From Nocardioides terrae (GTDB lineage: Bacteria > Actinomycetota > Actinomycetes > Propionibacteriales > Nocardioidaceae): 64,000 bases of DNA. Positions 1 to 64,000 of the stretch are shown piece after piece. How positions within the stretch are numbered: the first letter of the stretch is position 1; each line of letters starts with the position of its first letter. Made by a program: the position numbers and the translations under genes. Below the pieces are notes generated by a model. The model was not told where the DNA came from. It was given only the letters and a program-made list of their open reading frames with translations, and did no database searches. The stretch covers positions 62,001 through 126,000 of the forward strand of contig NZ_FOLB01000011.1 of assembly GCF_900112345.1 (NCBI RefSeq). The letters are read 5' to 3'.

Positions 1-103
1 ATTGGTCGGGCTCGTCCTGCTCCTGGCGGCCTTCGTCATCATCGCCAACATCATTGTCGACGTGCTCTACGCGGTCATCGACCCGCGCGTACGGCTCAGC
101 TAG
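1..103 (+). CDS. ABC peptide transporter permease, C-terminal fragment
   Basis: Only the last 33 codons are in the window, read in the second frame and ending at TAG 101-103. The peptide is a hydrophobic stretch (LVGLVLLLAAFVIIANII) followed by VDVLYAVIDPRVRLS, the usual end of a DppC/OppC-type inner-membrane permease, where the tail after the last helix reads Y-x-x-I/L-D-P-R. It lies 11 bases before two peptide ABC transporter ATPases, which supports the assignment. The substrate (dipeptides, oligopeptides or nickel) cannot be told from this fragment. Confidence 0.85.
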   Translation, partial: LVGLVLLLAAFVIIANIIVDVLYAVIDPRVRLS

Positions 104-114
104 ATAGGACCATC

Positions 115-1302
115 GTGTCGGATACCTCCACGAAGCACGACGCCTTCCTGCGGGTCGAGGACCTCCGGGTCCACTTCCCGACCGCGGACGGCGTCGTCAA
201 GGCCACCGACGGCCTCTCCTTCGAGCTGGCCCGCGGCAAGACGCTCGGCATCGTCGGCGAGTCGGGGTCGGGCAAGTCGGTCTCGAGCTCGGCGATCCTG
301 GGCCTGCACCGCGGCACGCGTGCGCAGGTCAGCGGGCAGATCCTGCTCGAGGACGTCGACCTGCTGCAGCTCTCCGACGAGGAGATGCGGCGACGCCGCG
401 GCCTCGACGTCGCCATGATCTTCCAGGACCCGCTCTCGGCGATGCACCCCTACTACACGGTCGGCAACCAGCTGGTCGAGGCCTACCGGGTGCACAACAA
501 CGTCTCGAAGAAGGCGGCCCGCACCCGGGCGATCGAGATGCTGGAGCGCGTCGGGATCCCGCAGCCCGACCGTCGCGTCGACGACTACCCGCACCAGTTC
601 TCCGGTGGCATGCGGCAGCGCGCGATGATCGCGATGGGGCTGATCAACAACCCCGGGCTGCTCATCGCCGACGAGCCGACCACCGCGCTCGACGTGACGG
701 TGCAGGCCCAGATCCTGGACCTCCTGCAGGACCTGCAGCGCGAGTTCAACTCCGCGATCATCATCATCACCCACGACCTCGGCGTCGTGGCGGAGATGGC
801 CGACCAGGTCCTCGTGATGTACGCCGGCAAGGCGGTCGAGTACGGCCCGACCAAGGAGCTCCTGGTCCGCCCGGAGATGCCCTACACGTGGGGCCTGCTC
901 TCGAGCGTCCCGGACGTCACCGCCGACACCGACTCCAAGCTCATCCCGATCCCGGGCAACCCGCCCAGCCTGCTCAACCCCCCGAGCGGCTGCGCCTTCC
1001 ACCCGCGCTGCCCGCACAAGGACAAGGTGCCCGGGCGACTCTGTTGGACGGTCCAGCCCGAGCTGGTGCCCGGACGGCAGGGCATGGGTCACCTCAAGCG
1101 GTGCCACCTGCCCGACCCGGACCAGGTCTACGCGCTGGAAGTGCTGCCCGAGTTCGACCCGGAGCTGGCGAGCGAGCTGGCGCAGGCCCGGATCCCGGAC
1201 CCCGCGGCAGACGCTGCAGCAGGCCCTGCAGCAGGCCCTGCAGCAGGCACCGCAGCAGGCACCGCCACTCCCGACACCGCTGACGAGAGGGACGCGCAGT
1301 GA
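115..1302 (+). CDS. Peptide ABC transporter ATP-binding protein (DppD/OppD type)
   Basis: A 395-residue ATPase of a peptide/nickel import system. Visible motifs: Walker A GESGSGKS (residues 48-55), signature [14 protein letters not shown], Walker [13 protein letters not shown], the H-loop histidine in TITHDLG-like [10 protein letters not shown], and the C-terminal oligopeptide-transporter domain with CAFHPRCP. The GTG start is 11 bases after the permease stop. The last 35 residues are an Ala/Gly/Pro-rich tail encoded by a short tandem repeat, beyond the normal end of the family. It should pair with the next gene as the two cytoplasmic ATPases of one transporter. Substrate unknown. Confidence 0.93.
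1214..1261 (+). repeat. Tandem repeat, 4 x 12 bp, in the 3' end of the dppD-like gene
   Basis: Four consecutive 12-base units of the form CTGCAGCAGGCC or CCGCAGCAGGCA encode an Ala-Ala-Gly-Pro/Thr tail. The first two units are identical; units 3 and 4 differ from them and from each other by one or two bases. It lies after the conserved domain, so length changes should be tolerated. Confidence 0.85.
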
Positions 1303-2495
1303 CCACCGAGCCCGTTGACGAGCTCAAGCCTCATCCCGAGACGAGTTCCCTCACCGGAACGCCGATCCTCGAGGTCGAGGACCTCAAGATGTACTTCCCG
1401 GTCAAGAGCTCCGGGTTCCTGCGCCGCACCATCGGCCACGTCCAGGCCGTGGACGGCGTCTCCTTCCAGGTGCGGTCCGGCAGCTCCCTCGGCCTGGTCG
1501 GGGAGTCCGGTTGCGGCAAGTCGACGACCGGTCGCCTGATCACGCGGCTCTACGAGCCGACCGCCGGGCGCATCGAGTTCGACGGTCGTGACATCGCGAA
1601 CCTGTCCGAGCGCGAGCTGCACCCGCTGCGGCGCGACATCCAGATGATCTTCCAGGACCCCTACACGTCGCTGAACCCGCGGCACACGGTCGGAGCGATC
1701 GTCGGGGCGCCGCTGGCGATCCACAAGGTCGTGCCGAAGGATAAGATCCTCGCGCGCGTCCAGGAGCTGCTGGAGATCGTCGGCCTCAACCCCGAGCACT
1801 ACAACCGCTACCCGCACGAGTTCTCCGGTGGTCAGCGGCAGCGCATCGGTATCGCCCGTGCGCTCACGCTGCAGCCCAAGCTGCTGGTGGCGGACGAGCC
1901 GGTCTCGGCGCTCGACGTCTCGATCCAGGCGCAGGTCGTCAACCTGCTCCAGGACCTCCAGCGCGAGTTCAACATCGCCTTCCTCTTCGTCGCCCACGAC
2001 CTCGCGATCGTGCGGCACTTCTGCCCCGAGATCGCGGTGATGTACCTCGGCAAGATCGTCGAGATCGGTGACCGGGAGACGCTGTACGCGCGGCCGAACC
2101 ACCCCTACACGCAGGCGCTGCTGTCGGCCGTCCCGGACGTCAAGCAGGCCAAGGTCGGCGGTCGCCGCGAGCGGATCCGTCTCGAGGGTGACCTGCCCTC
2201 GCCGATCAACCCGCCGTCCGGCTGCCGCTTCCGCACCCGGTGCCCGATCGCGCAGGACATCTGCGCGCGCGTGGAGCCCCCGCTGCTGCAGGTCGGGCCG
2301 ACCCACAAGGTCGCCTGCCACTTCCCGGGCGAGGTCGGCAAGCACCCCGAGAAGCCGATCACGCCGCGACTGCTCGGCGTGGACGACAGCGGGATGCCGG
2401 ACCTCGCAGCCGGTCCGGCCACGGACCTGCCGACCGGGCCGGGCTACTCCGACACGTGGTTCGACCTCGAGCACAACACGATGGGCCGCGCCTGA
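1299..2495 (+). CDS. Peptide ABC transporter ATP-binding protein (DppF/OppF type)
   Basis: A 398-residue second ATPase of the same importer. Walker A GESGCGKS, signature [15 protein letters not shown], Walker [13 protein letters not shown] and the H-loop in FVAHDLAIV are intact, followed by the C-terminal oligopeptide/dipeptide transporter domain with [14 protein letters not shown]. The GTG start overlaps the preceding stop codon by four bases (GTGA), so the two ATPases are translationally coupled. After its TGA the operon appears to end, because rarA has its own promoter 19 bases downstream. Confidence 0.93.
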
Positions 2496-2513
2496 GGGTC
2501 GAGACCTCCGCAC

Positions 2514-2519
2514 TAGGGT
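2514..2519 (+). promoter_or_regulatory. -10 box of rarA, leaderless
   Basis: TAGGGT ends seven bases before the GTG start of rarA at 2526, the spacing expected if transcription begins at the start codon itself. Inferred from position and match to TANNNT; no clear -35 box. Confidence 0.6.
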
Positions 2520-2525
2520 GATCGT

Positions 2526-3905
2526 GTGGAGGGACTCTTCGAGCTCGGCGGGCAGGCGACCGGTGGGTCGCAGGGCTCGCTGAGCTCGGCCGACCACGCG
2601 TCGGCGCCGCTCGCGGTGCGGATGCGGCCGCGCTCGCTCGACGAGCTCGTCGGGCAGGCGCAGCTGCGTGCTCCCGGCAGCCCGCTGCGGCAGCTCATCG
2701 AGGGCGACAAGTCGCTCTCGCTGCTGCTGTGGGGGCCGCCGGGCACGGGCAAGACCACCATCGCCTCCATCGTCAGCCGCCAGACCGACCGTCGCTTCGT
2801 CGAGGTCTCGGCGGTCTCGGCCGGCGTCAAGGAGGTACGTGCCGCGATCGACAGCGCCCGCGCGGAGCTGGTCGCGACCGGCCGGGAGACGGTGCTCTTC
2901 GTCGACGAGGTGCACCGGTTCAGCAAGGCCCAGCAGGACGCGCTCCTGCCGGGCGTGGAGAACCGCTGGGTGACGCTGGTCGCCGCGACCACGGAGAACC
3001 CCTACTTCTCGGTGATCTCGCCGCTGCTCTCCCGCAGCCTGCTGCTGCGGCTGGAGTCGCTGACCGAGGACGACATCCGCGGGGTGCTCGAGCGAGCGCT
3101 CACCGACGAGCGCGGTCTGGCGGGCGGCTTCACCATCGCCGACGACGCCCTCGACCACCTGGTCAGGCTGGCCGGGGGAGACGCTCGGCGCTCGCTCACC
3201 TACCTGGAGGCGGCAGCGGGGGCTGCGGCCAGCCAGGGACACGACAAGATCGACCTCGGCACCGCCGAGACGGCGGTCGACACCGCCGCCGTGCGCTACG
3301 ACCGCGACGGCGACCAGCACTACGACGTGATCAGCGCCTTCATCAAGTCGGTCCGCGGCTCCGACGCCGACGCGGCGCTGCACTACCTGGCCCGGATGAT
3401 GGAGGCCGGCGAGGACCCCCGCTTCATCGCCCGGCGCCTGATGATCCTGGCGAGCGAGGATGTCGGCCTGGCCGATCCGACCGCCCTGACGACCGCCGTC
3501 GCGGCCGCGCAGACCGTGCAGCTCATCGGCATGCCCGAGGCGCAGCTCACCCTCGCCCACGCCACCCTGGCGCTCGCGGTGGCGCCGAAGTCCAACGCGG
3601 TCACGACCGCGATCGGGGCCGCGCTCGCCGACGTACGCGCCGGAAGGATCGGGCAGGTGCCCGCCCACCTGCGCGACGCGCACTACGGAGGCGCCAAGAA
3701 GCTCGGGCACGGCACGGCCTACCGCTACGCCCACGACGAGCCGTTCGGGATCGCCGAGCAGCAGTACCTCCCCGACGTGCTCGCGGAGGCGACGTACTAC
3801 GAGCCGAAGGAGATCGGGGCGGAGAGCGCGATCAAGGAGCGCTGGGAGCGGGTGCGGGCGATCATCCGGGGAACGGGCAGGAGTCCGTCGAAGGGCCCGC
3901 GATAG
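2526..3905 (+). CDS. rarA: Replication-associated recombination protein A (AAA+ ATPase)
   Basis: A 459-residue RarA/MgsA/WRNIP1-family clamp-loader-like ATPase acting at stalled replication forks. Walker A GPPGTGKT at residues 70-77, Walker [11 protein letters not shown] at 123-132, sensor region [18 protein letters not shown], then the helical and C-terminal tetramerisation regions ([31 protein letters not shown]). Length fits the family (430-460). The GTG start is chosen because the -10 box sits directly before it and the N-terminus MEGLFE matches the short pre-ATPase region of homologues. The rarA-alaS neighbourhood is typical of actinobacteria. Confidence 0.95.
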
Positions 3906-3916
3906 GGTCAGTCCCC

Positions 3917-4399
3917 ATGACCGCGCTCACGATCACCCTGGCCTGCGTGGCCGTGATCGCTGCTGCCGTGGCGGTTCTGGCGCTCGCCGCGCTGCGTCGT
4001 GCTCACGGTGACGCGGCGCGTGAGGCGACCGGGCTCCGCATGCGACTGGACGCGTTGGAGGCGGGCCTGATGGGGCCGGAGCCGACGGCCGTGGCGCGGC
4101 CCGCGCAGGAGTACGTCATCACCCACCTCGGCGAGCCCGAGCCGGACGCCGACGAGGCGTCGGTGCCCGTGCGGCTCGCCCCGCCGGCCTTCGCGGACGC
4201 CGTGCTGCGCGAGACGGTCGTGCAGGCCGCCTCCCTCGTGCAGGGCGTACGCCGGGCGCTCGCCCCCGAGACCCGCCACCGGATCCGCTTCGAGATGAGG
4301 CGCGAGGTCAAGCGGTCCCGCAAGGCGCGGAAGGTGGAGGTCAAGGAGGCCCTGCGCGCCTACCGCGCCGGCCAGCGCGAGACCGAGGGCGCCGCATGA
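3917..4399 (+). CDS. Small membrane-anchored protein upstream of alaS (DUF948-like position)
   Basis: A 160-residue protein with one N-terminal membrane segment (about residues 5-26, LTITLACVAVIAAAVAVLALAAL) followed by a charged cytoplasmic region rich in Arg/Lys near the end (EMRREVKRSRKARKVEVKEALRAYRAG). The position between rarA and alaS matches the DUF948-type protein found there in many actinobacteria; I cannot confirm the family by eye. ATG 3917 follows a TAGGGT box at 3903-3908. Its stop overlaps the start of the next small gene (ATGA). Function unknown. Confidence 0.8.
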   Translation: MTALTITLACVAVIAAAVAVLALAALRRAHGDAAREATGLRMRLDALEAGLMGPEPTAVARPAQEYVITHLGEPEPDADEASVPVRLAPPAFADAVLRETVVQAASLVQGVRRALAPETRHRIRFEMRREVKRSRKARKVEVKEALRAYRAGQRETEGAA

Positions 4400-4668
4400 G
4401 GCGCGGTCTCTGGTTCGTCGCCGGCGCCGGCGTGGGCGTCTATGCGATGGTCCGCGGCCGCCGCGCCGCGGAGGCGTTCACCGCCGAGGGGCTGCACGAC
4501 AGGTGGCAGGCGCTCGGCCTCGGTGCGCGGCTGTTCGCCGAGGAGGTCGCCACCGGCAAGGCGGAGGCCGAGACCCGGCTGCGCGAGCGGTTCGGGCCGG
4601 CGTACGGGACGACCCGGGAGCTCGCGCCACCCAGCAACGATCGATACCTCGAGGAAGGACCCCAGTGA
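4396..4668 (+). CDS. Small conserved actinobacterial protein before alaS (DUF6167-like)
   Basis: A 90-residue protein, MRRGLWFVAGAGVGVYAMVRGRR at the N-terminus, i.e. a short hydrophobic glycine-rich segment flanked by arginines, then an amphipathic helix (LGLGARLFAEEVATGKAEAETRLRERF). This is the small protein of unknown function that commonly precedes alaS in actinobacteria. Start overlaps the preceding gene by four bases and its own stop overlaps the alaS GTG, so all three are probably translated as a coupled set. Confidence 0.8.
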   Translation: MRRGLWFVAGAGVGVYAMVRGRRAAEAFTAEGLHDRWQALGLGARLFAEEVATGKAEAETRLRERFGPAYGTTRELAPPSNDRYLEEGPQ

Positions 4669-7370
4669 GCACAGCGCCCGACGGCCGGCCCGACACGTGG
4701 CTCAGCACGGCGGAGATCCGTCGCCGCTTCACCAGCCACTTCGCCGACAACGAGAGCCTGCCGCACACGGTCGTGCCGTCCGCGTCGCTGCTGCTCGACG
4801 ACCCGAACCTGCTCTTCGTCAACGCCGGCATGGTGCCGTTCAAGCCCTACTTCCTCGGCCAGGAGACGCCGCCGTTCCCGCGCGCCACCAGCGTGCAGAA
4901 GTGCATCCGCACCCCCGACATCGAGGACGTCGGCAAGACGACCCGCCACGGCACGTTCTTCGAGATGTGCGGCAACTTCTCCTTCGGCGACTACTTCAAG
5001 GACGGCGCGATCGCGCTCGCCTGGGACCTGGTCACCAAGCCGATCGCCGACGGCGGCTTCGGCTTCGACGAGGCGGTGCTCTATCCGTCGGTGCTGGACG
5101 GCGACGACGAGGCCGTCGGCATCTGGAAGCGCGTCACCGGCCTGCCCGACGACCGCATCGTCCGGCTGCCGCCCAAGGAGAACTACTGGTCCATGGGCGT
5201 CCCCGGTCCCGGCGGTCCGTGCTCGGAGATCCTCATCGACCGCGGACCGGCCTACGGCGCCGACCGGGACTGGGACGCCGGCGACCGCTACCTGGAGTTC
5301 TGGAACCTCGTCTTCATGCAGGACGACATCGTCGCCGCCCGGTCGAAGTACGACGTCGACATCGCCGGGTCGCTGCCCCAGAAGAGCATCGACACCGGCA
5401 TGGGCCTCGAGCGGGTCGCCTACCTGCTCCAGGGGCGCAACAACATGTACGAGACCGACGTGATGTTCCCGGTCATCGAGAAGGCGATGGAGCTCACCGG
5501 CCGCGCCTACGGCGCCGACCACGACGACGACGTGCGCTTCCGCGTGGTCGGGGACCACATCCGGTCGTCGCTGATGCTCATCAACGACGGCGTCACCCCG
5601 GGCAACGAGGGCCGCGGCTACGTGCTGCGCCGGCTGATGCGGCGGGCGATCCGCTCGATGCGGCTGCTCGGCTGCGAGGACCGGGTGCTGCCCGAGCTGC
5701 TGCCCGTCTCCCGCGACCGGATGGCGGAGACCTACACCGACCTGATCCAGAACTGGCAGCGGATCTCGACCGTCGCGTTCGCCGAGGAGGACGCCTTCCG
5801 GCAGACCCTCAAGGCGGGCAGCCAGATCTTCGACCTCGCCGCGGGCGAGGTCAAGAAGGCGGGCGGCACCGTCCTCGACGGCGCCCGCGCGTTCCAGCTC
5901 CACGACACCTACGGCTTCCCGATCGACCTGACCCTCGAGATGGCCGCCGAGCAGGGCCTCGCGGTCGACGAGGACGGCTTCCGCCGCCTGATGGGCGAGC
6001 AGCGTCAGCGCGCGAAGGACGACGCCCGGTCGAAGAAGAGCGCCCACCGCGACGCCGCCGCCTACCGCGAGATCGCCGACTCCCTCGGTCGCGCGGTCGA
6101 CTTCACCGGCTACGACACGGTCGTCGACGAGGGCGTCGTCCGCGGCCTGGTCGGCGCCGACGGCGTGGTCGCGAGCGCCCGTGAGGGTGACGAGGTGGAG
6201 CTCGTCCTCGACCGCACGCCGTTCTACGCCGAGGGTGGCGGCCAGCTCGCCGACACCGGGCACATCGAGCTCGCCAACGGCGCTCGCCTCGAGGTGCTCG
6301 ACGTGCAGTCGCCGATCACCGGGCTCATCGCCCACCGGGTGCGCGTGCTCGACGGCGAGGTCTCGCCCGGCGTCGCCGCGCACGCCGCGGTCGACCTCGG
6401 CCGCCGGCTGGCGATCAGCCGCGCCCACACCGCCACCCACATGGTGCACAAGGCGTTCCGCCAGGCGCTCGGCGAGACGGCCACCCAGGCCGGCTCCGAG
6501 AACGCGCCGGGCCGCTTCCGCTTCGACTTCTCCGCCACCGGCGCCGTGCCGGCCTCGGTGATGGCCGACGTGGAGGCGACCGTCAACGCGGTCATCCTCG
6601 ACGACCTCGCGGTCCGGGCCGACTACATGTCGCAGAAGGAGGCCGTCGCGTCCGGTGCGATGGCCCTCTTCGGCGAGAAGTACGGCGACACCGTCCGCGT
6701 CGTCTCCGTCGGTGACTGGGCCCGCGAGCTGTGCGGCGGCACCCACACCGCCTCCAGCGGCAAGCTCGGTGTCATCAAGCTGCTCGGCGAGTCGTCCATC
6801 GGCTCGGGCGTGCGCCGGGTGGAGGCGCTGGTCGGCACCGACGCCTACCAGTTCCTCGCCCGCGAGCACGTCCTCGTCGCCCAGCTCTCCGAGGCGCTCA
6901 AGGCGCGGCCGGAGGAGCTGCCCGAGCGCGTCAACGACCTCGTCGAGCGGCTCCGCGGCGCCGAGAAGGAGATCGAGAAGGTCCGCACCGCCCAGCTGCT
7001 CGCGTCGGCCGGCTCGATCGCCGGGTCGGCGCTGGACGTCGACGGCGTCGCCGTGGTCGCGGCCCGCGCGGCCGGCGCGGCCGGGGGCGACGTACGCACC
7101 CTGGTGACCGACATCAGGTCTCGCTTCACCGACCGCCCGGCGGTCGTCGTGCTGATCGGCGACGGCGAGGGCAGGGTCTCGGTCGTCACCGCGACCAACG
7201 ACGCCGCCCGTGCGCGCGGACTGTCCGCCAACACGCTCCTGCGTGAGCTCGCGCCGGTCCTCGGCGGCCGGGGCGGCGGCAAGGACGACCTGGCGCAGGG
7301 TGGCGGCACCGACGCCTCCCGCATCGACGAGGCGCTCGGCCTCGTGCCGGGGCTCGTGGCGAACGCCTGA
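4665..7370 (+). CDS. alaS: Alanine--tRNA ligase
   Basis: A 901-residue class II aminoacyl-tRNA synthetase that charges tRNA-Ala and edits mischarged Ser/Gly. The catalytic core begins with FxNAGMVPFKPYFLG; the editing domain has the zinc ligands HTATH (His588, His592) and CGGTH (Cys690, His694); a C-terminal DHHA1-type domain ends with RGGGKDDLAQGGG. GTG 4665 is chosen over upstream in-frame starts because it overlaps the preceding stop (GTGA) and gives the normal N-terminus VSTAPDGRPDTWLSTAEIRRRF. Full length for the family. Confidence 0.97.
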   Translation: MSTAPDGRPDTWLSTAEIRRRFTSHFADNESLPHTVVPSASLLLDDPNLLFVNAGMVPFKPYFLGQETPPFPRATSVQKCIRTPDIEDVGKTTRHGTFFEMCGNFSFGDYFKDGAIALAWDLVTKPIADGGFGFDEAVLYPSVLDGDDEAVGIWKRVTGLPDDRIVRLPPKENYWSMGVPGPGGPCSEILIDRGPAYGADRDWDAGDRYLEFWNLVFMQDDIVAARSKYDVDIAGSLPQKSIDTGMGLERVAYLLQGRNNMYETDVMFPVIEKAMELTGRAYGADHDDDVRFRVVGDHIRSSLMLINDGVTPGNEGRGYVLRRLMRRAIRSMRLLGCEDRVLPELLPVSRDRMAETYTDLIQNWQRISTVAFAEEDAFRQTLKAGSQIFDLAAGEVKKAGGTVLDGARAFQLHDTYGFPIDLTLEMAAEQGLAVDEDGFRRLMGEQRQRAKDDARSKKSAHRDAAAYREIADSLGRAVDFTGYDTVVDEGVVRGLVGADGVVASAREGDEVELVLDRTPFYAEGGGQLADTGHIELANGARLEVLDVQSPITGLIAHRVRVLDGEVSPGVAAHAAVDLGRRLAISRAHTATHMVHKAFRQALGETATQAGSENAPGRFRFDFSATGAVPASVMADVEATVNAVILDDLAVRADYMSQKEAVASGAMALFGEKYGDTVRVVSVGDWARELCGGTHTASSGKLGVIKLLGESSIGSGVRRVEALVGTDAYQFLAREHVLVAQLSEALKARPEELPERVNDLVERLRGAEKEIEKVRTAQLLASAGSIAGSALDVDGVAVVAARAAGAAGGDVRTLVTDIRSRFTDRPAVVVLIGDGEGRVSVVTATNDAARARGLSANTLLRELAPVLGGRGGGKDDLAQGGGTDASRIDEALGLVPGLVANA

Positions 7371-7383
7371 TGCGGGGGAGGCG

Positions 7384-7857
7384 ATGAGAGCGGGTGTCAG
7401 GCTGGGCATCGACCCCGGCGACGCCCGGATCGGCGTCGCCCGCAGCGACCCGACCGGGTTCCTCGCGACACCGGTCGAGACGGTGAAGCGGGGCCGTGGA
7501 GACCTCGCCCGCATCGCCGAGATCGCCGCCGAGATCCAGGCCGAGTCGGTCCTCGTCGAGGTGGTGGTCGGACTGCCCCGCTCGCTCAAGGGCGGGGAGA
7601 ACCCGGCCACCGCCAAGGTCCGCGCCTTCGCCGCCGCGCTGGCCCGGCGGCTGGGGCCGCTGCCGGTGCGTCTCGTCGACGAGAGGCTGACCACGGTCTC
7701 TGCGGAGGCTATCCTTCGCGACCGGGGACGGAAGGGACAGGACCGTCGCTCGGTGGTCGACCAGGCCGCCGCGGTGCTGATCCTGCAGCACGCACTGGAC
7801 ACAGAACGCGCATCGGGGGCTGCGCCCGGAGAGATCGTCGAGGTTGGGACACGATGA
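7384..7857 (+). CDS. ruvX: YqgF/RuvX-type nuclease (pre-16S rRNA processing or Holliday junction resolvase fold)
   Basis: A 157-residue RNase H-fold protein. The catalytic acidic motif LGIDPGDARIG is near the N-terminus, with LVEVVVGLPRSLKG and the final VDQAAAVLILQ segment. ATG 7384, preceded by GGGGGAGGCG, is chosen; an upstream in-frame ATG at 7210 would overlap alaS by 54 codons. Its stop overlaps the mltG start (ATGA). The family was named as a Holliday junction resolvase; in E. coli YqgF processes the 5' end of 16S rRNA. Confidence 0.93.
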   Translation: MRAGVRLGIDPGDARIGVARSDPTGFLATPVETVKRGRGDLARIAEIAAEIQAESVLVEVVVGLPRSLKGGENPATAKVRAFAAALARRLGPLPVRLVDERLTTVSAEAILRDRGRKGQDRRSVVDQAAAVLILQHALDTERASGAAPGEIVEVGTR

Positions 7858-9182
7858 CTGAGCACGACGAGCACGGGCAGCAGCCGCCGCTCGGCGACAC
7901 GGCCGAGCGGCCCGCCGTACGCGACGACGGGTACGACGACCGCAGCCGGGCCGCCGACGAGGATGCGTACGACCAGCCCCACGAGCAGGAGGCGTACGAC
8001 CAGGGCGACTACGAGGCCGGCTACGACGAGCCGGTCGACGACGCTGCCGGAGGTGGGCGCTCGCGCGGCGGCCGACGCGCCGAGCGGCGCCCCAGCAGGC
8101 TCCCGGGCTGCCTGGCCGCCCTCGTCGCCCTCGCCGTCGTCGTCGGTCTCCTCTGGGTCGGCTTCGGGTTCGTCAAGGACAAGCTGGACGGCCTCGGCGG
8201 AGGCGGAGGCGGCGACTACTCGGGCCAGACCGCCCACGGCCAGGTGACCTTCGAGGTCAAGCCGGGCGACACCGCCGCGGCGATGGGCCGCAACCTCAAG
8301 TCCGCCGGCGTGGTGAAGTCCGTCGACGCGTTCATCTCGGCGGCCAACGCCGACCCGGCCGCGGCCGGCATCCAGGTCGGCAACTACCAGCTGCAGAAGG
8401 AGATGCGCGCCGCTGACGCGCTCGCCGTACTGGTCGACCCGAAGAACATCGTGACGACGAACGTCACCATCCCGGAGGGGCTGCGCGTCGTCGACATCGT
8501 CGACACGCTGGTCAAGAAGACGGACTTCAAGAAGCCCCAGTTCGAGAAGGCGCTGAAGGACCCGAAGATCGGGCTGCCCGACTACGCCAAGGGCAACCCC
8601 GAGGGCTACCTCTTCCCGGCCACCTACGCCTTCGGCCCGAAGGCCCAGCCGGTCGACATGATCAAGGCCATGGTGGACCGCTGGAAGCAGGCCGCGAAGG
8701 ACAACGATCTCGAGGCGAGGGCCGAGGCGCTCGGCTACACGCCCGCGGAGATGATGACCATCGCCTCGCTCGTGCAGGCCGAGGGCCGGGGCGACGACAT
8801 GCCGAAGATCGCCCGGGTGATCTACAACCGGCTCGAGGGCCCCGGCTCCAAGCAGGGCACCAACGGGCTGCTGCAGATCGACGCCACGGTCAACTACGCG
8901 CTCGGACGCAAGGGCGTCGCCACGGTGACCGAGGACGAGACCCACACCGACTCGCCCTACAACACCTACGCCAACGCCGGCCTCCCGCCAGGACCGATCC
9001 AGTCGCCCGGCGACGACGCGATCCAGGCGGCGACCCACCCGGCCGAAGGCGACTGGTACTACTACGTGACCGTCAACCTCAAGACCGGCGAGACGAAGTT
9101 CGCCGAGACCTACGACGAGTTCCTGGGCTATCGCCAGGAGCTGAAGGACTACTGCGAGAACGAGTCGGCCGGCGCCTGCTGA
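7854..9182 (+). CDS. mltG: Endolytic murein transglycosylase
   Basis: A 442-residue MltG/YceG-family enzyme that cuts nascent glycan strands at the membrane. Order: acidic, Tyr/Asp-rich cytoplasmic N-terminus (about residues 1-75, repeated AYDQ/GYDE elements), one membrane segment (LAALVALAVVVGLLWVGFGF, about 83-102), a LysM-like region, then the YceG catalytic domain with IASLVQAEGRGDDMPKIARVIYNRL, where the Glu after QA is the expected catalytic acid, and LQIDATVNYALG. The YGLPPGPI-type motif is present as NAGLPPGPIQSPG. The long acidic N-terminal extension is common in actinobacteria. Confidence 0.95.
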   Translation: MTEHDEHGQQPPLGDTAERPAVRDDGYDDRSRAADEDAYDQPHEQEAYDQGDYEAGYDEPVDDAAGGGRSRGGRRAERRPSRLPGCLAALVALAVVVGLLWVGFGFVKDKLDGLGGGGGGDYSGQTAHGQVTFEVKPGDTAAAMGRNLKSAGVVKSVDAFISAANADPAAAGIQVGNYQLQKEMRAADALAVLVDPKNIVTTNVTIPEGLRVVDIVDTLVKKTDFKKPQFEKALKDPKIGLPDYAKGNPEGYLFPATYAFGPKAQPVDMIKAMVDRWKQAAKDNDLEARAEALGYTPAEMMTIASLVQAEGRGDDMPKIARVIYNRLEGPGSKQGTNGLLQIDATVNYALGRKGVATVTEDETHTDSPYNTYANAGLPPGPIQSPGDDAIQAATHPAEGDWYYYVTVNLKTGETKFAETYDEFLGYRQELKDYCENESAGAC

Positions 9183-9192
9183 GCCGCTGAAC

Positions 9193-10002
9193 ATGCGCTG
9201 CGCTGTCCTGGGCGACCCCGTCGCCCACTCCCTCTCGCCGGTGCTGCACGCGGCCGGGTACGCCGACGCCGGGCTCTCGGGCTGGTCCTACGACGCCGTG
9301 CGCGTCCCCGCCGGCTCGCTGGCCGGCTTCGTGGGGGGACTCGACCCGTCGTGGCGCGGCCTGTCGGTGACCGCGCCCCTGAAGCGTGAGGCGCTCGCGC
9401 TCACGGAGTCGTCGGGCACGGCGACCGGGCGCGCGCGGCTGGCCGGTGGGGTCAACACGCTCGTGCGGACGGACACCGGGTGGGCCGGTGACAACACCGA
9501 CCTGCCCGGAGCCGTCGCTGCGGTCCGCGAGCGGTACGCCGGACCGGTCCGCTCCGTGGTGATCCTCGGTGGCGGGGCGACGGCGGCCAGCGTCGGCCTC
9601 GCGCTGGCCGGGCTCGGAGCGACGTCGATCGCGCTCGCGGTCCGCGAGCCGTCGCGGGCGGCCGACACGGCCGACGCGATCGCGGCACACCCCTCCGCTC
9701 CGGCCGTCGGCACGGCCCTGCTCGACGAGGTGACCGTCGAGGCCGACGTACTCGTCTCGACGATCCCTGTCGCGGCGCAGACGCCCGACCTGGTCGCCCG
9801 CTGCAGCGGCGCCGCGGTCGTCTTCGAGGTCACCTACGACAGCTGGCCGACGCCGCTCGTGTCGGCCGCGACCGGTGTGGTGGTCTCCGGGCTGGACCTG
9901 CTCGTGCACCAGGCCGTGCTGCAGTTCGAGCAGTTCACCGGGACACCGGCGCCGCTGGCGGCGATGAGGGCCGCGGGGGAGGCGGCGCTCGCCGCTCGGT
10001 GA
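9193..10002 (+). CDS. aroE: Shikimate dehydrogenase
   Basis: A 269-residue NADP-dependent enzyme reducing 3-dehydroshikimate to shikimate. The substrate-binding SLSP motif (AHSLSPVLHAAGYA) lies at about residues 11-24; the lysine of the catalytic pair is in TAPLKREAL, and the aspartate in GDNTDLPGA; the nucleotide-binding Rossmann motif is VILGGGATAASVG. Starts 10 bases after mltG. First of the shikimate-pathway genes in this region (aroE, aroC, aroK, aroB, aroQ). Confidence 0.94.
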   Translation: MRCAVLGDPVAHSLSPVLHAAGYADAGLSGWSYDAVRVPAGSLAGFVGGLDPSWRGLSVTAPLKREALALTESSGTATGRARLAGGVNTLVRTDTGWAGDNTDLPGAVAAVRERYAGPVRSVVILGGGATAASVGLALAGLGATSIALAVREPSRAADTADAIAAHPSAPAVGTALLDEVTVEADVLVSTIPVAAQTPDLVARCSGAAVVFEVTYDSWPTPLVSAATGVVVSGLDLLVHQAVLQFEQFTGTPAPLAAMRAAGEAALAAR

Positions 10003-10083
10003 GCGGAGGGGCCGGACCGGGCCACTGACGCAGGACCGACCGGCCGATCCGCGGCAGGTGGTCGCCCCACTACGCTCGCGCCC

Positions 10084-10812
10084 ATGCATCTGGTCCCGGC
10101 GCTGGTCTGCGCCGTCCTCGGCGCGGGGAGCGGGTGGCTCGTCCCGCGCCTGATCGCCGGCCTGCCCGAGCCCGAGGCCGACCCCGAGGAGAAGCCGGGG
10201 GAGTTCCCCGACAAGGTGCTCTACGTCGACCTCGCGGCCGCTCCCGGCCTGGCCTGGCGGTGCGCGCTGGCGTGCGCGCTCGCGGCCGGCCTGCTCGGCG
10301 CCGTCTTCGGCTGGGTGTGGGCGCTGCCCTGGCTGGCGGTCCTCGTCCCGATCGGCTGCGCGCTCGCCGTCATCGACTACGTGACGTGGTACCTCCCGAG
10401 CCGCATCCTCGCGCCGGCGTACGCCGTCGTGGGACTGCTCGTCGTGGTCGCCGCCGTCGCCGTGCACGACTGGCACGTGGTGCTGCACGCCGCCATCGGC
10501 TGGGCCGCGCTGGGCGCGTACTACGGGCTGATGTGGTTCATCAGCCCCCGGATCATGGCCTTCGGCGACGTGCGGCTCGGCGGCCTGATCGGGCTCGCCC
10601 TCGGGCCGCTCGGCTATGGCCAGCTGATCCTGTCGGTCCTGGCGGCCGGCGTCTTCGGCGCGCTCTCCTTCATCCCGCTCAAGCTGCTCGGCCGCACCAT
10701 CAAGCGCGAACCCGACCGGGGCCCGCTGCGCGAGCACGTGCCCTTCGGGCCGTTCCTGCTCCTGGGCGCGCTGGCGGCCGCGGTCGCGGGGAGCCTGCTC
10801 GGCCTGGCCTGA
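10084..10812 (+). CDS. Prepilin peptidase (type IV leader peptidase, A24 family)
   Basis: A 242-residue polytopic membrane protease with several hydrophobic segments. The two catalytic aspartates of A24 proteases are recognisable in [13 protein letters not shown] and in [15 protein letters not shown] (the GxGD-type motif, here AFGD). It lacks the N-terminal cytoplasmic methylase domain with paired cysteines, as in the short actinobacterial forms. Placed between aroE and aroC, as in many actinobacteria; it would process Flp/Tad-type or competence pilins encoded elsewhere. A TACGCT box at 10071-10076 fits leaderless expression from ATG 10084. Confidence 0.9.
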
Positions 10813-10822
10813 CCGTCTCACT

Positions 10823-10849
10823 GCCTCCTCCCGCACATGCGGCGGAGGC
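10823..10849 (+). terminator. Terminator-like hairpin between the prepilin peptidase gene and aroC
   Basis: GCCTCC (10823-10828) pairs with GGAGGC (10844-10849), and inside it CCGC (10831-10834) with GCGG (10839-10842) around an ACAT loop. No T-run follows, as is usual in such GC-rich genomes. It separates aroE/peptidase from aroC. Confidence 0.5.
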
Positions 10850-10871
10850 GGCCGGATGGGAGACTGGCGCC

Positions 10872-12050
10872 ATGTTGCGTTGGCTCACTGCGGGCGAGTC
10901 CCACGGCCCCTCCCTGGTCGCGATCCTGGAGGGCCTGCCCGCCCACGTCCGGATCACGTCGGAGGACATCGGCGACTCGCTGGCCCGTCGGCGGCTCGGC
11001 TACGGCCGTGGCGCCCGGATGAAGTTCGAGCGCGACGAGGTCACGATCGTCGGCGGTGTGCGCCACGGTGAGTCGCAGGGCGGCCCGGTGGCCGTCCAGA
11101 TCGGCAACACCGAGTGGCCGAAGTGGGAGACCGTCATGGCGGCCGACCCCGTCGAGCCCGAGATCCTCGAGGGCCTGGCGCGCAACGCCCCGCTGACCCG
11201 GCCCCGCCCCGGCCACGCCGACCTGGTCGGCATGCAGAAGTACGACTTCCCCGACGCCCGCCCCATCCTCGAGCGCGCCTCGGCCCGCGAGACGGCCGCC
11301 CGCGTCGCCCTCGGCCGTGTCGCGAGCAACTTCCTCGAGCAGGCGGTGGGCGCCCGGATCGTGTCCCACGTCCTCGAGATCGGCGGCGTGCGCACGCCCG
11401 GCACCGACCTGCCCACCCCCGACGACGTCGCCCGCCTCGACGAGGACCCCGTGCGCTGCCTCGACCCGGACGGTTCGAAGCAGATGGTCGCCCGCATCGA
11501 CGAGGCCCACAAGGACGGCGACACCCTCGGCGGTGTCGTCGAGGTCGTCGTGCACGGGCTCCCGCCGGGCCTCGGCTCGCACGTCCACTGGGACCGTCGC
11601 CTCGACGCCCGACTGGCCGGCGCCCTCATGGGCATCCAGGCCATCAAGGGCGTCGAGGTCGGCGACGGCTTCGAGCTGGCCGCCACCCCCGGCAGCGAGG
11701 CGCACGACGAGATCGTCACCGGCGACGGTGGCATCCGGCGTACGTCGGGCCGCAGCGGTGGCACCGAGGGCGGCATGAGCACCGGTGAGGTCCTGCGCGT
11801 CCGCGCGGCGATGAAGCCGATCGCGACCGTCCCGCGGGCGCTGCGCACCATCGACGTCGCCACCGGTGAGGCGGCGGTCGCGCACCACCAGCGCTCCGAC
11901 GTGTGCGCCGTCCCCGCGGCCGGCATCGTCGCGGAGGCGATGGTCGCGCTCGTGCTGGCCGACGCCGTCGTGGAGAAGTTCGGCGGCGACTCGGTGCGCG
12001 AGACCCGGCGCAACGCCGAGTCCTACCTCGACACGCTGCGCTACCGGTGA
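10872..12050 (+). CDS. aroC: Chorismate synthase
   Basis: A 392-residue FMN-dependent enzyme making chorismate from EPSP. Family signatures: [16 protein letters not shown] at the N-terminus, [15 protein letters not shown] and [12 protein letters not shown] in the middle, [28 protein letters not shown] in the C-terminal half. ATG 10872 ([12 protein letters not shown]) gives the standard start; a longer upstream in-frame ORF runs through the preceding gene and is not used. First of a tightly packed aroC-aroK-aroB-aroQ run with start/stop overlaps. Confidence 0.97.
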
Positions 12051-12583
12051 TGGCCGAGCAGACACGCCCCCGGGTCGTCCTGGTCGGCCCGATGGGGTCG
12101 GGCAAGTCGACGGTCGGACGGGTTCTCGCCCAGCGCTGGGGCGTCGACGTCCGCGACTCCGACGCCGACGTGGAGCAGACAGCCGGCAAGCCGGTGCCGG
12201 AGGTCTTCGTCGACGACGGCGAGGCGCGGTTCCGCGAGCTCGAGAAGGCCGCCGTCGCGCTCGCGCTGCGGACCCACGACGGCGTGCTCTCGCTCGGCGG
12301 CGGAGCGGTCCTCGACCCCGACACGCAGGTTCTGCTGGAGGGCCACCGGGTGGTCTTCCTGCGCGTCGGCCTCGCCGACGCCGTCAAGCGGGTCGGGATC
12401 GGCGCCGGCCGGCCGCTGCTGCTCGGCGGGGACGGCGGCATCCGGGCGCGGGTGAGGAGCCTGCTCGAGGAGCGCAACCCGGTCTACGAGGGGGTCGCGA
12501 CGGTCGTCGTCGACACCGACGGCCGGACGCCCGAGCAGGTGGCCGATGACGTGGAGAACGGCCTCGAGGAGGGACTCCGATGA
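12050..12583 (+). CDS. aroK: Shikimate kinase
   Basis: A 177-residue P-loop kinase phosphorylating shikimate at O3. Walker A GPMGSGKST at about residues 14-22, DSDADVEQTAGKPVPEVF (shikimate-binding Asp), ARFRELEKAAVALAL, and the GGGAVL motif. The ATG shares one base with the aroC stop (TGATG), and its own stop overlaps the aroB ATG, giving a coupled operon. Confidence 0.95.
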   Translation: MAEQTRPRVVLVGPMGSGKSTVGRVLAQRWGVDVRDSDADVEQTAGKPVPEVFVDDGEARFRELEKAAVALALRTHDGVLSLGGGAVLDPDTQVLLEGHRVVFLRVGLADAVKRVGIGAGRPLLLGGDGGIRARVRSLLEERNPVYEGVATVVVDTDGRTPEQVADDVENGLEEGLR

Positions 12584-13686
12584 CCACGATCCACGTGGGC
12601 GGCGCGTCGCCGTACGACGTCGTGATCGGCCGCGACCTGGCGGCCACGATCCCGCAGGTCCTCGGCGGCCTGCCCGGTCCCGGGGTCGAGCGGGTCGCCT
12701 TCCTCTACGCGGGCACCGTCGGGTCGCTCGCCGAGCCGATGCTCGACGAGCTGGTGGAGCACTACGAGGTGCTCGCGCTCGGGCTTCCCGACGGAGAGTC
12801 GGCCAAGACCGCCGCCGTCGCCGCCGACTGCTGGGAGGCGCTGGGGGAGAAGGGGTTCACCCGCTCCGACGCCGTGGTCACCTTCGGCGGCGGCGCGACC
12901 ACCGACCTCGGCGGCTTCGTCGCGGCCAGCTGGCTGCGCGGCGTGCGTGTCCTGCACGTCCCGACCACGCTGCTCGCCATGGTCGACGCCGCCGTCGGCG
13001 GGAAGACCGGCATCAACACCGGCGCCGGGAAGAACCTGGTCGGTGCCTTCCACGAGCCGGCCGGCGTCCTCTGCGACCTCGCCCTGCTCGAGACGCTGCC
13101 GCGCGAGGAGCTCGTCGCCGGGCTCGGAGAGATCGTCAAGTGCGGGTTCATCGCCGACCCGCGCATCCTCGAGCTGGTCGAGACGACGGACCCCGACACG
13201 CTCACCCCCGACTCGGCGGTGCTCGCCGAGCTCGTCGAGCGCGCCATCCGCGTCAAGGCGGAGGTCGTCGCCGCCGACCTCAAGGAGACCGGCGGCGACG
13301 GTGCGAACGGCGGGCACCCGGGTCGCGAGGTGCTCAACTACGGCCACACCCTCGGCCACGCGATCGAGAAGCACGAGGGCTACGCGATCAGGCACGGCGA
13401 GGCCGTGGCGATCGGTTGCGTCTACGCCGCCGAGCTGGCCCGGCTGGCCGGCCGGCTCGACGACGAGACGGCCGCCCGGCACCGCAGCGCGTTCGGCCGG
13501 GTCGGCCTGCCGACGACGTACGACGGGGCGGGCTTCGACGAGCTGATCGGCGCCATGCGGGTGGACAAGAAGGCCCGCGGCTCCCAGCTGCGCTTCCTCG
13601 TCCTCGACGGCCTTGCCGAGCCGTCGATCCTCGCCGGCCCGAGCGAGGCGTTGCTGCGCGAGGCGTTCCGGGCGGTGTCCGGATGA
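12580..13686 (+). CDS. aroB: 3-dehydroquinate synthase
   Basis: A 368-residue NAD- and metal-dependent cyclase converting DAHP to 3-dehydroquinate. NAD-binding GGGATTDLGGFVAASWLRG, the metal/substrate region PTTLLAMVDAAVGGKTGINTGAGKNLVGAFHEP, ELVAGLGEIVKCGFI, and the metal-ligand histidines in LNYGHTLGHAIE and RHGEAVAIG. Slightly longer than usual because of a small insertion KETGGDGANGGHPGREV before the HTLGH motif. Overlaps aroK and aroQ by four bases each. Confidence 0.96.
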   Translation: MTTIHVGGASPYDVVIGRDLAATIPQVLGGLPGPGVERVAFLYAGTVGSLAEPMLDELVEHYEVLALGLPDGESAKTAAVAADCWEALGEKGFTRSDAVVTFGGGATTDLGGFVAASWLRGVRVLHVPTTLLAMVDAAVGGKTGINTGAGKNLVGAFHEPAGVLCDLALLETLPREELVAGLGEIVKCGFIADPRILELVETTDPDTLTPDSAVLAELVERAIRVKAEVVAADLKETGGDGANGGHPGREVLNYGHTLGHAIEKHEGYAIRHGEAVAIGCVYAAELARLAGRLDDETAARHRSAFGRVGLPTTYDGAGFDELIGAMRVDKKARGSQLRFLVLDGLAEPSILAGPSEALLREAFRAVSG

Positions 13687-14153
13687 CGACGGCGGTCCTC
13701 GACGGCGACGCGCAGCGCCCGTCGCGACGGGTCCTGGTGCTCAACGGCCCGAACCTCGGCCGGCTCGGCAGGCGCCAGCCGGAGATCTACGGCTCGACGA
13801 CCTACGACGACCTGGTCGCGCTGTGCGTGCGGTGGGGCGAGGAGCTCGGCCTCGACGTGGAGGTGCACCAGACCAACTGGGAGGGCGCGCTGCTCGACCG
13901 GCTCAACGCCGCCGCCGACCACGAGACGCCGGTCGTGCTCAACGCGGGCGCCTGGACGCACTACTCCTACGCGCTCTACGACGCCTGCGCCCAGCTCACC
14001 GCGCCGCTGGTGGAGGTGCACATCAGCGCGCCGTCGCAGCGGGCGGAGGGGTTCCGGCACACGTCCGTCGTCACCCCGCACGCCGTGCGGGTGATCGAGG
14101 GGCAGGGGATCGACGGCTACCGGCAGGCGCTGGAGACGATCGCCGGCTCCTGA
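13683..14153 (+). CDS. aroQ: 3-dehydroquinate dehydratase, type II
   Basis: A 156-residue type II dehydroquinase. VLNGPNLGRLGRRQPEIYGSTTYDDL holds the catalytic Tyr and Arg; VHQTNWEGALLDRLNAA, LNAGAWTHYSYALYDA and VEVHISAPSQRAEGFRHTSV are family signatures (catalytic His in VHIS). ATG 13683 overlaps the aroB stop. Its 3' end overlaps the convergent yczE gene by 37 bases. Confidence 0.96.
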   Translation: MTTAVLDGDAQRPSRRVLVLNGPNLGRLGRRQPEIYGSTTYDDLVALCVRWGEELGLDVEVHQTNWEGALLDRLNAAADHETPVVLNAGAWTHYSYALYDACAQLTAPLVEVHISAPSQRAEGFRHTSVVTPHAVRVIEGQGIDGYRQALETIAGS

Positions 14154-14788
14154 GCCGGCTCGGCCAGCGAGATGGTCCACGCGGGCAGCATCCACTGGGT
14201 GAGCGGGCCGATGGTCAGGGCGAACACGACCGTGCCGACGCCGAGCGGACCGCCGAGGAGCAGTCCGACGACGACCACCGACACCTCCAGCGACGTGCGG
14301 ATCAGCCGGATCGAGAGACCCGTCCGGCGGACCAGCCCGGTCATCAGGCCGTCGCGCGGGCCGCGGCCGAACTGCGCGCCGATGTACATCGCCGTCGCCA
14401 GCGCGCACAGCAGGACGCCGCCGAGCATCATGGCCACCCGGGCGACCTGCGCGTGCGGCTGGCCGACCACCGCGAGGGTGAGGTCGGTGCTCGGGCCGAT
14501 GAGGAGCGCGTTGGCCACCGTGCCGATGCCGGGCTTCTCCCGCAGCGGGATCCACAGCAGCAGCACGACGAAGGCGGTGATGACGAGCACCGTGCCGAGG
14601 CTCAGGCCGGTGTGCCCCACGACGCCGAGGTGGAGCACGTCCCACGGAGCCACGCCGTCGTCGCCCCGCACCATCAACGCCAACGAGATGCCGTAGAGCC
14701 ACAGGCCGACGAGCAGCTGGGCCAGGCGGCGGCCCAGACGGCCGGCGCGGAGCTGGGCGAGCGGCCCGAGGTCGGCGAGTGCGGTCAT
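14117..14788 (-). CDS. yczE: YczE-family membrane protein
   Basis: A 223-residue polytopic membrane protein with about five or six hydrophobic segments (for example LGTVLVITAFVVLLLWIPL, ARVAMMLGGVLLCALATAMYIGAQFG, LEVSVVVVGLLLGGPLGVGTVVFALTIGPLTQW). GxRDGLMTG-type motif GPRDGLMTGLVRRTG is characteristic of this family. It is divergent from a MocR-type regulator, the arrangement described for yczR/yczE pairs. Its transported substrate is not known. It converges on and overlaps aroQ. Confidence 0.88.
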   Translation of the reverse strand: MTALADLGPLAQLRAGRLGRRLAQLLVGLWLYGISLALMVRGDDGVAPWDVLHLGVVGHTGLSLGTVLVITAFVVLLLWIPLREKPGIGTVANALLIGPSTDLTLAVVGQPHAQVARVAMMLGGVLLCALATAMYIGAQFGRGPRDGLMTGLVRRTGLSIRLIRTSLEVSVVVVGLLLGGPLGVGTVVFALTIGPLTQWMLPAWTISLAEPAQEPAIVSSACR

Positions 14789-14793
14789 GGCGT

Positions 14794-14849
14794 CCAGTCT
14801 GGAACAGATTGGACTGTTCTCAAATAGCCAATTGTGCGAGAGTGGACTG
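14794..14849. promoter_or_regulatory. Probable YczR operator in the yczE-yczR intergenic region
   Basis: TGGACTG occurs at 14810-14816 and again at 14843-14849, 33 bases apart (about three helical turns). Around the first copy GAACA (14802-14806) and TGTTC (14815-14819) form an inverted repeat, and CAGTC (14795-14799) mirrors GACTG (14812-14816). MocR regulators commonly bind paired direct repeats, so these are the likely operator half-sites. Confidence 0.5.
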
Positions 14850-14850
14850 C

Positions 14851-16311
14851 ATGCAGCAGTCCATCACCGCCCGCCGGCTCGCCGGGCTCGTCGACGGGTT
14901 CCACCGCGCCCCGGCGTACGCGGGCTTGGCCGAGAGCCTCACCCTGCTCATCGGCGACGGACGGATCACGCTGGCCACGCGGCTGCCCAGCGAGCGCGAC
15001 CTGAGCGTCGCGCTCGGTGTCTCACGCACGACGGTGACCCGCGCCTATGCGTCCCTCGTCGAGGCCGGCTACGCCGAGGCACGCCAGGGCGCCGGGACGT
15101 TCACCCGCATCCCCGGCGACCGCCGCCGCGCCCTCGACCGGTCGCTGAGCCCGCGCGGTCGCAACGACGTGATCGACCTCAACCACGCGGCCGCGTCGGC
15201 CCCGCCGGGCGTCGCGGCCGCCTACCTGGAGGCGGTCTCCGACCTGCCCGCCTACCTCGGCGGGCACGGCTACTTCCCCGCTGGGGTGCCGCGGCTGCAG
15301 GAGGCCATCGCCCGCGCGTACGACGACCGCGGGCTGCCGACCCACCCCGAGCAGGTCATGGTGACCGCCGGCGCGCTCTCGGCCGCGGCGATCGTGGCGC
15401 AGGCGTTCACCCGCCGCGGTGCCCGGGTGCTGGTCGAGACGCCGACCTACCCCAACGCCACCGAGGCGCTGCGCCATGCCGGGGCGCGACTGGTCGGGCT
15501 GCCCGTCGGCCCGGACCGCTGGGACCTCGACGGTCTCGAGGCGACCCTGCGGACGACGCGGCCGAGCCTCGCCTCGCTGATCCCCGACCTGCAGAACCCC
15601 ACCGGGCTGGTGATGAGCGCGGAGGACCGCGTCCGCGTCGCGGGCCTGCTCCGATCGGCCGGCACCGTCCCGATCGTCGACGAGGCCCACCAGTCCCTGG
15701 CGCTCGACGGCCGCGCGATGCCGCCGCCGTTCGCCTGCTTCGCGCCCGACACGGTCACTCTCGGCAGCGCCTCCAAGGCGTTCTGGGGCGGTCTCCGCAT
15801 CGGCTGGATCCGCGCTCCCGACCACGACAGCGGCGGCGCCCTGCGCGCGCTCACCGAGGCGCGGATGCGGCTCGACCTGGGTGCGCCCGTCCTCGAGCAG
15901 CTCGTGCTCGCCCGCCTGCTCGAGGACCCGGTGCCCGTCCGGGACGCCCACCTGGCCCGGCTCCGCGAGCAGCGCGACGCCCTGCTCGCGGCCCTCGACG
16001 AGCAGCTGCCGGACTGGGGCTACCGCGTCCCGCGCGGCGGCCTGTGCCTGTGGTGCCGTCTCCCCGAGCCGCTCGGCACCGACCTCGCGGTCGAGGCGGA
16101 GCGAGGCGGCGTCCTCGTCGCCCCGGGCCCCGTGTTCGCTCTCGAGGGCGGTCTGGACCACTACGTGCGCATCCCCTGGACCAGGTCGGTCGAGGAGCTC
16201 CGCGCGGCGGTCGCGGTGCTCGCCGAGTCGTGGGCGCTGGTCCGGGACCGACGCTCGGGCCGCCTCCCGCGCGGCGGCCGGTCGCAGGGGAGTCGCGTGA
16301 TCGTGGCCTGA
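14851..16311 (+). CDS. yczR: MocR-type transcriptional regulator (GntR DNA-binding plus aminotransferase domain)
   Basis: A 486-residue fusion of an N-terminal winged-helix GntR domain (about 20-85, [31 protein letters not shown]) with a class I aminotransferase-fold domain. The PLP lysine is in [16 protein letters not shown], and IPDLQNPTG is the usual Asn/Pro segment. ATG 14851 gives the normal short arm before the winged helix; an in-frame ATG at 14779 lies inside the divergent yczE start and is not used. Pairing with yczE indicates the YczR subgroup, which should sense an amino compound and control yczE. Confidence 0.88.
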
Positions 16312-16337
16312 GTTTCGCCGCGCCACACCGCCGCCGA

Positions 16338-16343
16338 TAGACT
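16338..16343 (+). promoter_or_regulatory. Probable -10 box of efp
   Basis: TAGACT lies 72 bases before the efp start, in the 103-base gap after the MocR gene, predicting an untranslated leader of about 65 bases. Inference from sequence only. Confidence 0.4.
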
Positions 16344-16414
16344 CGCCCGCTGGTGCGCTCGGCAACGCTGAGGCGCCCTCCTTGACAACCTGCACAGATC
16401 AGAAGGCTGGACGC

Positions 16415-16981
16415 ATGGCAACGACGAACGACCTCAAGAACGGCATGGTTCTCAACATCGACGGCCAGCTCTGGTCGGTGGTCGAGTTCCAGCACGTGAA
16501 GCCTGGCAAGGGCCCGGCCTTCGTGCGGACCAAGCTGAAGAACGTCGAGTCGGGCAAGAACGTCGACAGGACCTTCAACGCCGGCACCAAGGTCGAGACC
16601 GCCACGGTCGACCGCCGGACCTACTCCTACCTCTACAACGACGGCACCAACTACGTGTTCATGGACACCGGCACCTACGAGCAGATCGAGGTCTCGCCCG
16701 AGCTCGTCGGCGACGCCGCCAACTACATGCTCGAGAACACCGACGTCATCGTCGCCACCAACGAGGGCCGCGTGCTGTTCGTCGAGCTCCCGGCCTCGGT
16801 CGAGCTCGTGGTCAACTACACCGAGCCCGGCGTCGTCGGCGACTCCGCCACCGGCCGCACCAAGCCGGCGACGCTCGAGACGGGTCACGAGATCCAGGTC
16901 CCGCTCTTCATCGAGCAGGGCGAGAAGATCAAGGTCGACACCCGCGACGGTGGCTCCTACCTCAGCCGCGTCAAGGGCTGA
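16415..16981 (+). CDS. efp: Elongation factor P
   Basis: A 188-residue EF-P, which relieves ribosome stalling at polyproline. Three beta-barrel domains as expected: the N-terminal KOW-like domain ends with the modification loop [17 protein letters not shown], where the residue after KPG is Lys (position 32 in E. coli is the modified lysine); [14 protein letters not shown]-like region [27 protein letters not shown] is the domain II/III signature. ATG 16415 rather than the upstream in-frame ATG at 16382, giving the standard N-terminus [13 protein letters not shown]. Confidence 0.97.
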
Positions 16982-16982
16982 C

Positions 16983-17411
16983 GTGCCTGCGCCCTCCGGC
17001 CAGCCCACCGCTCGCACCAAGGCGCGCAAGCGGGCCCTCGACCTGCTCTTCGCCGCCGAGGCCCGCGGCTTGAGCCCCGTCGCGATGCTCGACGAGGCCA
17101 TCGCCGAGGGCGAGGGCCCCGCCAACGCCTACACGGCGACGCTCGTCCGCGGGGTGGTCGCCGAGCAGGCGCGGATCGACGAGCTGCTGTCGACGTACTC
17201 CCAGGAGTGGACGCTCGAGCGCATGCCGGCCGTGGACCGCAACGTCCTGCGGCTCGGCGTCTGGGAGCTGCTGCACGCGGCCGACGTGCCCGAGCACGTC
17301 GCGATCAGCGAGGCGATGCAGCTGGTCCGCGACCTCTCGACCGACGACTCCCCGCAGTTCGTCAACGGCATCCTCGGCGCGATCCAGCGCGACAAGGCCC
17401 AGCTGTCCTGA
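16983..17411 (+). CDS. nusB: Transcription antitermination protein NusB
   Basis: A 142-residue all-helical NusB, which binds BoxA RNA with S10 in rRNA antitermination. Recognisable: ARKRALDLLFAAEARG, the RGVV segment, EWTLERMPAVDRNVLRLGVWELLH and VAISEAMQLVRDLSTDDSPQFVNGILGAI. The GTG start is one base after the efp stop, so the two are cotranscribed, as in most actinobacteria. Confidence 0.95.
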   Translation: MPAPSGQPTARTKARKRALDLLFAAEARGLSPVAMLDEAIAEGEGPANAYTATLVRGVVAEQARIDELLSTYSQEWTLERMPAVDRNVLRLGVWELLHAADVPEHVAISEAMQLVRDLSTDDSPQFVNGILGAIQRDKAQLS

Positions 17412-17481
17412 CGCATCCTCCGCTGCGCAGGGGATACCGGCCGCAGGTCGGAAGATCCCCAAGCAGCAGGGAGGACACCCC

Positions 17482-17652
17482 ATGGGTGAGCAGGACAAGG
17501 CCGAGAACTTCGCCGAGGAGAAGATGGGCCAGGCCAAGGAGGCCGTCGGCAAGGCGACGGACGACAAGGACCTGGAGGCCGAAGGCAAGGGCGACCAGAC
17601 CAAGGGCAACCTGAAGCAGGCCGGCGAGAAGGTCAAGGACGCCTTCAGCTGA
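17482..17652 (+). CDS. CsbD-like stress-response protein
   Basis: A short 56-residue, highly charged Lys/Glu/Gly protein. It has the CsbD pattern: AEEKMGQAKEAVGKATDDKDLEAEGKGDQTKGNLKQAGEKVKDAF. ATG 17482 has GGGAGG at 17470-17475 as a ribosome binding site. Members of this family are general stress proteins (sigma-B-controlled in Bacillus); their molecular role is unknown. Followed by a hairpin terminator. Confidence 0.9.
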   Translation: MGEQDKAENFAEEKMGQAKEAVGKATDDKDLEAEGKGDQTKGNLKQAGEKVKDAFS

Positions 17653-17666
17653 TCTGCCCGCACGCA

Positions 17667-17691
17667 GGGGCACGGCATGACGCCGTGCCCC
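17667..17691 (+). terminator. Terminator hairpin after the csbD-like gene
   Basis: Perfect 10-base stem GGGGCACGGC (17667-17676) and GCCGTGCCCC (17682-17691) with a five-base loop; followed by TTCGG rather than a T-run. Confidence 0.7.
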
Positions 17692-17738
17692 TTCGGCATG
17701 CCCGTTCCTGATCACGGACGGTGGGTAACGTCGGAGCC

Positions 17739-18752
17739 ATGCGCGCTGTCGTCTACTCCGAGACCGGTCCCTCCTCCGTCCTCCGCCTCGTCGACCGCGA
17801 GGTCCCCGAGCCCGGCCCCGGCGAGCTGCGGGTGCGCCTGGCCCGCGCGGGCGTCAACCCGACCGACTGGAAGGCGCGGGCCGGCGGCACCTACGCCGAG
17901 CTGCCGTACGCCGAGATCACCCCCGGCCAGGACGGCGCCGGCGTCGTCGACGCGATCGGCGAGGGCGTCCTCGGGTTCGCGGTCGAGGACCGCGTGTGGG
18001 TGCTGCTCGCCCAGCACGGCCGCCCCTTCGGCACCGCCGCCGAGCTCGTCGTCGTGCCAGCGGAGAACGCCGTGCACCTGACCGTCGGCGCGTCCTTCGA
18101 CCTCGGCGCCTCGCTCGGAGTGCCCGCCGTCACCGCGCACCGCGCGCTCACCTCCGGCGACGTCCCCCGGCTCTCGCCCGGCGCGCTGACCGGACAGACG
18201 ATGCTCGTCCACGGCGGCGCCGGAGCCGTCGGCAACGCCGCGATCCAGCTCGCCCGCTGGGCCGGGGCGACGGTGCTGACGACGGTGAGCAGCGACGAGA
18301 AGGCGGCACTGGCGATCGCCGCCGGCGCCCACCAGACGGTCAACTACCGCGTCGGCGACGCGACCGCGGAGATCAGGGCGCTCGCACCCGACGGTGTCGA
18401 CCTCGTCGTCGACGTCGCACCCGCGGTGAACAACGATCTGGACCGCGAGGTGCTGCGCGTCCACGGGACGGTCGCGATCTACGCCAACAACGGCGGCGAC
18501 GAGCTGACCATGCCGGTGCGCCAGACGTTCTCCAAGAACCTGCGCTACCAGTTCATCCTGCTCTACACCCTCGACCCCGCCCTGCTGCGCGCGGCGACGG
18601 AGGACATCGCCGCCGCCGTCGAGGACGGTGCCCTCCAGGTCGGGTCCGAGGCCGGCGTACCCCTGCACCACTTCGGGCTGGAGGAGGCCGGCGCCGCCCA
18701 CGACGCCGTCGAGCAGGGTGCGGTGGGCAAGGTGCTCATCAAGCTCGACTGA
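17739..18752 (+). CDS. NADPH:quinone reductase-like medium-chain dehydrogenase
   Basis: A 337-residue MDR-superfamily, zinc-free oxidoreductase. N-terminal GroES-like domain (MRAVVYSETGPSSVLRL, RARVNPTDWKAR-like RAGVNPTDWKARAG, PGQDGAGVVDAIGEGV) and a nucleotide-binding domain with VHGGAGAVGNAAIQLARWAG. ATG 17739 follows a TAACGT box (17726-17731) and gives the classic MRAVVY start; an upstream GTG at 17721 is less likely. Probably reduces quinones or enones with NADPH; the substrate is unknown. The next gene is in the same reading frame directly after its TGA. Confidence 0.88.
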   Translation: MRAVVYSETGPSSVLRLVDREVPEPGPGELRVRLARAGVNPTDWKARAGGTYAELPYAEITPGQDGAGVVDAIGEGVLGFAVEDRVWVLLAQHGRPFGTAAELVVVPAENAVHLTVGASFDLGASLGVPAVTAHRALTSGDVPRLSPGALTGQTMLVHGGAGAVGNAAIQLARWAGATVLTTVSSDEKAALAIAAGAHQTVNYRVGDATAEIRALAPDGVDLVVDVAPAVNNDLDREVLRVHGTVAIYANNGGDELTMPVRQTFSKNLRYQFILLYTLDPALLRAATEDIAAAVEDGALQVGSEAGVPLHHFGLEEAGAAHDAVEQGAVGKVLIKLD

Positions 18753-18815
18753 CGCTTCGGCTCAGCCCGGCGGGCGGGTGGCCGATCGGATCTGCGACCG
18801 GACCACCCCTCCTCG

Positions 18816-20150
18816 CTGGAGCGCCTCATCGCCACCGCCCGGGCCCGCCGCCGTACGCGGGTCGCCTGCCTCGCCGCCGTCGGTGCCCTCGCACTGTCCG
18901 GCTGCTCGCTGGGCTTCTCCGACGCCGACAGCGGGTCGGTCCCGCCGCTCGACGACGCGAGCCCGGTCTCGGCCTCGACGCAGCGCGTCGTCTCGTCCTC
19001 CCTGGGGCTGACGCCTCCGACGCCCGAGGGGTCGGCGTCCGCCGTCGCGCCCGCGCCCGCGCCCACCGGGACGCCGGCGAGCGTGTCGGCCGCGCCCGCA
19101 GCCGGGCCGCGCACTACCGCCCCGACCGCGCCGGCCGCCCCGCAGCAGCCGGCGGCCCGCGCGGCGACCCCGGTGTTCCCGGCCCAGGACCCGCGCCCGG
19201 TCTCCGTCGACGGCTCGAGCACCACGTGGCGGGTCGGCTCGACCTACCGCGGTGTCTTCGCCGATCCCGACGTCGCCTTCGCCGGTGGCCGGTGGTACGC
19301 CTACGCGACCAACACCAGCGGGCTGCTGCTGCCCACCCTCAGCTCCACGGACCTGAGCCACTGGTCGCCGATCCACTCCAGCGGCGGTGCGAAGTACGAC
19401 GCCCTCGCCGCACCCGGCGCCTGGACGACGTCCAAGTCCGGCGGTGCCGGCCTGTGGGCGCCGTCGGTGGCCCCGATGGGCGGCGGCTGGACGCTCGCCT
19501 ACGCCGCTCAGCAGTCCACGCTGCGCGGCGAGCGGCACAACTGCATCGGGCTGGCCCGTGCGGCATCACCGACCGGCCCGTTCCGTGCGCTCGCGGCGCC
19601 CCTCGAGTGCGCGCCGGCGTCCCCACAGGGCGCGATCGACCCCGACCTCTACGTCGACAAGCTCGGCCGGAACTGGATGCTGTGGAAGTTCTCCGGGGTG
19701 CCGAGCGGGCAGCCGTCGACGATCTACGTCCGCCAGCTGAGCGCCGACGGCACCGGCTGGGCCCCCGGGTCGCAGGCCGTGCCGCTGGTCGCCAACGACT
19801 ACGGCGACGGGTTCGAGGGCGACACCATCGAGAACCCCTCGATGACCACGTTCCGGGGCGTCACCTACCTCTTCTACTCGGTGAACAGCTATCGGTCCGC
19901 CGCCTACGCGACCGGCTACGCCGTCTGTGGAGGACCGACCGGGCCGTGCCAGAAGGTCGGCCCGCTCCTGACGACCGCCCGGAGCGGGACCCTGGGACCG
20001 GGCGGCGCGAGCGCCTTCGTCGTCGGAGGCTCGCTCCACCTCGCCTACCACGCCTGGGACCCCGGCCGGGTGGGGTCGCTGCGCCGCCTGCACGTGGCGT
20101 CCCTGATGCAGCTGGACGACGCCACCCTCACGGTCGCCCACGCCGGGTAG
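18816..20150 (+). CDS. Secreted lipoprotein with GH43-like five-bladed propeller domain; start codon uncertain
   Basis: The frame open from the preceding TGA (18750) to TAG 20148 encodes a lipoprotein signal, RTRVACLAAVGALALSGCS (lipobox cysteine codon 18903-18905), a Ser/Ala/Pro/Thr-rich linker, and a domain from about 19200 with GVFADPDVAFAGGRWYAY, LWAPSVAPMGGGWTLAYAA, IDPDLYVDKLGRNWMLW and DTIENPSMTTFRGVTYLFY. The spacing of DPD, IDPD and IENPSM matches the Asp/Asp/Glu triad of GH43-type (arabinanase/xylosidase-like) enzymes. No ATG, GTG or TTG exists between 18753 and the GTG at 19083, which would delete the signal. CTG 18816 is offered as a possible start; the true start is not established. 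Substrate unknown. Confidence 0.7.
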   Translation: MERLIATARARRRTRVACLAAVGALALSGCSLGFSDADSGSVPPLDDASPVSASTQRVVSSSLGLTPPTPEGSASAVAPAPAPTGTPASVSAAPAAGPRTTAPTAPAAPQQPAARAATPVFPAQDPRPVSVDGSSTTWRVGSTYRGVFADPDVAFAGGRWYAYATNTSGLLLPTLSSTDLSHWSPIHSSGGAKYDALAAPGAWTTSKSGGAGLWAPSVAPMGGGWTLAYAAQQSTLRGERHNCIGLARAASPTGPFRALAAPLECAPASPQGAIDPDLYVDKLGRNWMLWKFSGVPSGQPSTIYVRQLSADGTGWAPGSQAVPLVANDYGDGFEGDTIENPSMTTFRGVTYLFYSVNSYRSAAYATGYAVCGGPTGPCQKVGPLLTTARSGTLGPGGASAFVVGGSLHLAYHAWDPGRVGSLRRLHVASLMQLDDATLTVAHAG

Positions 20151-20209
20151 CCGGGGACCACCCTGCCGCGGCGCTGCCGTCCCGGCTCGGTGCGATCCGC
20201 CGTCCGCGA

Positions 20210-20215
20210 TAGGGT
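20210..20215 (+). promoter_or_regulatory. Probable -10 box of the pyr operon
   Basis: TAGGGT lies 69 bases before the pyrR ATG. A start about seven bases downstream would give a leader that begins just before the PyrR-binding element at 20226. Confidence 0.5.
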
Positions 20216-20225
20216 GCGGGCGTTC

Positions 20226-20266
20226 GACATTCCTTTAAGAGCCGTCCCGTGAGGCGGAGAAGGTGG
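20226..20266 (+). promoter_or_regulatory. PyrR-binding RNA element in the pyrR leader
   Basis: The leader contains CTTTAA, then GCCGTCCCGTGAGGCGG, then GAGAAGGTGG. The UCC-N-G-UGAGG core is the conserved loop bound by PyrR in the presence of UMP, closed here by GCC/GGC. The same element, nearly identical, stands before carA. The hairpin overlaps purine-rich sequence upstream of the start, which fits the translational repression described for mycobacterial PyrR. Function is inferred from motif and position. Confidence 0.75.
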
Positions 20267-20278
20267 TCCGGCGAGGCC

Positions 20279-20890
20279 ATGACCAGTGACCCCTCCCAGT
20301 CCGACCCGGCAGCAGCTGCGGACGACGGGCGTGTGGTGCTCGACGCCGACGACGTCTCGCGCGCACTGACCCGCATCTCCCACGAGATCCTCGAGCGCAA
20401 CAAGGGCGCCGCCGACCTCCTGCTCCTCGGGCTGCACACCCGCGGCGTGCCGCTCGCGCGGCGCATCGCCGAGCGCATCGAGGCGGTCGAGGGCACGCCG
20501 GTCGCGGTCGGCTCGCTCGACGTCACGATGTACCGCGACGACCTGCGCAACCACCCCACCCGCGCCCCGCACAAGACGTCCCTGCCGCCCGCCGGCATCG
20601 ACGCCAAGACGGTCGTCCTGGTCGACGACGTGCTCTACAGCGGCCGCACCATCCGCGCCGCGCTCGACGCGCTCTCCGACCTCGGCCGGCCCTCCGCCGT
20701 CCGTCTCGCGGTCCTCGTCGACCGCGGCCACCGGGAGCTGCCGATCCGCGCCGACCACGTCGGCAAGAACCTCCCGACCGCTCGGAGCGAGAAGGTCCGG
20801 GTCCGGCTCGCCGAGACCGACGGCGCCGACGCCGTGCTGATCAGCGGGGCCGGCCTCACCGACGGGCCCGGGAAGGACGGCCTCGCGTGA
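20279..20890 (+). CDS. pyrR: Bifunctional pyr operon regulator / uracil phosphoribosyltransferase
   Basis: A 203-residue PyrR: an RNA-binding repressor of pyrimidine genes with a PRPP-dependent uracil phosphoribosyltransferase fold. The PRPP-binding motif is [37 protein letters not shown] and [12 protein letters not shown] are typical. ATG 20279 is chosen; an in-frame GTG at 20249 lies inside the PyrR-binding loop and is unlikely to be used. The N-terminus is about 20 residues longer than in Bacillus. Stop overlaps pyrB start. Confidence 0.95.
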
Positions 20891-21831
20891 AGAAGCACCT
20901 GCTCTCCATCGACGACGTCACCGCCGGCGACATCGACGCCCTCTTCGAGACCGCCGCCGAGATGCACGACGTGCAGCGGCGCGCGGTCAAGAAGCTGCCC
21001 GCCCTGCGCGGCCGGACGGTCATCAACCTCTTCTTCGAGGACTCCACCCGCACCCGCTCCTCCTTCGAGATCGCCGGGAAGTGGCTCTCGGCCGACGTGA
21101 TCAACCTGTCCGCCAAGGGCTCCTCGACGTCGAAGGGGGAGTCTCTGCGCGACACGGTCCGCACGGTCACCGCGATGGGCATCGACGGCCTCGTCATGCG
21201 GCACTCGGCCAGCGGCGCCGCCCAGCAGGTCTCGGAGTGGATCGACGTCCCCGTGATCAACGCCGGTGACGGCACCCACGAGCACCCGACGCAGGCGCTG
21301 CTCGACGCCTACACGCTGAGCCGCCGGCTCGGCCCCCTCGAGGGCCGCCACGTCGCGATCGTCGGCGACCTGACCCACTCCCGGGTCTTCCGCTCCAACG
21401 TGAAGTCGCTGACCAAGCTCGGCGCCCGGGTCACGGTCGTCGCCCCGCCGACGCTCATGCCGAGCGGGATCGGCACCTGGTCGGAGGAGGCCGGCTTCGA
21501 GACGTCGTACGACCTCGACGCGGTGCTGCAGGGCGAGCACGGGACCGTGGACGCGGTGATGATGCTGCGGGTCCAGCGCGAGCGGATGAGCGGCGGATAC
21601 TTCCCGTCGGCGCGGGAGTACACGGTCGGCTACGGCCTCACCCGCGACCGGCTGCGCTGCCTCGCCGCGGGGACCCCGATCCTGCACCCCGGACCGATGA
21701 ACCGCGGCCTGGAGATCTCCGCCGACGCCGCCGACGCCGTCGACTCGGTCGTGCTCGACCAGGTCTCGGCCGGCGTCGCGGTCCGCATGGCCGTGCTCTA
21801 CCACCTGCTCGCCGGAGAGGACTCCCAGTGA
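20887..21831 (+). CDS. pyrB: Aspartate carbamoyltransferase catalytic subunit
   Basis: A 314-residue catalytic chain making carbamoyl-aspartate. Carbamoyl-phosphate-binding [29 protein letters not shown], the [12 protein letters not shown] motif, and aspartate-binding RVQRERM and [11 protein letters not shown] are intact. GTG start overlaps the pyrR stop by four bases; the stop overlaps pyrC. No regulatory chain gene (pyrI) is present, consistent with PyrR control of expression. Confidence 0.97.
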
Positions 21832-23102
21832 CCAGCCTGCTCATCAAGGGCGCGTCCCTGCTCGGGGGCGAGGCCGCCGACGTGTACGTCGAGGACGGGC
21901 TGATCCGATCCGTCGGCCCGTTCTCGGGCACTGCCGAGACCGTCGACGCCGACGGCCTCGTCCTGCTCCCCGGCCTCGTCGACCTGCACACCCACCTGCG
22001 CGAGCCGGGCCGGGAGGACGCCGAGACGGTCCTGACCGGCTCGCAGGCGGCCGCCGCGGGCGGCTACACGTCGGTGCTCGCGATGGCCAACACCACCCCG
22101 GTCACCGACACCGCGGAGGCGGCCGAGCGCGTCCTCGACCTCGGCCGGGCGGCCGGGCTGGTCGACGTCCAGCCGGTCGGCGCGGTGACGAAGGGCCTGG
22201 CCGGCGAGGAGCTCGCCGAGCTCGGGCTGATGGCCCGCTCGCGCGCCCGCGTCCGGGTCTTCTCCGACGACGGCAAGTGCGTCGCCGACCCGCGGGTGAT
22301 GCGACGGGCGCTGGAGTACGTCAAGGCGTTCGGCGGCGTGGTCTCCCAGCACTCCCAGGACCCCGCGCTGGCGCCGTACGGCTCGGCCTGCTGCCACGAG
22401 GGGCAGCTCTCCGGCGAGCTCGGTCTGCCCGGCTGGCCGTCGGTCGCCGAGGAGACCATCGTCGCCCGCGACGTCATGCTCGCCCGCCACACCGGCTCGC
22501 GCGTCCACGTCGCGCACGTGTCGACGGCCGGCTCGGTCGAGGTGGTCCGCTGGGCCAAGGCGCAGGGGATCGCCGTCACCGCGGAGGTCACCCCGCACCA
22601 CCTGCTGCTCACCACCGACCTGCTCAGCGGTTACGACCCGACCTACAAGGTGAACCCGCCGCTGCGTCCTGCCGAGGACGTCGAGGCGCTGCGCGCGGCG
22701 CTGGCCGACGGCACCATCGACGCGGTCGCCACCGACCACGCGCCGCACGCCCGGCACGACAAGGAGCACGCGTTCGTCGACGCCGCCTTCGGCATGCTCG
22801 GCCTGGAGACGGCGCTGCCGGTCGTCGCGACGGTGATGGTCGAGAGCGGGCTGCTCGACTGGGCGGGCGTCGCCCGCGTCATGTCGGTCAACCCGGCCGC
22901 CATCGCCGGCCTCGACCGCCACGGCCGCCCGCTGGCCGAGGGCGAGCCGGCCAACCTGACGCTGGTCGACCCGAGCGCGTCCTACGTCGTGGACCGCGAG
23001 GCGTCGCTGTCACTGTCGCGCAACAACCCCTGGCACGGCCGGACCGTGACCGGCCGGGTGGTCGGCACATTCCTGCGGGGCCGGCGTACCTTCGGGTCAT
23101 GA
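21828..23102 (+). CDS. pyrC: Dihydroorotase
   Basis: A 424-residue class I dihydroorotase of the amidohydrolase superfamily. Metal ligands: [15 protein letters not shown] (two His), further His in VSQHSQD and HVAHVSTA, and catalytic Asp in [14 protein letters not shown]. The lysine carboxylation position typical of this class is replaced by the actinobacterial VFSDDGKCV loop. GTG start overlaps pyrB; stop overlaps the DUF1810 gene. Confidence 0.96.
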
Positions 23103-23515
23103 CCGACCTGCAGCGCTTCCGCGACGCCCAGGAGGGCGTGTACGAGCAGGCGCTCGAGGAGCTGCGCCGCGGCCGGAAGACGAGCCACTGGATCTGGTTC
23201 GTGTTCCCCCAGGTCGCCGGGCTCGGCTCCTCGCCGACGTCTCAGCGGTTCGCGATCGGTTCGCTCGAGGAGGCGCAGTCGTACGCCGCCGACGAGGTGC
23301 TGGGCGCCCGCCTGGTCGAGTGCGCCCGCGCCGTCCTCGCCCACCCGGACCGCACGGCGCGGGAGATCATGGGGTCGCCCGACGACGCGAAGCTCCGGTC
23401 CTCGATGACCCTGTTCGCGATCGCGGCGCCGCACGAGCCGGTCTTCCATCAGGTGCTGGACACGTTCTTCGCCGGCCAGCGTGACCCGCGCACGGAGGCG
23501 TTCCTGAGGCGGTGA
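23099..23515 (+). CDS. DUF1810 family protein
   Basis: A 138-residue soluble protein with the DUF1810 signature: LQRFRDAQEGVYEQALEELRRGRKTSHWIWFVFPQVAGLGSSPTSQRFAI, then DEVLGARLVECARAVL, and DDAKLRSSMTLFA. The family is related to the calpastatin/YqkB-like group; a role in ADP-ribose-type metabolism has been suggested for relatives but is unproven here. It is inserted between pyrC and the carA leader and overlaps pyrC by four bases, so it is expressed with the pyr genes. Confidence 0.88.
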   Translation: MTDLQRFRDAQEGVYEQALEELRRGRKTSHWIWFVFPQVAGLGSSPTSQRFAIGSLEEAQSYAADEVLGARLVECARAVLAHPDRTAREIMGSPDDAKLRSSMTLFAIAAPHEPVFHQVLDTFFAGQRDPRTEAFLRR

Positions 23516-24372
23516 CCGACGTGGCGCAAACCGAGTGGCGGCGCCGCGGCCGGCGATGCTTGGCTGACCCGGTGATCGTCACCAACGGCAACGCCCAACT
23601 CCTCGCCGAGGAGCGCGGGACGGGAACGCCGGTGCTGCTCGTGCACGCGGGCGTCACCGACCGACGCTCGTGGCGCCCGCTCGTCGAGCGGCTCGGCGAC
23701 GGCGTGAGGTGCGTGGGCTACGACGCCCGCGGCTACGGCGAGACGACGTACGAGGCCGAGGACGGTTGGTCACCGGTCGCGGACGCCGTCGCCGTGCTGG
23801 ACGCGCACGGAATCGGCCGGGCGGTCGTCGTCGGAGCGTCGATGGGCGGCCGCGCGACGATCGACCTCGCGCTGGCGCGGCCGGACCGGGTGAGGGGGCT
23901 GGTCCTGATCGGCAGCGCGGTCAGTGGCGCACCACCCGTCGGCGAGCTGCCGTCGGAGATCGCCGCGCTCGACACGGCGGGCGACGCGGCGTACGACGCC
24001 GGCGACCTCGACGAGGTCAACGCGATCGAGGCCCACGTCTGGCTGGACGGCCCCCTCGAGGACGAGGGCCGGGTCGGTGGCGCGACGCGCGAGCTGTTCC
24101 TGGCGATGAACCGGCGGGCGCTCGAGGCTGAGGACCCGGGGGAGCAGGCCGTGGTCCCGCCTGCCTGGGACCGGCTCGACCGGATCGGCGTCCCGGTCCT
24201 CGTGCTCGTCGGAGATCTCGACCTGCCCCACATCCGCCGCAACTCCGGCCACCTCGCCTCGGTGATCCCCGGGGCACGACTCGTGGAGCTCCCCGGCGTC
24301 GCCCACCTGCCCCACCTCGAAGGTGACCCGGCGACCCTCGACGCGATCGCGGAGTTCGTCGCGTCGCTCTGA
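23512..24372 (+). CDS. Alpha/beta-fold hydrolase
   Basis: A 286-residue hydrolase. Oxyanion region LLVHAGVTDRRSW, nucleophile elbow VGASMGGRATIDLA (Ser), catalytic acid probably in VLVGDLDLPHIRR, and His in LPGVAHLPHLEGDP. This is a complete triad. GTG 23512 overlaps the DUF1810 stop (GTGA) and is used; GTG 23572 would give a shorter protein beginning VIVTNGNAQLLAEE, closer to the usual N-terminus. Substrate unknown. Not a pyrimidine enzyme by recognisable features; it and DUF1810 interrupt the usual pyrC-carA order. Confidence 0.85.
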   Translation: MTDVAQTEWRRRGRRCLADPVIVTNGNAQLLAEERGTGTPVLLVHAGVTDRRSWRPLVERLGDGVRCVGYDARGYGETTYEAEDGWSPVADAVAVLDAHGIGRAVVVGASMGGRATIDLALARPDRVRGLVLIGSAVSGAPPVGELPSEIAALDTAGDAAYDAGDLDEVNAIEAHVWLDGPLEDEGRVGGATRELFLAMNRRALEAEDPGEQAVVPPAWDRLDRIGVPVLVLVGDLDLPHIRRNSGHLASVIPGARLVELPGVAHLPHLEGDPATLDAIAEFVASL

Positions 24373-24380
24373 GCAACAGC

Positions 24381-24419
24381 GCGGAGGGAGATGCGCACCA
24401 GGTGCGCATTCCGCTCCGC
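24381..24419 (+). terminator. Hairpin terminator between the hydrolase gene and carA
   Basis: Inner arms ATGCGCACC (24391-24399) and GGTGCGCAT (24401-24409) are perfect complements around one base; outer arms GCGGAG (24381-24386) and CTCCGC (24414-24419) extend the stem. No T-run. It separates pyrR-pyrB-pyrC transcription from the second PyrR-controlled unit. Confidence 0.65.
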
Positions 24420-24480
24420 GATGACGGGGAGGACCCGTCCCACGCGCTGAGCCGGTGCCCGGAGCGGAGGCTGACGCTGG

Positions 24481-24486
24481 TAGGGT
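24481..24486 (+). promoter_or_regulatory. Probable -10 box of carA
   Basis: TAGGGT 67 bases before the carA start, the same hexamer and nearly the same distance as before pyrR. Implies a leader of about 55 bases containing the PyrR element. Confidence 0.5.
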
Positions 24487-24500
24487 CGGCGCTCGAGTCC

Positions 24501-24542
24501 GACATCCTTTAAATGGCCGTCCTGTGAGGCGGAGAAGGAGGT
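24501..24542 (+). promoter_or_regulatory. PyrR-binding RNA element in the carA leader
   Basis: GACAT-CCTTTAA, then GGCCGTCCTGTGAGGCGG, then GAGAAGGAGG: the same order and nearly the same bases as in the pyrR leader. The final GGAGAAGGAGG is the carA Shine-Dalgarno, six bases before GTG 24548, so formation of the PyrR-bound hairpin would touch the ribosome binding site directly. Motif match and duplication make this a confident regulatory call; the mechanism is inferred. Confidence 0.78.
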
Positions 24543-24547
24543 ACGGC

Positions 24548-25728
24548 GTGCCGCAGCATGCCCAGCACAAGCCCAGCGACAAGCCCAGCGCTCTTCTGGT
24601 CCTCGAGGACGGGCGCACCTTCCGAGGCGAGTCGTTCGGCGCCGAGGGGGAGACCTTCGGCGAAGCGGTGTTCTCCACCGGCATGACCGGTTATCAGGAG
24701 ACCCTCACCGACCCGTCCTACCACCGCCAGGTGGTCGTGATGACCGCGCCGCACGTCGGCAACACCGGCGTCAACGACGAGGACCCCGAGTCCCGCCGGA
24801 TCTGGGTCGCCGGCTACGTCGTCCGTGACCCCGCCCGCGTCCCGAGCAACTGGCGCTCCCGGCGCACCCTCGACGACGAGCTGCGCGAGCAGGGCATCGT
24901 GGGCATCGCGGGGGTCGACACCCGCGCCCTGACCCGCCACCTGCGCGAGCGCGGCGCGATGCGCGTGGGCATCTCCACCGTCGAGGCCGACCCCGAGGCG
25001 CTGCTCGCCCGCGTCAGGGAGTCCGCCGAGATGACCGGCGCGGAGCTCGCCGACGAGGTCACCACCACCGAGGCCTACGTCGTGCCCGCCGTCGGCGAGA
25101 AGCGGCTGACCGTCGCCGCCCTCGACCTGGGCATCAAGGAGATGACGCCGCAGCGGATGGCGGAGCGCGGCATCGAGGTGCACGTGCTGCCCGCCACGGC
25201 GACGTACGACGACATCCGTGCGGTCGAGCCGGACGGGCTCTTCTACTCCAACGGCCCGGGCGACCCGGCGGCCACGACCCACCAGATCCAGCTGCTGCAG
25301 CAGGCGCTCGGCGAGGGCGTGCCCTACTTCGGCATCTGCTTCGGCAACCAGCTCTTCGGGCGTGCGCTCGGCTTCGGCACCTACAAGCTCAAGTACGGCC
25401 ACCGCGGCATCAACCAGCCGGTCCAGGACCTCACGACCGGCAAGGTGGAGGTCACCGCGCACAACCACGGCTTCGCGGTCGACGCCCCGGTGGGGGAGCT
25501 GACCGAGACGCCGTTCGGCACGGCGTCGGTCTCCCACGTCAACCTCAACGACAACTGCGTCGAGGGCCTCGAGCTGCGCGACGCCGACGGCGGTCTCACG
25601 GGCTTCTCGGTGCAGTACCACCCCGAGGCGGCGGCCGGCCCGCACGACGCGGCCTACCTCTTCGACCGGTTCGTCCAGCTCATGGAGTCTCGACAGGGCT
25701 CGACCGACGAGAAGAAGGCGGACGCCTG

Positions 25729-25729
<1 letters not shown>
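24548..25729 (+). CDS. carA: Carbamoyl-phosphate synthase small (glutaminase) subunit
   Basis: A 393-residue glutamine amidotransferase subunit. N-terminal CPSase domain ([34 protein letters not shown]), class I GATase domain with YSNGPGDP, the nucleophile [15 protein letters not shown] (Cys), and [11 protein letters not shown] (His/Glu). GTG 24548 is chosen for the strong Shine-Dalgarno. The last 15 residues ([15 protein letters not shown]) are encoded partly by a dispersed-repeat copy at 25687-25705. Stop overlaps carB. Confidence 0.97.
25687..25705 (+). repeat. Dispersed repeat copy in the 3' end of carA
   Basis: GTCTCGACAGGGCTCGACC matches the core GTCTCGACAAGCTCGACC found at the hisG start with one extra base and one substitution. 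It encodes the poorly conserved C-terminal tail. Confidence 0.6.
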
Positions 25730-29036
<3,307 letters not shown>

Positions 29037-29037
<1 letters not shown>

Positions 29038-30113
29038 TGGGTCGCCCCTACCGGCTGCTCTTCGACCAGGTCCTCAGCAAGCAGGACCCGGAGGAGGCCC
29101 ACCACGCCGCGTTCCGCGCCATCCGTACGGCGGTGCCGGCACTCGCCCGGGTGCCTGCGGTCGGGTCGCCGGTCGAGGCGCTCGGGCTGACCTTCCCCAA
29201 CCGGCTCGGCCTGGCTGCGGGCTTCGACAAGAACGCGGTCGGCATCGACGCGCTCGGCGGCCTCGGCTTCGGCCACGTCGAGATCGGCACGGTGACGGGT
29301 CAGGCGCAGCCGGGCAACCCCAGGCCCCGGCTCTTCCGGCTCGTCTCCGACCGGGCGGTCGTCAACCGGATGGGTTTCAACAACGACGGTGCCGAGGCTG
29401 TCGCGCGGCGTCTCGCCGCTCGATCGACCCACCTCGGTGGCCGAGTAGCCGGTCGCGAGGGACGAGCGACGGGCGTATCGAGACCCGGCCCGGTCCTCGG
29501 CGTCAACATCGGCAAGACCAAGGTGGTTCCGGAGGACGACCAGGCGGCCGTGGAGGCCGACTACGGCACGTCGACACGCCTGCTGGCGCCGTACGCCGAC
29601 TACCTGGTCGTCAACGTGAGCTCGCCCAACACCCCGGGGCTGCGGTCGCTGCAGGCGGTCGAGCGGCTGGGCCCGCTGCTCGAGCACGTCCGCCGGACCG
29701 CCGACGCCGCGACCGACCGGCGCGTCCCGCTGCTGGTCAAGATCGCCCCGGACCTGGCCGACGAGGACGTCCTCGCCGTGGCAGACCTCGCGCTCGAGAT
29801 CGGGCTGGACGGCATCATCGCCACCAACACCACGATCTCGCGCGAGGGACTGCGCAGCCATCCGGACCAGATCGCGGAGGCCGGCGCGGGTGGCCTGTCC
29901 GGCCGCCCGCTGGCCGCTCGCGCGCTCGACGTCCTGCGGACGCTGCGCGCCCGGGTCGGCGACGAGATGACGCTGGTCGGCGTCGGCGGCATCACCACGG
30001 TCGCCGAGGCGCGGGAGAGGATCGCGGCTGGTGCTGACCTGGTGCAGGGCTACACGGCGTTCATCTACGAGGGGCCGCTGTGGCCCCGCCGGATCGCGAA
30101 GGCGCTGGGCTGA
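29037..30113 (+). CDS. pyrD: Dihydroorotate dehydrogenase (quinone, class 2) with in-frame repeat insertion
   Basis: A 358-residue membrane-associated class 2 [26 protein letters not shown] and [19 protein letters not shown], the FMN/substrate segments [47 protein letters not shown] and VGVGGI are all present. Residues about 129-149 ([21 protein letters not shown]) are absent from ordinary family members and coincide with a dispersed DNA repeat, inserted without breaking the frame between the ARRLAA helix and the [10 protein letters not shown] strand. ATG 29037 shares a base with the carB stop. Confidence 0.95.
29424..29485 (+). repeat. Long dispersed repeat inserted in frame in pyrD
   Basis: Runs from GACCCACCTCGGTGGCCGAG through GTAGCCGGTCGCGAGGGAC to GGGCGTATCGAGACC. 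The two ends (GG-CCGAG near one end, TCGAGACC at the other) are the same as in the intergenic copies at 58506-58547 and 62294-62334. About 62 bases. Confidence 0.7.
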
Positions 30114-30164
30114 CCAGTGGGTGGCGCGGAGGTCGTCGGCGAGCACACACGGGAGGATGACCAC

Positions 30165-30980
30165 ATGACCACCTTCGGAGAGCGACTGTCGGCCGCGGTG
30201 GCAGAGCGAGGACCGCTGTGCGCGGGCATCGACCCGCACGCCTCCCTGCTGGCGGACTGGGGGCTCGAGGACGACGTCGCCGGGCTCGAGACCTTCGCCT
30301 TCACCGCCGTCGAGGGGCTCGCCCCGCACGTGTCGGTGGTCAAGCCGCAGAGCGCGTTCTACGAGCGGTTCGGCTCGCGCGGCATCGCCGTGCTCGAGCG
30401 GGTGATCGCGGAGTCCCGCGCGCTGGGAGCCCTGGTCCTCCTCGACGTGAAGCGGGGCGACATCGGCTCCACGTCCCAGGCGTACGCCGACGCCTACCTC
30501 GACCCCGCCTCGCCGCTGGCCTCCGACGCGATCACGGTCTCTCCCTACCTCGGCTTCGGGTCGCTCGACCCGTTCGTGGAGACGGCGCGCCGCTTCGACG
30601 CCGGCCTCTTCGTGCTGGGCCTGACCTCCAACAAGGAGGGGCCGGAGGTGCAGTCGGCCACGGTCGACACGGGCGAGAGCGTGGCGGCGCGGATGTTCGA
30701 CCACCTGCGGGCGCTCAACGACGGCGACTCCCTCGGCTCGTTCGGAGCGGTGGTCGGCGCCACGATCGGCGACGCGACCGAGTCGCTCGACTTCAACGGC
30801 CCGATCCTCGCGCCCGGCTTCGGCGAGCAGGGCGGTACGCCGGCCGACATCCGCCGCCTCTTCGGCGACCTCACCGTCCTGCCGTCGTCCTCGCGCGGCC
30901 TCCTGCGCGCCGGTCCCTCGGTCGAGGCGCTCGCCGAGGCGGCGCAGCGGACCAACCGGGAGCTGCTCAGCGGCGGATGA
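30165..30980 (+). CDS. pyrF: Orotidine 5'-phosphate decarboxylase (type 2)
   Basis: A 271-residue decarboxylase completing UMP synthesis. Substrate-binding CAGIDPHASLLADWG, KPQSAFYERFGSRGIAVLE, and the catalytic Lys/Asp cluster LLDVKRGDIGSTSQAYADAYL are the long-type (PyrF type 2) signatures, also LTSNKEGPEVQ. ATG 30165 with GGGAGG at 30151-30156 is chosen over the upstream GTG 30117. Last gene of the pyr cluster; its 3' end overlaps the convergent sulfotransferase-like gene by 14 bases. Confidence 0.96.
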   Translation: MTTFGERLSAAVAERGPLCAGIDPHASLLADWGLEDDVAGLETFAFTAVEGLAPHVSVVKPQSAFYERFGSRGIAVLERVIAESRALGALVLLDVKRGDIGSTSQAYADAYLDPASPLASDAITVSPYLGFGSLDPFVETARRFDAGLFVLGLTSNKEGPEVQSATVDTGESVAARMFDHLRALNDGDSLGSFGAVVGATIGDATESLDFNGPILAPGFGEQGGTPADIRRLFGDLTVLPSSSRGLLRAGPSVEALAEAAQRTNRELLSGG

Positions 30981-32094
30981 GCCGTTCCCACCACCGCCGG
31001 CGCGGCTCGGCGCCATCTCTCGTCGGGCCCGTCGCGCGCTTCGGGCGCTTCGTACGCTCCTGCCGGCGCAGATCGCACAGATCCGCGACGGCGGCGACGG
31101 CCACCGCAGCGACCTCGGCCTGCGACGGCTCGTCCGTTCCGGTCGGCAGGTCGGGGGAGGCCTCGAGGTCACCGCGCCGGCCGATCACTCCCACGCCCAG
31201 CTCGTCGAGCTCGGCGAGCTGGCGCTGCGACTCCTCCGCGCACCATGCGGCGAAGCCGGCCGGCAGCAGGATCGGGGCGGACGCCTGGCGGGTCAGGGCG
31301 CGCCCGGTCAGCCAGGTGCGGACCCCCTCCTCGTAGCCGCCCTCGCCACGGGTGAGCCGGTCACCCAGCGCGACGTTGACGCGGCGCAGCATCTCCGCCT
31401 GGGGCAGCGAGAGCGAGGTGTTGCTGCTCCGGGTCGGCGTGCGCATCGCCTCCGGATCCACGTCGAGCACGCTGCAGAACAGCTGGACGAGGCTGCCCTC
31501 GGTCCGCGACGACGGTGGGCAGGCGATGACGTGCACCTGCTCGGGACCGAGCCGACCGGTCCATCGGCGGACCACGTCGGGCAGGTCCTGACGCGCCAGG
31601 AAGATCCGCGCGGCCGGGGTCCGGTCGCGGACCGCCGCGACGTAGTCGGCGTAGCGGACCGTGCTGCGCTGCTTGACGTCCTGCTGCCACTCCGAGGGCA
31701 GGGTGAGGCCCCAGTGGCGGGCGGTGACGACGACCTCGACGTCGAACCCCTGCGCGCGGATGTCGTCCACGATCCGCCCGGCCACGTCGCCGGGCAGCTC
31801 CGCCAGCGACTCCATCGTGACGAGCCGGACGGCCGCGTCGCCCGCCGTCGCGCGCCGCACCAGATGGCCGACGCCCTGCTCCAGCGCGGCCGCGTCGCCC
31901 GCGACGCCGCGGCGCAGCAGCGGCGTCACCGCCGCGTGGTCGTCCTGGGTCGTGACGGCGAGGGCGACGCCCCGCTCGGCGAGCACGCCCCGCGACCGGA
32001 TGAGGGTGCGCTGGAGGTAGGTGGTGCCGCTCTTGCGGGTCCCGACGTGGAGGAGGACCTTGCGTCGCGGGAGGGACGTGCTCGGCGTCGTCAC
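30967..32094 (-). CDS. Sulfotransferase-like P-loop protein
   Basis: A 375-residue protein. Its N-terminus KVLLHVGTRKSGTTYLQ is the 5'-phosphosulfate-binding loop of the PAPS sulfotransferase superfamily (usual K/R-S-G-T-T/S-x-L). Further recognisable: VTMESLAE, EVVVTARHWGLTLPSEWQQDVKQRSTVRYADYV (3'-phosphate-binding Arg/Ser region). The last 40 residues are Arg-rich. GTG 32094 has GAGGAGG eight bases before it. Acceptor unknown; this class often acts on envelope glycans or glycolipids. An accessory gene between pyrF and mihF, convergent with pyrF. Confidence 0.75.
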   Translation of the reverse strand: MTTPSTSLPRRKVLLHVGTRKSGTTYLQRTLIRSRGVLAERGVALAVTTQDDHAAVTPLLRRGVAGDAAALEQGVGHLVRRATAGDAAVRLVTMESLAELPGDVAGRIVDDIRAQGFDVEVVVTARHWGLTLPSEWQQDVKQRSTVRYADYVAAVRDRTPAARIFLARQDLPDVVRRWTGRLGPEQVHVIACPPSSRTEGSLVQLFCSVLDVDPEAMRTPTRSSNTSLSLPQAEMLRRVNVALGDRLTRGEGGYEEGVRTWLTGRALTRQASAPILLPAGFAAWCAEESQRQLAELDELGVGVIGRRGDLEASPDLPTGTDEPSQAEVAAVAVAAVADLCDLRRQERTKRPKRATGPTRDGAEPRRRWWERLIRR

Positions 32095-32135
32095 GGGCTG
32101 CGCCTCCTCGGGCTGGCGGATTGCGACCGGCTGCC

Positions 32136-32141
32136 TAACCT
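32136..32141 (+). promoter_or_regulatory. -10 box of the small lipoprotein gene, leaderless
   Basis: TAACCT ends eight bases before GTG 32149, consistent with transcription starting at or next to the start codon. Confidence 0.5.
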
Positions 32142-32148
32142 ACTGGTC

Positions 32149-32616
32149 GTGCTCCTCACCACCGACGCCGTGTCCCGGGCCCGCAGCGCCGCGTGCGCCG
32201 GGCTGGTCAGCCTGGCACTGCTGGCAGGGTGCGGCGGCGACCCGGGTGACGGCTACTGCGACGCGGTCGAGGGGCACCAGGAGCAGCTGAGCAAGACCCT
32301 CGACGCGGGCGGACCCCAGGCGCTGCTGAAGGCGCTGCCGACCTTCGAGGACCTGCACGACCGGGTGCCGAGCGACATCGCCGACGACTGGGCGGTGCTG
32401 ACCAAGGCCCTGACGGGCCTGGAGGACGCTCTCGACGCGGCGGGCGTGGACCCGGCGGCGTACGACCCGAAGAAGCCGCCGAGCGGCGTGACCCGGGCCG
32501 AGCAGGACCGGATCGGGGCCGCCGCGACGGAGGTGGGGAGTGCCCGGACCCGCGCCGCGCTCGCCGCGGTGGACCAGCAGGCGCGCGACGTCTGTCAGGT
32601 GCCGCTCACGGTCTGA
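32149..32616 (+). CDS. Small secreted lipoprotein of unknown function
   Basis: A 155-residue protein with a lipoprotein signal (RARSAACAGLVSLALLAGCGG; lipobox LLAGC, Cys about residue 25) and a helical mature domain with two cysteines (DGYCDAV near the start, ARDVCQV near the end) that could form a disulfide. EQLSKTLDAGGPQALLKALPTFEDLHDRVPSDIADDWAVLTKAL is amphipathic and helical. The pattern resembles small actinobacterial lipoproteins seen next to mihF, but no function is known. GTG 32149 is chosen for the -10 box and signal peptide length. Confidence 0.8.
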   Translation: MLLTTDAVSRARSAACAGLVSLALLAGCGGDPGDGYCDAVEGHQEQLSKTLDAGGPQALLKALPTFEDLHDRVPSDIADDWAVLTKALTGLEDALDAAGVDPAAYDPKKPPSGVTRAEQDRIGAAATEVGSARTRAALAAVDQQARDVCQVPLTV

Positions 32617-32713
32617 GCCGCTCGGTCCACGCCCCGCGTTGCCGCCTCCCTGGCCTGCGGCTATCTTGACCCGAAGCCCCTCCTTGCTCCCGAGACACTG
32701 AAGGACCACGCAC

Positions 32714-33034
32714 GTGGCTCTGCCTCCACTCACGCCCGAACAGCGTCAGGCCGCCCTCGACAAGGCGGCCGCCTCCCGACGGGAGCGGGCGGAGGTGAAG
32801 AACCGGATCAAGAACTCCGGCGGTTCGGTCCTCGAGGTGATCGAGCAGGGGCAGACCAACGAGGTCATCGGCAAGATGAAGGTCATCGACCTGCTCCAGG
32901 CCGTCCCCGGCGTCGGCAAGATCCGCGCCAAGCAGATGATGGAGCGACTCAGCATCGCCGAGAGCCGCCGCGTCCGCGGCCTGGGCTTCAAGCAGATCGA
33001 GGCGTTGGCCGAGGAGTTCGCCCGGCGTGGATAG
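32714..33034 (+). CDS. mihF: Actinobacterial integration host factor
   Basis: A 106-residue nucleoid-associated protein (mIHF). Helical N-terminus [28 protein letters not shown] followed by a helix-hairpin-helix-like DNA-binding segment [35 protein letters not shown]. It bends DNA and shapes the chromosome; its position before gmk is conserved. A TATCTT box at 32662-32667 is the likely promoter. The stop overlaps the gmk start by eight bases. Confidence 0.95.
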
Positions 33035-33710
33035 CGGTTCCCCCGCGACGACGCCTGCGACGACACCGGCGACGGCACCCGCGACGACACCGTCGCGCCT
33101 GGTCGTCCTGGCCGGGCCGACAGCGGTCGGCAAGGGCACCGTCGCAGCCGTCGTACGCGAGACCCACCCCGAGGTCTGGTACTCCGTCTCCGCCACCACC
33201 CGGCCGCCGCGGCCGGGGGAGGAGGACGGCGTCCACTACTGGTTCGTCTCCGACGAGGAGTTCGACCGGATGATCGCCGAGGGCGAGCTGCTCGAGTGGG
33301 CCACTGTGCACAAGGTCGCCCGCTACGGCACGCCCCGCAAGCCGGTCGAGGAGGCGATCGCCGCGGGCCGCCCGGCCCTGCTCGAGATCGACCTCCAGGG
33401 CGCGCGCCAGGTGCGCGAGACGCTGAAGGAGGACGGCCTCGAGGCGCTCTTCGTCTTCCTGGCCCCGCCGTCCTGGGAGGAGCTGGTCCGCCGGCTCGTC
33501 GGGCGGGGGACCGAGACCGAGGAGGAGAGGGCCCGGCGGCTCGACACCGCCCGGGTCGAGCTCGCCGCCGAGCAGGAGTTCGACGTCACCGTCGTCAACC
33601 GCGAAGTTCACGCTGCCGCCGAGCAGTTGGTAGCCTTGATGAGGTCCGGCATCCCGGACCGCCGCCGCCTGCCTCCCGGCAGCCGGCACGATGCATTCCA
33701 ACGTGAGTGA
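33027..33710 (+). CDS. gmk: Guanylate kinase
   Basis: A 227-residue kinase converting GMP to GDP. P-loop [12 protein letters not shown] (about residues 28-39), GMP-binding [23 protein letters not shown] and [34 protein letters not shown], then the [21 protein letters not shown] lid. The N-terminus carries an extra Pro-Ala-Thr-Thr repeat region of about 16 residues. GTG 33027 overlaps mihF; other starts (none between it and the P-loop) are not available. Confidence 0.96.
33042..33089 (+). repeat. Tandem repeat, 4 x 12 bp, in the 5' end of gmk
   Basis: Four units of the type CCCGCGACGACG encode [16 protein letters not shown] ahead of the kinase domain. Units differ at one to three positions. 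Confidence 0.8.
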
Positions 33711-33719
33711 GGCTTGAGC

Positions 33720-34052
33720 GTGGCTGCCCCCGAGATCGACGCCCAGGGCGTGACCAACCCCTCCATCGACGACCTGCTGAGCAAGACGGACAGCAAGTAC
33801 CGCCTGGTGCTCTACGGAGCCAAGCGGGCCCGCCAGATCAACGCCTACTACTCCCAGCTCGGCGAGGGCCTGCTGGAGTACGTCGGCCCGCTGGTCGAGA
33901 CGCACGTGCAGGAGAAGCCGCTCTCGATCGCGCTGCGCGAGATCAACGACGACCTGCTCACCTGCGAGGAGGTCGACCCCGCCGAGCTCGCCGCGGAGGA
34001 GGCCGCCCAGCGTGCCGCCACTGCGACCGACCCGTTCGCGGCTGGCGAGTGA
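33720..34052 (+). CDS. rpoZ: RNA polymerase omega subunit
   Basis: A 110-residue omega subunit, aiding beta' folding and RNA polymerase assembly. [66 protein letters not shown] is the conserved core. GTG 33720, seven bases after GAGG (33709-33712), is preferred over the in-frame TTG at 33714. Part of the gmk-rpoZ-coaBC run; stop overlaps coaBC. Confidence 0.95.
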
Positions 34053-35305
34053 CGTCTGAAACCACCCACGAGGTCGCTTCCCCGCAGGGGGAGCGACCTC
34101 GGGTCGTTCTCGGGGTCGCCGGTGGGATCGCCGCCTACAAGGCCGCCGAGCTGCTGCGCCGCTTCACCGAGTCCGGCCACGACGTGACGGTCGTGCCCAC
34201 CGCGTCCGCGCTCGAGTTCGTCGGTGCGCCCACCTGGGCAGCGCTGTCGGGCAAGCCGATCGCGACCGGCGTCTTCGAGAACATCACCGAGGTCCCGCAC
34301 GTGCGGATCGGCCAACAGGCCGACCTCGTGGTCGTGGCGCCCGCGACCGCCAACACGCTGGCCCGCGCCGCCCACGGGCTGGCCGACGACCTGCTCGCCA
34401 ACGTGCTGCTCACCGCCCGCTGCCCGGTCGTGTTCGCCCCGGCGATGCACACCGAGATGTGGGAGCACCCCGCGACCGTCGACAACGTCGCGACGCTGCG
34501 CCGTCGGGGCGCGATCGTGGTCGAGCCGGCCGAGGGCCGGCTGACCGGCAAGGACACCGGCAAGGGCCGCCTGCCCGACCCCGACGAGATCTTCGGGCTG
34601 TGCGTCGACGTGCTCGCCCGCGGGACGACCGCCCCGGACCTCGGCGGCCGTCGGGTCGTGGTGAGCGCCGGCGGCACGCGCGAATACCTCGACCCGGTCC
34701 GCTTCCTCGGCAACCGCTCCAGCGGCCTGCAGGGCTACGCACTCGCCAGGGCCGCGGCCGCTCGCGGCGCCGAGGTGGTGCTGGTCGCGGCCAACGTCGC
34801 GCTGCCCGACCCGGCCGGCGTCAAGGTCGTCCACGTCGAGACCACCGCCCAGCTGCGCGACGAGGTCGTCACGGCCGCCGGCGGCGCCGACGCGGTCGTG
34901 ATGGCAGCCGCCCCGGCCGACTTCCGCCCGACCAGCGTCAGCGACGCCAAGATCAAGAAGGCCGACGACGGCTCGGTGCCCACGATCGAGCTCGCGCAGA
35001 ACCCTGACGTCCTCCACGAGATCAGCCACCACCGGTCGAGGCCGGACAGCGTGATCGTGGGATTCGCCGCCGAGACCGGAGACGCGACCGGCTCGGTGCT
35101 CGAGCTGGCGAAGGCCAAGCTCGCCCGCAAGGGCTGCGACCTCCTCGTCGTCAACGACGTGAGTGGGGGAGCGGTCTTCGGCAGTCCGGACAACGAGGCG
35201 GTCATCCTCGCCGCCGACGGAGCCGCGATCGACGTACCCTCAGGCTCGAAGGGCGCGCTGGCCCACGTCATCTGGGACCACGTCGTTGCTCGGCTGCCCA
35301 CCTGA
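34049..35305 (+). CDS. coaBC: Bifunctional phosphopantothenoylcysteine decarboxylase / phosphopantothenate--cysteine ligase
   Basis: A 418-residue CoA-biosynthesis enzyme. N-terminal flavin-dependent CoaC domain: [20 protein letters not shown], the PAxxNT motif [14 protein letters not shown] and [14 protein letters not shown] (substrate-recognition clamp with conserved His in VPHVRIG). C-terminal CoaB domain: [24 protein letters not shown], the CTP-binding AAPADFRP and KIKK, and [12 protein letters not shown] 34049 overlaps the rpoZ stop (GTGA). Confidence 0.96.
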
Positions 35306-35319
35306 TCATGTGACAATGA

Positions 35320-35347
35320 GACGTTCGTCCGAAGTGTGGACGACGTC
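35320..35347 (+). other. Hairpin between coaBC and metK
   Basis: TCGTCC (35325-35330) pairs with GGACGA (35338-35343) around a seven-base loop, extended by GACG (35320-35323) and CGTC (35344-35347) with one bulged T. It lies at 50-77 bases before metK and 15 bases after coaBC. It may be a weak terminator for coaBC or an operator; I see no SAM riboswitch motif here. Confidence 0.45.
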
Positions 35348-35396
35348 GTTACCTTAGGGCCCACCAGTCCGCCACCAAGAACGGGAGAATCGAGAA

Positions 35397-36596
<1,200 letters not shown>

Positions 36597-36607
36597 GCTG
36601 ACGTCGT

Positions 36608-36639
36608 CGAGGGCCGGGTGGACGACCGCCCGGCCCTCG
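36608..36639 (+). terminator. Terminator hairpin after metK
   Basis: Perfect 11-base stem CGAGGGCCGGG (36608-36618) and CCCGGCCCTCG (36629-36639) with a ten-base loop, extended with mismatches on both sides. Confidence 0.75.
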
Positions 36640-36688
36640 TCGTCTGTCGCGAGGTGACACGCGCCGACCGCTTCTACGAGGACCAGCG

Positions 36689-39538
36689 ATGACTTTGAAC
36701 CGGATCCCGACCCGCACGAGGGCATGGGCCGCCGCGGTGGCTGTCGTCCTGGTGGCAGGCACGGGCACGTCGGCGGTCGCCGCTCCGCCTCACGCTGCGC
36801 CGCCGAGCCCCACGGCCACCGGCACGGACCGGCTGCACCACGACGCGACGTCGTCGCTGGCGACCCGGAGCGACCACGGCCGGCTCCGGTTCGCCGGCGT
36901 GCACGGCCACGGCCGCATCGACAACCCCGAGGTCGGTTCCGGGACCGGTGTCCGAGCCGCGGCCCGCGCCCACCTGAAGCGTTACGGCGCCGCCTTCGGC
37001 GCCGATCGCGCGGGGACGACGCTTGCCCTCAGCGGCACCACCCGCGCGGTCAGCGGCCAGGACGTGGTCCGCTTCGAGCAGCGGGTCGACGACGTGCCCG
37101 TCCTCGGCGCCGACGTGGTCGTCTCGCTCACCGGTGGACGAGACCTCGCCTCGATGAGCGCAGGCCTGAGCTCCGCGGAGCAGGTCGCCGACCCGCAGGT
37201 GCCCGAGGCCGACGCCGCGGACGCGGCACGGGTCGTGGCAGCTCGGGCGATCGGCGGCAAGAAGGCTTCCACCACGGGGCTGGAGGTCGCCGGCCAGGGT
37301 CGCGCGCTCTTCGACCCCGCCGTCTTCGGCGAGCCGGCGCCCGACGGCGCAAGATCCGGCTGGCGCTTCGAGGTCACCGGCCCGGCCGGCGTACGGCGGT
37401 TGGTCCTGGTCGATGACCAGACCGGCGCGCCGCTGCTGAACATCGACGAGAACCAGCAGCTCGACCGGGTCGTGTGCGACAACGGGAACGTGCGGCAGCC
37501 GGGCGACGTGCTGTGCCGCTCAAGCTCGAAGTTCAAGAGGACCGAGACGGGTCCGGCGAGCGCGATCCCCGACGTCAACGACGCCTTCACCAACGCCAAG
37601 CCGGTCTCGGACCTCTACGCCACGATCGGCGGCCTCGACCTGACCGGCCTGCTCGGGCTGCCGGACACCGCCGGGAGGAAGCACCTGGCCGCGACCGTGC
37701 GTTGGTGCTACACCACCGACGGCTGCCCCTATGAGAACGCCTTCTGGGACGGGCAGCAGATGTTCTACGGCGAGGGGTTCGCCGGTGCCGACGACGTCGT
37801 CGGCCACGAGATGACCCACGGCGTGATCGATCACTTCTCCCAGCTCTTCTACTGGGGTCAGTCCGGTGCGATCAACGAGTCGCTGGCCGACACGATGGGC
37901 GAGATCATCGACCACGTGCACCCGTCGCCCGGTGACTCCGCCACTGACTGGCGGATCGGCGAGGACCTGCCCATCGGTGCGCTGCGCAGCATGTCGGACC
38001 CGACGCTCTTCGACCAGCCCGACAGCATGGTGAGCCCCCTCTACACCTCCGACGTCGACACGGGCTACGCCGACAACGGTGGCGTCCACACTGACAGCGG
38101 CGTCGGCAACAAGACCGCCTACCTGATCTCGCAGGGCGGCACCTTCAACGGGCAGACGATCACCGGGATCGACGCGGTGGACCCGACGCTGACGAAGACG
38201 GCGACGCTCTACCTCGACGTCATCGAGAAGCTCACCTCCGGCAGCGACTACGCAGACCTGGCAACCCGGCTCGATCAGAGCTGCCAGGACTTTCTCACCG
38301 CGGGAACCGCCGGCTTCACTCTCGCCGACTGCACCAGCGTCCACGCGGCCACGTTGGCGACGGAGCTGCGCGTTACTCCGCCTGCAGCTGAGCAGCCGGT
38401 CGATGCGGCGCAGACGTGCCCCGCCGGCACCGAAACCGCAGTCTTGTTCGACAGCGAGGCCGGTAACCCTGCGTCCTCGTTCACCGCGGGAAGTGGCTGG
38501 ACGCGCGGCGGATCTCCCATCTGGGGCATTAACGCCACCTCCGGCACGCAGGCCTGGTCGAACACGACCGCCTTTGATTTTTCTGACACGACGCCGTCAG
38601 CCTCCTCCCTCACGCTCGCGCAGCCGGTCACGTTGCCCGCCGGGCAAGAGTCCTACCTGTGGTTCCAGGGTTGGTATGTGCTCGACTACGACGCCGACGG
38701 GTTCTATGACGGCGGCACGGTTGAGGTCGACCGGACGGACGACGCACTTCCGTTCGCCGATGCCTCCGGTCAACCGTGGGTCAACGGTCCGACAGCGACC
38801 CTCTCCGACAGCTACGGCAATCCGGTCGGCGGACGCTTCAGCTTCAGCGGAGACAGCCACGGATGGGTCGCGAGCCGAGTGGATCTCAGCGACCTGGGCG
38901 GGCACCCGATCCGGCCACGGTTCACACTCGGCCTCGACAGCAGCTACACCTACGTGGGCTGGTTCCTCGACGACATCCGGATCTACAGCTGCGTCACCTC
39001 CGTGGTGAACAGGACCCCTCCCTCGATCAGCGGCTCGGCGGGCTTTGGCGGCACGCTGACGGCGTCGACCGGCACTTGGCTGCCGAGGGTCGACTCCTAC
39101 GCGTTCCAGTGGCTCCGCGACGGCTCTCCGGTCCCGGGCGCCACCCGGACGACCTACGGCCTCGGGGTCGCCGACGTCGGACGGCGGATCAGCCTGCGGG
39201 TCACCGCGCACGCGAGCAGCCTCGGTAACGGGGTCGCCGACAGCGCGCCCACCGCCCCGATCGCGCCCGGCACTATCGCGGCGGCGCGCCCCCGGGTGCG
39301 CGGCAAGGCGAAGGTGAAGAAGGTGCTGCATGCGGCCGCGGGCGCCTGGTCGCCGGCCGGCGTGACGCTGTCCTACCAGTGGCTGCGCAACGGCAGGACG
39401 ATCAAGCGGGCCACCAAGGCGTCGTACAGGCTGACCCGGAAGGACCGCCACAAGCGCATCTCCGTGCGCGTCACCGGCAGCAAGGTCGGCTACCAGAGCG
39501 TCGCCGTGACCTCCGGCCGGACCAGGAAGGTCAAGTAG
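36689..39538 (+). CDS. Secreted thermolysin-type (M4) metalloprotease with C-terminal binding modules
   Basis: A 949-residue exported zinc protease. Signal peptide (about 1-32, ARAWAAAVAVVLVAGTGTSAVAA), FTP/PepSY propeptide (about 60-240), M4 catalytic domain with zinc ligands His373 and His377 in HEMTH and Glu397 in AINESLAD, 20 residues apart as in thermolysin; Glu374 is the catalytic base and His in DNGGVHTDSGVGNK the second catalytic residue. After the peptidase come a beta-rich module (about 570-770, with a SYLWFQGWYVLDY core like MAM/jelly-roll modules) and two Ig-like repeats with YxFQWLRDGxxxxGAT. The second module has noticeably less biased codon use. Inserted between metK and priA. 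Confidence 0.92.
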   Translation: MTLNRIPTRTRAWAAAVAVVLVAGTGTSAVAAPPHAAPPSPTATGTDRLHHDATSSLATRSDHGRLRFAGVHGHGRIDNPEVGSGTGVRAAARAHLKRYGAAFGADRAGTTLALSGTTRAVSGQDVVRFEQRVDDVPVLGADVVVSLTGGRDLASMSAGLSSAEQVADPQVPEADAADAARVVAARAIGGKKASTTGLEVAGQGRALFDPAVFGEPAPDGARSGWRFEVTGPAGVRRLVLVDDQTGAPLLNIDENQQLDRVVCDNGNVRQPGDVLCRSSSKFKRTETGPASAIPDVNDAFTNAKPVSDLYATIGGLDLTGLLGLPDTAGRKHLAATVRWCYTTDGCPYENAFWDGQQMFYGEGFAGADDVVGHEMTHGVIDHFSQLFYWGQSGAINESLADTMGEIIDHVHPSPGDSATDWRIGEDLPIGALRSMSDPTLFDQPDSMVSPLYTSDVDTGYADNGGVHTDSGVGNKTAYLISQGGTFNGQTITGIDAVDPTLTKTATLYLDVIEKLTSGSDYADLATRLDQSCQDFLTAGTAGFTLADCTSVHAATLATELRVTPPAAEQPVDAAQTCPAGTETAVLFDSEAGNPASSFTAGSGWTRGGSPIWGINATSGTQAWSNTTAFDFSDTTPSASSLTLAQPVTLPAGQESYLWFQGWYVLDYDADGFYDGGTVEVDRTDDALPFADASGQPWVNGPTATLSDSYGNPVGGRFSFSGDSHGWVASRVDLSDLGGHPIRPRFTLGLDSSYTYVGWFLDDIRIYSCVTSVVNRTPPSISGSAGFGGTLTASTGTWLPRVDSYAFQWLRDGSPVPGATRTTYGLGVADVGRRISLRVTAHASSLGNGVADSAPTAPIAPGTIAAARPRVRGKAKVKKVLHAAAGAWSPAGVTLSYQWLRNGRTIKRATKASYRLTRKDRHKRISVRVTGSKVGYQSVAVTSGRTRKVK

Positions 39539-39620
39539 CGCCCGTCTCGGCACCGAGGCCGTCGACCGGTTGTGGACGGCGACCCCCGGGTGTCGGTGGC
39601 GCGCTGATAGAAACGGCGGC

Positions 39621-41690
39621 ATGACGACCGACGAGACCACCGAGCAGCACCTCGAGCTGCCCGGGCTCGTCCGCGACAAGGTCGCCGAGGGCCGGGCCAA
39701 GGCGCGAGCGACGCGGGCCCGCAAGCAGGCCGAGGCCGAGCCGGCCGCGCACCTCCCGGTGGCGCAGCTGCTGCTCGACCTCCAGCCCGCCCACCTCGAC
39801 CGCACCTTCGACTACACCGTCCCGGCCAGCATGGCCGAGACAGCCGTCCCCGGCGCGCGCGTCAAGGTCCGCTTCGCCGGCCAGGACGTCGACGGCTTCG
39901 TGCTGGCCCGCCTCGACGCCTCGGAGCACGAGGGGCGGCTCTCCCCGCTGAAGCGCGTGGTCAGCGCGGAGCCGGTCCTCAGCCCGGCGATCGCGGGCCT
40001 GGCCGCCGACCTCGCCACGCGCTACGCCGGCACCCGGTCGGACGTCCTGCGGCTGGCTGTGCCCCCGCGGCACGCGGCGGTGGAGAAGGAGGCCGCGCCC
40101 GCGCCCGTCCCGCCGGCGTGGTTCGAGCCGACCGCCGCGGCGACCGCGTGGGCCGGCCATCAACCGGGCGAGGCGTTCCTGCGCCATCTCGCCGCCGGCG
40201 GCTCACCCCGCGCGGTCTGGCACGCCGCGGCGGGCAGCGACTGGGCGGTCCTCCTGGCCCACGCCGTCGCGTCGGTGCGGGCGAGCGGCAGGGGAGCGAT
40301 CGTCTGCGTCCCCGACGGGAAGGACGTGGCGCGGCTCGCGGCCGCCCTCGACGAGGTGCTCGGCGCCGGGCAGCACGTCGCGCTCACCGCCGACAGCGGC
40401 CCGGCCGCGCGCTACCGCTCCTTCCTGGCGGTCAGCCGGGGTGCGGTGCGCGTGGCGATCGGCACCCGGGCGGCAGCGTTCGCGCCGATCCACGACCTGG
40501 GCCTGGTCGCGGTGTGGGACGACGGCGACGACCTCCTGGCCGAGCCGCGAGCGCCCTACCCCCACGCCCGGGAGACGCTGCTGCTGCGGGCCGAGCGGGA
40601 GGACGCCGCCGCCCTGGTGGGCGGCTTCGCGCGCAGCGTCGAGGCCGAGCAGTTGCTCCGCTCGGGCTGGGCCCGGCAGATCGCGCCCACCCGCACCCTG
40701 GCCCGAGAGCGGGTCCTCGTCGGCATCACCGGAGCCAGCGACATCGAGCTCGACCGCGACCCGCTCACCCGTGCGTCCCGGGTGCCGCGCGAGGTCCACC
40801 AGGCGGTGCGAGCCGCCCTGACCGAGGGGCCCGTCCTGGTGCAGACGCCCCGGCGGGGCTACGCGGCGGCCCTCGCCTGCGAGCGCTGCCGCACGCCCGC
40901 GCGGTGCACCGTCTGCACGGGTCCGCTCCGGCTCACCGGCCCCGCGACGCCCCCGGCCTGCGCGTGGTGCGGCACGGTCGCCGACCACTGGGCCTGTCCG
41001 GTGTGCGACCACCGCGGCCTGCGTGCCCCGGTCCTGGGCGACGCGCGCACGGCCGAGGAGCTCGGTCGGGCCTTCCCGGGCGTGCGGGTCGTCACCTCCA
41101 GCGGCGATCGGGTGCTGCCGGCGCTGCCGGCAGGTCCGGGCGGCCGGCCGACGATCGTCGTCGCCACACCGGGGGCCGAGCCGGTCGCGACGCCGGGCTA
41201 CGCCGCCGTCGTACTCCTCGACTCCTGGCTGCTGCTCGGCCGCCCCGACCTGCGCACCGAGGAGGAGGCGCTGCGGCGCTGGAGCAACGCGGTCGGGCTC
41301 GCCGCCCCCGGCGGGCGGGCCGTGGTCGTGGGCGACCCCGCCCACCCCGCCCTCCAAGCGCTCGTCCGGTGGGACCAGCCCGGCTTCGCTCGCCGAGAGG
41401 CCGAGCAGCGGGCCGAGGCACACCTCCCGCCGGCCTCGCGACTGGCCACGATCAGCGGTGACCCCGGGGCGCTCGACGACGCGCTCACCCTGCTGGCGGC
41501 GCCCACCGACGCCGAGGTGCTCGGACCCGTCGCGGTGGGCCCCCCTGATGCCGACCGTTGGCGCGCCGTCGTCCGCGTGCCGCGCGCCGAGGGCGTCGCG
41601 CTCTCCCGCGCGCTGCTGGAGCTGCAGCGACTGCGCTCCGCGCGCAAGCTCGACGCGGTCCGCGTCCAGGTCGATCCGCCGACGCTGTGA
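39621..41690 (+). CDS. priA: Primosomal protein N' (PriA), helicase motifs degenerate
   Basis: A 689-residue PriA-family protein. N-terminal 3'-DNA-binding domain (DRTFDYTVPASMAETAVPGARVKVRFAGQDVDGFVL), central helicase region, and the zinc-binding cysteines CERCRTPARCTVC and CAWCGTVADHWACPVCDHRG. The Walker A site expected before LVHAVASVRASG is AAAGSDWA with no GKT/S, and the DEEH box reads WDDGDD, so it is unlikely to be an active ATPase. This is the known actinobacterial form, thought to act without helicase activity in replication restart. ATG 39621 is preferred to the upstream GTG 39570. Confidence 0.93.
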   Translation: MTTDETTEQHLELPGLVRDKVAEGRAKARATRARKQAEAEPAAHLPVAQLLLDLQPAHLDRTFDYTVPASMAETAVPGARVKVRFAGQDVDGFVLARLDASEHEGRLSPLKRVVSAEPVLSPAIAGLAADLATRYAGTRSDVLRLAVPPRHAAVEKEAAPAPVPPAWFEPTAAATAWAGHQPGEAFLRHLAAGGSPRAVWHAAAGSDWAVLLAHAVASVRASGRGAIVCVPDGKDVARLAAALDEVLGAGQHVALTADSGPAARYRSFLAVSRGAVRVAIGTRAAAFAPIHDLGLVAVWDDGDDLLAEPRAPYPHARETLLLRAEREDAAALVGGFARSVEAEQLLRSGWARQIAPTRTLARERVLVGITGASDIELDRDPLTRASRVPREVHQAVRAALTEGPVLVQTPRRGYAAALACERCRTPARCTVCTGPLRLTGPATPPACAWCGTVADHWACPVCDHRGLRAPVLGDARTAEELGRAFPGVRVVTSSGDRVLPALPAGPGGRPTIVVATPGAEPVATPGYAAVVLLDSWLLLGRPDLRTEEEALRRWSNAVGLAAPGGRAVVVGDPAHPALQALVRWDQPGFARREAEQRAEAHLPPASRLATISGDPGALDDALTLLAAPTDAEVLGPVAVGPPDADRWRAVVRVPRAEGVALSRALLELQRLRSARKLDAVRVQVDPPTL

Positions 41691-41698
41691 GCGTTCCC

Positions 41699-41704
41699 TA
41701 GACT
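41699..41704 (+). promoter_or_regulatory. -10 box of def, leaderless
   Basis: TAGACT ends eight bases before ATG 41712; consistent with leaderless transcription of def and the genes after it. Confidence 0.5.
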
Positions 41705-41711
41705 GACGCTC

Positions 41712-42257
41712 ATGCCCATCCAGCCCATCCGTCTCTTCGGCGACCCCGTGCTGCGGGCCAAGGCCCAGCCGGTCACCGACTTCGACAAGGAGCTGCGACG
41801 GCTCGTCGAGGACCTCACCGACACGATGCTCGAGGCGCCCGGCGCCGGGCTGGCCGCGCCGCAGATCGGGGTCGGGCTCCGCGTCTTCACGTGGTACGTC
41901 GACGGCGAGGCCGGCCACCTGGTCAACCCCGACCTCACCCTCTCCGACCAGATCCAGGACGGCGACGAGGGCTGCCTCTCGCTCCCCGGCCTGAAGTACG
42001 ACTGCCGCCGCGCCCTCTCCGTCGTCGCGCGCGGCTTCAACATGTTCGGCGACCCGGTCCAGATCGAGGGCTCCGAGCTGCTCGCCCGAGCCATCCAGCA
42101 CGAGACCGACCACCTCGACGGCGTGCTCTTCATCGACCGGCTCGACGACGCCGCACGGAAGGCCGCGATGCGGGAGATCCGCGAGTCCGAGTGGTTCGGC
42201 CTGGACAAGCCGACCGTCAAGGTCTCGCCGCACGCGACCCGCGGCTTCGCGCTCTGA
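41712..42257 (+). CDS. def: Peptide deformylase
   Basis: A 181-residue metallohydrolase removing N-formyl groups from new proteins. The three motifs are intact: GAGLAAPQ (44-51), EGCLS with the metal-ligand Cys (86-90) and HETDH (130-134). It has the C-terminal extension of the actinobacterial type I-like enzymes. Followed after 13 bases by fmt, so formylation and deformylation are encoded together. Confidence 0.97.
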
Positions 42258-42270
42258 TGGCGGCCCTCTG

Positions 42271-43194
42271 ATGCGGGTCGCCTTCGCCGGCACGCCCGAG
42301 GTGGCGCTGCCGTCCCTGAACGCGATCGCCGCGTCGCGCCACGAACTCGTCGCCGTGATCACCCGGCCCGACGCGCCGGCGGGCCGCGGCCGGCGCCTGG
42401 TCGCCAGCCCGGTCGCCCAGCGCGCCGAGGAGCTCGGCATCCCCGTGCTCAAACCCGATCACCCGCGCGACCCCGACTTCCAGGACGAGCTGAAGGCACT
42501 CGAGGTGGACTGCGTCGGCGTGGTCGCCTACGGCGCGCTCCTGCCCTCCAGCGCCCTCGACATCCCGACCCACGGGTGGGTCAACCTGCACTTCTCGCTG
42601 CTGCCCGAGTGGCGCGGCGCGGCGCCGGTCCAGCACGCGATCTGGGCCGGCGACGAGTTCAGCGGTGCGACCACGTTCCGGATCGTCCCGGCCCTCGACG
42701 CCGGCCCGACCTTCGGGGTGATGACCGAGCGGGTCCGTCCGACCGACACCGCGGGCGACCTGCTCGGCCGCCTCGCCGACGGGGGAGCGCAGCTGCTCGT
42801 CGCGACCCTCGACGGCATCGAGGACGGCTCGCTGGAGGCGCGCGAGCAGCCGGCCGACGGGATCACCGTCGCGCCGAAGATCACCGTCGAGGACGCGCGG
42901 ATCGACTGGTCCCGGCCCGCCGTCGCCATCGACCGGCAGATCCGCGCCTGCACGCCGGCGCCCGGCGCCTGGACACTCTTCGGCGGCGAGCGGTTCAAGA
43001 TCGGGCCGGTCACGGTCGTCGACGCCGACGTACCCGCCGGCGAGGTGCGCGCCACCAAGAGCGAGGTGCTGGTCGGCACCGCCGACGGGGCCGTGCGGCT
43101 CGGGCTCGTCAAGCCCACCGGGCGCAAGGAGATGCCGGCCGCCGACTGGGCCAGGGGTGTCACGCTCGCCGACGGGGCTACCTTCGGATCGTGA
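42271..43194 (+). CDS. fmt: Methionyl-tRNA formyltransferase
   Basis: A 307-residue enzyme formylating initiator Met-tRNA with 10-formyl-THF. [16 protein letters not shown], the catalytic Asn/His segment [28 protein letters not shown] (SLLPxxRG motif) and the C-terminal tRNA-binding OB-fold domain ([27 protein letters not shown]) are clear. ATG 42271; stop overlaps the following YjbR-family gene by four bases. Confidence 0.97.
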
Positions 43195-43601
43195 GCAGAC
43201 CCGCCACCCCCGACGACATCGGCCGGATCTGCCTGTCGCTGCCGGAGGTCGAGCTCGGCGTCAGCTGGGGCGACCGGCCGACCTACAAGGTCCCGCGCGG
43301 CGGCAAGGGCCGCGGCTTCGTCCTCCACCGCGCGCCGCACAAGACGGCGATCGACCCCGCGACGGGCGAGATGTACGACGACCTCCTGGTCATCCGCACG
43401 CCGAACGAAGCCGACAAGCTGGCGCTGGTGGCCGACGAGAACCTGCCGTTCTTCACGATCGACCACTTCAACGGCTACAACGCCGTCCTGGTCCAGGAGT
43501 CGCGGCTCGACGAGATCACCGAGGACGAGCTGCGCGAGGTCATCGAGGACGCCTGGCGCGCCGTCGCCCCGAAGAAGCTGCTCGAGGAGCTCGATGACTG
43601 A
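43191..43601 (+). CDS. MmcQ/YjbR family DNA-binding-fold protein
   Basis: A 136-residue MmcQ/YjbR-fold protein: [27 protein letters not shown] at the start, then [38 protein letters not shown] and a final helical segment [21 protein letters not shown]. The family has a CyaY-like fold and is generally annotated as DNA-binding, without firm function. GTG start overlaps the fmt stop (GTGA) and the stop overlaps rsmB, so it is cotranscribed with the def-fmt-rsmB group. Confidence 0.88.
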
Positions 43602-44985
43602 CCCCCGCAGGCACCGGCGAGCCGGCGGCCGGCCGCCGGGCCGCAAGGGCGGGCGGGCTCCGCTGGACCCGGCCCGGTTGGCCGCCTACGACGTGCTGCG
43701 CTCGGTCCGGGTGGACAACGCCTACGCCAACCTGGTGCTGCCGCACGCCCTACGCACCCACGGCCTGACCGGCCGTGACGCCGCGTTCGCGACGGAGCTG
43801 GCCGCGGGGACGTTGCGGCAGCAGGGGACCTACGACGCCGTGCTCGCCGCCTGCATCGACCGACCGCTGGCCAAGGTCGAGGCGAAGGTGCTCGACGCGC
43901 TGCGCCTGGGCAGCCACCAGCTGCTCGCGATGCGGGTGCCCGACCATGCCGCGATCAGCACGACGGTGGACCTGGTGAAGGCGAAGGTCGGCGTCGGAGC
44001 CGGGTCGTTCACCAACGCCGTCCTGCGCCGGGTGTCGCGCCAGCCGCTCGCCGACTGGGTCGTGTCGCTGTCGACCGGTGACGACCACGACCACCTGTCC
44101 CTGGCCCACTCCCATCCGCGCTGGATCGTCGACCGGCTCGCCGAGGCGGTGGGCGAGAGCGAGCTCGACGCCCTGCTCGCCGCCGACAACGCCCCGCCTC
44201 GGGTCGTCGTGGTCGCCCGTCCCGGTCGTGCGGCCCGCGAGGAGATCCCCGGCGAGCCCACCAGGTTCAGCCCCTACGGCGTCGAGCTGGCCGGCGGCAG
44301 CCCCGCCGAGGTGCCCGCCGTCACCGACGGTCGCGCGGGCGTCCAGGACGAAGGCTCACAGCTCGTGGCGCTCGCGACGGCTGACGCTCCGGTCACTGGC
44401 TCCGACCGGCTCTGGCTCGACCTGTGCGCCGGCCCGGGCGGGAAGTCGGCGCTGCTCGCCGCGATCGCGGCCGAGCGCGGAGCTCTCCTGGTGGCCAACG
44501 AGGCGCAGCCGCACCGGGCCGGACTGGTCCGCCAGAACCTGCGCGGAGCCACCGGGGTCGCGGGCGTCGTCGCCGGCGACGGCACCCGGCCGTCGTACCG
44601 ACCCTCGACCTTCGACCGCGTCCTCGTCGACGCTCCCTGCACCGGCCTGGGGGCCCTGCGCCGCCGCCCGGAGGCGCGCTGGCGACGGAAGCCCGCCGAC
44701 CTCGACGCCCTGGTTCCGCTGCAGCGCGGGCTGCTGGCCGGCGCCCTGGAGCTGGTGCGTCCCGGCGGGGTCGTGCTCTATGCGACCTGCTCGCCGGTCC
44801 TCGCCGAGACCAGGGGCGTGGTCGAGGCGGTCCTGGCCGAGCACCCGGAGGTCCGGCTCGAGCCGGTGAGCGGCGCCGTGGCCACCGTGCCCGACGCCGA
44901 CGGTCCGCTGCCCGGCACCGTGCAGCTCTGGCCGCACCGGCACGGGACCGACGCAATGTTCATGGCGCTGCTGCGGCGGAGCTGA
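43594..44985 (+). CDS. rsmB: 16S rRNA (cytosine-C5) methyltransferase
   Basis: A 463-residue enzyme with an N-terminal NusB-like domain (about 25-160, ARLAAYDVLRSVRVDNAYANLVLPHAL) and a class I SAM methyltransferase domain: DEGSQLVALA, LDLCAGPGGKSALLAAIA (SAM site), VLVDAPCTGLGALRRRPEARWR with the PC motif cysteine, and LYATCSPVLAETRGVVE with the catalytic TCS cysteine. Matches RsmB (C967). Start overlaps the preceding gene by eight bases; it ends where the convergent anti-sigma-like gene ends. Confidence 0.94.
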   Translation: MTDPRRHRRAGGRPPGRKGGRAPLDPARLAAYDVLRSVRVDNAYANLVLPHALRTHGLTGRDAAFATELAAGTLRQQGTYDAVLAACIDRPLAKVEAKVLDALRLGSHQLLAMRVPDHAAISTTVDLVKAKVGVGAGSFTNAVLRRVSRQPLADWVVSLSTGDDHDHLSLAHSHPRWIVDRLAEAVGESELDALLAADNAPPRVVVVARPGRAAREEIPGEPTRFSPYGVELAGGSPAEVPAVTDGRAGVQDEGSQLVALATADAPVTGSDRLWLDLCAGPGGKSALLAAIAAERGALLVANEAQPHRAGLVRQNLRGATGVAGVVAGDGTRPSYRPSTFDRVLVDAPCTGLGALRRRPEARWRRKPADLDALVPLQRGLLAGALELVRPGGVVLYATCSPVLAETRGVVEAVLAEHPEVRLEPVSGAVATVPDADGPLPGTVQLWPHRHGTDAMFMALLRRS

Positions 44986-45747
44986 TCACCGCCAGGCGAG
45001 CGCCCCCGCCAGCGCGTCGATGGCCTGCTGGCTGGTGCCGATGGCCATGGGCTGGATCGTCAGGAAGAGGTCGCCGTGGACCGGGCCGACGTAGGTGTGT
45101 GCCTTCGCGCCGGGCACATCGGCCCGCGCCGGGTCTGCGAACCCGGCGTGCTCGGAGGCGGGGCGCCAGTTCACCGTCACCATCGCTCCGCCGGTGCTGC
45201 AGATCCCCTTCTCGTCCGCGACGAACCACTGGCAGAACCAGCCCTTCGCGCTGACCGTGACCGGCGGCTGCCCGGTGGGCCCGGTCGTGTCCTCCCAGAC
45301 GATGGGCGTGTGCGGATAGCGGGCGACGTCATCACTCAGCCGCTCGGAGTCCATCGACCTGACCAGGATGACGCTGGTCGCGCGCCGCACGACGACCGTC
45401 CCGGTGTCATCGCCGCCGAAGTCGATCGTCTCGCCTACGGCGAGGCCGTCCGCGTTCCTCGGCACCTCCGGCGTGGCAGCCGTCGACACCGCGGTGGCCG
45501 TGGGCTCCGATGCGATGGGGACGGAGGGGTCCACGGACCGCGTCTGGCCGCCGCCGGCGATCTGCGTCGCGACGACGGCGACGGCCGCCACCGCGAGCGC
45601 GCTGGCGAGTGAGACACCGGCGGTGCGGCGCCGGCGGATCCGGGTGCCGGCCCGCGTGGAGGCGGCGACGAGCCGGTCGAGGTCGGGGTGGACGTCGGCG
45701 ACGCGGTCGCGCAGCGCCGTACCGATGTGGGCGTCGAAGTCGTTCAT
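44986..45747 (-). CDS. Membrane protein cotranscribed with the sigma factor (putative anti-sigma partner)
   Basis: A 253-residue protein. Cytoplasmic N-terminus (MNDFDAHIGTALRDRVADVHPDLDRLVAASTRAGTRIRRRR, about 42 residues), one membrane segment (about 44-64, GVSLASALAVAAVAVVATQIAG), and an extracytoplasmic part with two cysteines (WFCQWF and GICSTGG). The ATG overlaps the sigma-factor stop by four bases, and single-pass proteins in this position commonly regulate SigE-type factors; no zinc-binding HxxxCxxC anti-sigma motif is seen, so the role is inferred from context only. Confidence 0.75.
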   Translation of the reverse strand: MNDFDAHIGTALRDRVADVHPDLDRLVAASTRAGTRIRRRRTAGVSLASALAVAAVAVVATQIAGGGQTRSVDPSVPIASEPTATAVSTAATPEVPRNADGLAVGETIDFGGDDTGTVVVRRATSVILVRSMDSERLSDDVARYPHTPIVWEDTTGPTGQPPVTVSAKGWFCQWFVADEKGICSTGGAMVTVNWRPASEHAGFADPARADVPGAKAHTYVGPVHGDLFLTIQPMAIGTSQQAIDALAGALAWR

Positions 45748-46289
45748 GAGCGGGTCCTGTCGGAGAGTGGGTCGAGGAGGGGGCGCAGCCGCTGCAGCGC
45801 GCGGCGGGCCCGGGTGCGGACGGCGGTCTCCGTCATCCCGAGGTCGATCGCCACGTCGGCGGTGCTGCGGTCCTCCCAGTAGCGCAGCACCACGACCGCC
45901 CGGTCCGTCGCGGACAGGACGGCGAGGGCAGCGAGCAGGTCGAGCCGAGTCTCGTGGTCGACGCCAGGAGCCGCGATCTCCCGGCCGACGGTCAGGTCGA
46001 CCGGCTTCTCGCTGTTGCGCCGCAGCCGGCGGTGGGAGAGGAACGTGTTGAGCAGCGTCGTCCGTGCATACGCGAGCGGGTTGTCGGCCGCGCTCACCCG
46101 GCGCCACGACGCGAACACCTTGGCGTACGTCGCCTGGGTGAGGTCCTCCGCGAGGTGGTGGTCGCCGGTCAGGAGCAGCGCCGCCCGATGCAGCTGGGTG
46201 CCCGTGGCCCGCACGAAGTCGGCGAACTCGTCCTGGTTCGTCTTCACGTCACCCTTGACGCCTCGGCCCCGACGCCGCGTTGCACTCAT
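45744..46289 (-). CDS. RNA polymerase sigma factor, SigE family (ECF type)
   Basis: A 181-residue sigma-70-family factor of the actinobacterial SigE group. Region 2: FADFVRATGTQLHRAALLLTGDHHLAEDLTQATYAKVFASWRRV, then the NPLAYARTTLLNTFLSHRRLRRNSE segment; region 4: LAVLSATDRAVVVLRYWEDRSTADVAIDLGMTETAVRTRARRALQRL helix-turn-helix. ATG 46289 (MSATRRRG) overlaps the stop of a 22-codon upstream ORF; GTG 46247 (VKTNQDEF) is a possible shorter start. Target genes are not identifiable here. Confidence 0.9.
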   Translation of the reverse strand: MSATRRRGRGVKGDVKTNQDEFADFVRATGTQLHRAALLLTGDHHLAEDLTQATYAKVFASWRRVSAADNPLAYARTTLLNTFLSHRRLRRNSEKPVDLTVGREIAAPGVDHETRLDLLAALAVLSATDRAVVVLRYWEDRSTADVAIDLGMTETAVRTRARRALQRLRPLLDPLSDRTRS

Positions 46290-46354
46290 TCGACGACGTG
46301 CCTCAGGTAGCGGCGCGGGTCGGCCAGGTAGGCGCGCCAGTGGTCGAAGTCCAC
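46286..46354 (-). CDS. Tiny leaderless ORF upstream of and overlapping the sigma factor gene
   Basis: GTG 46354 opens a 22-codon frame reading VDFDHWRAYLADPRRYLRHV-VE and ending with TGA 46288-46286, which overlaps the sigma-factor ATG (ATGA). A TAGGGT box on the minus strand (46366-46361) ends exactly seven bases before the GTG, so a transcript from this promoter would start on the GTG. The sequence is aromatic- and arginine-rich and does not look like a signal peptide. It may be a leader peptide that couples or controls sigma-factor translation, or a small protein in its own right. Confidence 0.55.
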   Translation of the reverse strand: MDFDHWRAYLADPRRYLRHVVE

Positions 46355-46360
46355 GGGTCG

Positions 46361-46366
46361 ACCCTA
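46361..46366 (-). promoter_or_regulatory. -10 box for the leader ORF / sigma-factor operon
   Basis: TAGGGT on the minus strand, ending seven bases before GTG 46354. Confidence 0.6.
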
Positions 46367-46417
46367 GGCGAACCGCGAGGACCCCGGAGGAAGCCGGGCT
46401 GGGGCCCCCGGACCTAC

Positions 46418-46423
46418 TAGGGT
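46418..46423 (+). promoter_or_regulatory. -10 box of the LigD-type polymerase gene, leaderless
   Basis: TAGGGT ends eight bases before ATG 46431; divergent from the sigma-operon promoter 52 bases away. Confidence 0.6.
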
Positions 46424-46430
46424 CGTCCTC

Positions 46431-47396
46431 ATGGCGAGCCCCTTCGTCGAGATCGAGGTCGACGACCGCGTCGTCAAGGTCACCAACCCTGAGCGCGTCT
46501 ACTTCCCGAAGCTCGGCCTCACCAAGCTGGACCTCGTCGACTACTACCTCGCGGTGGGGCCGGGCATCGTCAACGCGCTCTTCGAGCGCCCCTGCATGCT
46601 GCACCGCTTCCCGAAGGGGCTGACCGGCGAGCCGGGGGAGAAGGTCCACCAGAAGCGGCTCCCGGCCGGCGCCCCCGACTGGGTGGAGACCGTGCAGCTC
46701 TTCTTCCCGCGCTGGAAGCGGACCGCCGACGAGCTGTGCGTCACCGAGCTCGGCGCCGTCGTCTGGGCGGTGCAGATGTCGACCGTGGAGTTCCACCCGT
46801 GGAACAGCCGCCGGGAGGACACCGAGAAGCCCGACGAGTGGCGCATCGACCTCGACCCCGGCCCCGACTGCCCCTGGGAGACCGTGCAGCGCGTCGCGGG
46901 CGTGGTCCACGAGGTGCTCGACGACGTCGGCGCGGTCGGCTATCCCAAGACCAGCGGCGGCAAGGGGCTGCACGTCTACGTCCGGATCCCGCCCGCCCAC
47001 GGCTTCCAGGAGGTACGCCGGGCCGCGCTCGCCTTCGCCCGCGAGGTCGAGCGCCGGGCACCGCAGGACGTCACCACCGCCTGGTGGCGCAAGGATCGAG
47101 ACCCGGCCCAGCTGTTCGTGGACTACAACCAGAACACCCGTGACCACACCATCGCGGCGGCGTACTCCGTCCGAGGCGTCCCGGAGGCACGGGTCTCGAC
47201 ACCCGTCACCTGGGACGAGGTGCCCGACGTCCACCCGGGCGACTTCACGGTCCGGACCGTCCCGGCGCGGTTCGAGAGGATCGGCGACCTGCACCACGAC
47301 ATCGACGAGCACGTCTTCGACATCGCTCCGATCCTGGAGTGGGCCGAGCGCGACGAGAAGGCCGGGCAGGAGATCCCGCCCGAGCCGGAGAGCTGA
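46431..47396 (+). CDS. LigD-type DNA polymerase/primase domain protein
   Basis: A 321-residue stand-alone archaeo-eukaryotic primase-polymerase domain as found in NHEJ ligase D. KVTNPERVYFPKLGLTKLDLVDYYLAVGP starts the domain; the metal-binding DLDPGPDCPW (Asp-x-Asp) and KTSGGKGLHVYVRI with the catalytic His, plus LFVDYNQNTRDHTIAAAYSVRG, are the family signatures. No ligase or 3'-phosphoesterase domain is attached. Such proteins fill gaps or add ribonucleotides in end joining together with Ku and ligases encoded elsewhere. Followed 59 bases later by recQ. Confidence 0.92.
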   Translation: MASPFVEIEVDDRVVKVTNPERVYFPKLGLTKLDLVDYYLAVGPGIVNALFERPCMLHRFPKGLTGEPGEKVHQKRLPAGAPDWVETVQLFFPRWKRTADELCVTELGAVVWAVQMSTVEFHPWNSRREDTEKPDEWRIDLDPGPDCPWETVQRVAGVVHEVLDDVGAVGYPKTSGGKGLHVYVRIPPAHGFQEVRRAALAFAREVERRAPQDVTTAWWRKDRDPAQLFVDYNQNTRDHTIAAAYSVRGVPEARVSTPVTWDEVPDVHPGDFTVRTVPARFERIGDLHHDIDEHVFDIAPILEWAERDEKAGQEIPPEPES

Positions 47397-47410
47397 CCGA
47401 GAGCTGACCG
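47389..47410 (+). repeat. 11-bp tandem duplication spanning the LigD-polymerase stop codon
   Basis: AGAGCTGACCG occurs twice in direct succession (47389-47399 and 47400-47410); the first copy carries the TGA stop. Likely replication slippage. Confidence 0.7.
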
Positions 47411-47455
47411 GGGACGGACCGGCATGCGGCGGGGCCGCTGTGGTCACCGACGCCG

Positions 47456-49051
47456 GTGACGTCAGCGACCATCGCGAAGGTGCGCCGCGCCGCCCGGGAG
47501 CGGTTCGACCACGACCGGCTCCTCCCCGGCCAGGCCGATGCCACGGCCGCCCTGCTCGACGGGCACGACGTGCTGCTGGTGGCGCCGACCGGCGCGGGCA
47601 AGTCGCTCGTCTACCAGCTCGCCGGGCTGCTCATCGACGGGCCGACCGTCGTGGTCTCGCCGCTGCTCGCGCTGCAGCACGACCAGATCACCGGCATCGA
47701 GGCGTCCGGCGCCGGCGCGCGGGCGGTCCGGATCAGCTCGGCGGAGACCCAGAGCGAGCGCGGCGAGGCGCTCGAGCGGCTTGCCGCGGGCGAGGTCGAG
47801 TTCCTGTTCCTCGCACCCGAGCAGCTGGCCAACGCCGAGGTCCTCGAGAAGGTCGCGGCGCTGCGCCCGAGCCTCGTGGCTGTGGACGAGGCGCACTGCG
47901 TCTCGGCGTGGGGCCACGACTTCCGGCCCGACTACTTCCGCCTCGGCGACCTGCTCGGCGAGCTCGGCGACCACCGCACGGTGGCGATGACCGCCACCGC
48001 CGCGCCCCCGGTCCGCGACGACATCCGCGACCGGCTCCGCCTGCGTGACGCCCGCACGGTCGTCACCGGGTTCGTCCGCGACAACCTGGCGCTGCGCGTG
48101 GTCAGGGTCGCCGACGAGAGCAGCCAGCGGCAGGCCGTCCTGGACGCCGTGGCTGCGGCGTCCGGCCCCGGCATCGTCTACTGCCGCACCCGTCCGGCCA
48201 CCGAGGAGTACGCCGAGCTGCTGGCCGCGCAGGGCCGGACACCGGTCGTCTACCACGCCGGTCTCGGAGGCCGTCGCCGCGACGAGGCGCACCGGCGGTT
48301 CATGGCCGACGAGGCCGACCTCGTGGTCGCGACGTCGGCGTTCGGCATGGGCATCGACAAGCCGGACGTCCGCTTCGTCGTGCACGCCCAGATCCCCGAG
48401 TCGCCCGACACCTACTACCAGGAGGTCGGCCGGGCCGGCCGCGACGGCGCCCCGGCGGACGGGGTCCTGGTCTACCGGTCCGAGGACCTCGCGCTCGGCC
48501 GGTTCTTCTCGGCCGGCCTACCCCGCCGACGTGACGTCGAGACGGTCGTCGCCGCTCGTGGTCGCGTCGCCACGGAGCCCGCGGCCGTGGTGGAGGCCAC
48601 CGGCTTCGGACGGCGCAAGGCGGGCCGTCTGCTCAACCTGGTCGCCCTGGCCGAGCAGACCGGCGCATCCGAGGCCGACCTGACGTCGACAGCACTCGAT
48701 CTCGCCGAGTCCCGGCGCAGCCTCGAGCACTCCCGGGTCGACATGATGCGCGCGTACGCCGAGACCGACCGCTGTCGCGCCGACTTCCTCGTCGGCTACT
48801 TCGGAGAGGGCGTCGACGAGCGGTGCGGCGTCTGCGACAACTGCCGGGACGGCCGCGCGCCCGACCCCGCCGAGGAGAAGAACGCGCCCTTCCCGACGCA
48901 GAGCCGGGTGCGGCACGACGAGTTCGGCGAGGGCGTCGTCACCGACGTCGAGGACGACCGGCTCACGGTGCTCTTCGACGAGGTCGGCTACCGCACGCTG
49001 TCGGTCGACCTGGTGACGGAGCAGGGGCTGCTGGCGATCACCGACGGCTGA
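47456..49051 (+). CDS. recQ: ATP-dependent DNA helicase RecQ
   Basis: A 531-residue superfamily 2 helicase. Walker A APTGAGKSLVYQLAGL, motif II VDEAHCVSAWGHDFRPDY (DEAH plus the RecQ aromatic loop), motif III MTATAAPPVRDDI, motifs IV-VI VIYCRTR-like GIVYCRTRPATEEYAE, VATSAFGMGIDKPDVRFVVH and YYQEVGRAGRDG; RecQ C-terminal zinc site CRADFLVGYFGEGVDERCGVCDNC. No HRDC domain; instead a C-terminal segment with SRVRHDEFGEGVVTDVEDDRLTVLFDEVGYRTLSV (an SH3-like fold as in UvrD/PcrA tails). GTG 47456 start. Confidence 0.94.
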   Translation: MTSATIAKVRRAARERFDHDRLLPGQADATAALLDGHDVLLVAPTGAGKSLVYQLAGLLIDGPTVVVSPLLALQHDQITGIEASGAGARAVRISSAETQSERGEALERLAAGEVEFLFLAPEQLANAEVLEKVAALRPSLVAVDEAHCVSAWGHDFRPDYFRLGDLLGELGDHRTVAMTATAAPPVRDDIRDRLRLRDARTVVTGFVRDNLALRVVRVADESSQRQAVLDAVAAASGPGIVYCRTRPATEEYAELLAAQGRTPVVYHAGLGGRRRDEAHRRFMADEADLVVATSAFGMGIDKPDVRFVVHAQIPESPDTYYQEVGRAGRDGAPADGVLVYRSEDLALGRFFSAGLPRRRDVETVVAARGRVATEPAAVVEATGFGRRKAGRLLNLVALAEQTGASEADLTSTALDLAESRRSLEHSRVDMMRAYAETDRCRADFLVGYFGEGVDERCGVCDNCRDGRAPDPAEEKNAPFPTQSRVRHDEFGEGVVTDVEDDRLTVLFDEVGYRTLSVDLVTEQGLLAITDG

Positions 49052-49080
49052 CTGTCGGTGCTCCGCGGCAGGATGGCCGG

Positions 49081-49875
49081 ATGAGCGCCTTCCTCGACCT
49101 GCACCGGCCCGGTGACCCCTTCGTGATGCCCAACCCCTGGGACGCCGGCTCCGCCCGCATCCTCGTCTCGCTCGGCGCCCGCGCGCTGGCGACGACCAGC
49201 AGCGGCTTCGCCGCCACCCTCGGCCGCCCCGACGGCGGGGTGACCCGCGACGAGGCGATCGCCCACGCCGCGACGATCGCGGCCGCCGTCGACGTCCCGG
49301 TCTCCGCCGACCTGGAGAACTGCTTCGCCGACGACCCGGCGGGCGTCGCCGAGACGGTCCGGCTCGCCAAGGAGGCGGGGCTGGCCGGCTGCTCGGTCGA
49401 GGACTGGAGCGGCAGCGCGATCTACGACCTCGAGCTCGCCGTCGAGCGGGTCGCGGCGGCCGTGGAGGCGGCCGGTGAGGACTTCGTCGTGACGGCGCGG
49501 GCGGAGAACCTGCTCCGCGACCGCGGCCTCGACGACGCCATCACCCGCCTGCAGCGCTTCCAGGAGGCCGGCGCGCCGGTCCTGTTCGCGCCCGGGGCTG
49601 CCACCGAGGAGCAGATCACCGCGGTCATCGGCGCCGTCGACCGGCCGGTGAACGTGCTCGCCTTCCCCGACTCGCCGCCGGTGCCGCGTCTCGCCGAGCT
49701 CGGGGTGGCCCGCGTCTCCACCGGCGGCGCACTGGCCTTCGCGGCCTACTCGGCACTGGTCGAGTCCGGACGCGAGCTGCTGGGCTCCGGCACCTACGGC
49801 TACTGGGCGCTGGCCGGTGCCGGCCGCGCCGTCGTCGCGGACGCCTTCGCACCCCGGGGCGAGCCGACTCCCTAG
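49081..49875 (+). CDS. Isocitrate lyase/PEP mutase superfamily enzyme
   Basis: A 264-residue TIM-barrel protein of the PEP mutase/carboxyphosphonoenolpyruvate mutase-like group: [38 protein letters not shown], then [15 protein letters not shown] (metal-binding Asp/Glu), [20 protein letters not shown], and [14 protein letters not shown]. It lacks the KKCGH loop of true isocitrate lyases. Probably cleaves or forms a C-C bond next to a 2-oxoacid, but the reaction is unknown. A weak -10 box (CAGGAT at 49069-49074) precedes ATG 49081. Confidence 0.87.
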
Positions 49876-49878
49876 GAT
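49873..49878 (+). promoter_or_regulatory. -10 box of rpe, leaderless
   Basis: TAGGAT ends eight bases before GTG 49886; it overlaps the stop codon of the preceding gene (TAG 49873-49875). Confidence 0.5.
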
Positions 49879-49885
49879 CAGCCGC

Positions 49886-50557
49886 GTGGGCCACCTCCAG
49901 ATCACACCGAGCATCCTCAACGCCGACTTCGCCTCGCTGGGGGCCGAAATGGCCCGCATCGGCAGCGCCGACTGGGTCCACGTCGACGTCATGGACAACC
50001 ACTTCGTGCCCAACCTGACCTTCGGGCCGACCATGGTCGAGGCGCTGAGCCGGTCCACCGAGCTGCCGCTCGACGCCCACCTGATGATCGAGGACCCGGA
50101 CCGGTGGGCGCCGGGCTACGCGGAGGCCGGGGCGCGCAGCGTCACCTTCCACGTCGAGGCGGCCAAGGCGCCCGTACGGCTCGCGCGTGAGATCCGCGCG
50201 CAGGGCGCGCGGGCCAGCATGGCGCTCAAGCCGGCCACCCCCATCGAGCCGTACGCCGACCTGCTGCCCGAGCTCGACATGGTGCTCCTGATGACGGTCG
50301 AGCCCGGGTTCGGCGGCCAGAAGTTCCTCGACCTGTGCCTGCCCAAGATCCGCCGCACGCGTGAGCTCATCGCCCGGACGGGCGGCGACATCTGGCTCCA
50401 GGTCGACGGCGGCGTCAGTCTCGACACGATCGGGCGGTGCGCCGAGGCCGGCGCCGACGTGTTCGTGGCCGGCTCCGCGGTCTACTCCGCCGACGACCCC
50501 GACGCGATGGTGACGGCGCTGCGCGAGGCGGCGGCCCGCGCGGCGGGTCCCGCCTGA
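49886..50557 (+). CDS. rpe: Ribulose-phosphate 3-epimerase
   Basis: A 223-residue TIM-barrel epimerase interconverting ribulose-5-P and xylulose-5-[37 protein letters not shown] (metal His/Asp), [31 protein letters not shown] and [11 protein letters not shown] are signatures. Ribulose-5-phosphate is a substrate of riboflavin synthesis (RibB), which fits its place directly before the rib genes. GTG 49886 chosen over upstream GTG 49817, which lies in the previous gene. Confidence 0.96.
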
Positions 50558-50594
50558 CGAAGATCACAGGCCCGTTCCGCGGGCGCGGTGGCAT

Positions 50595-50611
50595 ACTCGT
50601 CCCAGACGAGT
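50595..50611 (+). other. Inverted repeat in the rib leader promoter region
   Basis: ACTCGTC (50595-50601) and GACGAGT (50605-50611), perfect arms with a three-base centre, directly overlapping a possible -10 box CATACT (50592-50597). Could be an operator or the first hairpin of the leader RNA. Confidence 0.45.
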
Positions 50612-50623
50612 GAACAACTCGCG

Positions 50624-50745
50624 TGCTCTGGGGTCGGTGTAATTCCGAACCGGCGGTGACAGTCCGCGACCCGGTGACAGCCAGTCACCGGTTGACCAGG
50701 TGGAAATCCTGGACCGACGGTGAAAGTCCGGATGGGAAGCGCACG
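50624..50745 (+). promoter_or_regulatory. FMN riboswitch (RFN element)
   Basis: All conserved blocks of the RFN aptamer are readable in order: GGGGTCGGTGTAATTCCGAA, CCGGCGGTGACAGTCCGCGA, a variable arm GTGACAGCCAGTCAC, GGTTGACCAGGTGGAAATCC, GACCGACGGTGAAAGTCCGG and GATGGGA. It senses FMN and lies 100 bases before ribD, controlling the riboflavin operon. Confidence 0.96.
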
Positions 50746-50802
50746 CACCTGCTCCTCGCCGCAGCCCTCCCCACCGGAGGTCTCGGCCCGGCGCACGCTG
50801 TC

Positions 50803-50840
50803 AGGCCCCAGGGTCCGCGAAAACCGGACTGAAGGGGCCT
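50803..50840 (+). promoter_or_regulatory. Expression-platform hairpin masking the ribD ribosome binding site
   Basis: AGGCCCC (50803-50809) pairs with GGGGCCT (50834-50840) and GTCCG (50813-50817) with CGGAC (50825-50829) around CGAAAAC. The right arm contains the ribD Shine-Dalgarno (GAAGGGG), six to nine bases before ATG 50846, and there is no T-run after it, so FMN probably acts on translation initiation. Confidence 0.7.
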
Positions 50841-50845
50841 TCTCC

Positions 50846-51940
50846 ATGTCAGCGGAGACTGAGGACCAGCGCCGCACCGAGCGCGCGGCGATGCACCGCG
50901 CCCTCGAGCTCGCGGCCGCCCCCGGCGTCCCGCCCTGGCCGAACCCCCGGGTCGGTTGCGTCCTGCTCGATGCCGACGGCCGCACGGTCGCCGAGGGCCA
51001 CCATCGCGGGGCCGGAACCCCTCACGCCGAGGCCGCCGCGCTCACAGCCGCCGGTGGTCGCGCCCGCGGTACGACGGCCGTGGTCACCCTGGAGCCGTGC
51101 GACCACCACGGTCGGACCGGGCCCTGCTCGGAGGCGCTGGTCGCGGCCGCCGTACGGCGGGTGGTCTATGCACAGGCCGACCCGAACCCCGTCGCCGCAG
51201 GCGGCGCGGAGCGGCTGCGGGCGGCGGGCATCGAGGTCGAGGCGGGGCTGCTCGCCGACGACGCGCGTGCCCTCAACGCCGTGTGGACCCGGGCGACGGA
51301 GCTGCAGCGGCCGTTCGTGACCTGGAAGTTCGCCACGACGCTGGACGGTCGCAGCGCGGCCGCGGACGGCACCAGCAGATGGGTCTCCTCGACGGCCGCG
51401 CGGCGCGACACGCACAGGCTCCGGGCGCTCAGCGACACGATGCTGGTCGGCAGCAACACGGTCGCCGTCGACGACCCGGAGCTCACCGTCCGCGACGACC
51501 GCGACCAGCCGGTCGGCCGCCAGCCGCTGCGCGCCGTGATGGGCCTGCGCGACCTGCCGCCGGCCAAGCGGATCTTCAACGACCGGGCCGAGACGCTGCA
51601 CCTGCGCACCCGCGACCCTCACGAGGCGCTCGAGGAGCTCTGGTCCCGCGACCGCCGGCACGTGTTCCTGGAGGGCGGCCCCACGCTGGCCGCCGCCTTC
51701 CTCCGTGCCGGCCTGGTCGACGAGATCGTCGTCTACGTCGCCCCGATGCTGCTCGGAAGCGGCCGCAACGCCATCGCCGACCTGGGCCTCGGCACCATCG
51801 CCGACGCCCTCCGGCCCACGGTCACCGACGTGACCGTGCTGCCCGCCGCCCCTGACGTCGCGGGGGAGGAGCCGAACGTCCGGCTCACCCTCCGGCCGAC
51901 CTTCGGGGACGACCCGACCACCGCAGAAGGCAGGGACTAG
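50846..51940 (+). CDS. ribD: Bifunctional diaminohydroxyphosphoribosylaminopyrimidine deaminase / reductase
   Basis: A 364-residue enzyme. N-terminal zinc deaminase: [20 protein letters not shown] (His/Glu) and [17 protein letters not shown] (two Cys). C-terminal reductase domain: [43 protein letters not shown] and [24 protein letters not shown] 50846 (MSAETEDQ) directly follows the riboswitch hairpin. First gene of ribD-ribE-ribBA-ribH. Confidence 0.96.
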
Positions 51941-52561
51941 ATGTTCACCGGGATCGTCGAGGAGCTCGGCACGGTCGCGTCGCTGGAGGACCAGGGCGAC
52001 GCGCTCCGGCTCACCATCGCCGCGAGCACGGTGCTCGAGGACGTCAAGCACGGAGACTCGATCGCCGTCAACGGCTGCTGCCTGACGGTGACCGAGGTGT
52101 CGACAGGCTCGACCGGGGGGTCCAGCACCTGGACCGCCGACGTCATGCAGGAGACCCTCGACAAGACCTCGCTGCGCGGGGTCGCGCCGGGCGACGTCGT
52201 CAACCTGGAGCGGGCGGTGACCCCGCAGACCCGGCTCGGCGGCCACATCGTCCAGGGCCACGTCGACGGGGTCGGCACCATCCTCGAGCGGACGCCGAGC
52301 GAGCACTGGGAGGTCGTGGCGATCTCGCTGCCCGCGGAGCTGGCCCGCTACGTCGTCGACAAGGGCTCGATCGCCGTCGACGGGGTCAGCCTGACCGTCG
52401 TCAGCGCAGGGGAGGACCGCTTCACGGTCAGCCTCATCCCCGAGACCCTCGCCCGCACCACGCTGGGCCGCAAGCGGGACGGCGACCTCGTGAACCTCGA
52501 GACCGACATCATCGCCAAGCACGTCGAGAGGCTGCTCGGCACGAACGGGGGAGCCCGATGA
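51941..52561 (+). CDS. ribE: Riboflavin synthase alpha chain, with short in-frame insertion
   Basis: A 206-residue lumazine-binding protein with two homologous barrels: [12 protein letters not shown] and [14 protein letters not shown]; second half [30 protein letters not shown], and [13 protein letters not shown]. Residues about 53-64 ([12 protein letters not shown]) interrupt the usual CLTVTEV-(short)-FTADVM junction and are encoded by a dispersed-repeat copy. Its ATG follows the ribD stop with no gap. Confidence 0.95.
52096..52114 (+). repeat. Dispersed repeat copy inside ribE
   Basis: GGTGTCGACAGGCTCGACC differs from the hisG copy at two of 19 positions and encodes an extra VSTGST stretch in frame. 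Confidence 0.65.
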
Positions 52562-53808
52562 CGCAGCCCAGCCAGCACGAGGGGATCCGGCTCGACGGCG
52601 TCGAGCGGGCGATCGCCGACATCGCGGCCGGCCGGGCGGTCGTGGTCGTCGACGACGAGAGCCGGGAGAACGAGGGCGACATCGTCTTCGCCGCGAGCCT
52701 GGCGACGCCGGAGCTGATGGCCTTCACCATCCGGCACAGCAGTGGCGTGATCTGCGTGCCGATGGCCGGCGATCTGCTCGACCGGCTCGACATCCCGCTG
52801 ATGACGCCGCACAACACCGACCCGCACCGCACGGCGTACACCGTCACGGTCGACGCCCGCGACGGTGTGTCCACGGGCATCTCGGCCGCGGACCGCGCGC
52901 ACACCGCCCGGCTGCTGGCCGACCCGACGACCACCCCCCACGAGCTCACCCGGCCGGGCCATGTCTTCCCGCTGCGCTACCGCGAGGGCGGTGTGCTCGT
53001 CCGCCGCGGCCACACCGAGGCCGCCGTCGACCTCGCCCGGCTGGCCGGGCTGGAGGAGGCGGGCGTCCTGGTCGAGGTCGTCAACGACGACGGCACCATG
53101 AAGCGCGCCCCCGAGCTGCGCGAGTTCGCCGACGAGCACGGGCTGGCGATGATCTCCATCGAGCAGCTGGTCAGCTTCCGCCGCCGCCACGACGTCCTCG
53201 TCGACCGGGCGGCCGAGACCCGGCTGCCCACGGCGTACGGCGACTTCGCCGCCTACGGCTACCGTATCGCGGTCGACGGCTCCGAGCACGTCGCCCTCGT
53301 GCACGGCGACGTGTCGGGCGACGCTCCGGTGCTGACGCGGGTGCACTCGGAGTGCTTGACCGGCGACGTCTTCGGCAGCCGGCGCTGCGACTGCGGGCCG
53401 CAGCTGGAGGAGAGCCTGCGGCTGATCGCCGAGGAGGGGCGCGGCATCGTCGTCTACCTGCGCGGCCACGAGGGCCGGGGGATCGGCCTGGTCGCCAAGC
53501 TGCAGGCCTACCAGCTCCAGGACGGCGGGCGGGACACCGTCGACGCCAACCTCGACCTGGGCCTGCCCGCCGACGCGCGCCACTACGCTGCCGCCACACA
53601 GATCCTGCGCGACCTCGGCGTCGGCTCGGTGCGGCTGCTCACCAACAACCCCGAGAAGGTCGCCGCGCTCGAGGAGTACGGCGTCCGGGTGGCCGAGCGG
53701 GTCGCGCTGACGCCGCGCCCCAACGACCACAACATCGCCTACCTGCTGACCAAACGCGACAGGATGGGCCACGTCCTTCCCGATCTCGACCTAGGAGCGA
53801 CCTCATGA
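52558..53808 (+). CDS. ribBA: Bifunctional DHBP synthase / GTP cyclohydrolase II
   Basis: A 416-residue fusion. RibB half: [57 protein letters not shown]-like [29 protein letters not shown] and [15 protein letters not shown]. RibA half: [25 protein letters not shown] (zinc cysteines), [12 protein letters not shown], and [14 protein letters not shown]. Start overlaps the ribE stop by four bases; stop overlaps ribH. Supplies both riboflavin precursors. Confidence 0.97.
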
Positions 53809-54287
53809 GCGGCGCCGGAGCACCCCAGACCCAGGCCATCGACTGCCACGACCTCCGGGTCGCGCTCGTCGCCGCCAGCTGGCACGAGCACGTCATGGAC
53901 GGGCTGATCGCCGGGGCGCAGCGTGCCTTCGCCGAGCACCGCGTCGAGGCGCCGGTGGTCACCCGCGTGCCGGGCACCTTCGAGCTGCCGGTCGTCGCCA
54001 GCGCCCTCGCGCAGCACGGCTTCGACGCGGTCGTGGCGCTCGGCGTGGTGATCAGGGGCGGCACGCCGCACTTCGACTACGTCTGCAGCGCGGCCACCGA
54101 TGGGCTCACCCGGGTCGCGCTCGACCACACGGTCGCGGTCGGGTTCGGCGTGCTCACCTGCGACGACGAGGCGCAGGCCCTCGACCGGGCCGGCCTCGAG
54201 GGCTCCAGCGAGGACAAGGGGTACGAGGCCGCCGCCGCCGCGCTGCAGACCGCCCAGACGCTCAAGCGGATCCGCAGCAAGGTCTGA
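53805..54287 (+). CDS. ribH: 6,7-dimethyl-8-ribityllumazine synthase
   Basis: A 160-residue subunit of the icosahedral lumazine synthase. [74 protein letters not shown] (catalytic His in HFDYV) and [17 protein letters not shown] are the signatures. ATG 53805 overlaps the ribBA stop. Last gene of the rib operon. Confidence 0.97.
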
Positions 54288-54308
54288 GGGCGGCTCCCGC
54301 AGGCCGCC

Positions 54309-54326
54309 GGTCCCAGACCTGGGACC
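54309..54326 (+). terminator. Hairpin after the rib operon
   Basis: GGTCCC (54309-54314) and GGGACC (54321-54326) with an AGACCT loop, in the 80-base gap between ribH and hisE. No T-run. Confidence 0.5.
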
Positions 54327-54353
54327 GAGTCGAGCCGCGCGCCGGTCACCGCC

Positions 54354-54359
54354 TAGGCT
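54354..54359 (+). promoter_or_regulatory. -10 box of hisE, leaderless
   Basis: TAGGCT ends nine bases before GTG 54368. Confidence 0.5.
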
Positions 54360-54367
54360 GGTGGCCC

Positions 54368-54631
54368 GTGAAGACGTTCGAACAGCTCTGGGCCGAGCTC
54401 TCCGACAAGGCCCAGAACCGACCCGCAGGATCCGGCACTGTCGCGCAGCTCGACGCCGGGGTCCATGCGATCGGCAAGAAGCTGGTCGAGGAGGCCGCCG
54501 AGTCGTGGATGGCGGCCGAGCACGAGGGCAAGGACGCGGCGGCGCTGGAGATCAGCCAGCTGCTCTACCACGCCCAGGTGCTGATGCTCGCGACCGGACT
54601 CGAGCTCGACGACGTCTACGCCCACCTGTGA
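54368..54631 (+). CDS. hisE: Phosphoribosyl-ATP pyrophosphatase
   Basis: An 87-residue MazG-fold hydrolase, second step of histidine synthesis. [50 protein letters not shown] contains the metal-binding EExxE helix; [28 protein letters not shown] is the usual C-terminus. hisG follows seven bases later, as typical for actinobacteria. Confidence 0.95.
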
Positions 54632-54638
54632 GGAACTG

Positions 54639-55550
54639 ATGGTCTCGACAAGCTCGACCACCGAGAACGCGAGCCCGACCAGCGGGAACGGTGCCAACCC
54701 CGGCTACCTGCGCATCGCGGTGCCCAACAAGGGCGCGCTCTCCGAGGCGGCGTCGACGATGCTGCGCGAGGCGGGCTACCGCCAGCGCGACGACAGCAAG
54801 CGCCTCACCCTGATCGACGACGACAACGGTGTGGAGTTCTTCTACCTGCGCCCGCGCGACATCGCGCTCTACGTCGGCGAGGGCACCCTCGACATCGGCA
54901 TCACCGGCCGCGACCTGCTGCACGACTCCGGGGCCAAGGCGGACGAGGCGCTCCCGCTCGGCTTCGGTCGCAGCCGCTTCCGCTTCGCCGGCCCGGCCGG
55001 CTCCTACACCAGCGTCGAGGACCTGGCGGGCAAGCGGATCGCCACGTCGTACGCCGGCATCGTCGACGCCTTCCTGCAGCAGCGGGGGATCGAGGCGACC
55101 GTCACGCGGCTCGACGGGGCGGTCGAGTCCTCGATCCAGCTCGGTGTCGCCGACGTCATCGCCGACGTGGTCGAGACCGGGTCGACGCTGCGGCAGGCCG
55201 GGCTGGAGATCTTCGGCGACACGATCCTCGAGTCCGAGGCCGTCGTCATCACGTGTGCGCGCCGGGAGGCGCCCTCGGCGTTCGAGACGTTCCGGCGTCG
55301 GATCGAGGGCGTCCTGGTGGCGCGCAGCTACGTGATGATGGACTACGACATCCGCGCCCAGGACGTGCCCGCCGCCACCGAGCTCGCGCCCGGCCTGGAG
55401 GGCCCCACCGTGAGCCCGCTCCACCGCGAGGGCTGGGTCGCCGTTCGCGTCATGGTCCCGCGGGAGGGCTCGCAGAAGCTGATGGACGACCTCTGGGCGA
55501 TCGGCGCCCGCGCGATCCTGCTGACCGACATCCATGCCTGCCGACTCTGA
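54639..55550 (+). CDS. hisG: ATP phosphoribosyltransferase (long form)
   Basis: A 303-residue long-form HisG, the feedback-regulated first enzyme of histidine synthesis. YLRIAVPNKGALSEAASTMLREAGY, FFYLRPRDIALYVGEGTLDIGITGRDLL, KRIATSYAGIVDAFLQQ, GAVESSIQLGVADVIADVVETGSTLRQAGL and the C-terminal ACT-like domain (VARSYVMMDYDIR, VSPLHREGWVAVRVMVPR) are intact. The first 22 residues (VSTSSTTENASP...) are extra and begin inside a dispersed repeat; a start closer to YLRIAVPNKG does not exist in frame as ATG/GTG. Confidence 0.95.
   Translation: MVSTSSTTENASPTSGNGANPGYLRIAVPNKGALSEAASTMLREAGYRQRDDSKRLTLIDDDNGVEFFYLRPRDIALYVGEGTLDIGITGRDLLHDSGAKADEALPLGFGRSRFRFAGPAGSYTSVEDLAGKRIATSYAGIVDAFLQQRGIEATVTRLDGAVESSIQLGVADVIADVVETGSTLRQAGLEIFGDTILESEAVVITCARREAPSAFETFRRRIEGVLVARSYVMMDYDIRAQDVPAATELAPGLEGPTVSPLHREGWVAVRVMVPREGSQKLMDDLWAIGARAILLTDIHACRL
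54641..54662 (+). repeat. Dispersed repeat copy at the hisG start codon
   Basis: GGTCTCGACAAGCTCGACC and the following ACC lie directly on the hisG start: the third base of the ATG is the first G of the repeat. Its reverse complement is found, at 18 of 19 positions, before the TrmH-family gene at 63013-63031. Confidence 0.75.
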
Positions 55551-55992
55551 GCCCACGGGGCGGCCGGTGCTGCCGAAGACCTACCGCCCGCTCGGCCCCC
55601 GCATCGTCGCGGTCGTCCTGGTGGTCGGGCTGCTCGTGGTCTGCGTGACGGCGTGGTTCGCCTTCCCGCAGAGCACCCGCGACGCCTTCACCCTCTTCCA
55701 ACGGATCACGATGGCGATCATCACCCTGATGATCCTGGCCTGCGTGCACGCGTTGACCCGCTCGCGGGTCACCGCGGAGCAGGACCGGCTGGTCGTCGTC
55801 AACGGCTACCGTCGGCGTGACCTGGCCTGGGCGCAGATCGTCGCGGTCCGGATGCCGCCGGGTGCCCCGTGGGCCAGGCTCGACCTGGCCGACGGGTCCG
55901 AGATCTCCGCGATGGGCATCCAGGGCTCCGACGGGGCCATGGCCAAGGACGCCGTCCGCGAGCTGCGCCGGCTCCTCGCCCAGCTGAGCTGA
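55534..55992 (+). CDS. PH-domain membrane protein downstream of hisG
   Basis: A 152-residue protein with two N-terminal membrane segments (about 24-46, IVAVVLVVGLLVVCVTAWFAF, and 57-75, TMAIITLMILACVHAL) followed by a bacterial PH-like domain (VTAEQDRLVVVNGYRRRDLAWAQIVAVRMPPGAPWARLDLADGSEISAMGIQ). This arrangement is common directly after hisG in actinobacteria; function unknown. The ATG lies 17 bases inside hisG, so translation is coupled. Confidence 0.85.
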   Translation: MPADSEPTGRPVLPKTYRPLGPRIVAVVLVVGLLVVCVTAWFAFPQSTRDAFTLFQRITMAIITLMILACVHALTRSRVTAEQDRLVVVNGYRRRDLAWAQIVAVRMPPGAPWARLDLADGSEISAMGIQGSDGAMAKDAVRELRRLLAQLS

Positions 55993-56014
55993 GCAGACCG
56001 GCCCGGGCGGCGAC

Positions 56015-56923
56015 TCAGCTCGCCCGCACGCCCCACGACGCACTGAACCGCTGACCCGGCTCGAGCCGGACCAGGTCGACACCCGAGTTGAAGGCGTCGA
56101 TCGGCGCGGTCATCGGCTCGACCGCGAGCGAGCGCCGGGCCGTAGCGGGCACGTCGTCGGCGGTGTAGACCATCAGCCAGTCGTGGTGCTCGTCGACCCA
56201 CAGCTCCACGCCGGTGCCCTCGGGAGCGCGCAGGCGGGTCGTCGTCCGGCCGTGCTCGTCGCGCGCCAGCCGCCCGTAGGCGTGGTTGAGCACGAGGTCG
56301 CCGAGCGGTCGCGGCGCACGCAGGTCGTAGGGCGTGCCCTCGACGCCCTCGGTGTCGACGGGCAGCAGCCGCTCGGCGTCGGTGAGGATCCGGACCGAGG
56401 CGGGCAGCTCGACGGTCCAGCCGTCGACCGGCCCGGCGCCGGCGCGGAGATAGGGGTGCGCACCAGAGGCGTACGGCGCCGTCGTACCCGCCCTGTTGGT
56501 CGCCGACTGCGTCACCGTGAGCCCGTCGGGGCCGAGCGCGTAGCCGACCTCGAGGTCGAGTGTCCACGGATAGCCGGTCTGGCTCATCAGCCGGTAGGTG
56601 AGCGTCACGTGGTCGGGCCGGTGCGCGACCAGCGACCACGCCGCCCATCGCACCAGCCCGTGCGAGGCGTTGTGGCGCGCGGGCTCGCTCAGCGCGAGCT
56701 GCTGGGAGACGCCCTCGAAGGCGTAGCGCCCGTCCCGGACCCGGTTGGGCCACGGCATCAGCAGCTGACCCCGACCTCCGGACGCAGCGGCGTCCTCCTC
56801 GAAGCCGTCGATGAGCGGCCGGCCCGCGTGGCTGAGCGCCCGCAGCGCCCCTCCGCTCTCGGTGACGACGGCCTCGTAGTCGCCGCTGCTGATGACGAAC
56901 TGCTGTCCGCTCGGAGGTAGCAC
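56015..56923 (-). CDS. Aldose 1-epimerase family protein
   Basis: A 302-residue galactose-mutarotase-like protein: [56 protein letters not shown] (catalytic His region), GAHPYLRAGAG (second His), and EPMTAPIDAFNSGVDLVRLEPGQRFSASWGV (catalytic Glu expected near the end). Interconverts sugar anomers. The GTG start 56923 follows a minus-strand TAGCGT box (56935-56930) by seven bases, so it is probably leaderless. Divergent from the GH6 gene. Confidence 0.9.
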   Translation of the reverse strand: MLPPSGQQFVISSGDYEAVVTESGGALRALSHAGRPLIDGFEEDAAASGGRGQLLMPWPNRVRDGRYAFEGVSQQLALSEPARHNASHGLVRWAAWSLVAHRPDHVTLTYRLMSQTGYPWTLDLEVGYALGPDGLTVTQSATNRAGTTAPYASGAHPYLRAGAGPVDGWTVELPASVRILTDAERLLPVDTEGVEGTPYDLRAPRPLGDLVLNHAYGRLARDEHGRTTTRLRAPEGTGVELWVDEHHDWLMVYTADDVPATARRSLAVEPMTAPIDAFNSGVDLVRLEPGQRFSASWGVRAS

Positions 56924-56929
56924 GGCTCC

Positions 56930-56935
56930 ACGCTA
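56930..56935 (-). promoter_or_regulatory. -10 box of the aldose epimerase gene, leaderless
   Basis: TAGCGT on the minus strand ending seven bases before GTG 56923. Confidence 0.5.
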
Positions 56936-56972
56936 GCGCGCCTCGACTTGACTCCGCGGGCGGCACTGTCGG

Positions 56973-58496
56973 ATGGTCGGGACCCGCCCACGACCGACCC
57001 GGAAGACGCCAGCCGTGCCGTCCCACGCTTCACCGCGCCCGCCTTCGCGGCTGCGCGACGTGTCGATGGTCGGCGCCATCCTCGTCGTCCTGGCGATCGT
57101 AGTCACGCTCGTCGTGGTGCGCCCCGGCGGGGACGACAGCGGACGGGCGGAACCGGCCAGCCAGCGCATCGCGGCGAGCTCCACCTCGTCGCCCACCCCG
57201 TCGCCCACACCGCCACCACCGCCGCAGCAGGTGAGCGCCGGGCGCGCGCCGAAGCTGGCCGAGGACCCCGTCGCCGGTCGGAAGGTCATGGCGCAGGTCC
57301 ACAAGAAGCGCGGTTGGACCCCCGGCGTGCGGTTCACCTACCAGTGGCTGCTCGACGGCAAGCCGATCCCGGGCGCCACCAGGCGCGGCCTCGTGCCCAC
57401 GGACAAGATGATCGGTCGCCGGGTCCGCGTGCAGGCGATCGGCCAGGTGCCCGGCTACCTGCCCGCCGTGTCACTCTCCAAGCCGCGCACCGTCGCGCCG
57501 GACAACCCGCTCGCCGGCGGCACGTGGGCTGTCTACCGGGGCCCGCAGAACGGCCTCTACCCCGCCTACGCGCGCGCCGGCGGCGACGACAAGCGCCAGC
57601 TCGCCAAGATCGCGCTGCAGCCGCGCGTCACCTGGTTCACTGACGCCAACTCCTCGATCGGCGAGGACGTCGACTCCTACATCGCCGACCAGCAGGCCGA
57701 GTCGGGCAAGGACGCGCTGATCCAGCTCGCCTTCTTCCGCGAGTGGCCGGACGGCGAGGCCGCCCGCGGCCGTCGCCTCAGCGGCGGTCAGCAGGCGGAC
57801 TACCGCGGCGCCGTCGACGCGGTCGCCCGCGCGATCGGCGACGCCCGCGTGGCGCTGGTGCTCGAGCCCGACCTCGGCCTCAACGCGGTCCCGAACAACT
57901 CCTGGGAGACCCGGACGGCCGATCCCGCCGTGCGGCTCGGCCTGGTGCGCTACGCAGCGAAGCGGTTCTCCGAGCTGCCGCGCACCAGCGTCTACCTCGA
58001 CGCCTCCGACTCCGACTGGCTGGCGATGTCGAAGATCGTCCCGGTGCTCGAGGCGGCAGGGGTGGAGTACGCCCGAGGCTTCGCGCTCGGTGCGACCCAC
58101 TACTCGAGCGTCGGCGACAACATCGACTACGGCATGCAGATCATCCACGAGCTCGAGGCGGACGGGATCGACGGCAAGCGGTTCGTCATCGACACCGCCG
58201 ACAACGGCCGCCCGTTCACCTGGCTGCAGCACCGCTCCGAGCACCCGGGCGACGACTTCGACAACGCGATCACGTGCCGCAGCGTCTCGGACACCACCTG
58301 CGACACCCTCGGCGTGCCGCCGACAGCCGACGTCGCCGGTGACCTCGGGCTTGACCTCACCGGCCAGCAGCGGGCCAACGCGCTGCGCAACGTCGACGGC
58401 TACCTCTGGTTCGGCCGGCCCTGGCTGATCCGGCAGGCCTCGCCCTTCTCGCTGTCCCGCTCGCTCGAGGTCGCCCGGTCCACGCCCTTCCAGTGA
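56973..58496 (+). CDS. Membrane-anchored or secreted GH6 glycoside hydrolase with Ig-like module
   Basis: A 507-residue protein: basic N-terminus, a membrane/signal-anchor segment (about 32-49), a Ser/Pro/Thr linker (60-86), an Ig-like module (about 88-174, FTYQWLLDGKPIPGAT...), and a GH6 catalytic domain (180-507). GH6 marks: WAVYRGPQNGLYPA, VLEPD (296-300, catalytic Asp), VYLDASDSDWL, KRFVIDTADNGRPF and DGYLWFGRPWLI. GH6 enzymes cleave beta-1,4-glucan with inversion. The Ig-like module resembles those at the end of the M4 protease at 36689. Followed by a dispersed repeat. Confidence 0.9.
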   Translation: MVGTRPRPTRKTPAVPSHASPRPPSRLRDVSMVGAILVVLAIVVTLVVVRPGGDDSGRAEPASQRIAASSTSSPTPSPTPPPPPQQVSAGRAPKLAEDPVAGRKVMAQVHKKRGWTPGVRFTYQWLLDGKPIPGATRRGLVPTDKMIGRRVRVQAIGQVPGYLPAVSLSKPRTVAPDNPLAGGTWAVYRGPQNGLYPAYARAGGDDKRQLAKIALQPRVTWFTDANSSIGEDVDSYIADQQAESGKDALIQLAFFREWPDGEAARGRRLSGGQQADYRGAVDAVARAIGDARVALVLEPDLGLNAVPNNSWETRTADPAVRLGLVRYAAKRFSELPRTSVYLDASDSDWLAMSKIVPVLEAAGVEYARGFALGATHYSSVGDNIDYGMQIIHELEADGIDGKRFVIDTADNGRPFTWLQHRSEHPGDDFDNAITCRSVSDTTCDTLGVPPTADVAGDLGLDLTGQQRANALRNVDGYLWFGRPWLIRQASPFSLSRSLEVARSTPFQ

Positions 58497-58505
58497 CGGC
58501 CTTTC

Positions 58506-58547
58506 GCTGGTCGAGTAGCGAGCGCCGGCGAGCTCATCGAGACCACC
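58506..58547 (+). repeat. Dispersed repeat between the GH6 and kinase genes
   Basis: GCTGGTCGAGTAGCGAGCGC ... CATCGAGACCACC; complementary ends GGTCGAG and TCGAGACC suggest a foldable element. Same ends as in pyrD and before rpmI. The stop codon of the minus-strand kinase gene is immediately next to it. Confidence 0.7.
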
Positions 58548-59096
58548 TCAGGTCGCGATGACCACGTCCGCGTGCTCACGGGTCCGGTCCCGGGCGAAGA
58601 CGGCCGCCTCGTCGCGCGCCCACTGCTCCCAGTAGGGCGCGAAGTCCTCCCCGTCGCGCTCGATGCCGCGACGCATCCGGACGTCGTGGGGCGCGTCGAC
58701 CCACACCAGCGTGGTGACCCAGGGGGCGACGTACGGCGACCACGAGCCCACCCCCTCGACCACGACCAGGTCGACGGGCTCGACCGAGCGTGTCTCGGCC
58801 CAGGCCGACGTGTGCCAGTCCCAGCGCCGCCAGCTGCCCGCGAGCCCGGCGGCCAGCGGCTCTAGCAGCGCGCGGACGGCGTGGGCGAGCCGCGGCAGTC
58901 CGCTCCAGCCCGCGATCATCTCGTCGCTGTGCAGGACGGTCGCGTGCGGCGCGAGCTCCGCGATCGCGGACGTCAGCGTCGTCTTCCCGGACCCGGCCGG
59001 GCCGTCCACGCACACCAGCCGTCCGGCGCCGAGCGTCGCCGGGCGCGCCATCGTCACGCCCAGCACCTGCCGCGCGTGCTCAGAAGGCGAGCCCAT
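58548..59096 (-). CDS. Uridine kinase-like P-loop protein
   Basis: A 182-residue nucleoside/phosphoribulokinase-type P-loop protein: RLVCVDGPAGSGKTTLTSAIAEL (Walker A), TVLHSDEMIAGWSGLP, VDLVVVEGVGSW (Walker B-like) and VWVDAPHDVRMRRGIERDG (lid). Substrate unknown. ATG 59096 (MGSPSEHARQ) overlaps the preceding gene by 17 bases; ATG 59051 (MARPATLG, 167 residues) is an equally plausible start. Last gene of a four-gene minus-strand group. Confidence 0.82.
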   Translation of the reverse strand: MGSPSEHARQVLGVTMARPATLGAGRLVCVDGPAGSGKTTLTSAIAELAPHATVLHSDEMIAGWSGLPRLAHAVRALLEPLAAGLAGSWRRWDWHTSAWAETRSVEPVDLVVVEGVGSWSPYVAPWVTTLVWVDAPHDVRMRRGIERDGEDFAPYWEQWARDEAAVFARDRTREHADVVIAT

Positions 59097-60306
59097 GACC
59101 CCGGTAGGTCGCCACGTGGTCGACGAAGGAGTCTGCCGCGAGCAGGTGGGCGGTCGTGGTGTGCTCGAAGAGCTCGCCCGACTTCGCGTGCCGCATCCAC
59201 ACCAGATCGCCGATCCGCAGCAGCGCTGCGGCCGGCCCGACCAGGGGCGTCTGGACCTCGCCGGCGCCCTCGAGCCCGGTGAGGGCGAGGCCCGCAGGGG
59301 CCCAGGGGAGCGGCAGCCGGTCGGCACCGGCCGGCCCCGAGGCGACCAGACCGCCGCCGTGCACGGTCACCGTCCCGTCCGACGGTCGCCGCGTGACGGG
59401 AAGACCGAAGAACGCCGCCGGCCGCGGCTCGAAGGAGCGGAAGTGGTCGAAGAGCCCCGGGACCAGCAGCCCGGACCCGGCGGTGAGCTCCGTGACGACG
59501 GGGTCAGCGGCAGAGGTCTCCAGCGACCCCGAGCCGCCCGCGTTCCAGAACTCCAGCTCCGCGACCCGGGACAGCCCCTCCGCGACCGCCGCCCGGCGCG
59601 CGGCGAGCTGGGTCACGGACAGCGACTTCAGCCGGCGGACGACGCCCGAGCGCAGCCGCTGGCCCGGCACCTGGTCCGGCACACCGGCCACCTGGCCCTC
59701 GTAGGTCATCACACCGACCAGCGTGAAGCCCGGTCGCTGCACCTCGCGGGCCAGCGCCTCCGCAGCCGACGCCGAGGTGATGGGGGAGCGGCGCGGCCCG
59801 ACCCGGGTCAGGCCGAGGTCGAGGCCGGCGTCGACGTCGATGGCGACCCGGACGGGCACCGCCTTCGACGTCCGCACCGAGTCGACGACGTCGAGGTGCT
59901 CGACGGAGTCCACCATGACGGTGATCGCCGCGGCGGCGCGCGGTGAGGCGACCAGCCGGGCCAGCGCCCCGCGGTCGACGGTCGGGTAGGCGACGACGAT
60001 GTCATCGCTGACGCCGTTCTCCTCCAGCCAGAGCGCCTCGGCGAGAGTGAAGGCGAGGACCCCGGCGAACCCGGGATGGGCCAGCGCCCGCGAGATCAGC
60101 GTTGGGACGCGCAGCGACTTCGACGCCACCCGGATCGGCGTGCCACCCGCGCGCCGGGCGAGGTCGTCGGCGTTGGCGTCGAACGCATCCAGGTCGACGA
60201 CGACGGTCGGGGTCGGGAGCGGATCGGCGTGCGCGGTGACCGCCCGGGACAGCCGGGACCAGAGCCGGTTGCGCTCGAGGGCACCGGCATGGGCGTGCGC
60301 CGTCAC
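59080..60306 (-). CDS. PLP-dependent alanine racemase-fold enzyme (amino acid deaminase/aldolase type)
   Basis: A 408-residue fold-type III PLP enzyme of the COG3616 D-threonine aldolase/D-serine deaminase group. TPTVVVDLDAFDANADDLARRAGGTPIRVASKSLRVPTL carries the PLP lysine (ASKSLR); GVMTYEGQVAG, LEFWNAGGSGSLET and the C-terminal metal-binding MRHAKSGELFEH are recognisable. The GTG overlaps the stop of the upstream membrane-protein gene (GTGA). Likely acts on a D-amino acid; substrate unknown. Confidence 0.82.
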   Translation of the reverse strand: MTAHAHAGALERNRLWSRLSRAVTAHADPLPTPTVVVDLDAFDANADDLARRAGGTPIRVASKSLRVPTLISRALAHPGFAGVLAFTLAEALWLEENGVSDDIVVAYPTVDRGALARLVASPRAAAAITVMVDSVEHLDVVDSVRTSKAVPVRVAIDVDAGLDLGLTRVGPRRSPITSASAAEALAREVQRPGFTLVGVMTYEGQVAGVPDQVPGQRLRSGVVRRLKSLSVTQLAARRAAVAEGLSRVAELEFWNAGGSGSLETSAADPVVTELTAGSGLLVPGLFDHFRSFEPRPAAFFGLPVTRRPSDGTVTVHGGGLVASGPAGADRLPLPWAPAGLALTGLEGAGEVQTPLVGPAAALLRIGDLVWMRHAKSGELFEHTTTAHLLAADSFVDHVATYRGHGLAF

Positions 60307-60722
60307 TTGATCCCGCGCTGCTTGAGGAGCGCCTCGATCTCGGCCATCTCGGGGTCGGAGCCGGGCAGGGCCGGGGCGCCCCGGCCGCGTGGCGCCGCCT
60401 TCGTCTCGTCCCGCTTCGGGCGGTCGCGACCGGGCAGCCGGGCCGCGACGAAGAAGAGCAGCACGGAGACCACCGCCAGCGCGAGACCGACCCAGACGAG
60501 CGGGTTCCAGACGAACGAGGTCGCCCAGTCGGCGATCGCCGACCCGATCCGACCGAACATCTTGAGCGTGCGCGTGAAGTAGGCGGCCGGCAGCAGCAGC
60601 GTGGCCGCGGTCCAGCGCAGCCCCGCCCGCAGACCGCGGCGCCGGTAGGCCAGCCACGCGCCCACCCCGCCGAGGACCGTGAAGGTGAGCGTGAAGGCAC
60701 CCCAGGTGACCGAATCGAGCAT
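60303..60722 (-). CDS. Small membrane protein of unknown function
   Basis: A 139-residue protein with three hydrophobic stretches (SVTWGAFTLTFTVLGGVGAWLAY, AATLLLPAAYFTR, PLVWVGLALAVVSVLLFFVAARL) and an Arg/Lys-rich cytoplasmic tail ending EMAEIEALLKQRGIK, a short acidic helix. Tails of this type (EIEALLKKRGI) occur in actinobacterial cellulose-synthase-neighbour and secretion-related small proteins, but I recognise no function. ATG 60722 has GAGG and GGGAG before it. It begins the minus-strand group. Confidence 0.75.
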   Translation of the reverse strand: MLDSVTWGAFTLTFTVLGGVGAWLAYRRRGLRAGLRWTAATLLLPAAYFTRTLKMFGRIGSAIADWATSFVWNPLVWVGLALAVVSVLLFFVAARLPGRDRPKRDETKAAPRGRGAPALPGSDPEMAEIEALLKQRGIK

Positions 60723-60771
60723 GCTCCCATCCTCGCACCGACCACCAGGGAGCGTGCGGGAGAATGGCCGC

Positions 60772-61302
60772 GTGACCGACCCGCAGAGCGAGCAGCGCCG
60801 GCGTGACATCGCCGCGCCGGCGTACCCCGACGACACGGGAGCGGGCGACCAGCGCCTCGTCGACGTGCTGGGGCGCTACGCCCGCCGCCAGGCGACGTAC
60901 GCCGACGCGCTGGCCGTCCTGCTCGACAGCCGCCTGATCGTGCCGGTCGTCGCGGTGCTGGGCGAGGTCGACGAGCGCGGCGCCGACAAGACCGCCGACA
61001 TGGCGACCGTGCTGCTCACGGGCGCCGACGGCCGGCAGGCGCTGCTGACGTTCACCAGCCTCGAGACGATGGCCGCGTGGCAGGCCGACGCCCGCCCGGT
61101 CGGCGTACCCGCCGGCGACGCCGCGAAGGCCGCGCTCCAGGACGGGGCCGCCGCGCTGGTCCTGGACGTCGCCGGTCCGGTGACCTTCGTGGTCGAGGGC
61201 GAGGACCTGTACGGTCTCGGAGCGGGCTGGAACCTCGCCCAGGTGGGCGACGGCCGATCGGCCTGGATCCGCCCCGCTGGGGATTCGGCGTCGGCGGAAT
61301 GA
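60772..61302 (+). CDS. SseB-like N-terminal domain protein
   Basis: A 176-residue soluble protein containing the SseB N-terminal-type domain: QRLVDVLGRYARRQATYADALAVLLDSRLIVPVVAVLGE, then ADMATVLLTGADGRQALLTFTSLETMAAWQADARPVGVPAGDAAKAALQDGAAALVLDVAGPVTFVVEGEDL. Commonly found directly before infC in actinobacteria; function unknown. GTG 60772 is preceded by a weak -10 box GAGAAT (60760-60765). Confidence 0.82.
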   Translation: MTDPQSEQRRRDIAAPAYPDDTGAGDQRLVDVLGRYARRQATYADALAVLLDSRLIVPVVAVLGEVDERGADKTADMATVLLTGADGRQALLTFTSLETMAAWQADARPVGVPAGDAAKAALQDGAAALVLDVAGPVTFVVEGEDLYGLGAGWNLAQVGDGRSAWIRPAGDSASAE

Positions 61303-61307
61303 TCCGG

Positions 61308-61313
61308 TAGCCT
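61308..61313 (+). promoter_or_regulatory. Probable -10 box of the infC leader
   Basis: TAGCCT, placing the transcript start near 61320, six bases before the GNRA hairpin and 280 bases before infC. Confidence 0.45.
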
Positions 61314-61319
61314 CTCCTG

Positions 61320-61601
61320 TTGACCGATGTGGTGGCAACACCACATCTGAACAAGCGGAAGGCAGCCACTGCCCTCCCACCCGCATCGACCGTTGCACCA
61401 CCAGGTCGTCGGGTCCGGTCCCGGAGCAGTCCGGAGGCGTCGTACGACGTCCCCGGATCCTGCGCCGAGCCCCCACCCTGCGGTGGGGCACCTGACTGGC
61501 TTCCGCTTGGACAACAGCGGAAGCCTTTTTCGCTTTCCGGGCCGAAGTGCACGCGGTCCGGCACCGATGAGGCCTCCCACCACCGAACACATGGAGGACA
61601 C
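61320..61601 (+). ncRNA. Structured infC-rpmI-rplT leader RNA (putative attenuator)
   Basis: A 280-base gene-free region before infC. It contains a perfect 9-base hairpin GATGTGGTG/CACCACATC (61326-61334, 61339-61347) with a GCAA tetraloop, a second hairpin CCCCACC/GGTGGGG (61471-61477, 61482-61488), then a strong intrinsic terminator (61498-61530). Terminator-containing leaders that respond to ribosomal protein L20 are known for this operon in Firmicutes; here the ligand is unknown. Function is inferred from structure and position. Confidence 0.6.
61498..61530 (+). terminator. Intrinsic terminator inside the infC leader
   Basis: Perfect 10-base stem GGCTTCCGCT (61498-61507) and AGCGGAAGCC (61516-61525), eight-base loop, followed directly by TTTTT. 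It is the only classic T-tract terminator seen in this window and it lies 72 bases upstream of infC. Confidence 0.85.
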
Positions 61602-62285
61602 ATCAGCACCGAGCTTCGTATCAACGACCGGATCCGGGTACCCGAGGTCCGCCTCGTTGGTCCCAATGGAGAGACCGTCGGCATCGTGCCGACGGCCGAC
61701 GCACTGCGCCTGGCCCAGGAGGCCGACCTCGACCTCGTCGAGATCGCCCCGCAGGGCAAGCCCCCGGTCTGCAAGCTCATGGACTACGGGAAGTTCAAGT
61801 ACGAGAACGCCCAGAAGGCCCGTGAGGCCCGCCGGAACCAGACGAACGTCATCATCAAGGAGATGAAGCTTCGTCCCAAGATCGACTCGCACGACTACGA
61901 GACCAAGAAGGGTCACGTCGTGCGGTTCCTCAAGGCCGGCGACAAGGTCAAGATCACCATCATGTTCCGCGGTCGCGAGCAGCACCGCCCGGAGCTCGGC
62001 TTCCGCCTGCTGCAGAAGCTCGCCGAGGACGTCCAGGACCTCGGCTTCGTCGAGTCCTCGCCGAAGCAGGACGGCCGCAACATGGTGATGGTGCTCGGGC
62101 CGAACAAGAAGAAGGCCGACGCCAAGGTCGACCAGCAGGCGGCGAAGGAGACCAGGCTCGCCGAGCGCGAGGCCGAGGAGGCCCAGGAGCGCGCCGAGCG
62201 TGCCGCCGCTGCCGCCGCCGGCCCGGTCGCCGCCAAGAAGGAGCGCGGCCGCTCCGAGAACCTCGACCCCGAGATCGACGCCTGA
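61602..62285 (+). CDS. infC: Translation initiation factor IF-3, AUC start
   Basis: A 227-residue IF-3. [28 protein letters not shown] begins the N-terminal domain, with [16 protein letters not shown]-terminal domain [42 protein letters not shown] Lys/Glu/Ala-rich tail of about 45 residues follows. Alignment with actinobacterial IF-3 ([15 protein letters not shown]) puts the first residue at ATC 61602, four bases after GGAGG (61593-61597). No ATG, GTG or TTG is available in frame nearby. Non-AUG starts in infC are known and serve IF-3 autoregulation. Confidence 0.93.
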
Positions 62286-62293
62286 CGTTTTCC

Positions 62294-62334
62294 GCTGGTC
62301 GAGGACCTTGCCCGGCAAGCGTCGCGAGACCACC
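62294..62334 (+). repeat. Dispersed repeat between infC and rpmI
   Basis: GCTGGTCGAGGACCTTGCCC ... GTCGCGAGACCACC; same ends as the copy at 58506. It lies inside the infC-rpmI operon, in the 79-base intergenic region. Confidence 0.7.
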
Positions 62335-62364
62335 GAGACAACCAGCAACAAGAAAGAGACGAAG

Positions 62365-62559
62365 ATGCCGAAGAACAAGAGCCACTCCGGTGCCGGCAAG
62401 CGCTTCCGCGTGACCGGCTCGGGCAAGATCCTTCGCGAGAAGGCCGGCAAGCGCCACAACCTCGAGAAGAAGCCCTCCAAGGTGACTCGTCGCATGACCG
62501 GCACCGTCGAGGTTGCCAAGAACGACGTCGCGCGCGCCAAGAAGCTTCTCGGCCGCTGA
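62365..62559 (+). CDS. rpmI: 50S ribosomal protein L35
   Basis: A 64-residue, Lys/Arg-rich ribosomal protein: [20 protein letters not shown], then [16 protein letters not shown] and [18 protein letters not shown] 62365, with AAAGAGACGAAG upstream. Middle gene of the conserved infC-rpmI-rplT operon. Confidence 0.97.
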
Positions 62560-62618
62560 TTCCCCCGGGATCGCCGTTCGCCGGCACCCACTGACTTTTC
62601 GCACTAAAGGAGTTCCAC

Positions 62619-63002
62619 ATGGCACGCGTGAAGCGCGCAGTCAACGCGGCGAAGAAGCGTCGCGTCACCCTCGAGCGGGCGAGCGGCTATCGCGGTCAGC
62701 GTTCGCGTCTGTACCGCAAGGCCAAGGAGCAGGTCACCCACTCCCTGGTCTACGCCTACAACGACCGCCGCAAGAACAAGGGCAACTTCCGGCGCCTCTG
62801 GATCCAGCGGATCAACGCCGCCGCGCGTGCCGAGGGCCTGACCTACAACCGCTTCATCCAGGGTCTCAGCCTGGCCGGCATCGAGGTCGACCGGAAGATC
62901 CTGGCCGAGCTGGCCGTCAACGACGTCGCCTCGTTCAACGCGCTCGTCGCGCAGGCCAAGGCCGCTCTCCCCGAGGACGTCAACGCTCCGGCTTCCGCCT
63001 GA
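62619..63002 (+). CDS. rplT: 50S ribosomal protein L20
   Basis: A 127-residue ribosomal protein that binds 23S rRNA early in assembly. [83 protein letters not shown] is the usual core. ATG 62619 has AAAGGAG (62606-62612). In other bacteria L20 represses its own operon. Confidence 0.97.
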
Positions 63003-63012
63003 GCCGTTCGCT

Positions 63013-63031
63013 GGTGGAGCTTGTCGAGACC
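63013..63031 (+). repeat. Dispersed repeat copy directly before the TrmH gene start
   Basis: GGTGGAGCTTGTCGAGACC ends at the base before ATG 63032. Reverse complement of the hisG copy at 18 of 19 positions. It includes GGAG (63016-63019), the only Shine-Dalgarno-like sequence for this gene. Confidence 0.7.
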
Positions 63032-63823
63032 ATGACTCCTCTCGCCGCGTCCAACGCGCGACTGAAGGAGCTCAGGAAGCTGAGCCGCCGCTCGGAGCGA
63101 TCCGAGCGGCGGCTTTTCCTCGCCGACGGCCCCAAGGCCGTCGAGGGCGCGCTGGGCGTGCCTGACTGCGTGGTGGAGGTCTTCGCGACGCCCACTGCCG
63201 CCGAGCAGTACGCCGGCCTGCTGGCCGCGGCCCCGACCGTGACCCTGGTCGACGACCGGGCGATGGCCGGCCTCTCCGACTCGGTGACCCCGGCCGGCGT
63301 GGTCGCGCTCTGCCGCTTCCTGGAGCCTTCGCTGGTCGAGGAGGGCCGCCAGGCCCGTCCCGACACCACCCCGCGACTGGTCGCCGTCTGTGCCGACGTA
63401 CGCGACCCCGGGAACGCGGGCACCGTCATCCGCTGTGCCGACGCGGCCGGTGCCGACGCCGTCGTCCTGGCCGGCGACAGCGTCGACCGCTACAACCCCA
63501 AGACGATCCGCGCGAGCGTCGGCTCGGTCTTCCACCTCCCGGTCACGACCGAGCGGGACCCGTTCGCCGCCGTCGCGGCCGCGAGGGCCGCCGGGCTGAC
63601 CGTGCTCGCCGCCGACATGGACGGCGAGTCGCTCTTCGAGACCGACCTGACCGGCCCGACCGCGTGGATGTTCGGCAACGAGGCCTGGGGTCTGCCCGAC
63701 GCGCTGCGCGGCGCCGCGGACCGGGTCGTCAGCATCCCGATCTACGGCCGGGCCGAGAGCCTCAACCTCTCCACCGCCGCAGCGGTGTGCCTCTACGCCA
63801 GCGCCCGCGCGCAGCGGGCGTAG
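63032..63823 (+). CDS. TrmH-family (SpoU) RNA 2'-O-methyltransferase
   Basis: A 263-residue SPOUT methyltransferase, probably acting on 23S rRNA (as the gene after rplT usually does). N-terminal substrate-binding domain RRSERSERRLFLADGPKAVEGAL; knotted SAM-binding domain with VCADVRDPGNAGTVIRCADAAGAD, NPKTIRASVGSVFHLPV, and MFGNEAWGLPDALRGAADRVVSIPIYGRAESLNLSTAAAVCLYA (the three SpoU motifs). Residues about 100-114 (SLVEEGRQARPDTTP) are an extra segment matching a dispersed repeat (63331-63370). ATG 63032; an in-frame GTG at 63014 lies within the upstream repeat. Confidence 0.93.
   Translation: MTPLAASNARLKELRKLSRRSERSERRLFLADGPKAVEGALGVPDCVVEVFATPTAAEQYAGLLAAAPTVTLVDDRAMAGLSDSVTPAGVVALCRFLEPSLVEEGRQARPDTTPRLVAVCADVRDPGNAGTVIRCADAAGADAVVLAGDSVDRYNPKTIRASVGSVFHLPVTTERDPFAAVAAARAAGLTVLAADMDGESLFETDLTGPTAWMFGNEAWGLPDALRGAADRVVSIPIYGRAESLNLSTAAAVCLYASARAQRA
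63331..63370 (+). repeat. Dispersed repeat copy inside the TrmH gene
   Basis: GCTGGTCGAGGAGGGCCGCC ... CCCGACACCACC. Starts with the same GCTGGTCGAGGA as the copy before rpmI and ends with GACACCACC in place of GAGACCACC. It lies in frame between the two domains. Confidence 0.55.
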
Positions 63824-64000
63824 ACCTCGATCTCGATCCTCATCCGCGGGTCGGCCAGGCCGCAGACCAGCATCGTCGCGGCCGGCCTGACCTCGCCGAA
63901 GACGCGGCGCAGGGTCGGCCAGCACGGCTCGAAGTCGGCACGGTCGGGCAGCAGGTAGCGCACCCGCACCACGTCGGCGAACGTGCACCCCGCCTCCGTC
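63793..64000 (-). CDS. RidA/YjgF family protein, C-terminal part (runs off the window)
   Basis: The last 68 codons are present, ending at TAG 63795-63793. TEAGCTFADVVRVRYLLPDRADFEPCWPTLRRVFGEVRPAATMLVCGLADPRMRIEIEVYA is the conserved C-terminal half of the RidA fold, with the substrate-binding Arg in R-P-A-A-T-M and the final I-E-I-E-V strand. RidA enzymes hydrolyse reactive enamines; close relatives have other roles. It converges on and overlaps the TrmH gene by 31 bases. The start is outside the window. Confidence 0.85.
   Translation of the reverse strand, partial: TEAGCTFADVVRVRYLLPDRADFEPCWPTLRRVFGEVRPAATMLVCGLADPRMRIEIEVYARCARALA

Follow-up and report, generated by a model that had tools for sequence, protein, structure and literature searches.

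A structured leader before infC in Nocardioides terrae and related actinobacteria is a probable L20-responsive transcription attenuator

The infC-rpmI-rplT operon of Nocardioides terrae encodes initiation factor IF3 and ribosomal proteins L35 and L20, and a stretch of DNA that encodes a structured RNA lies between it and the SseB-like gene that ends at 61302 on its 5′ side. The question raised by this locus is whether the RNA leader controls the operon, and which product of the operon it would sense. The locus lies near the end of the window, a stretch of 64,000 nucleotides of contig NZ_FOLB01000011.1 to which all coordinates refer. The original prediction, made from the sequence alone, described a 9-bp hairpin closed by GCAA, a 7-bp hairpin and a 10-bp terminator followed by TTTTT; it took premature termination to look deliberate and pointed to the L20- or IF3-related signals that attenuate the operon in Firmicutes. 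All three structures are present where it placed them (Table 1).

Table 1. Features of the infC leader and operon in the window.
Feature	Position	Strand	Basis and remarks
-10 element TAGCCT of predicted leader promoter	61308-61313	+	predicted transcription start ~61320
P1 5′ strand GACCG	61322-61326	+	pairs with 61416-61420; covarying, helices 1 and 2, 84-85% of cells paired
P2, 9-bp stem with GCAA loop	61326-61347	+	direct reading; length and sequence variable in relatives
CAAGCGGAAG	61352-61361	+	invariant AAG of L20 core, P3 5′ strand and antiterminator strand
P3 hairpin GGA/UCC and GGCAG/CUGCC	61357-61377	+	helix 3, 99.7% of cells paired; seen in minimum-energy fold
P4, ACCCG/CGGGU and CGACC/GGUCG	61379-61414	+	helices 4 and 5; ACC/GGU end is the invariant part of the L20 core
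P1 3′ strand CGGUC	61416-61420	+	covariation
7-bp hairpin CCCCACC/GGUGGGG	61471-61488	+	direct reading; linker between core and terminator, outside core model
Intrinsic terminator, perfect 10-bp stem (61498-61525) and TTTTT (61526-61530)	61498-61530	+	direct reading, terminator scan
Shine-Dalgarno GGAGG of infC	61594-61598	+	sequence; also in relatives inspected
infC (IF3)	61602-62285	+	ATC start codon; Pfam IF3_N and IF3_C
rpmI (L35)	62365-62559	+	Pfam Ribosomal_L35p
rplT (L20), proposed regulator	62619-63002	+	Pfam Ribosomal_L20, E 1.4e-41
SpoU-type rRNA methylase gene	63032-63823		next after rplT

The region 61318-61610 folds better than all of 200 dinucleotide shuffles (z -4.6). In the leader structure P1 encloses P2, P3 and P4, and the same four helices appear in the minimum-energy fold of the window leader, which has one A.C mismatch in P3. 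A terminator scan found one terminator in 1 kb compared with 0.6 expected from shuffles, so the scan alone is no proof. When a terminator is defined by a stem with 7 or more pairs, 5 or more of them G-C, and a T-run of 5 or more, the one before infC is the only T-tract terminator of the window on either strand, as had been claimed; a T-run of 4 adds one more, a perfect 13-bp hairpin followed by TTTT (63084-63113, + strand) close to the start of the SpoU-type methylase gene, where the operon may end or be attenuated once more. As a separate observation, a short motif close to CGCTGGTCGAG recurs in the window (at 62293, 63009, 63330 and elsewhere; 29 matches with at most one mismatch, compared with 6.6 expected), and two of these matches are found at the joints of the infC-rpmI-rplT operon.

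Conservation of the leader was assessed in 185 infC upstream regions, from 56 of 57 infC-bearing genomes (N. terrae included) and 129 of 151 others, using a covariance model (R1) trained on 29 of the loci. At E <= 0.01, R1 matches 159 of the 185 loci, and 130 of the 156 on which it was not trained, many of them closely related to loci used for training; the 26 untrained upstream regions that complete the 156 gave no match at this threshold. Within the N. terrae genome the infC site has an E-value of 7e-15 and the next best site 2.5. Run with strict filters on 296 genomes of the phylum, R1 gave only 12 matches and is thus a poor whole-genome detector; ten of the 12 lie before infC. The two that do not, one presumably beside or in recA/recX-like genes (L069) and one in what is assumed to be a VWA-type gene (L070), were taken as false positives.

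Alignment of 99 of the 159 matched loci gave 94.3% of cells paired, a value flattered by the fitting of the alignment to the structure but well separated from the slid and shuffled controls: with partners slid by one column, 50-53% of the cells are still paired. Fifteen of the 19 pairs have changes on both sides, amounting to 135 such cells compared with 30 after shuffling and no more than 44 with partners slid. The original prediction had offered itself for refutation by a lack of covariation in relatives, and covariation was found. The sequence TANNNT, ending 4-10 nt before P1, is present in 70 of 98 aligned loci compared with 0.4% of background windows; with a -10 element just before P1, the RNA should begin with P1. 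The weight that had been placed on the GNRA tetraloop of P2 is not borne out, as P2 varies in length and sequence and only 6 of 99 predicted loops are GNRA; a role of this loop as a docking or protein site was ruled out by the same count.

More telling than the hairpins and the terminator noted at the outset are two elements that the first reading had missed, the conserved core (61352-61414) and an antiterminator. The strand at 61352-61361 is the exact complement of 61500-61509, which belongs to the left half of the terminator, so that the terminator left arm overlaps the target of the antiterminator. In 133 loci with clear terminators, the pairing of each antiterminator strand with its own partner averages -18.3 kcal/mol compared with -15.8 (sd 0.19) for permuted partners, kinship being uncorrected, and none of 2000 permutations was as good. 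Within a leader, an average of 2.7% of the remaining windows equal the antiterminator strand in pairing strength. Foreign terminator arms pair worse than the own arm in only 68% of cases on average, about a third pairing as well or better, because the arms are alike across species. Folding of the window leader favors the antiterminator over the core (-99.8 versus -90.1) when only the left arm has emerged, and the terminator over the antiterminator (-109.6 versus -103.5) when the right arm has emerged as well; termination would follow if something kept the core in place at the right time. The leader therefore has the two mutually exclusive pairings of an attenuator, kept in relatives (without correction for kinship).

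By scan, a T-tract terminator precedes infC in 133 of 180 loci, as in the window, and none was found in the remaining 47, which include two (L030 and L032) of the 43 loci of the same genus as the window. In these two, the right arm and the U-tract are gone and the left arm is kept just before the ribosome-binding site. Their Shine-Dalgarno sequences are predicted by folding to be partly to mostly paired, and addition of the AAG strand changed the pairing little. It may be conjectured that the output of the leader has moved from transcription to translation at these loci.

The identity of the ligand is suggested by the core, which consists in order of AAG, one base, a short hairpin, C and an ACC/GGU helix. 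The AAG (99 of 99 sequences), a G, CACC and GGU occupy columns that are identical in every sequence with a letter there (98 or 99), and seven of the eight columns of P3 keep their commonest base in 94-99 of 99. The L20_leader of Firmicutes in Rfam (RF00558) reads AAG-a-AGAAGC-ACCC-GCUUCU-C-gCCU...AGG, with the same succession of elements, from AAG through a single base, a hairpin and C to an xCC/GGx helix. An AA dimer and two G-C pairs constitute the published signature of L20 leaders, as described in a part of PMC7247131, and the actinobacterial core has the AA dimer and two consecutive G-C pairs, with the hairpin and the C between them.

A covariance model of the core only (R2) was built from 61 sequences, all of them actinobacterial, and run on 53 of 80 infC loci fetched from Bacillales; Rfam L20_leader was run on 23. 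With default filters, R2 matched 18 of the 53, every one of them on the + strand (707-875) and immediately before infC, with E-values of 3e-4 to 0.12, and with filters off it matched 33 of the other 35 at the same place (E 0.0035 to 1), for an overall 51 of 53. Five off-target matches appeared with filters off, none above 9.8 bits, and one of the 33 on-target matches scores 9.7 bits. Rfam L20_leader passes in all 23 loci on which it was run, and R2 begins exactly 5 nt after it in 23 of 23 compared. Taken singly, the R2 matches in Bacillales have weak E-values (3e-4 to 1) and the loci are mutually related, hence not independent; the evidence for a common core is the agreement of place and register. 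In a strict model-free search, the motif consisted of AAG, one base, a 4-bp stem followed immediately by CACC, and GGT nearby; it was found 90-320 nt before infC in 78 of the 80 Bacillales loci, and at eight other places in 199,172 bases on both strands.

Other classes of the phylum were represented by 25 loci, five of which are unplaced or have little upstream sequence. The strict motif precedes infC in 17 of 22 placed loci, with six matches elsewhere in 148,030 bases on both strands. R2 gave E-values of 0.0003, 0.006 and, third, 0.19 among the 25 loci, all before infC, together with weaker matches, and R1 gave 0.002 to 0.6 for four loci. Judging from these sequences, the complete actinobacterial architecture may be confined to the class, with the bare core reaching beyond it. 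In the loci concerned (L206-L229), the bare core, often in the form AAGAAGGGG...CCCCTCACC, is situated 88-207 nt before infC in the 17 of 22.

According to passages of PMC6097659 and PMC10931766, the B. subtilis leader is an established L20 site at which binding of L20 promotes the terminator. Because that leader shares its core with the actinobacterial one, in which the published signature is present, L20 is likely to be the ligand here too. The window leader and RF00558 have in common the operon, the position directly before infC-rpmI-rplT, the core (AAG-N-hairpin-C-ACC/GGU) and a rho-independent terminator downstream; the window leader differs in its stem sequences, its enclosing P1 and its variable P2. 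The antiterminator of the window leader uses the AAG-GGAG strand of the core itself. Despite the common core, the actinobacterial leader is not filed under RF00558, which exceeded the Rfam gathering cut-off in none of 40 genomes of the class and had no match in the N. terrae genome; as a control, it exceeded the cut-off in two of 14 well-known genomes. The Rfam scan of the window gave a single match, an FMN riboswitch (RF00050) located elsewhere (50619-50748, + strand, 94.6 bits), and two weak leader matches (E 2.8 and 3.3) that were taken as chance.

L20 binds helices 40 and 41 of 23S rRNA (a passage of PMC2672003). In E. coli 23S rRNA, C1150ACC1153 could, on the reading proposed here, pair with G1002GU1004 as the leader CACC pairs with GGU; CACC occurs four times in that rRNA, and R2 has no match at this pairing. 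A search of the N. terrae 23S rRNA for the pattern did not find it. That the core mimics the L20 site of 23S rRNA is therefore suggestive only. The E. coli rpmI-rplT operator, at which L20 represses by means of an mRNA mimic of its 23S site (PMC10931766, in part), differs from the window leader in being translational and in consisting of a pseudoknot and an irregular hairpin, and neither the E. coli operon nor E. coli 23S rRNA gave a significant R2 match (best E 0.27).

IF3 might be sensed instead of L20, either by binding to the leader or solely through the start codon of infC, in which case the leader would serve something else. infC is the first gene of the operon, and of 179 loci counted in relatives, 170 likewise start infC with ATC. 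In E. coli, an uncommon start codon on infC points to autocontrol by IF3, and the persistence of ATC indicates that such autocontrol may act beside the attenuator; this kind of control can coexist with an attenuator, but it does not explain one, and sensing of IF3 by the leader is at odds with the correspondence in register to the Bacillus L20 leader at every one of the 23 loci compared. It is improbable that IF3 is the product sensed in place of L20. infC and rplT were seen (by eye, without a formal count) to be near each other in the genome tables except where they fall on different contigs, so that gene separation did not help to tell L20 from IF3.

In Streptomyces, the leader already has a name. 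Rfam files Scr1601 (RF02830) as a small RNA gene, but the family matches the infC leader of two loci inferred to be from Streptomyces (L116, 186 bits, and L100, 171 bits; cut-off 100), spanning P1 to the terminator U-tract in both. On the strength of the same place and the same core, Scr1601 is identified with this leader. RF02830 exceeded its cut-off in four of 79 genomes of the class, all of one family, and in the window it had no match, falling below the gathering cut-off. The leader might then be thought a stand-alone small RNA that acts in trans, its terminator simply ending the gene, and PMC8388888 cites another study in which expression of scr1601 was confirmed in S. coelicolor. The antiterminator and the L20 core argue against a stand-alone gene, as do the ten of 12 R1 matches before infC in the phylum scan, and a trans-acting RNA is improbable here. 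The S. ambofaciens homolog of scr1601 was found in a UTR, and the authors discuss a possible misclassification (both in passages of PMC8388888). An attenuated leader would explain both the filing in Rfam and the location in a UTR.

A small-molecule riboswitch, which could also present a compact core of several helices with invariant unpaired bases, is very unlikely, the invariant bases being those of the Bacillus L20 leader core and the downstream genes being the L20 operon. Least credible of all is ribosome-mediated attenuation through a short frame in P2 (ATG TGG TGG CAA CAC CAC ATC TGA, 61327-61350) that would sense translation, for although the frame exists in this species it is a consequence of the palindrome, P2 differs in sequence among the listed relatives, most of which lack an ATG at that place, and what is conserved is the RNA structure; the frame, encoding MWWQHHI, was ruled out for its lack of conservation in those relatives.

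Taken as a whole, the leader probably binds L20 and attenuates its own infC-rpmI-rplT operon, much as in Bacillus. Transcription would start near 61320, and the nascent RNA would fold into P1-P4. When L20 is scarce, the strand at 61352-61361 would pair with the emerging left arm of the terminator to form the antiterminator, and polymerase would reach infC. When L20 exceeds free 23S rRNA, it would hold the core, keeping the strand in P3 and freeing the terminator to form; transcription would then stop near 61530, so that infC-rpmI-rplT is repressed and only a leader RNA of about 210 nt is made (the RNA filed as Scr1601 in Streptomyces). Of the original prediction, deliberate premature termination with L20 as a candidate thus has good computational support in covariation, a conserved antiterminator and a Bacillus-like core, while its emphasis on the GNRA loop falls away.

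The infC 5′ UTR of Mycobacterium tuberculosis is long (326 nt) and abundant, exceeding the coding region 2.6-fold in exponential phase and 4.9-fold in stationary phase (PMC3207917, in part), although the excess could result from decay instead of termination. The authors likened it in general terms to L20 control in B. subtilis and aligned it with the infA UTR; the passages of that article on the infC UTR propose no L20 site, fold or antiterminator. No actinobacterial L20 leader, and no data on L20 binding, footprints or termination in actinobacteria, were found in the openly licensed literature. What is probably new is an actinobacterial L20 leader with an antiterminator of its own, which also accounts for a small RNA on file.

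Chances are even that the L20-binding module was inherited as a single RNA element that predates the divergence of Bacillota and Actinomycetota and has stayed before infC, each lineage having surrounded it with a switch of its own; the alternative to descent is that the 23S site may have been copied convergently in both phyla. Ribosomal-protein leaders are considered to be mostly limited to one phylum, one of the 20 in the relevant part of PMC7247131 occurring in more than one, and the B. subtilis L20 RNA has a narrow distribution, within Firmicutes, according to a passage of PMC6097659. Here the L20 core precedes infC both in Bacillales and across much of the phylum of N. terrae. Almost no information on autogenous control is available for this bacterial group, according to a passage of PMC8470358. 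If the reading presented here is true, an Rfam small RNA would be explained as a terminated leader, and Streptomyces, mycobacteria and their relatives would gain a defined autogenous control of an essential operon.
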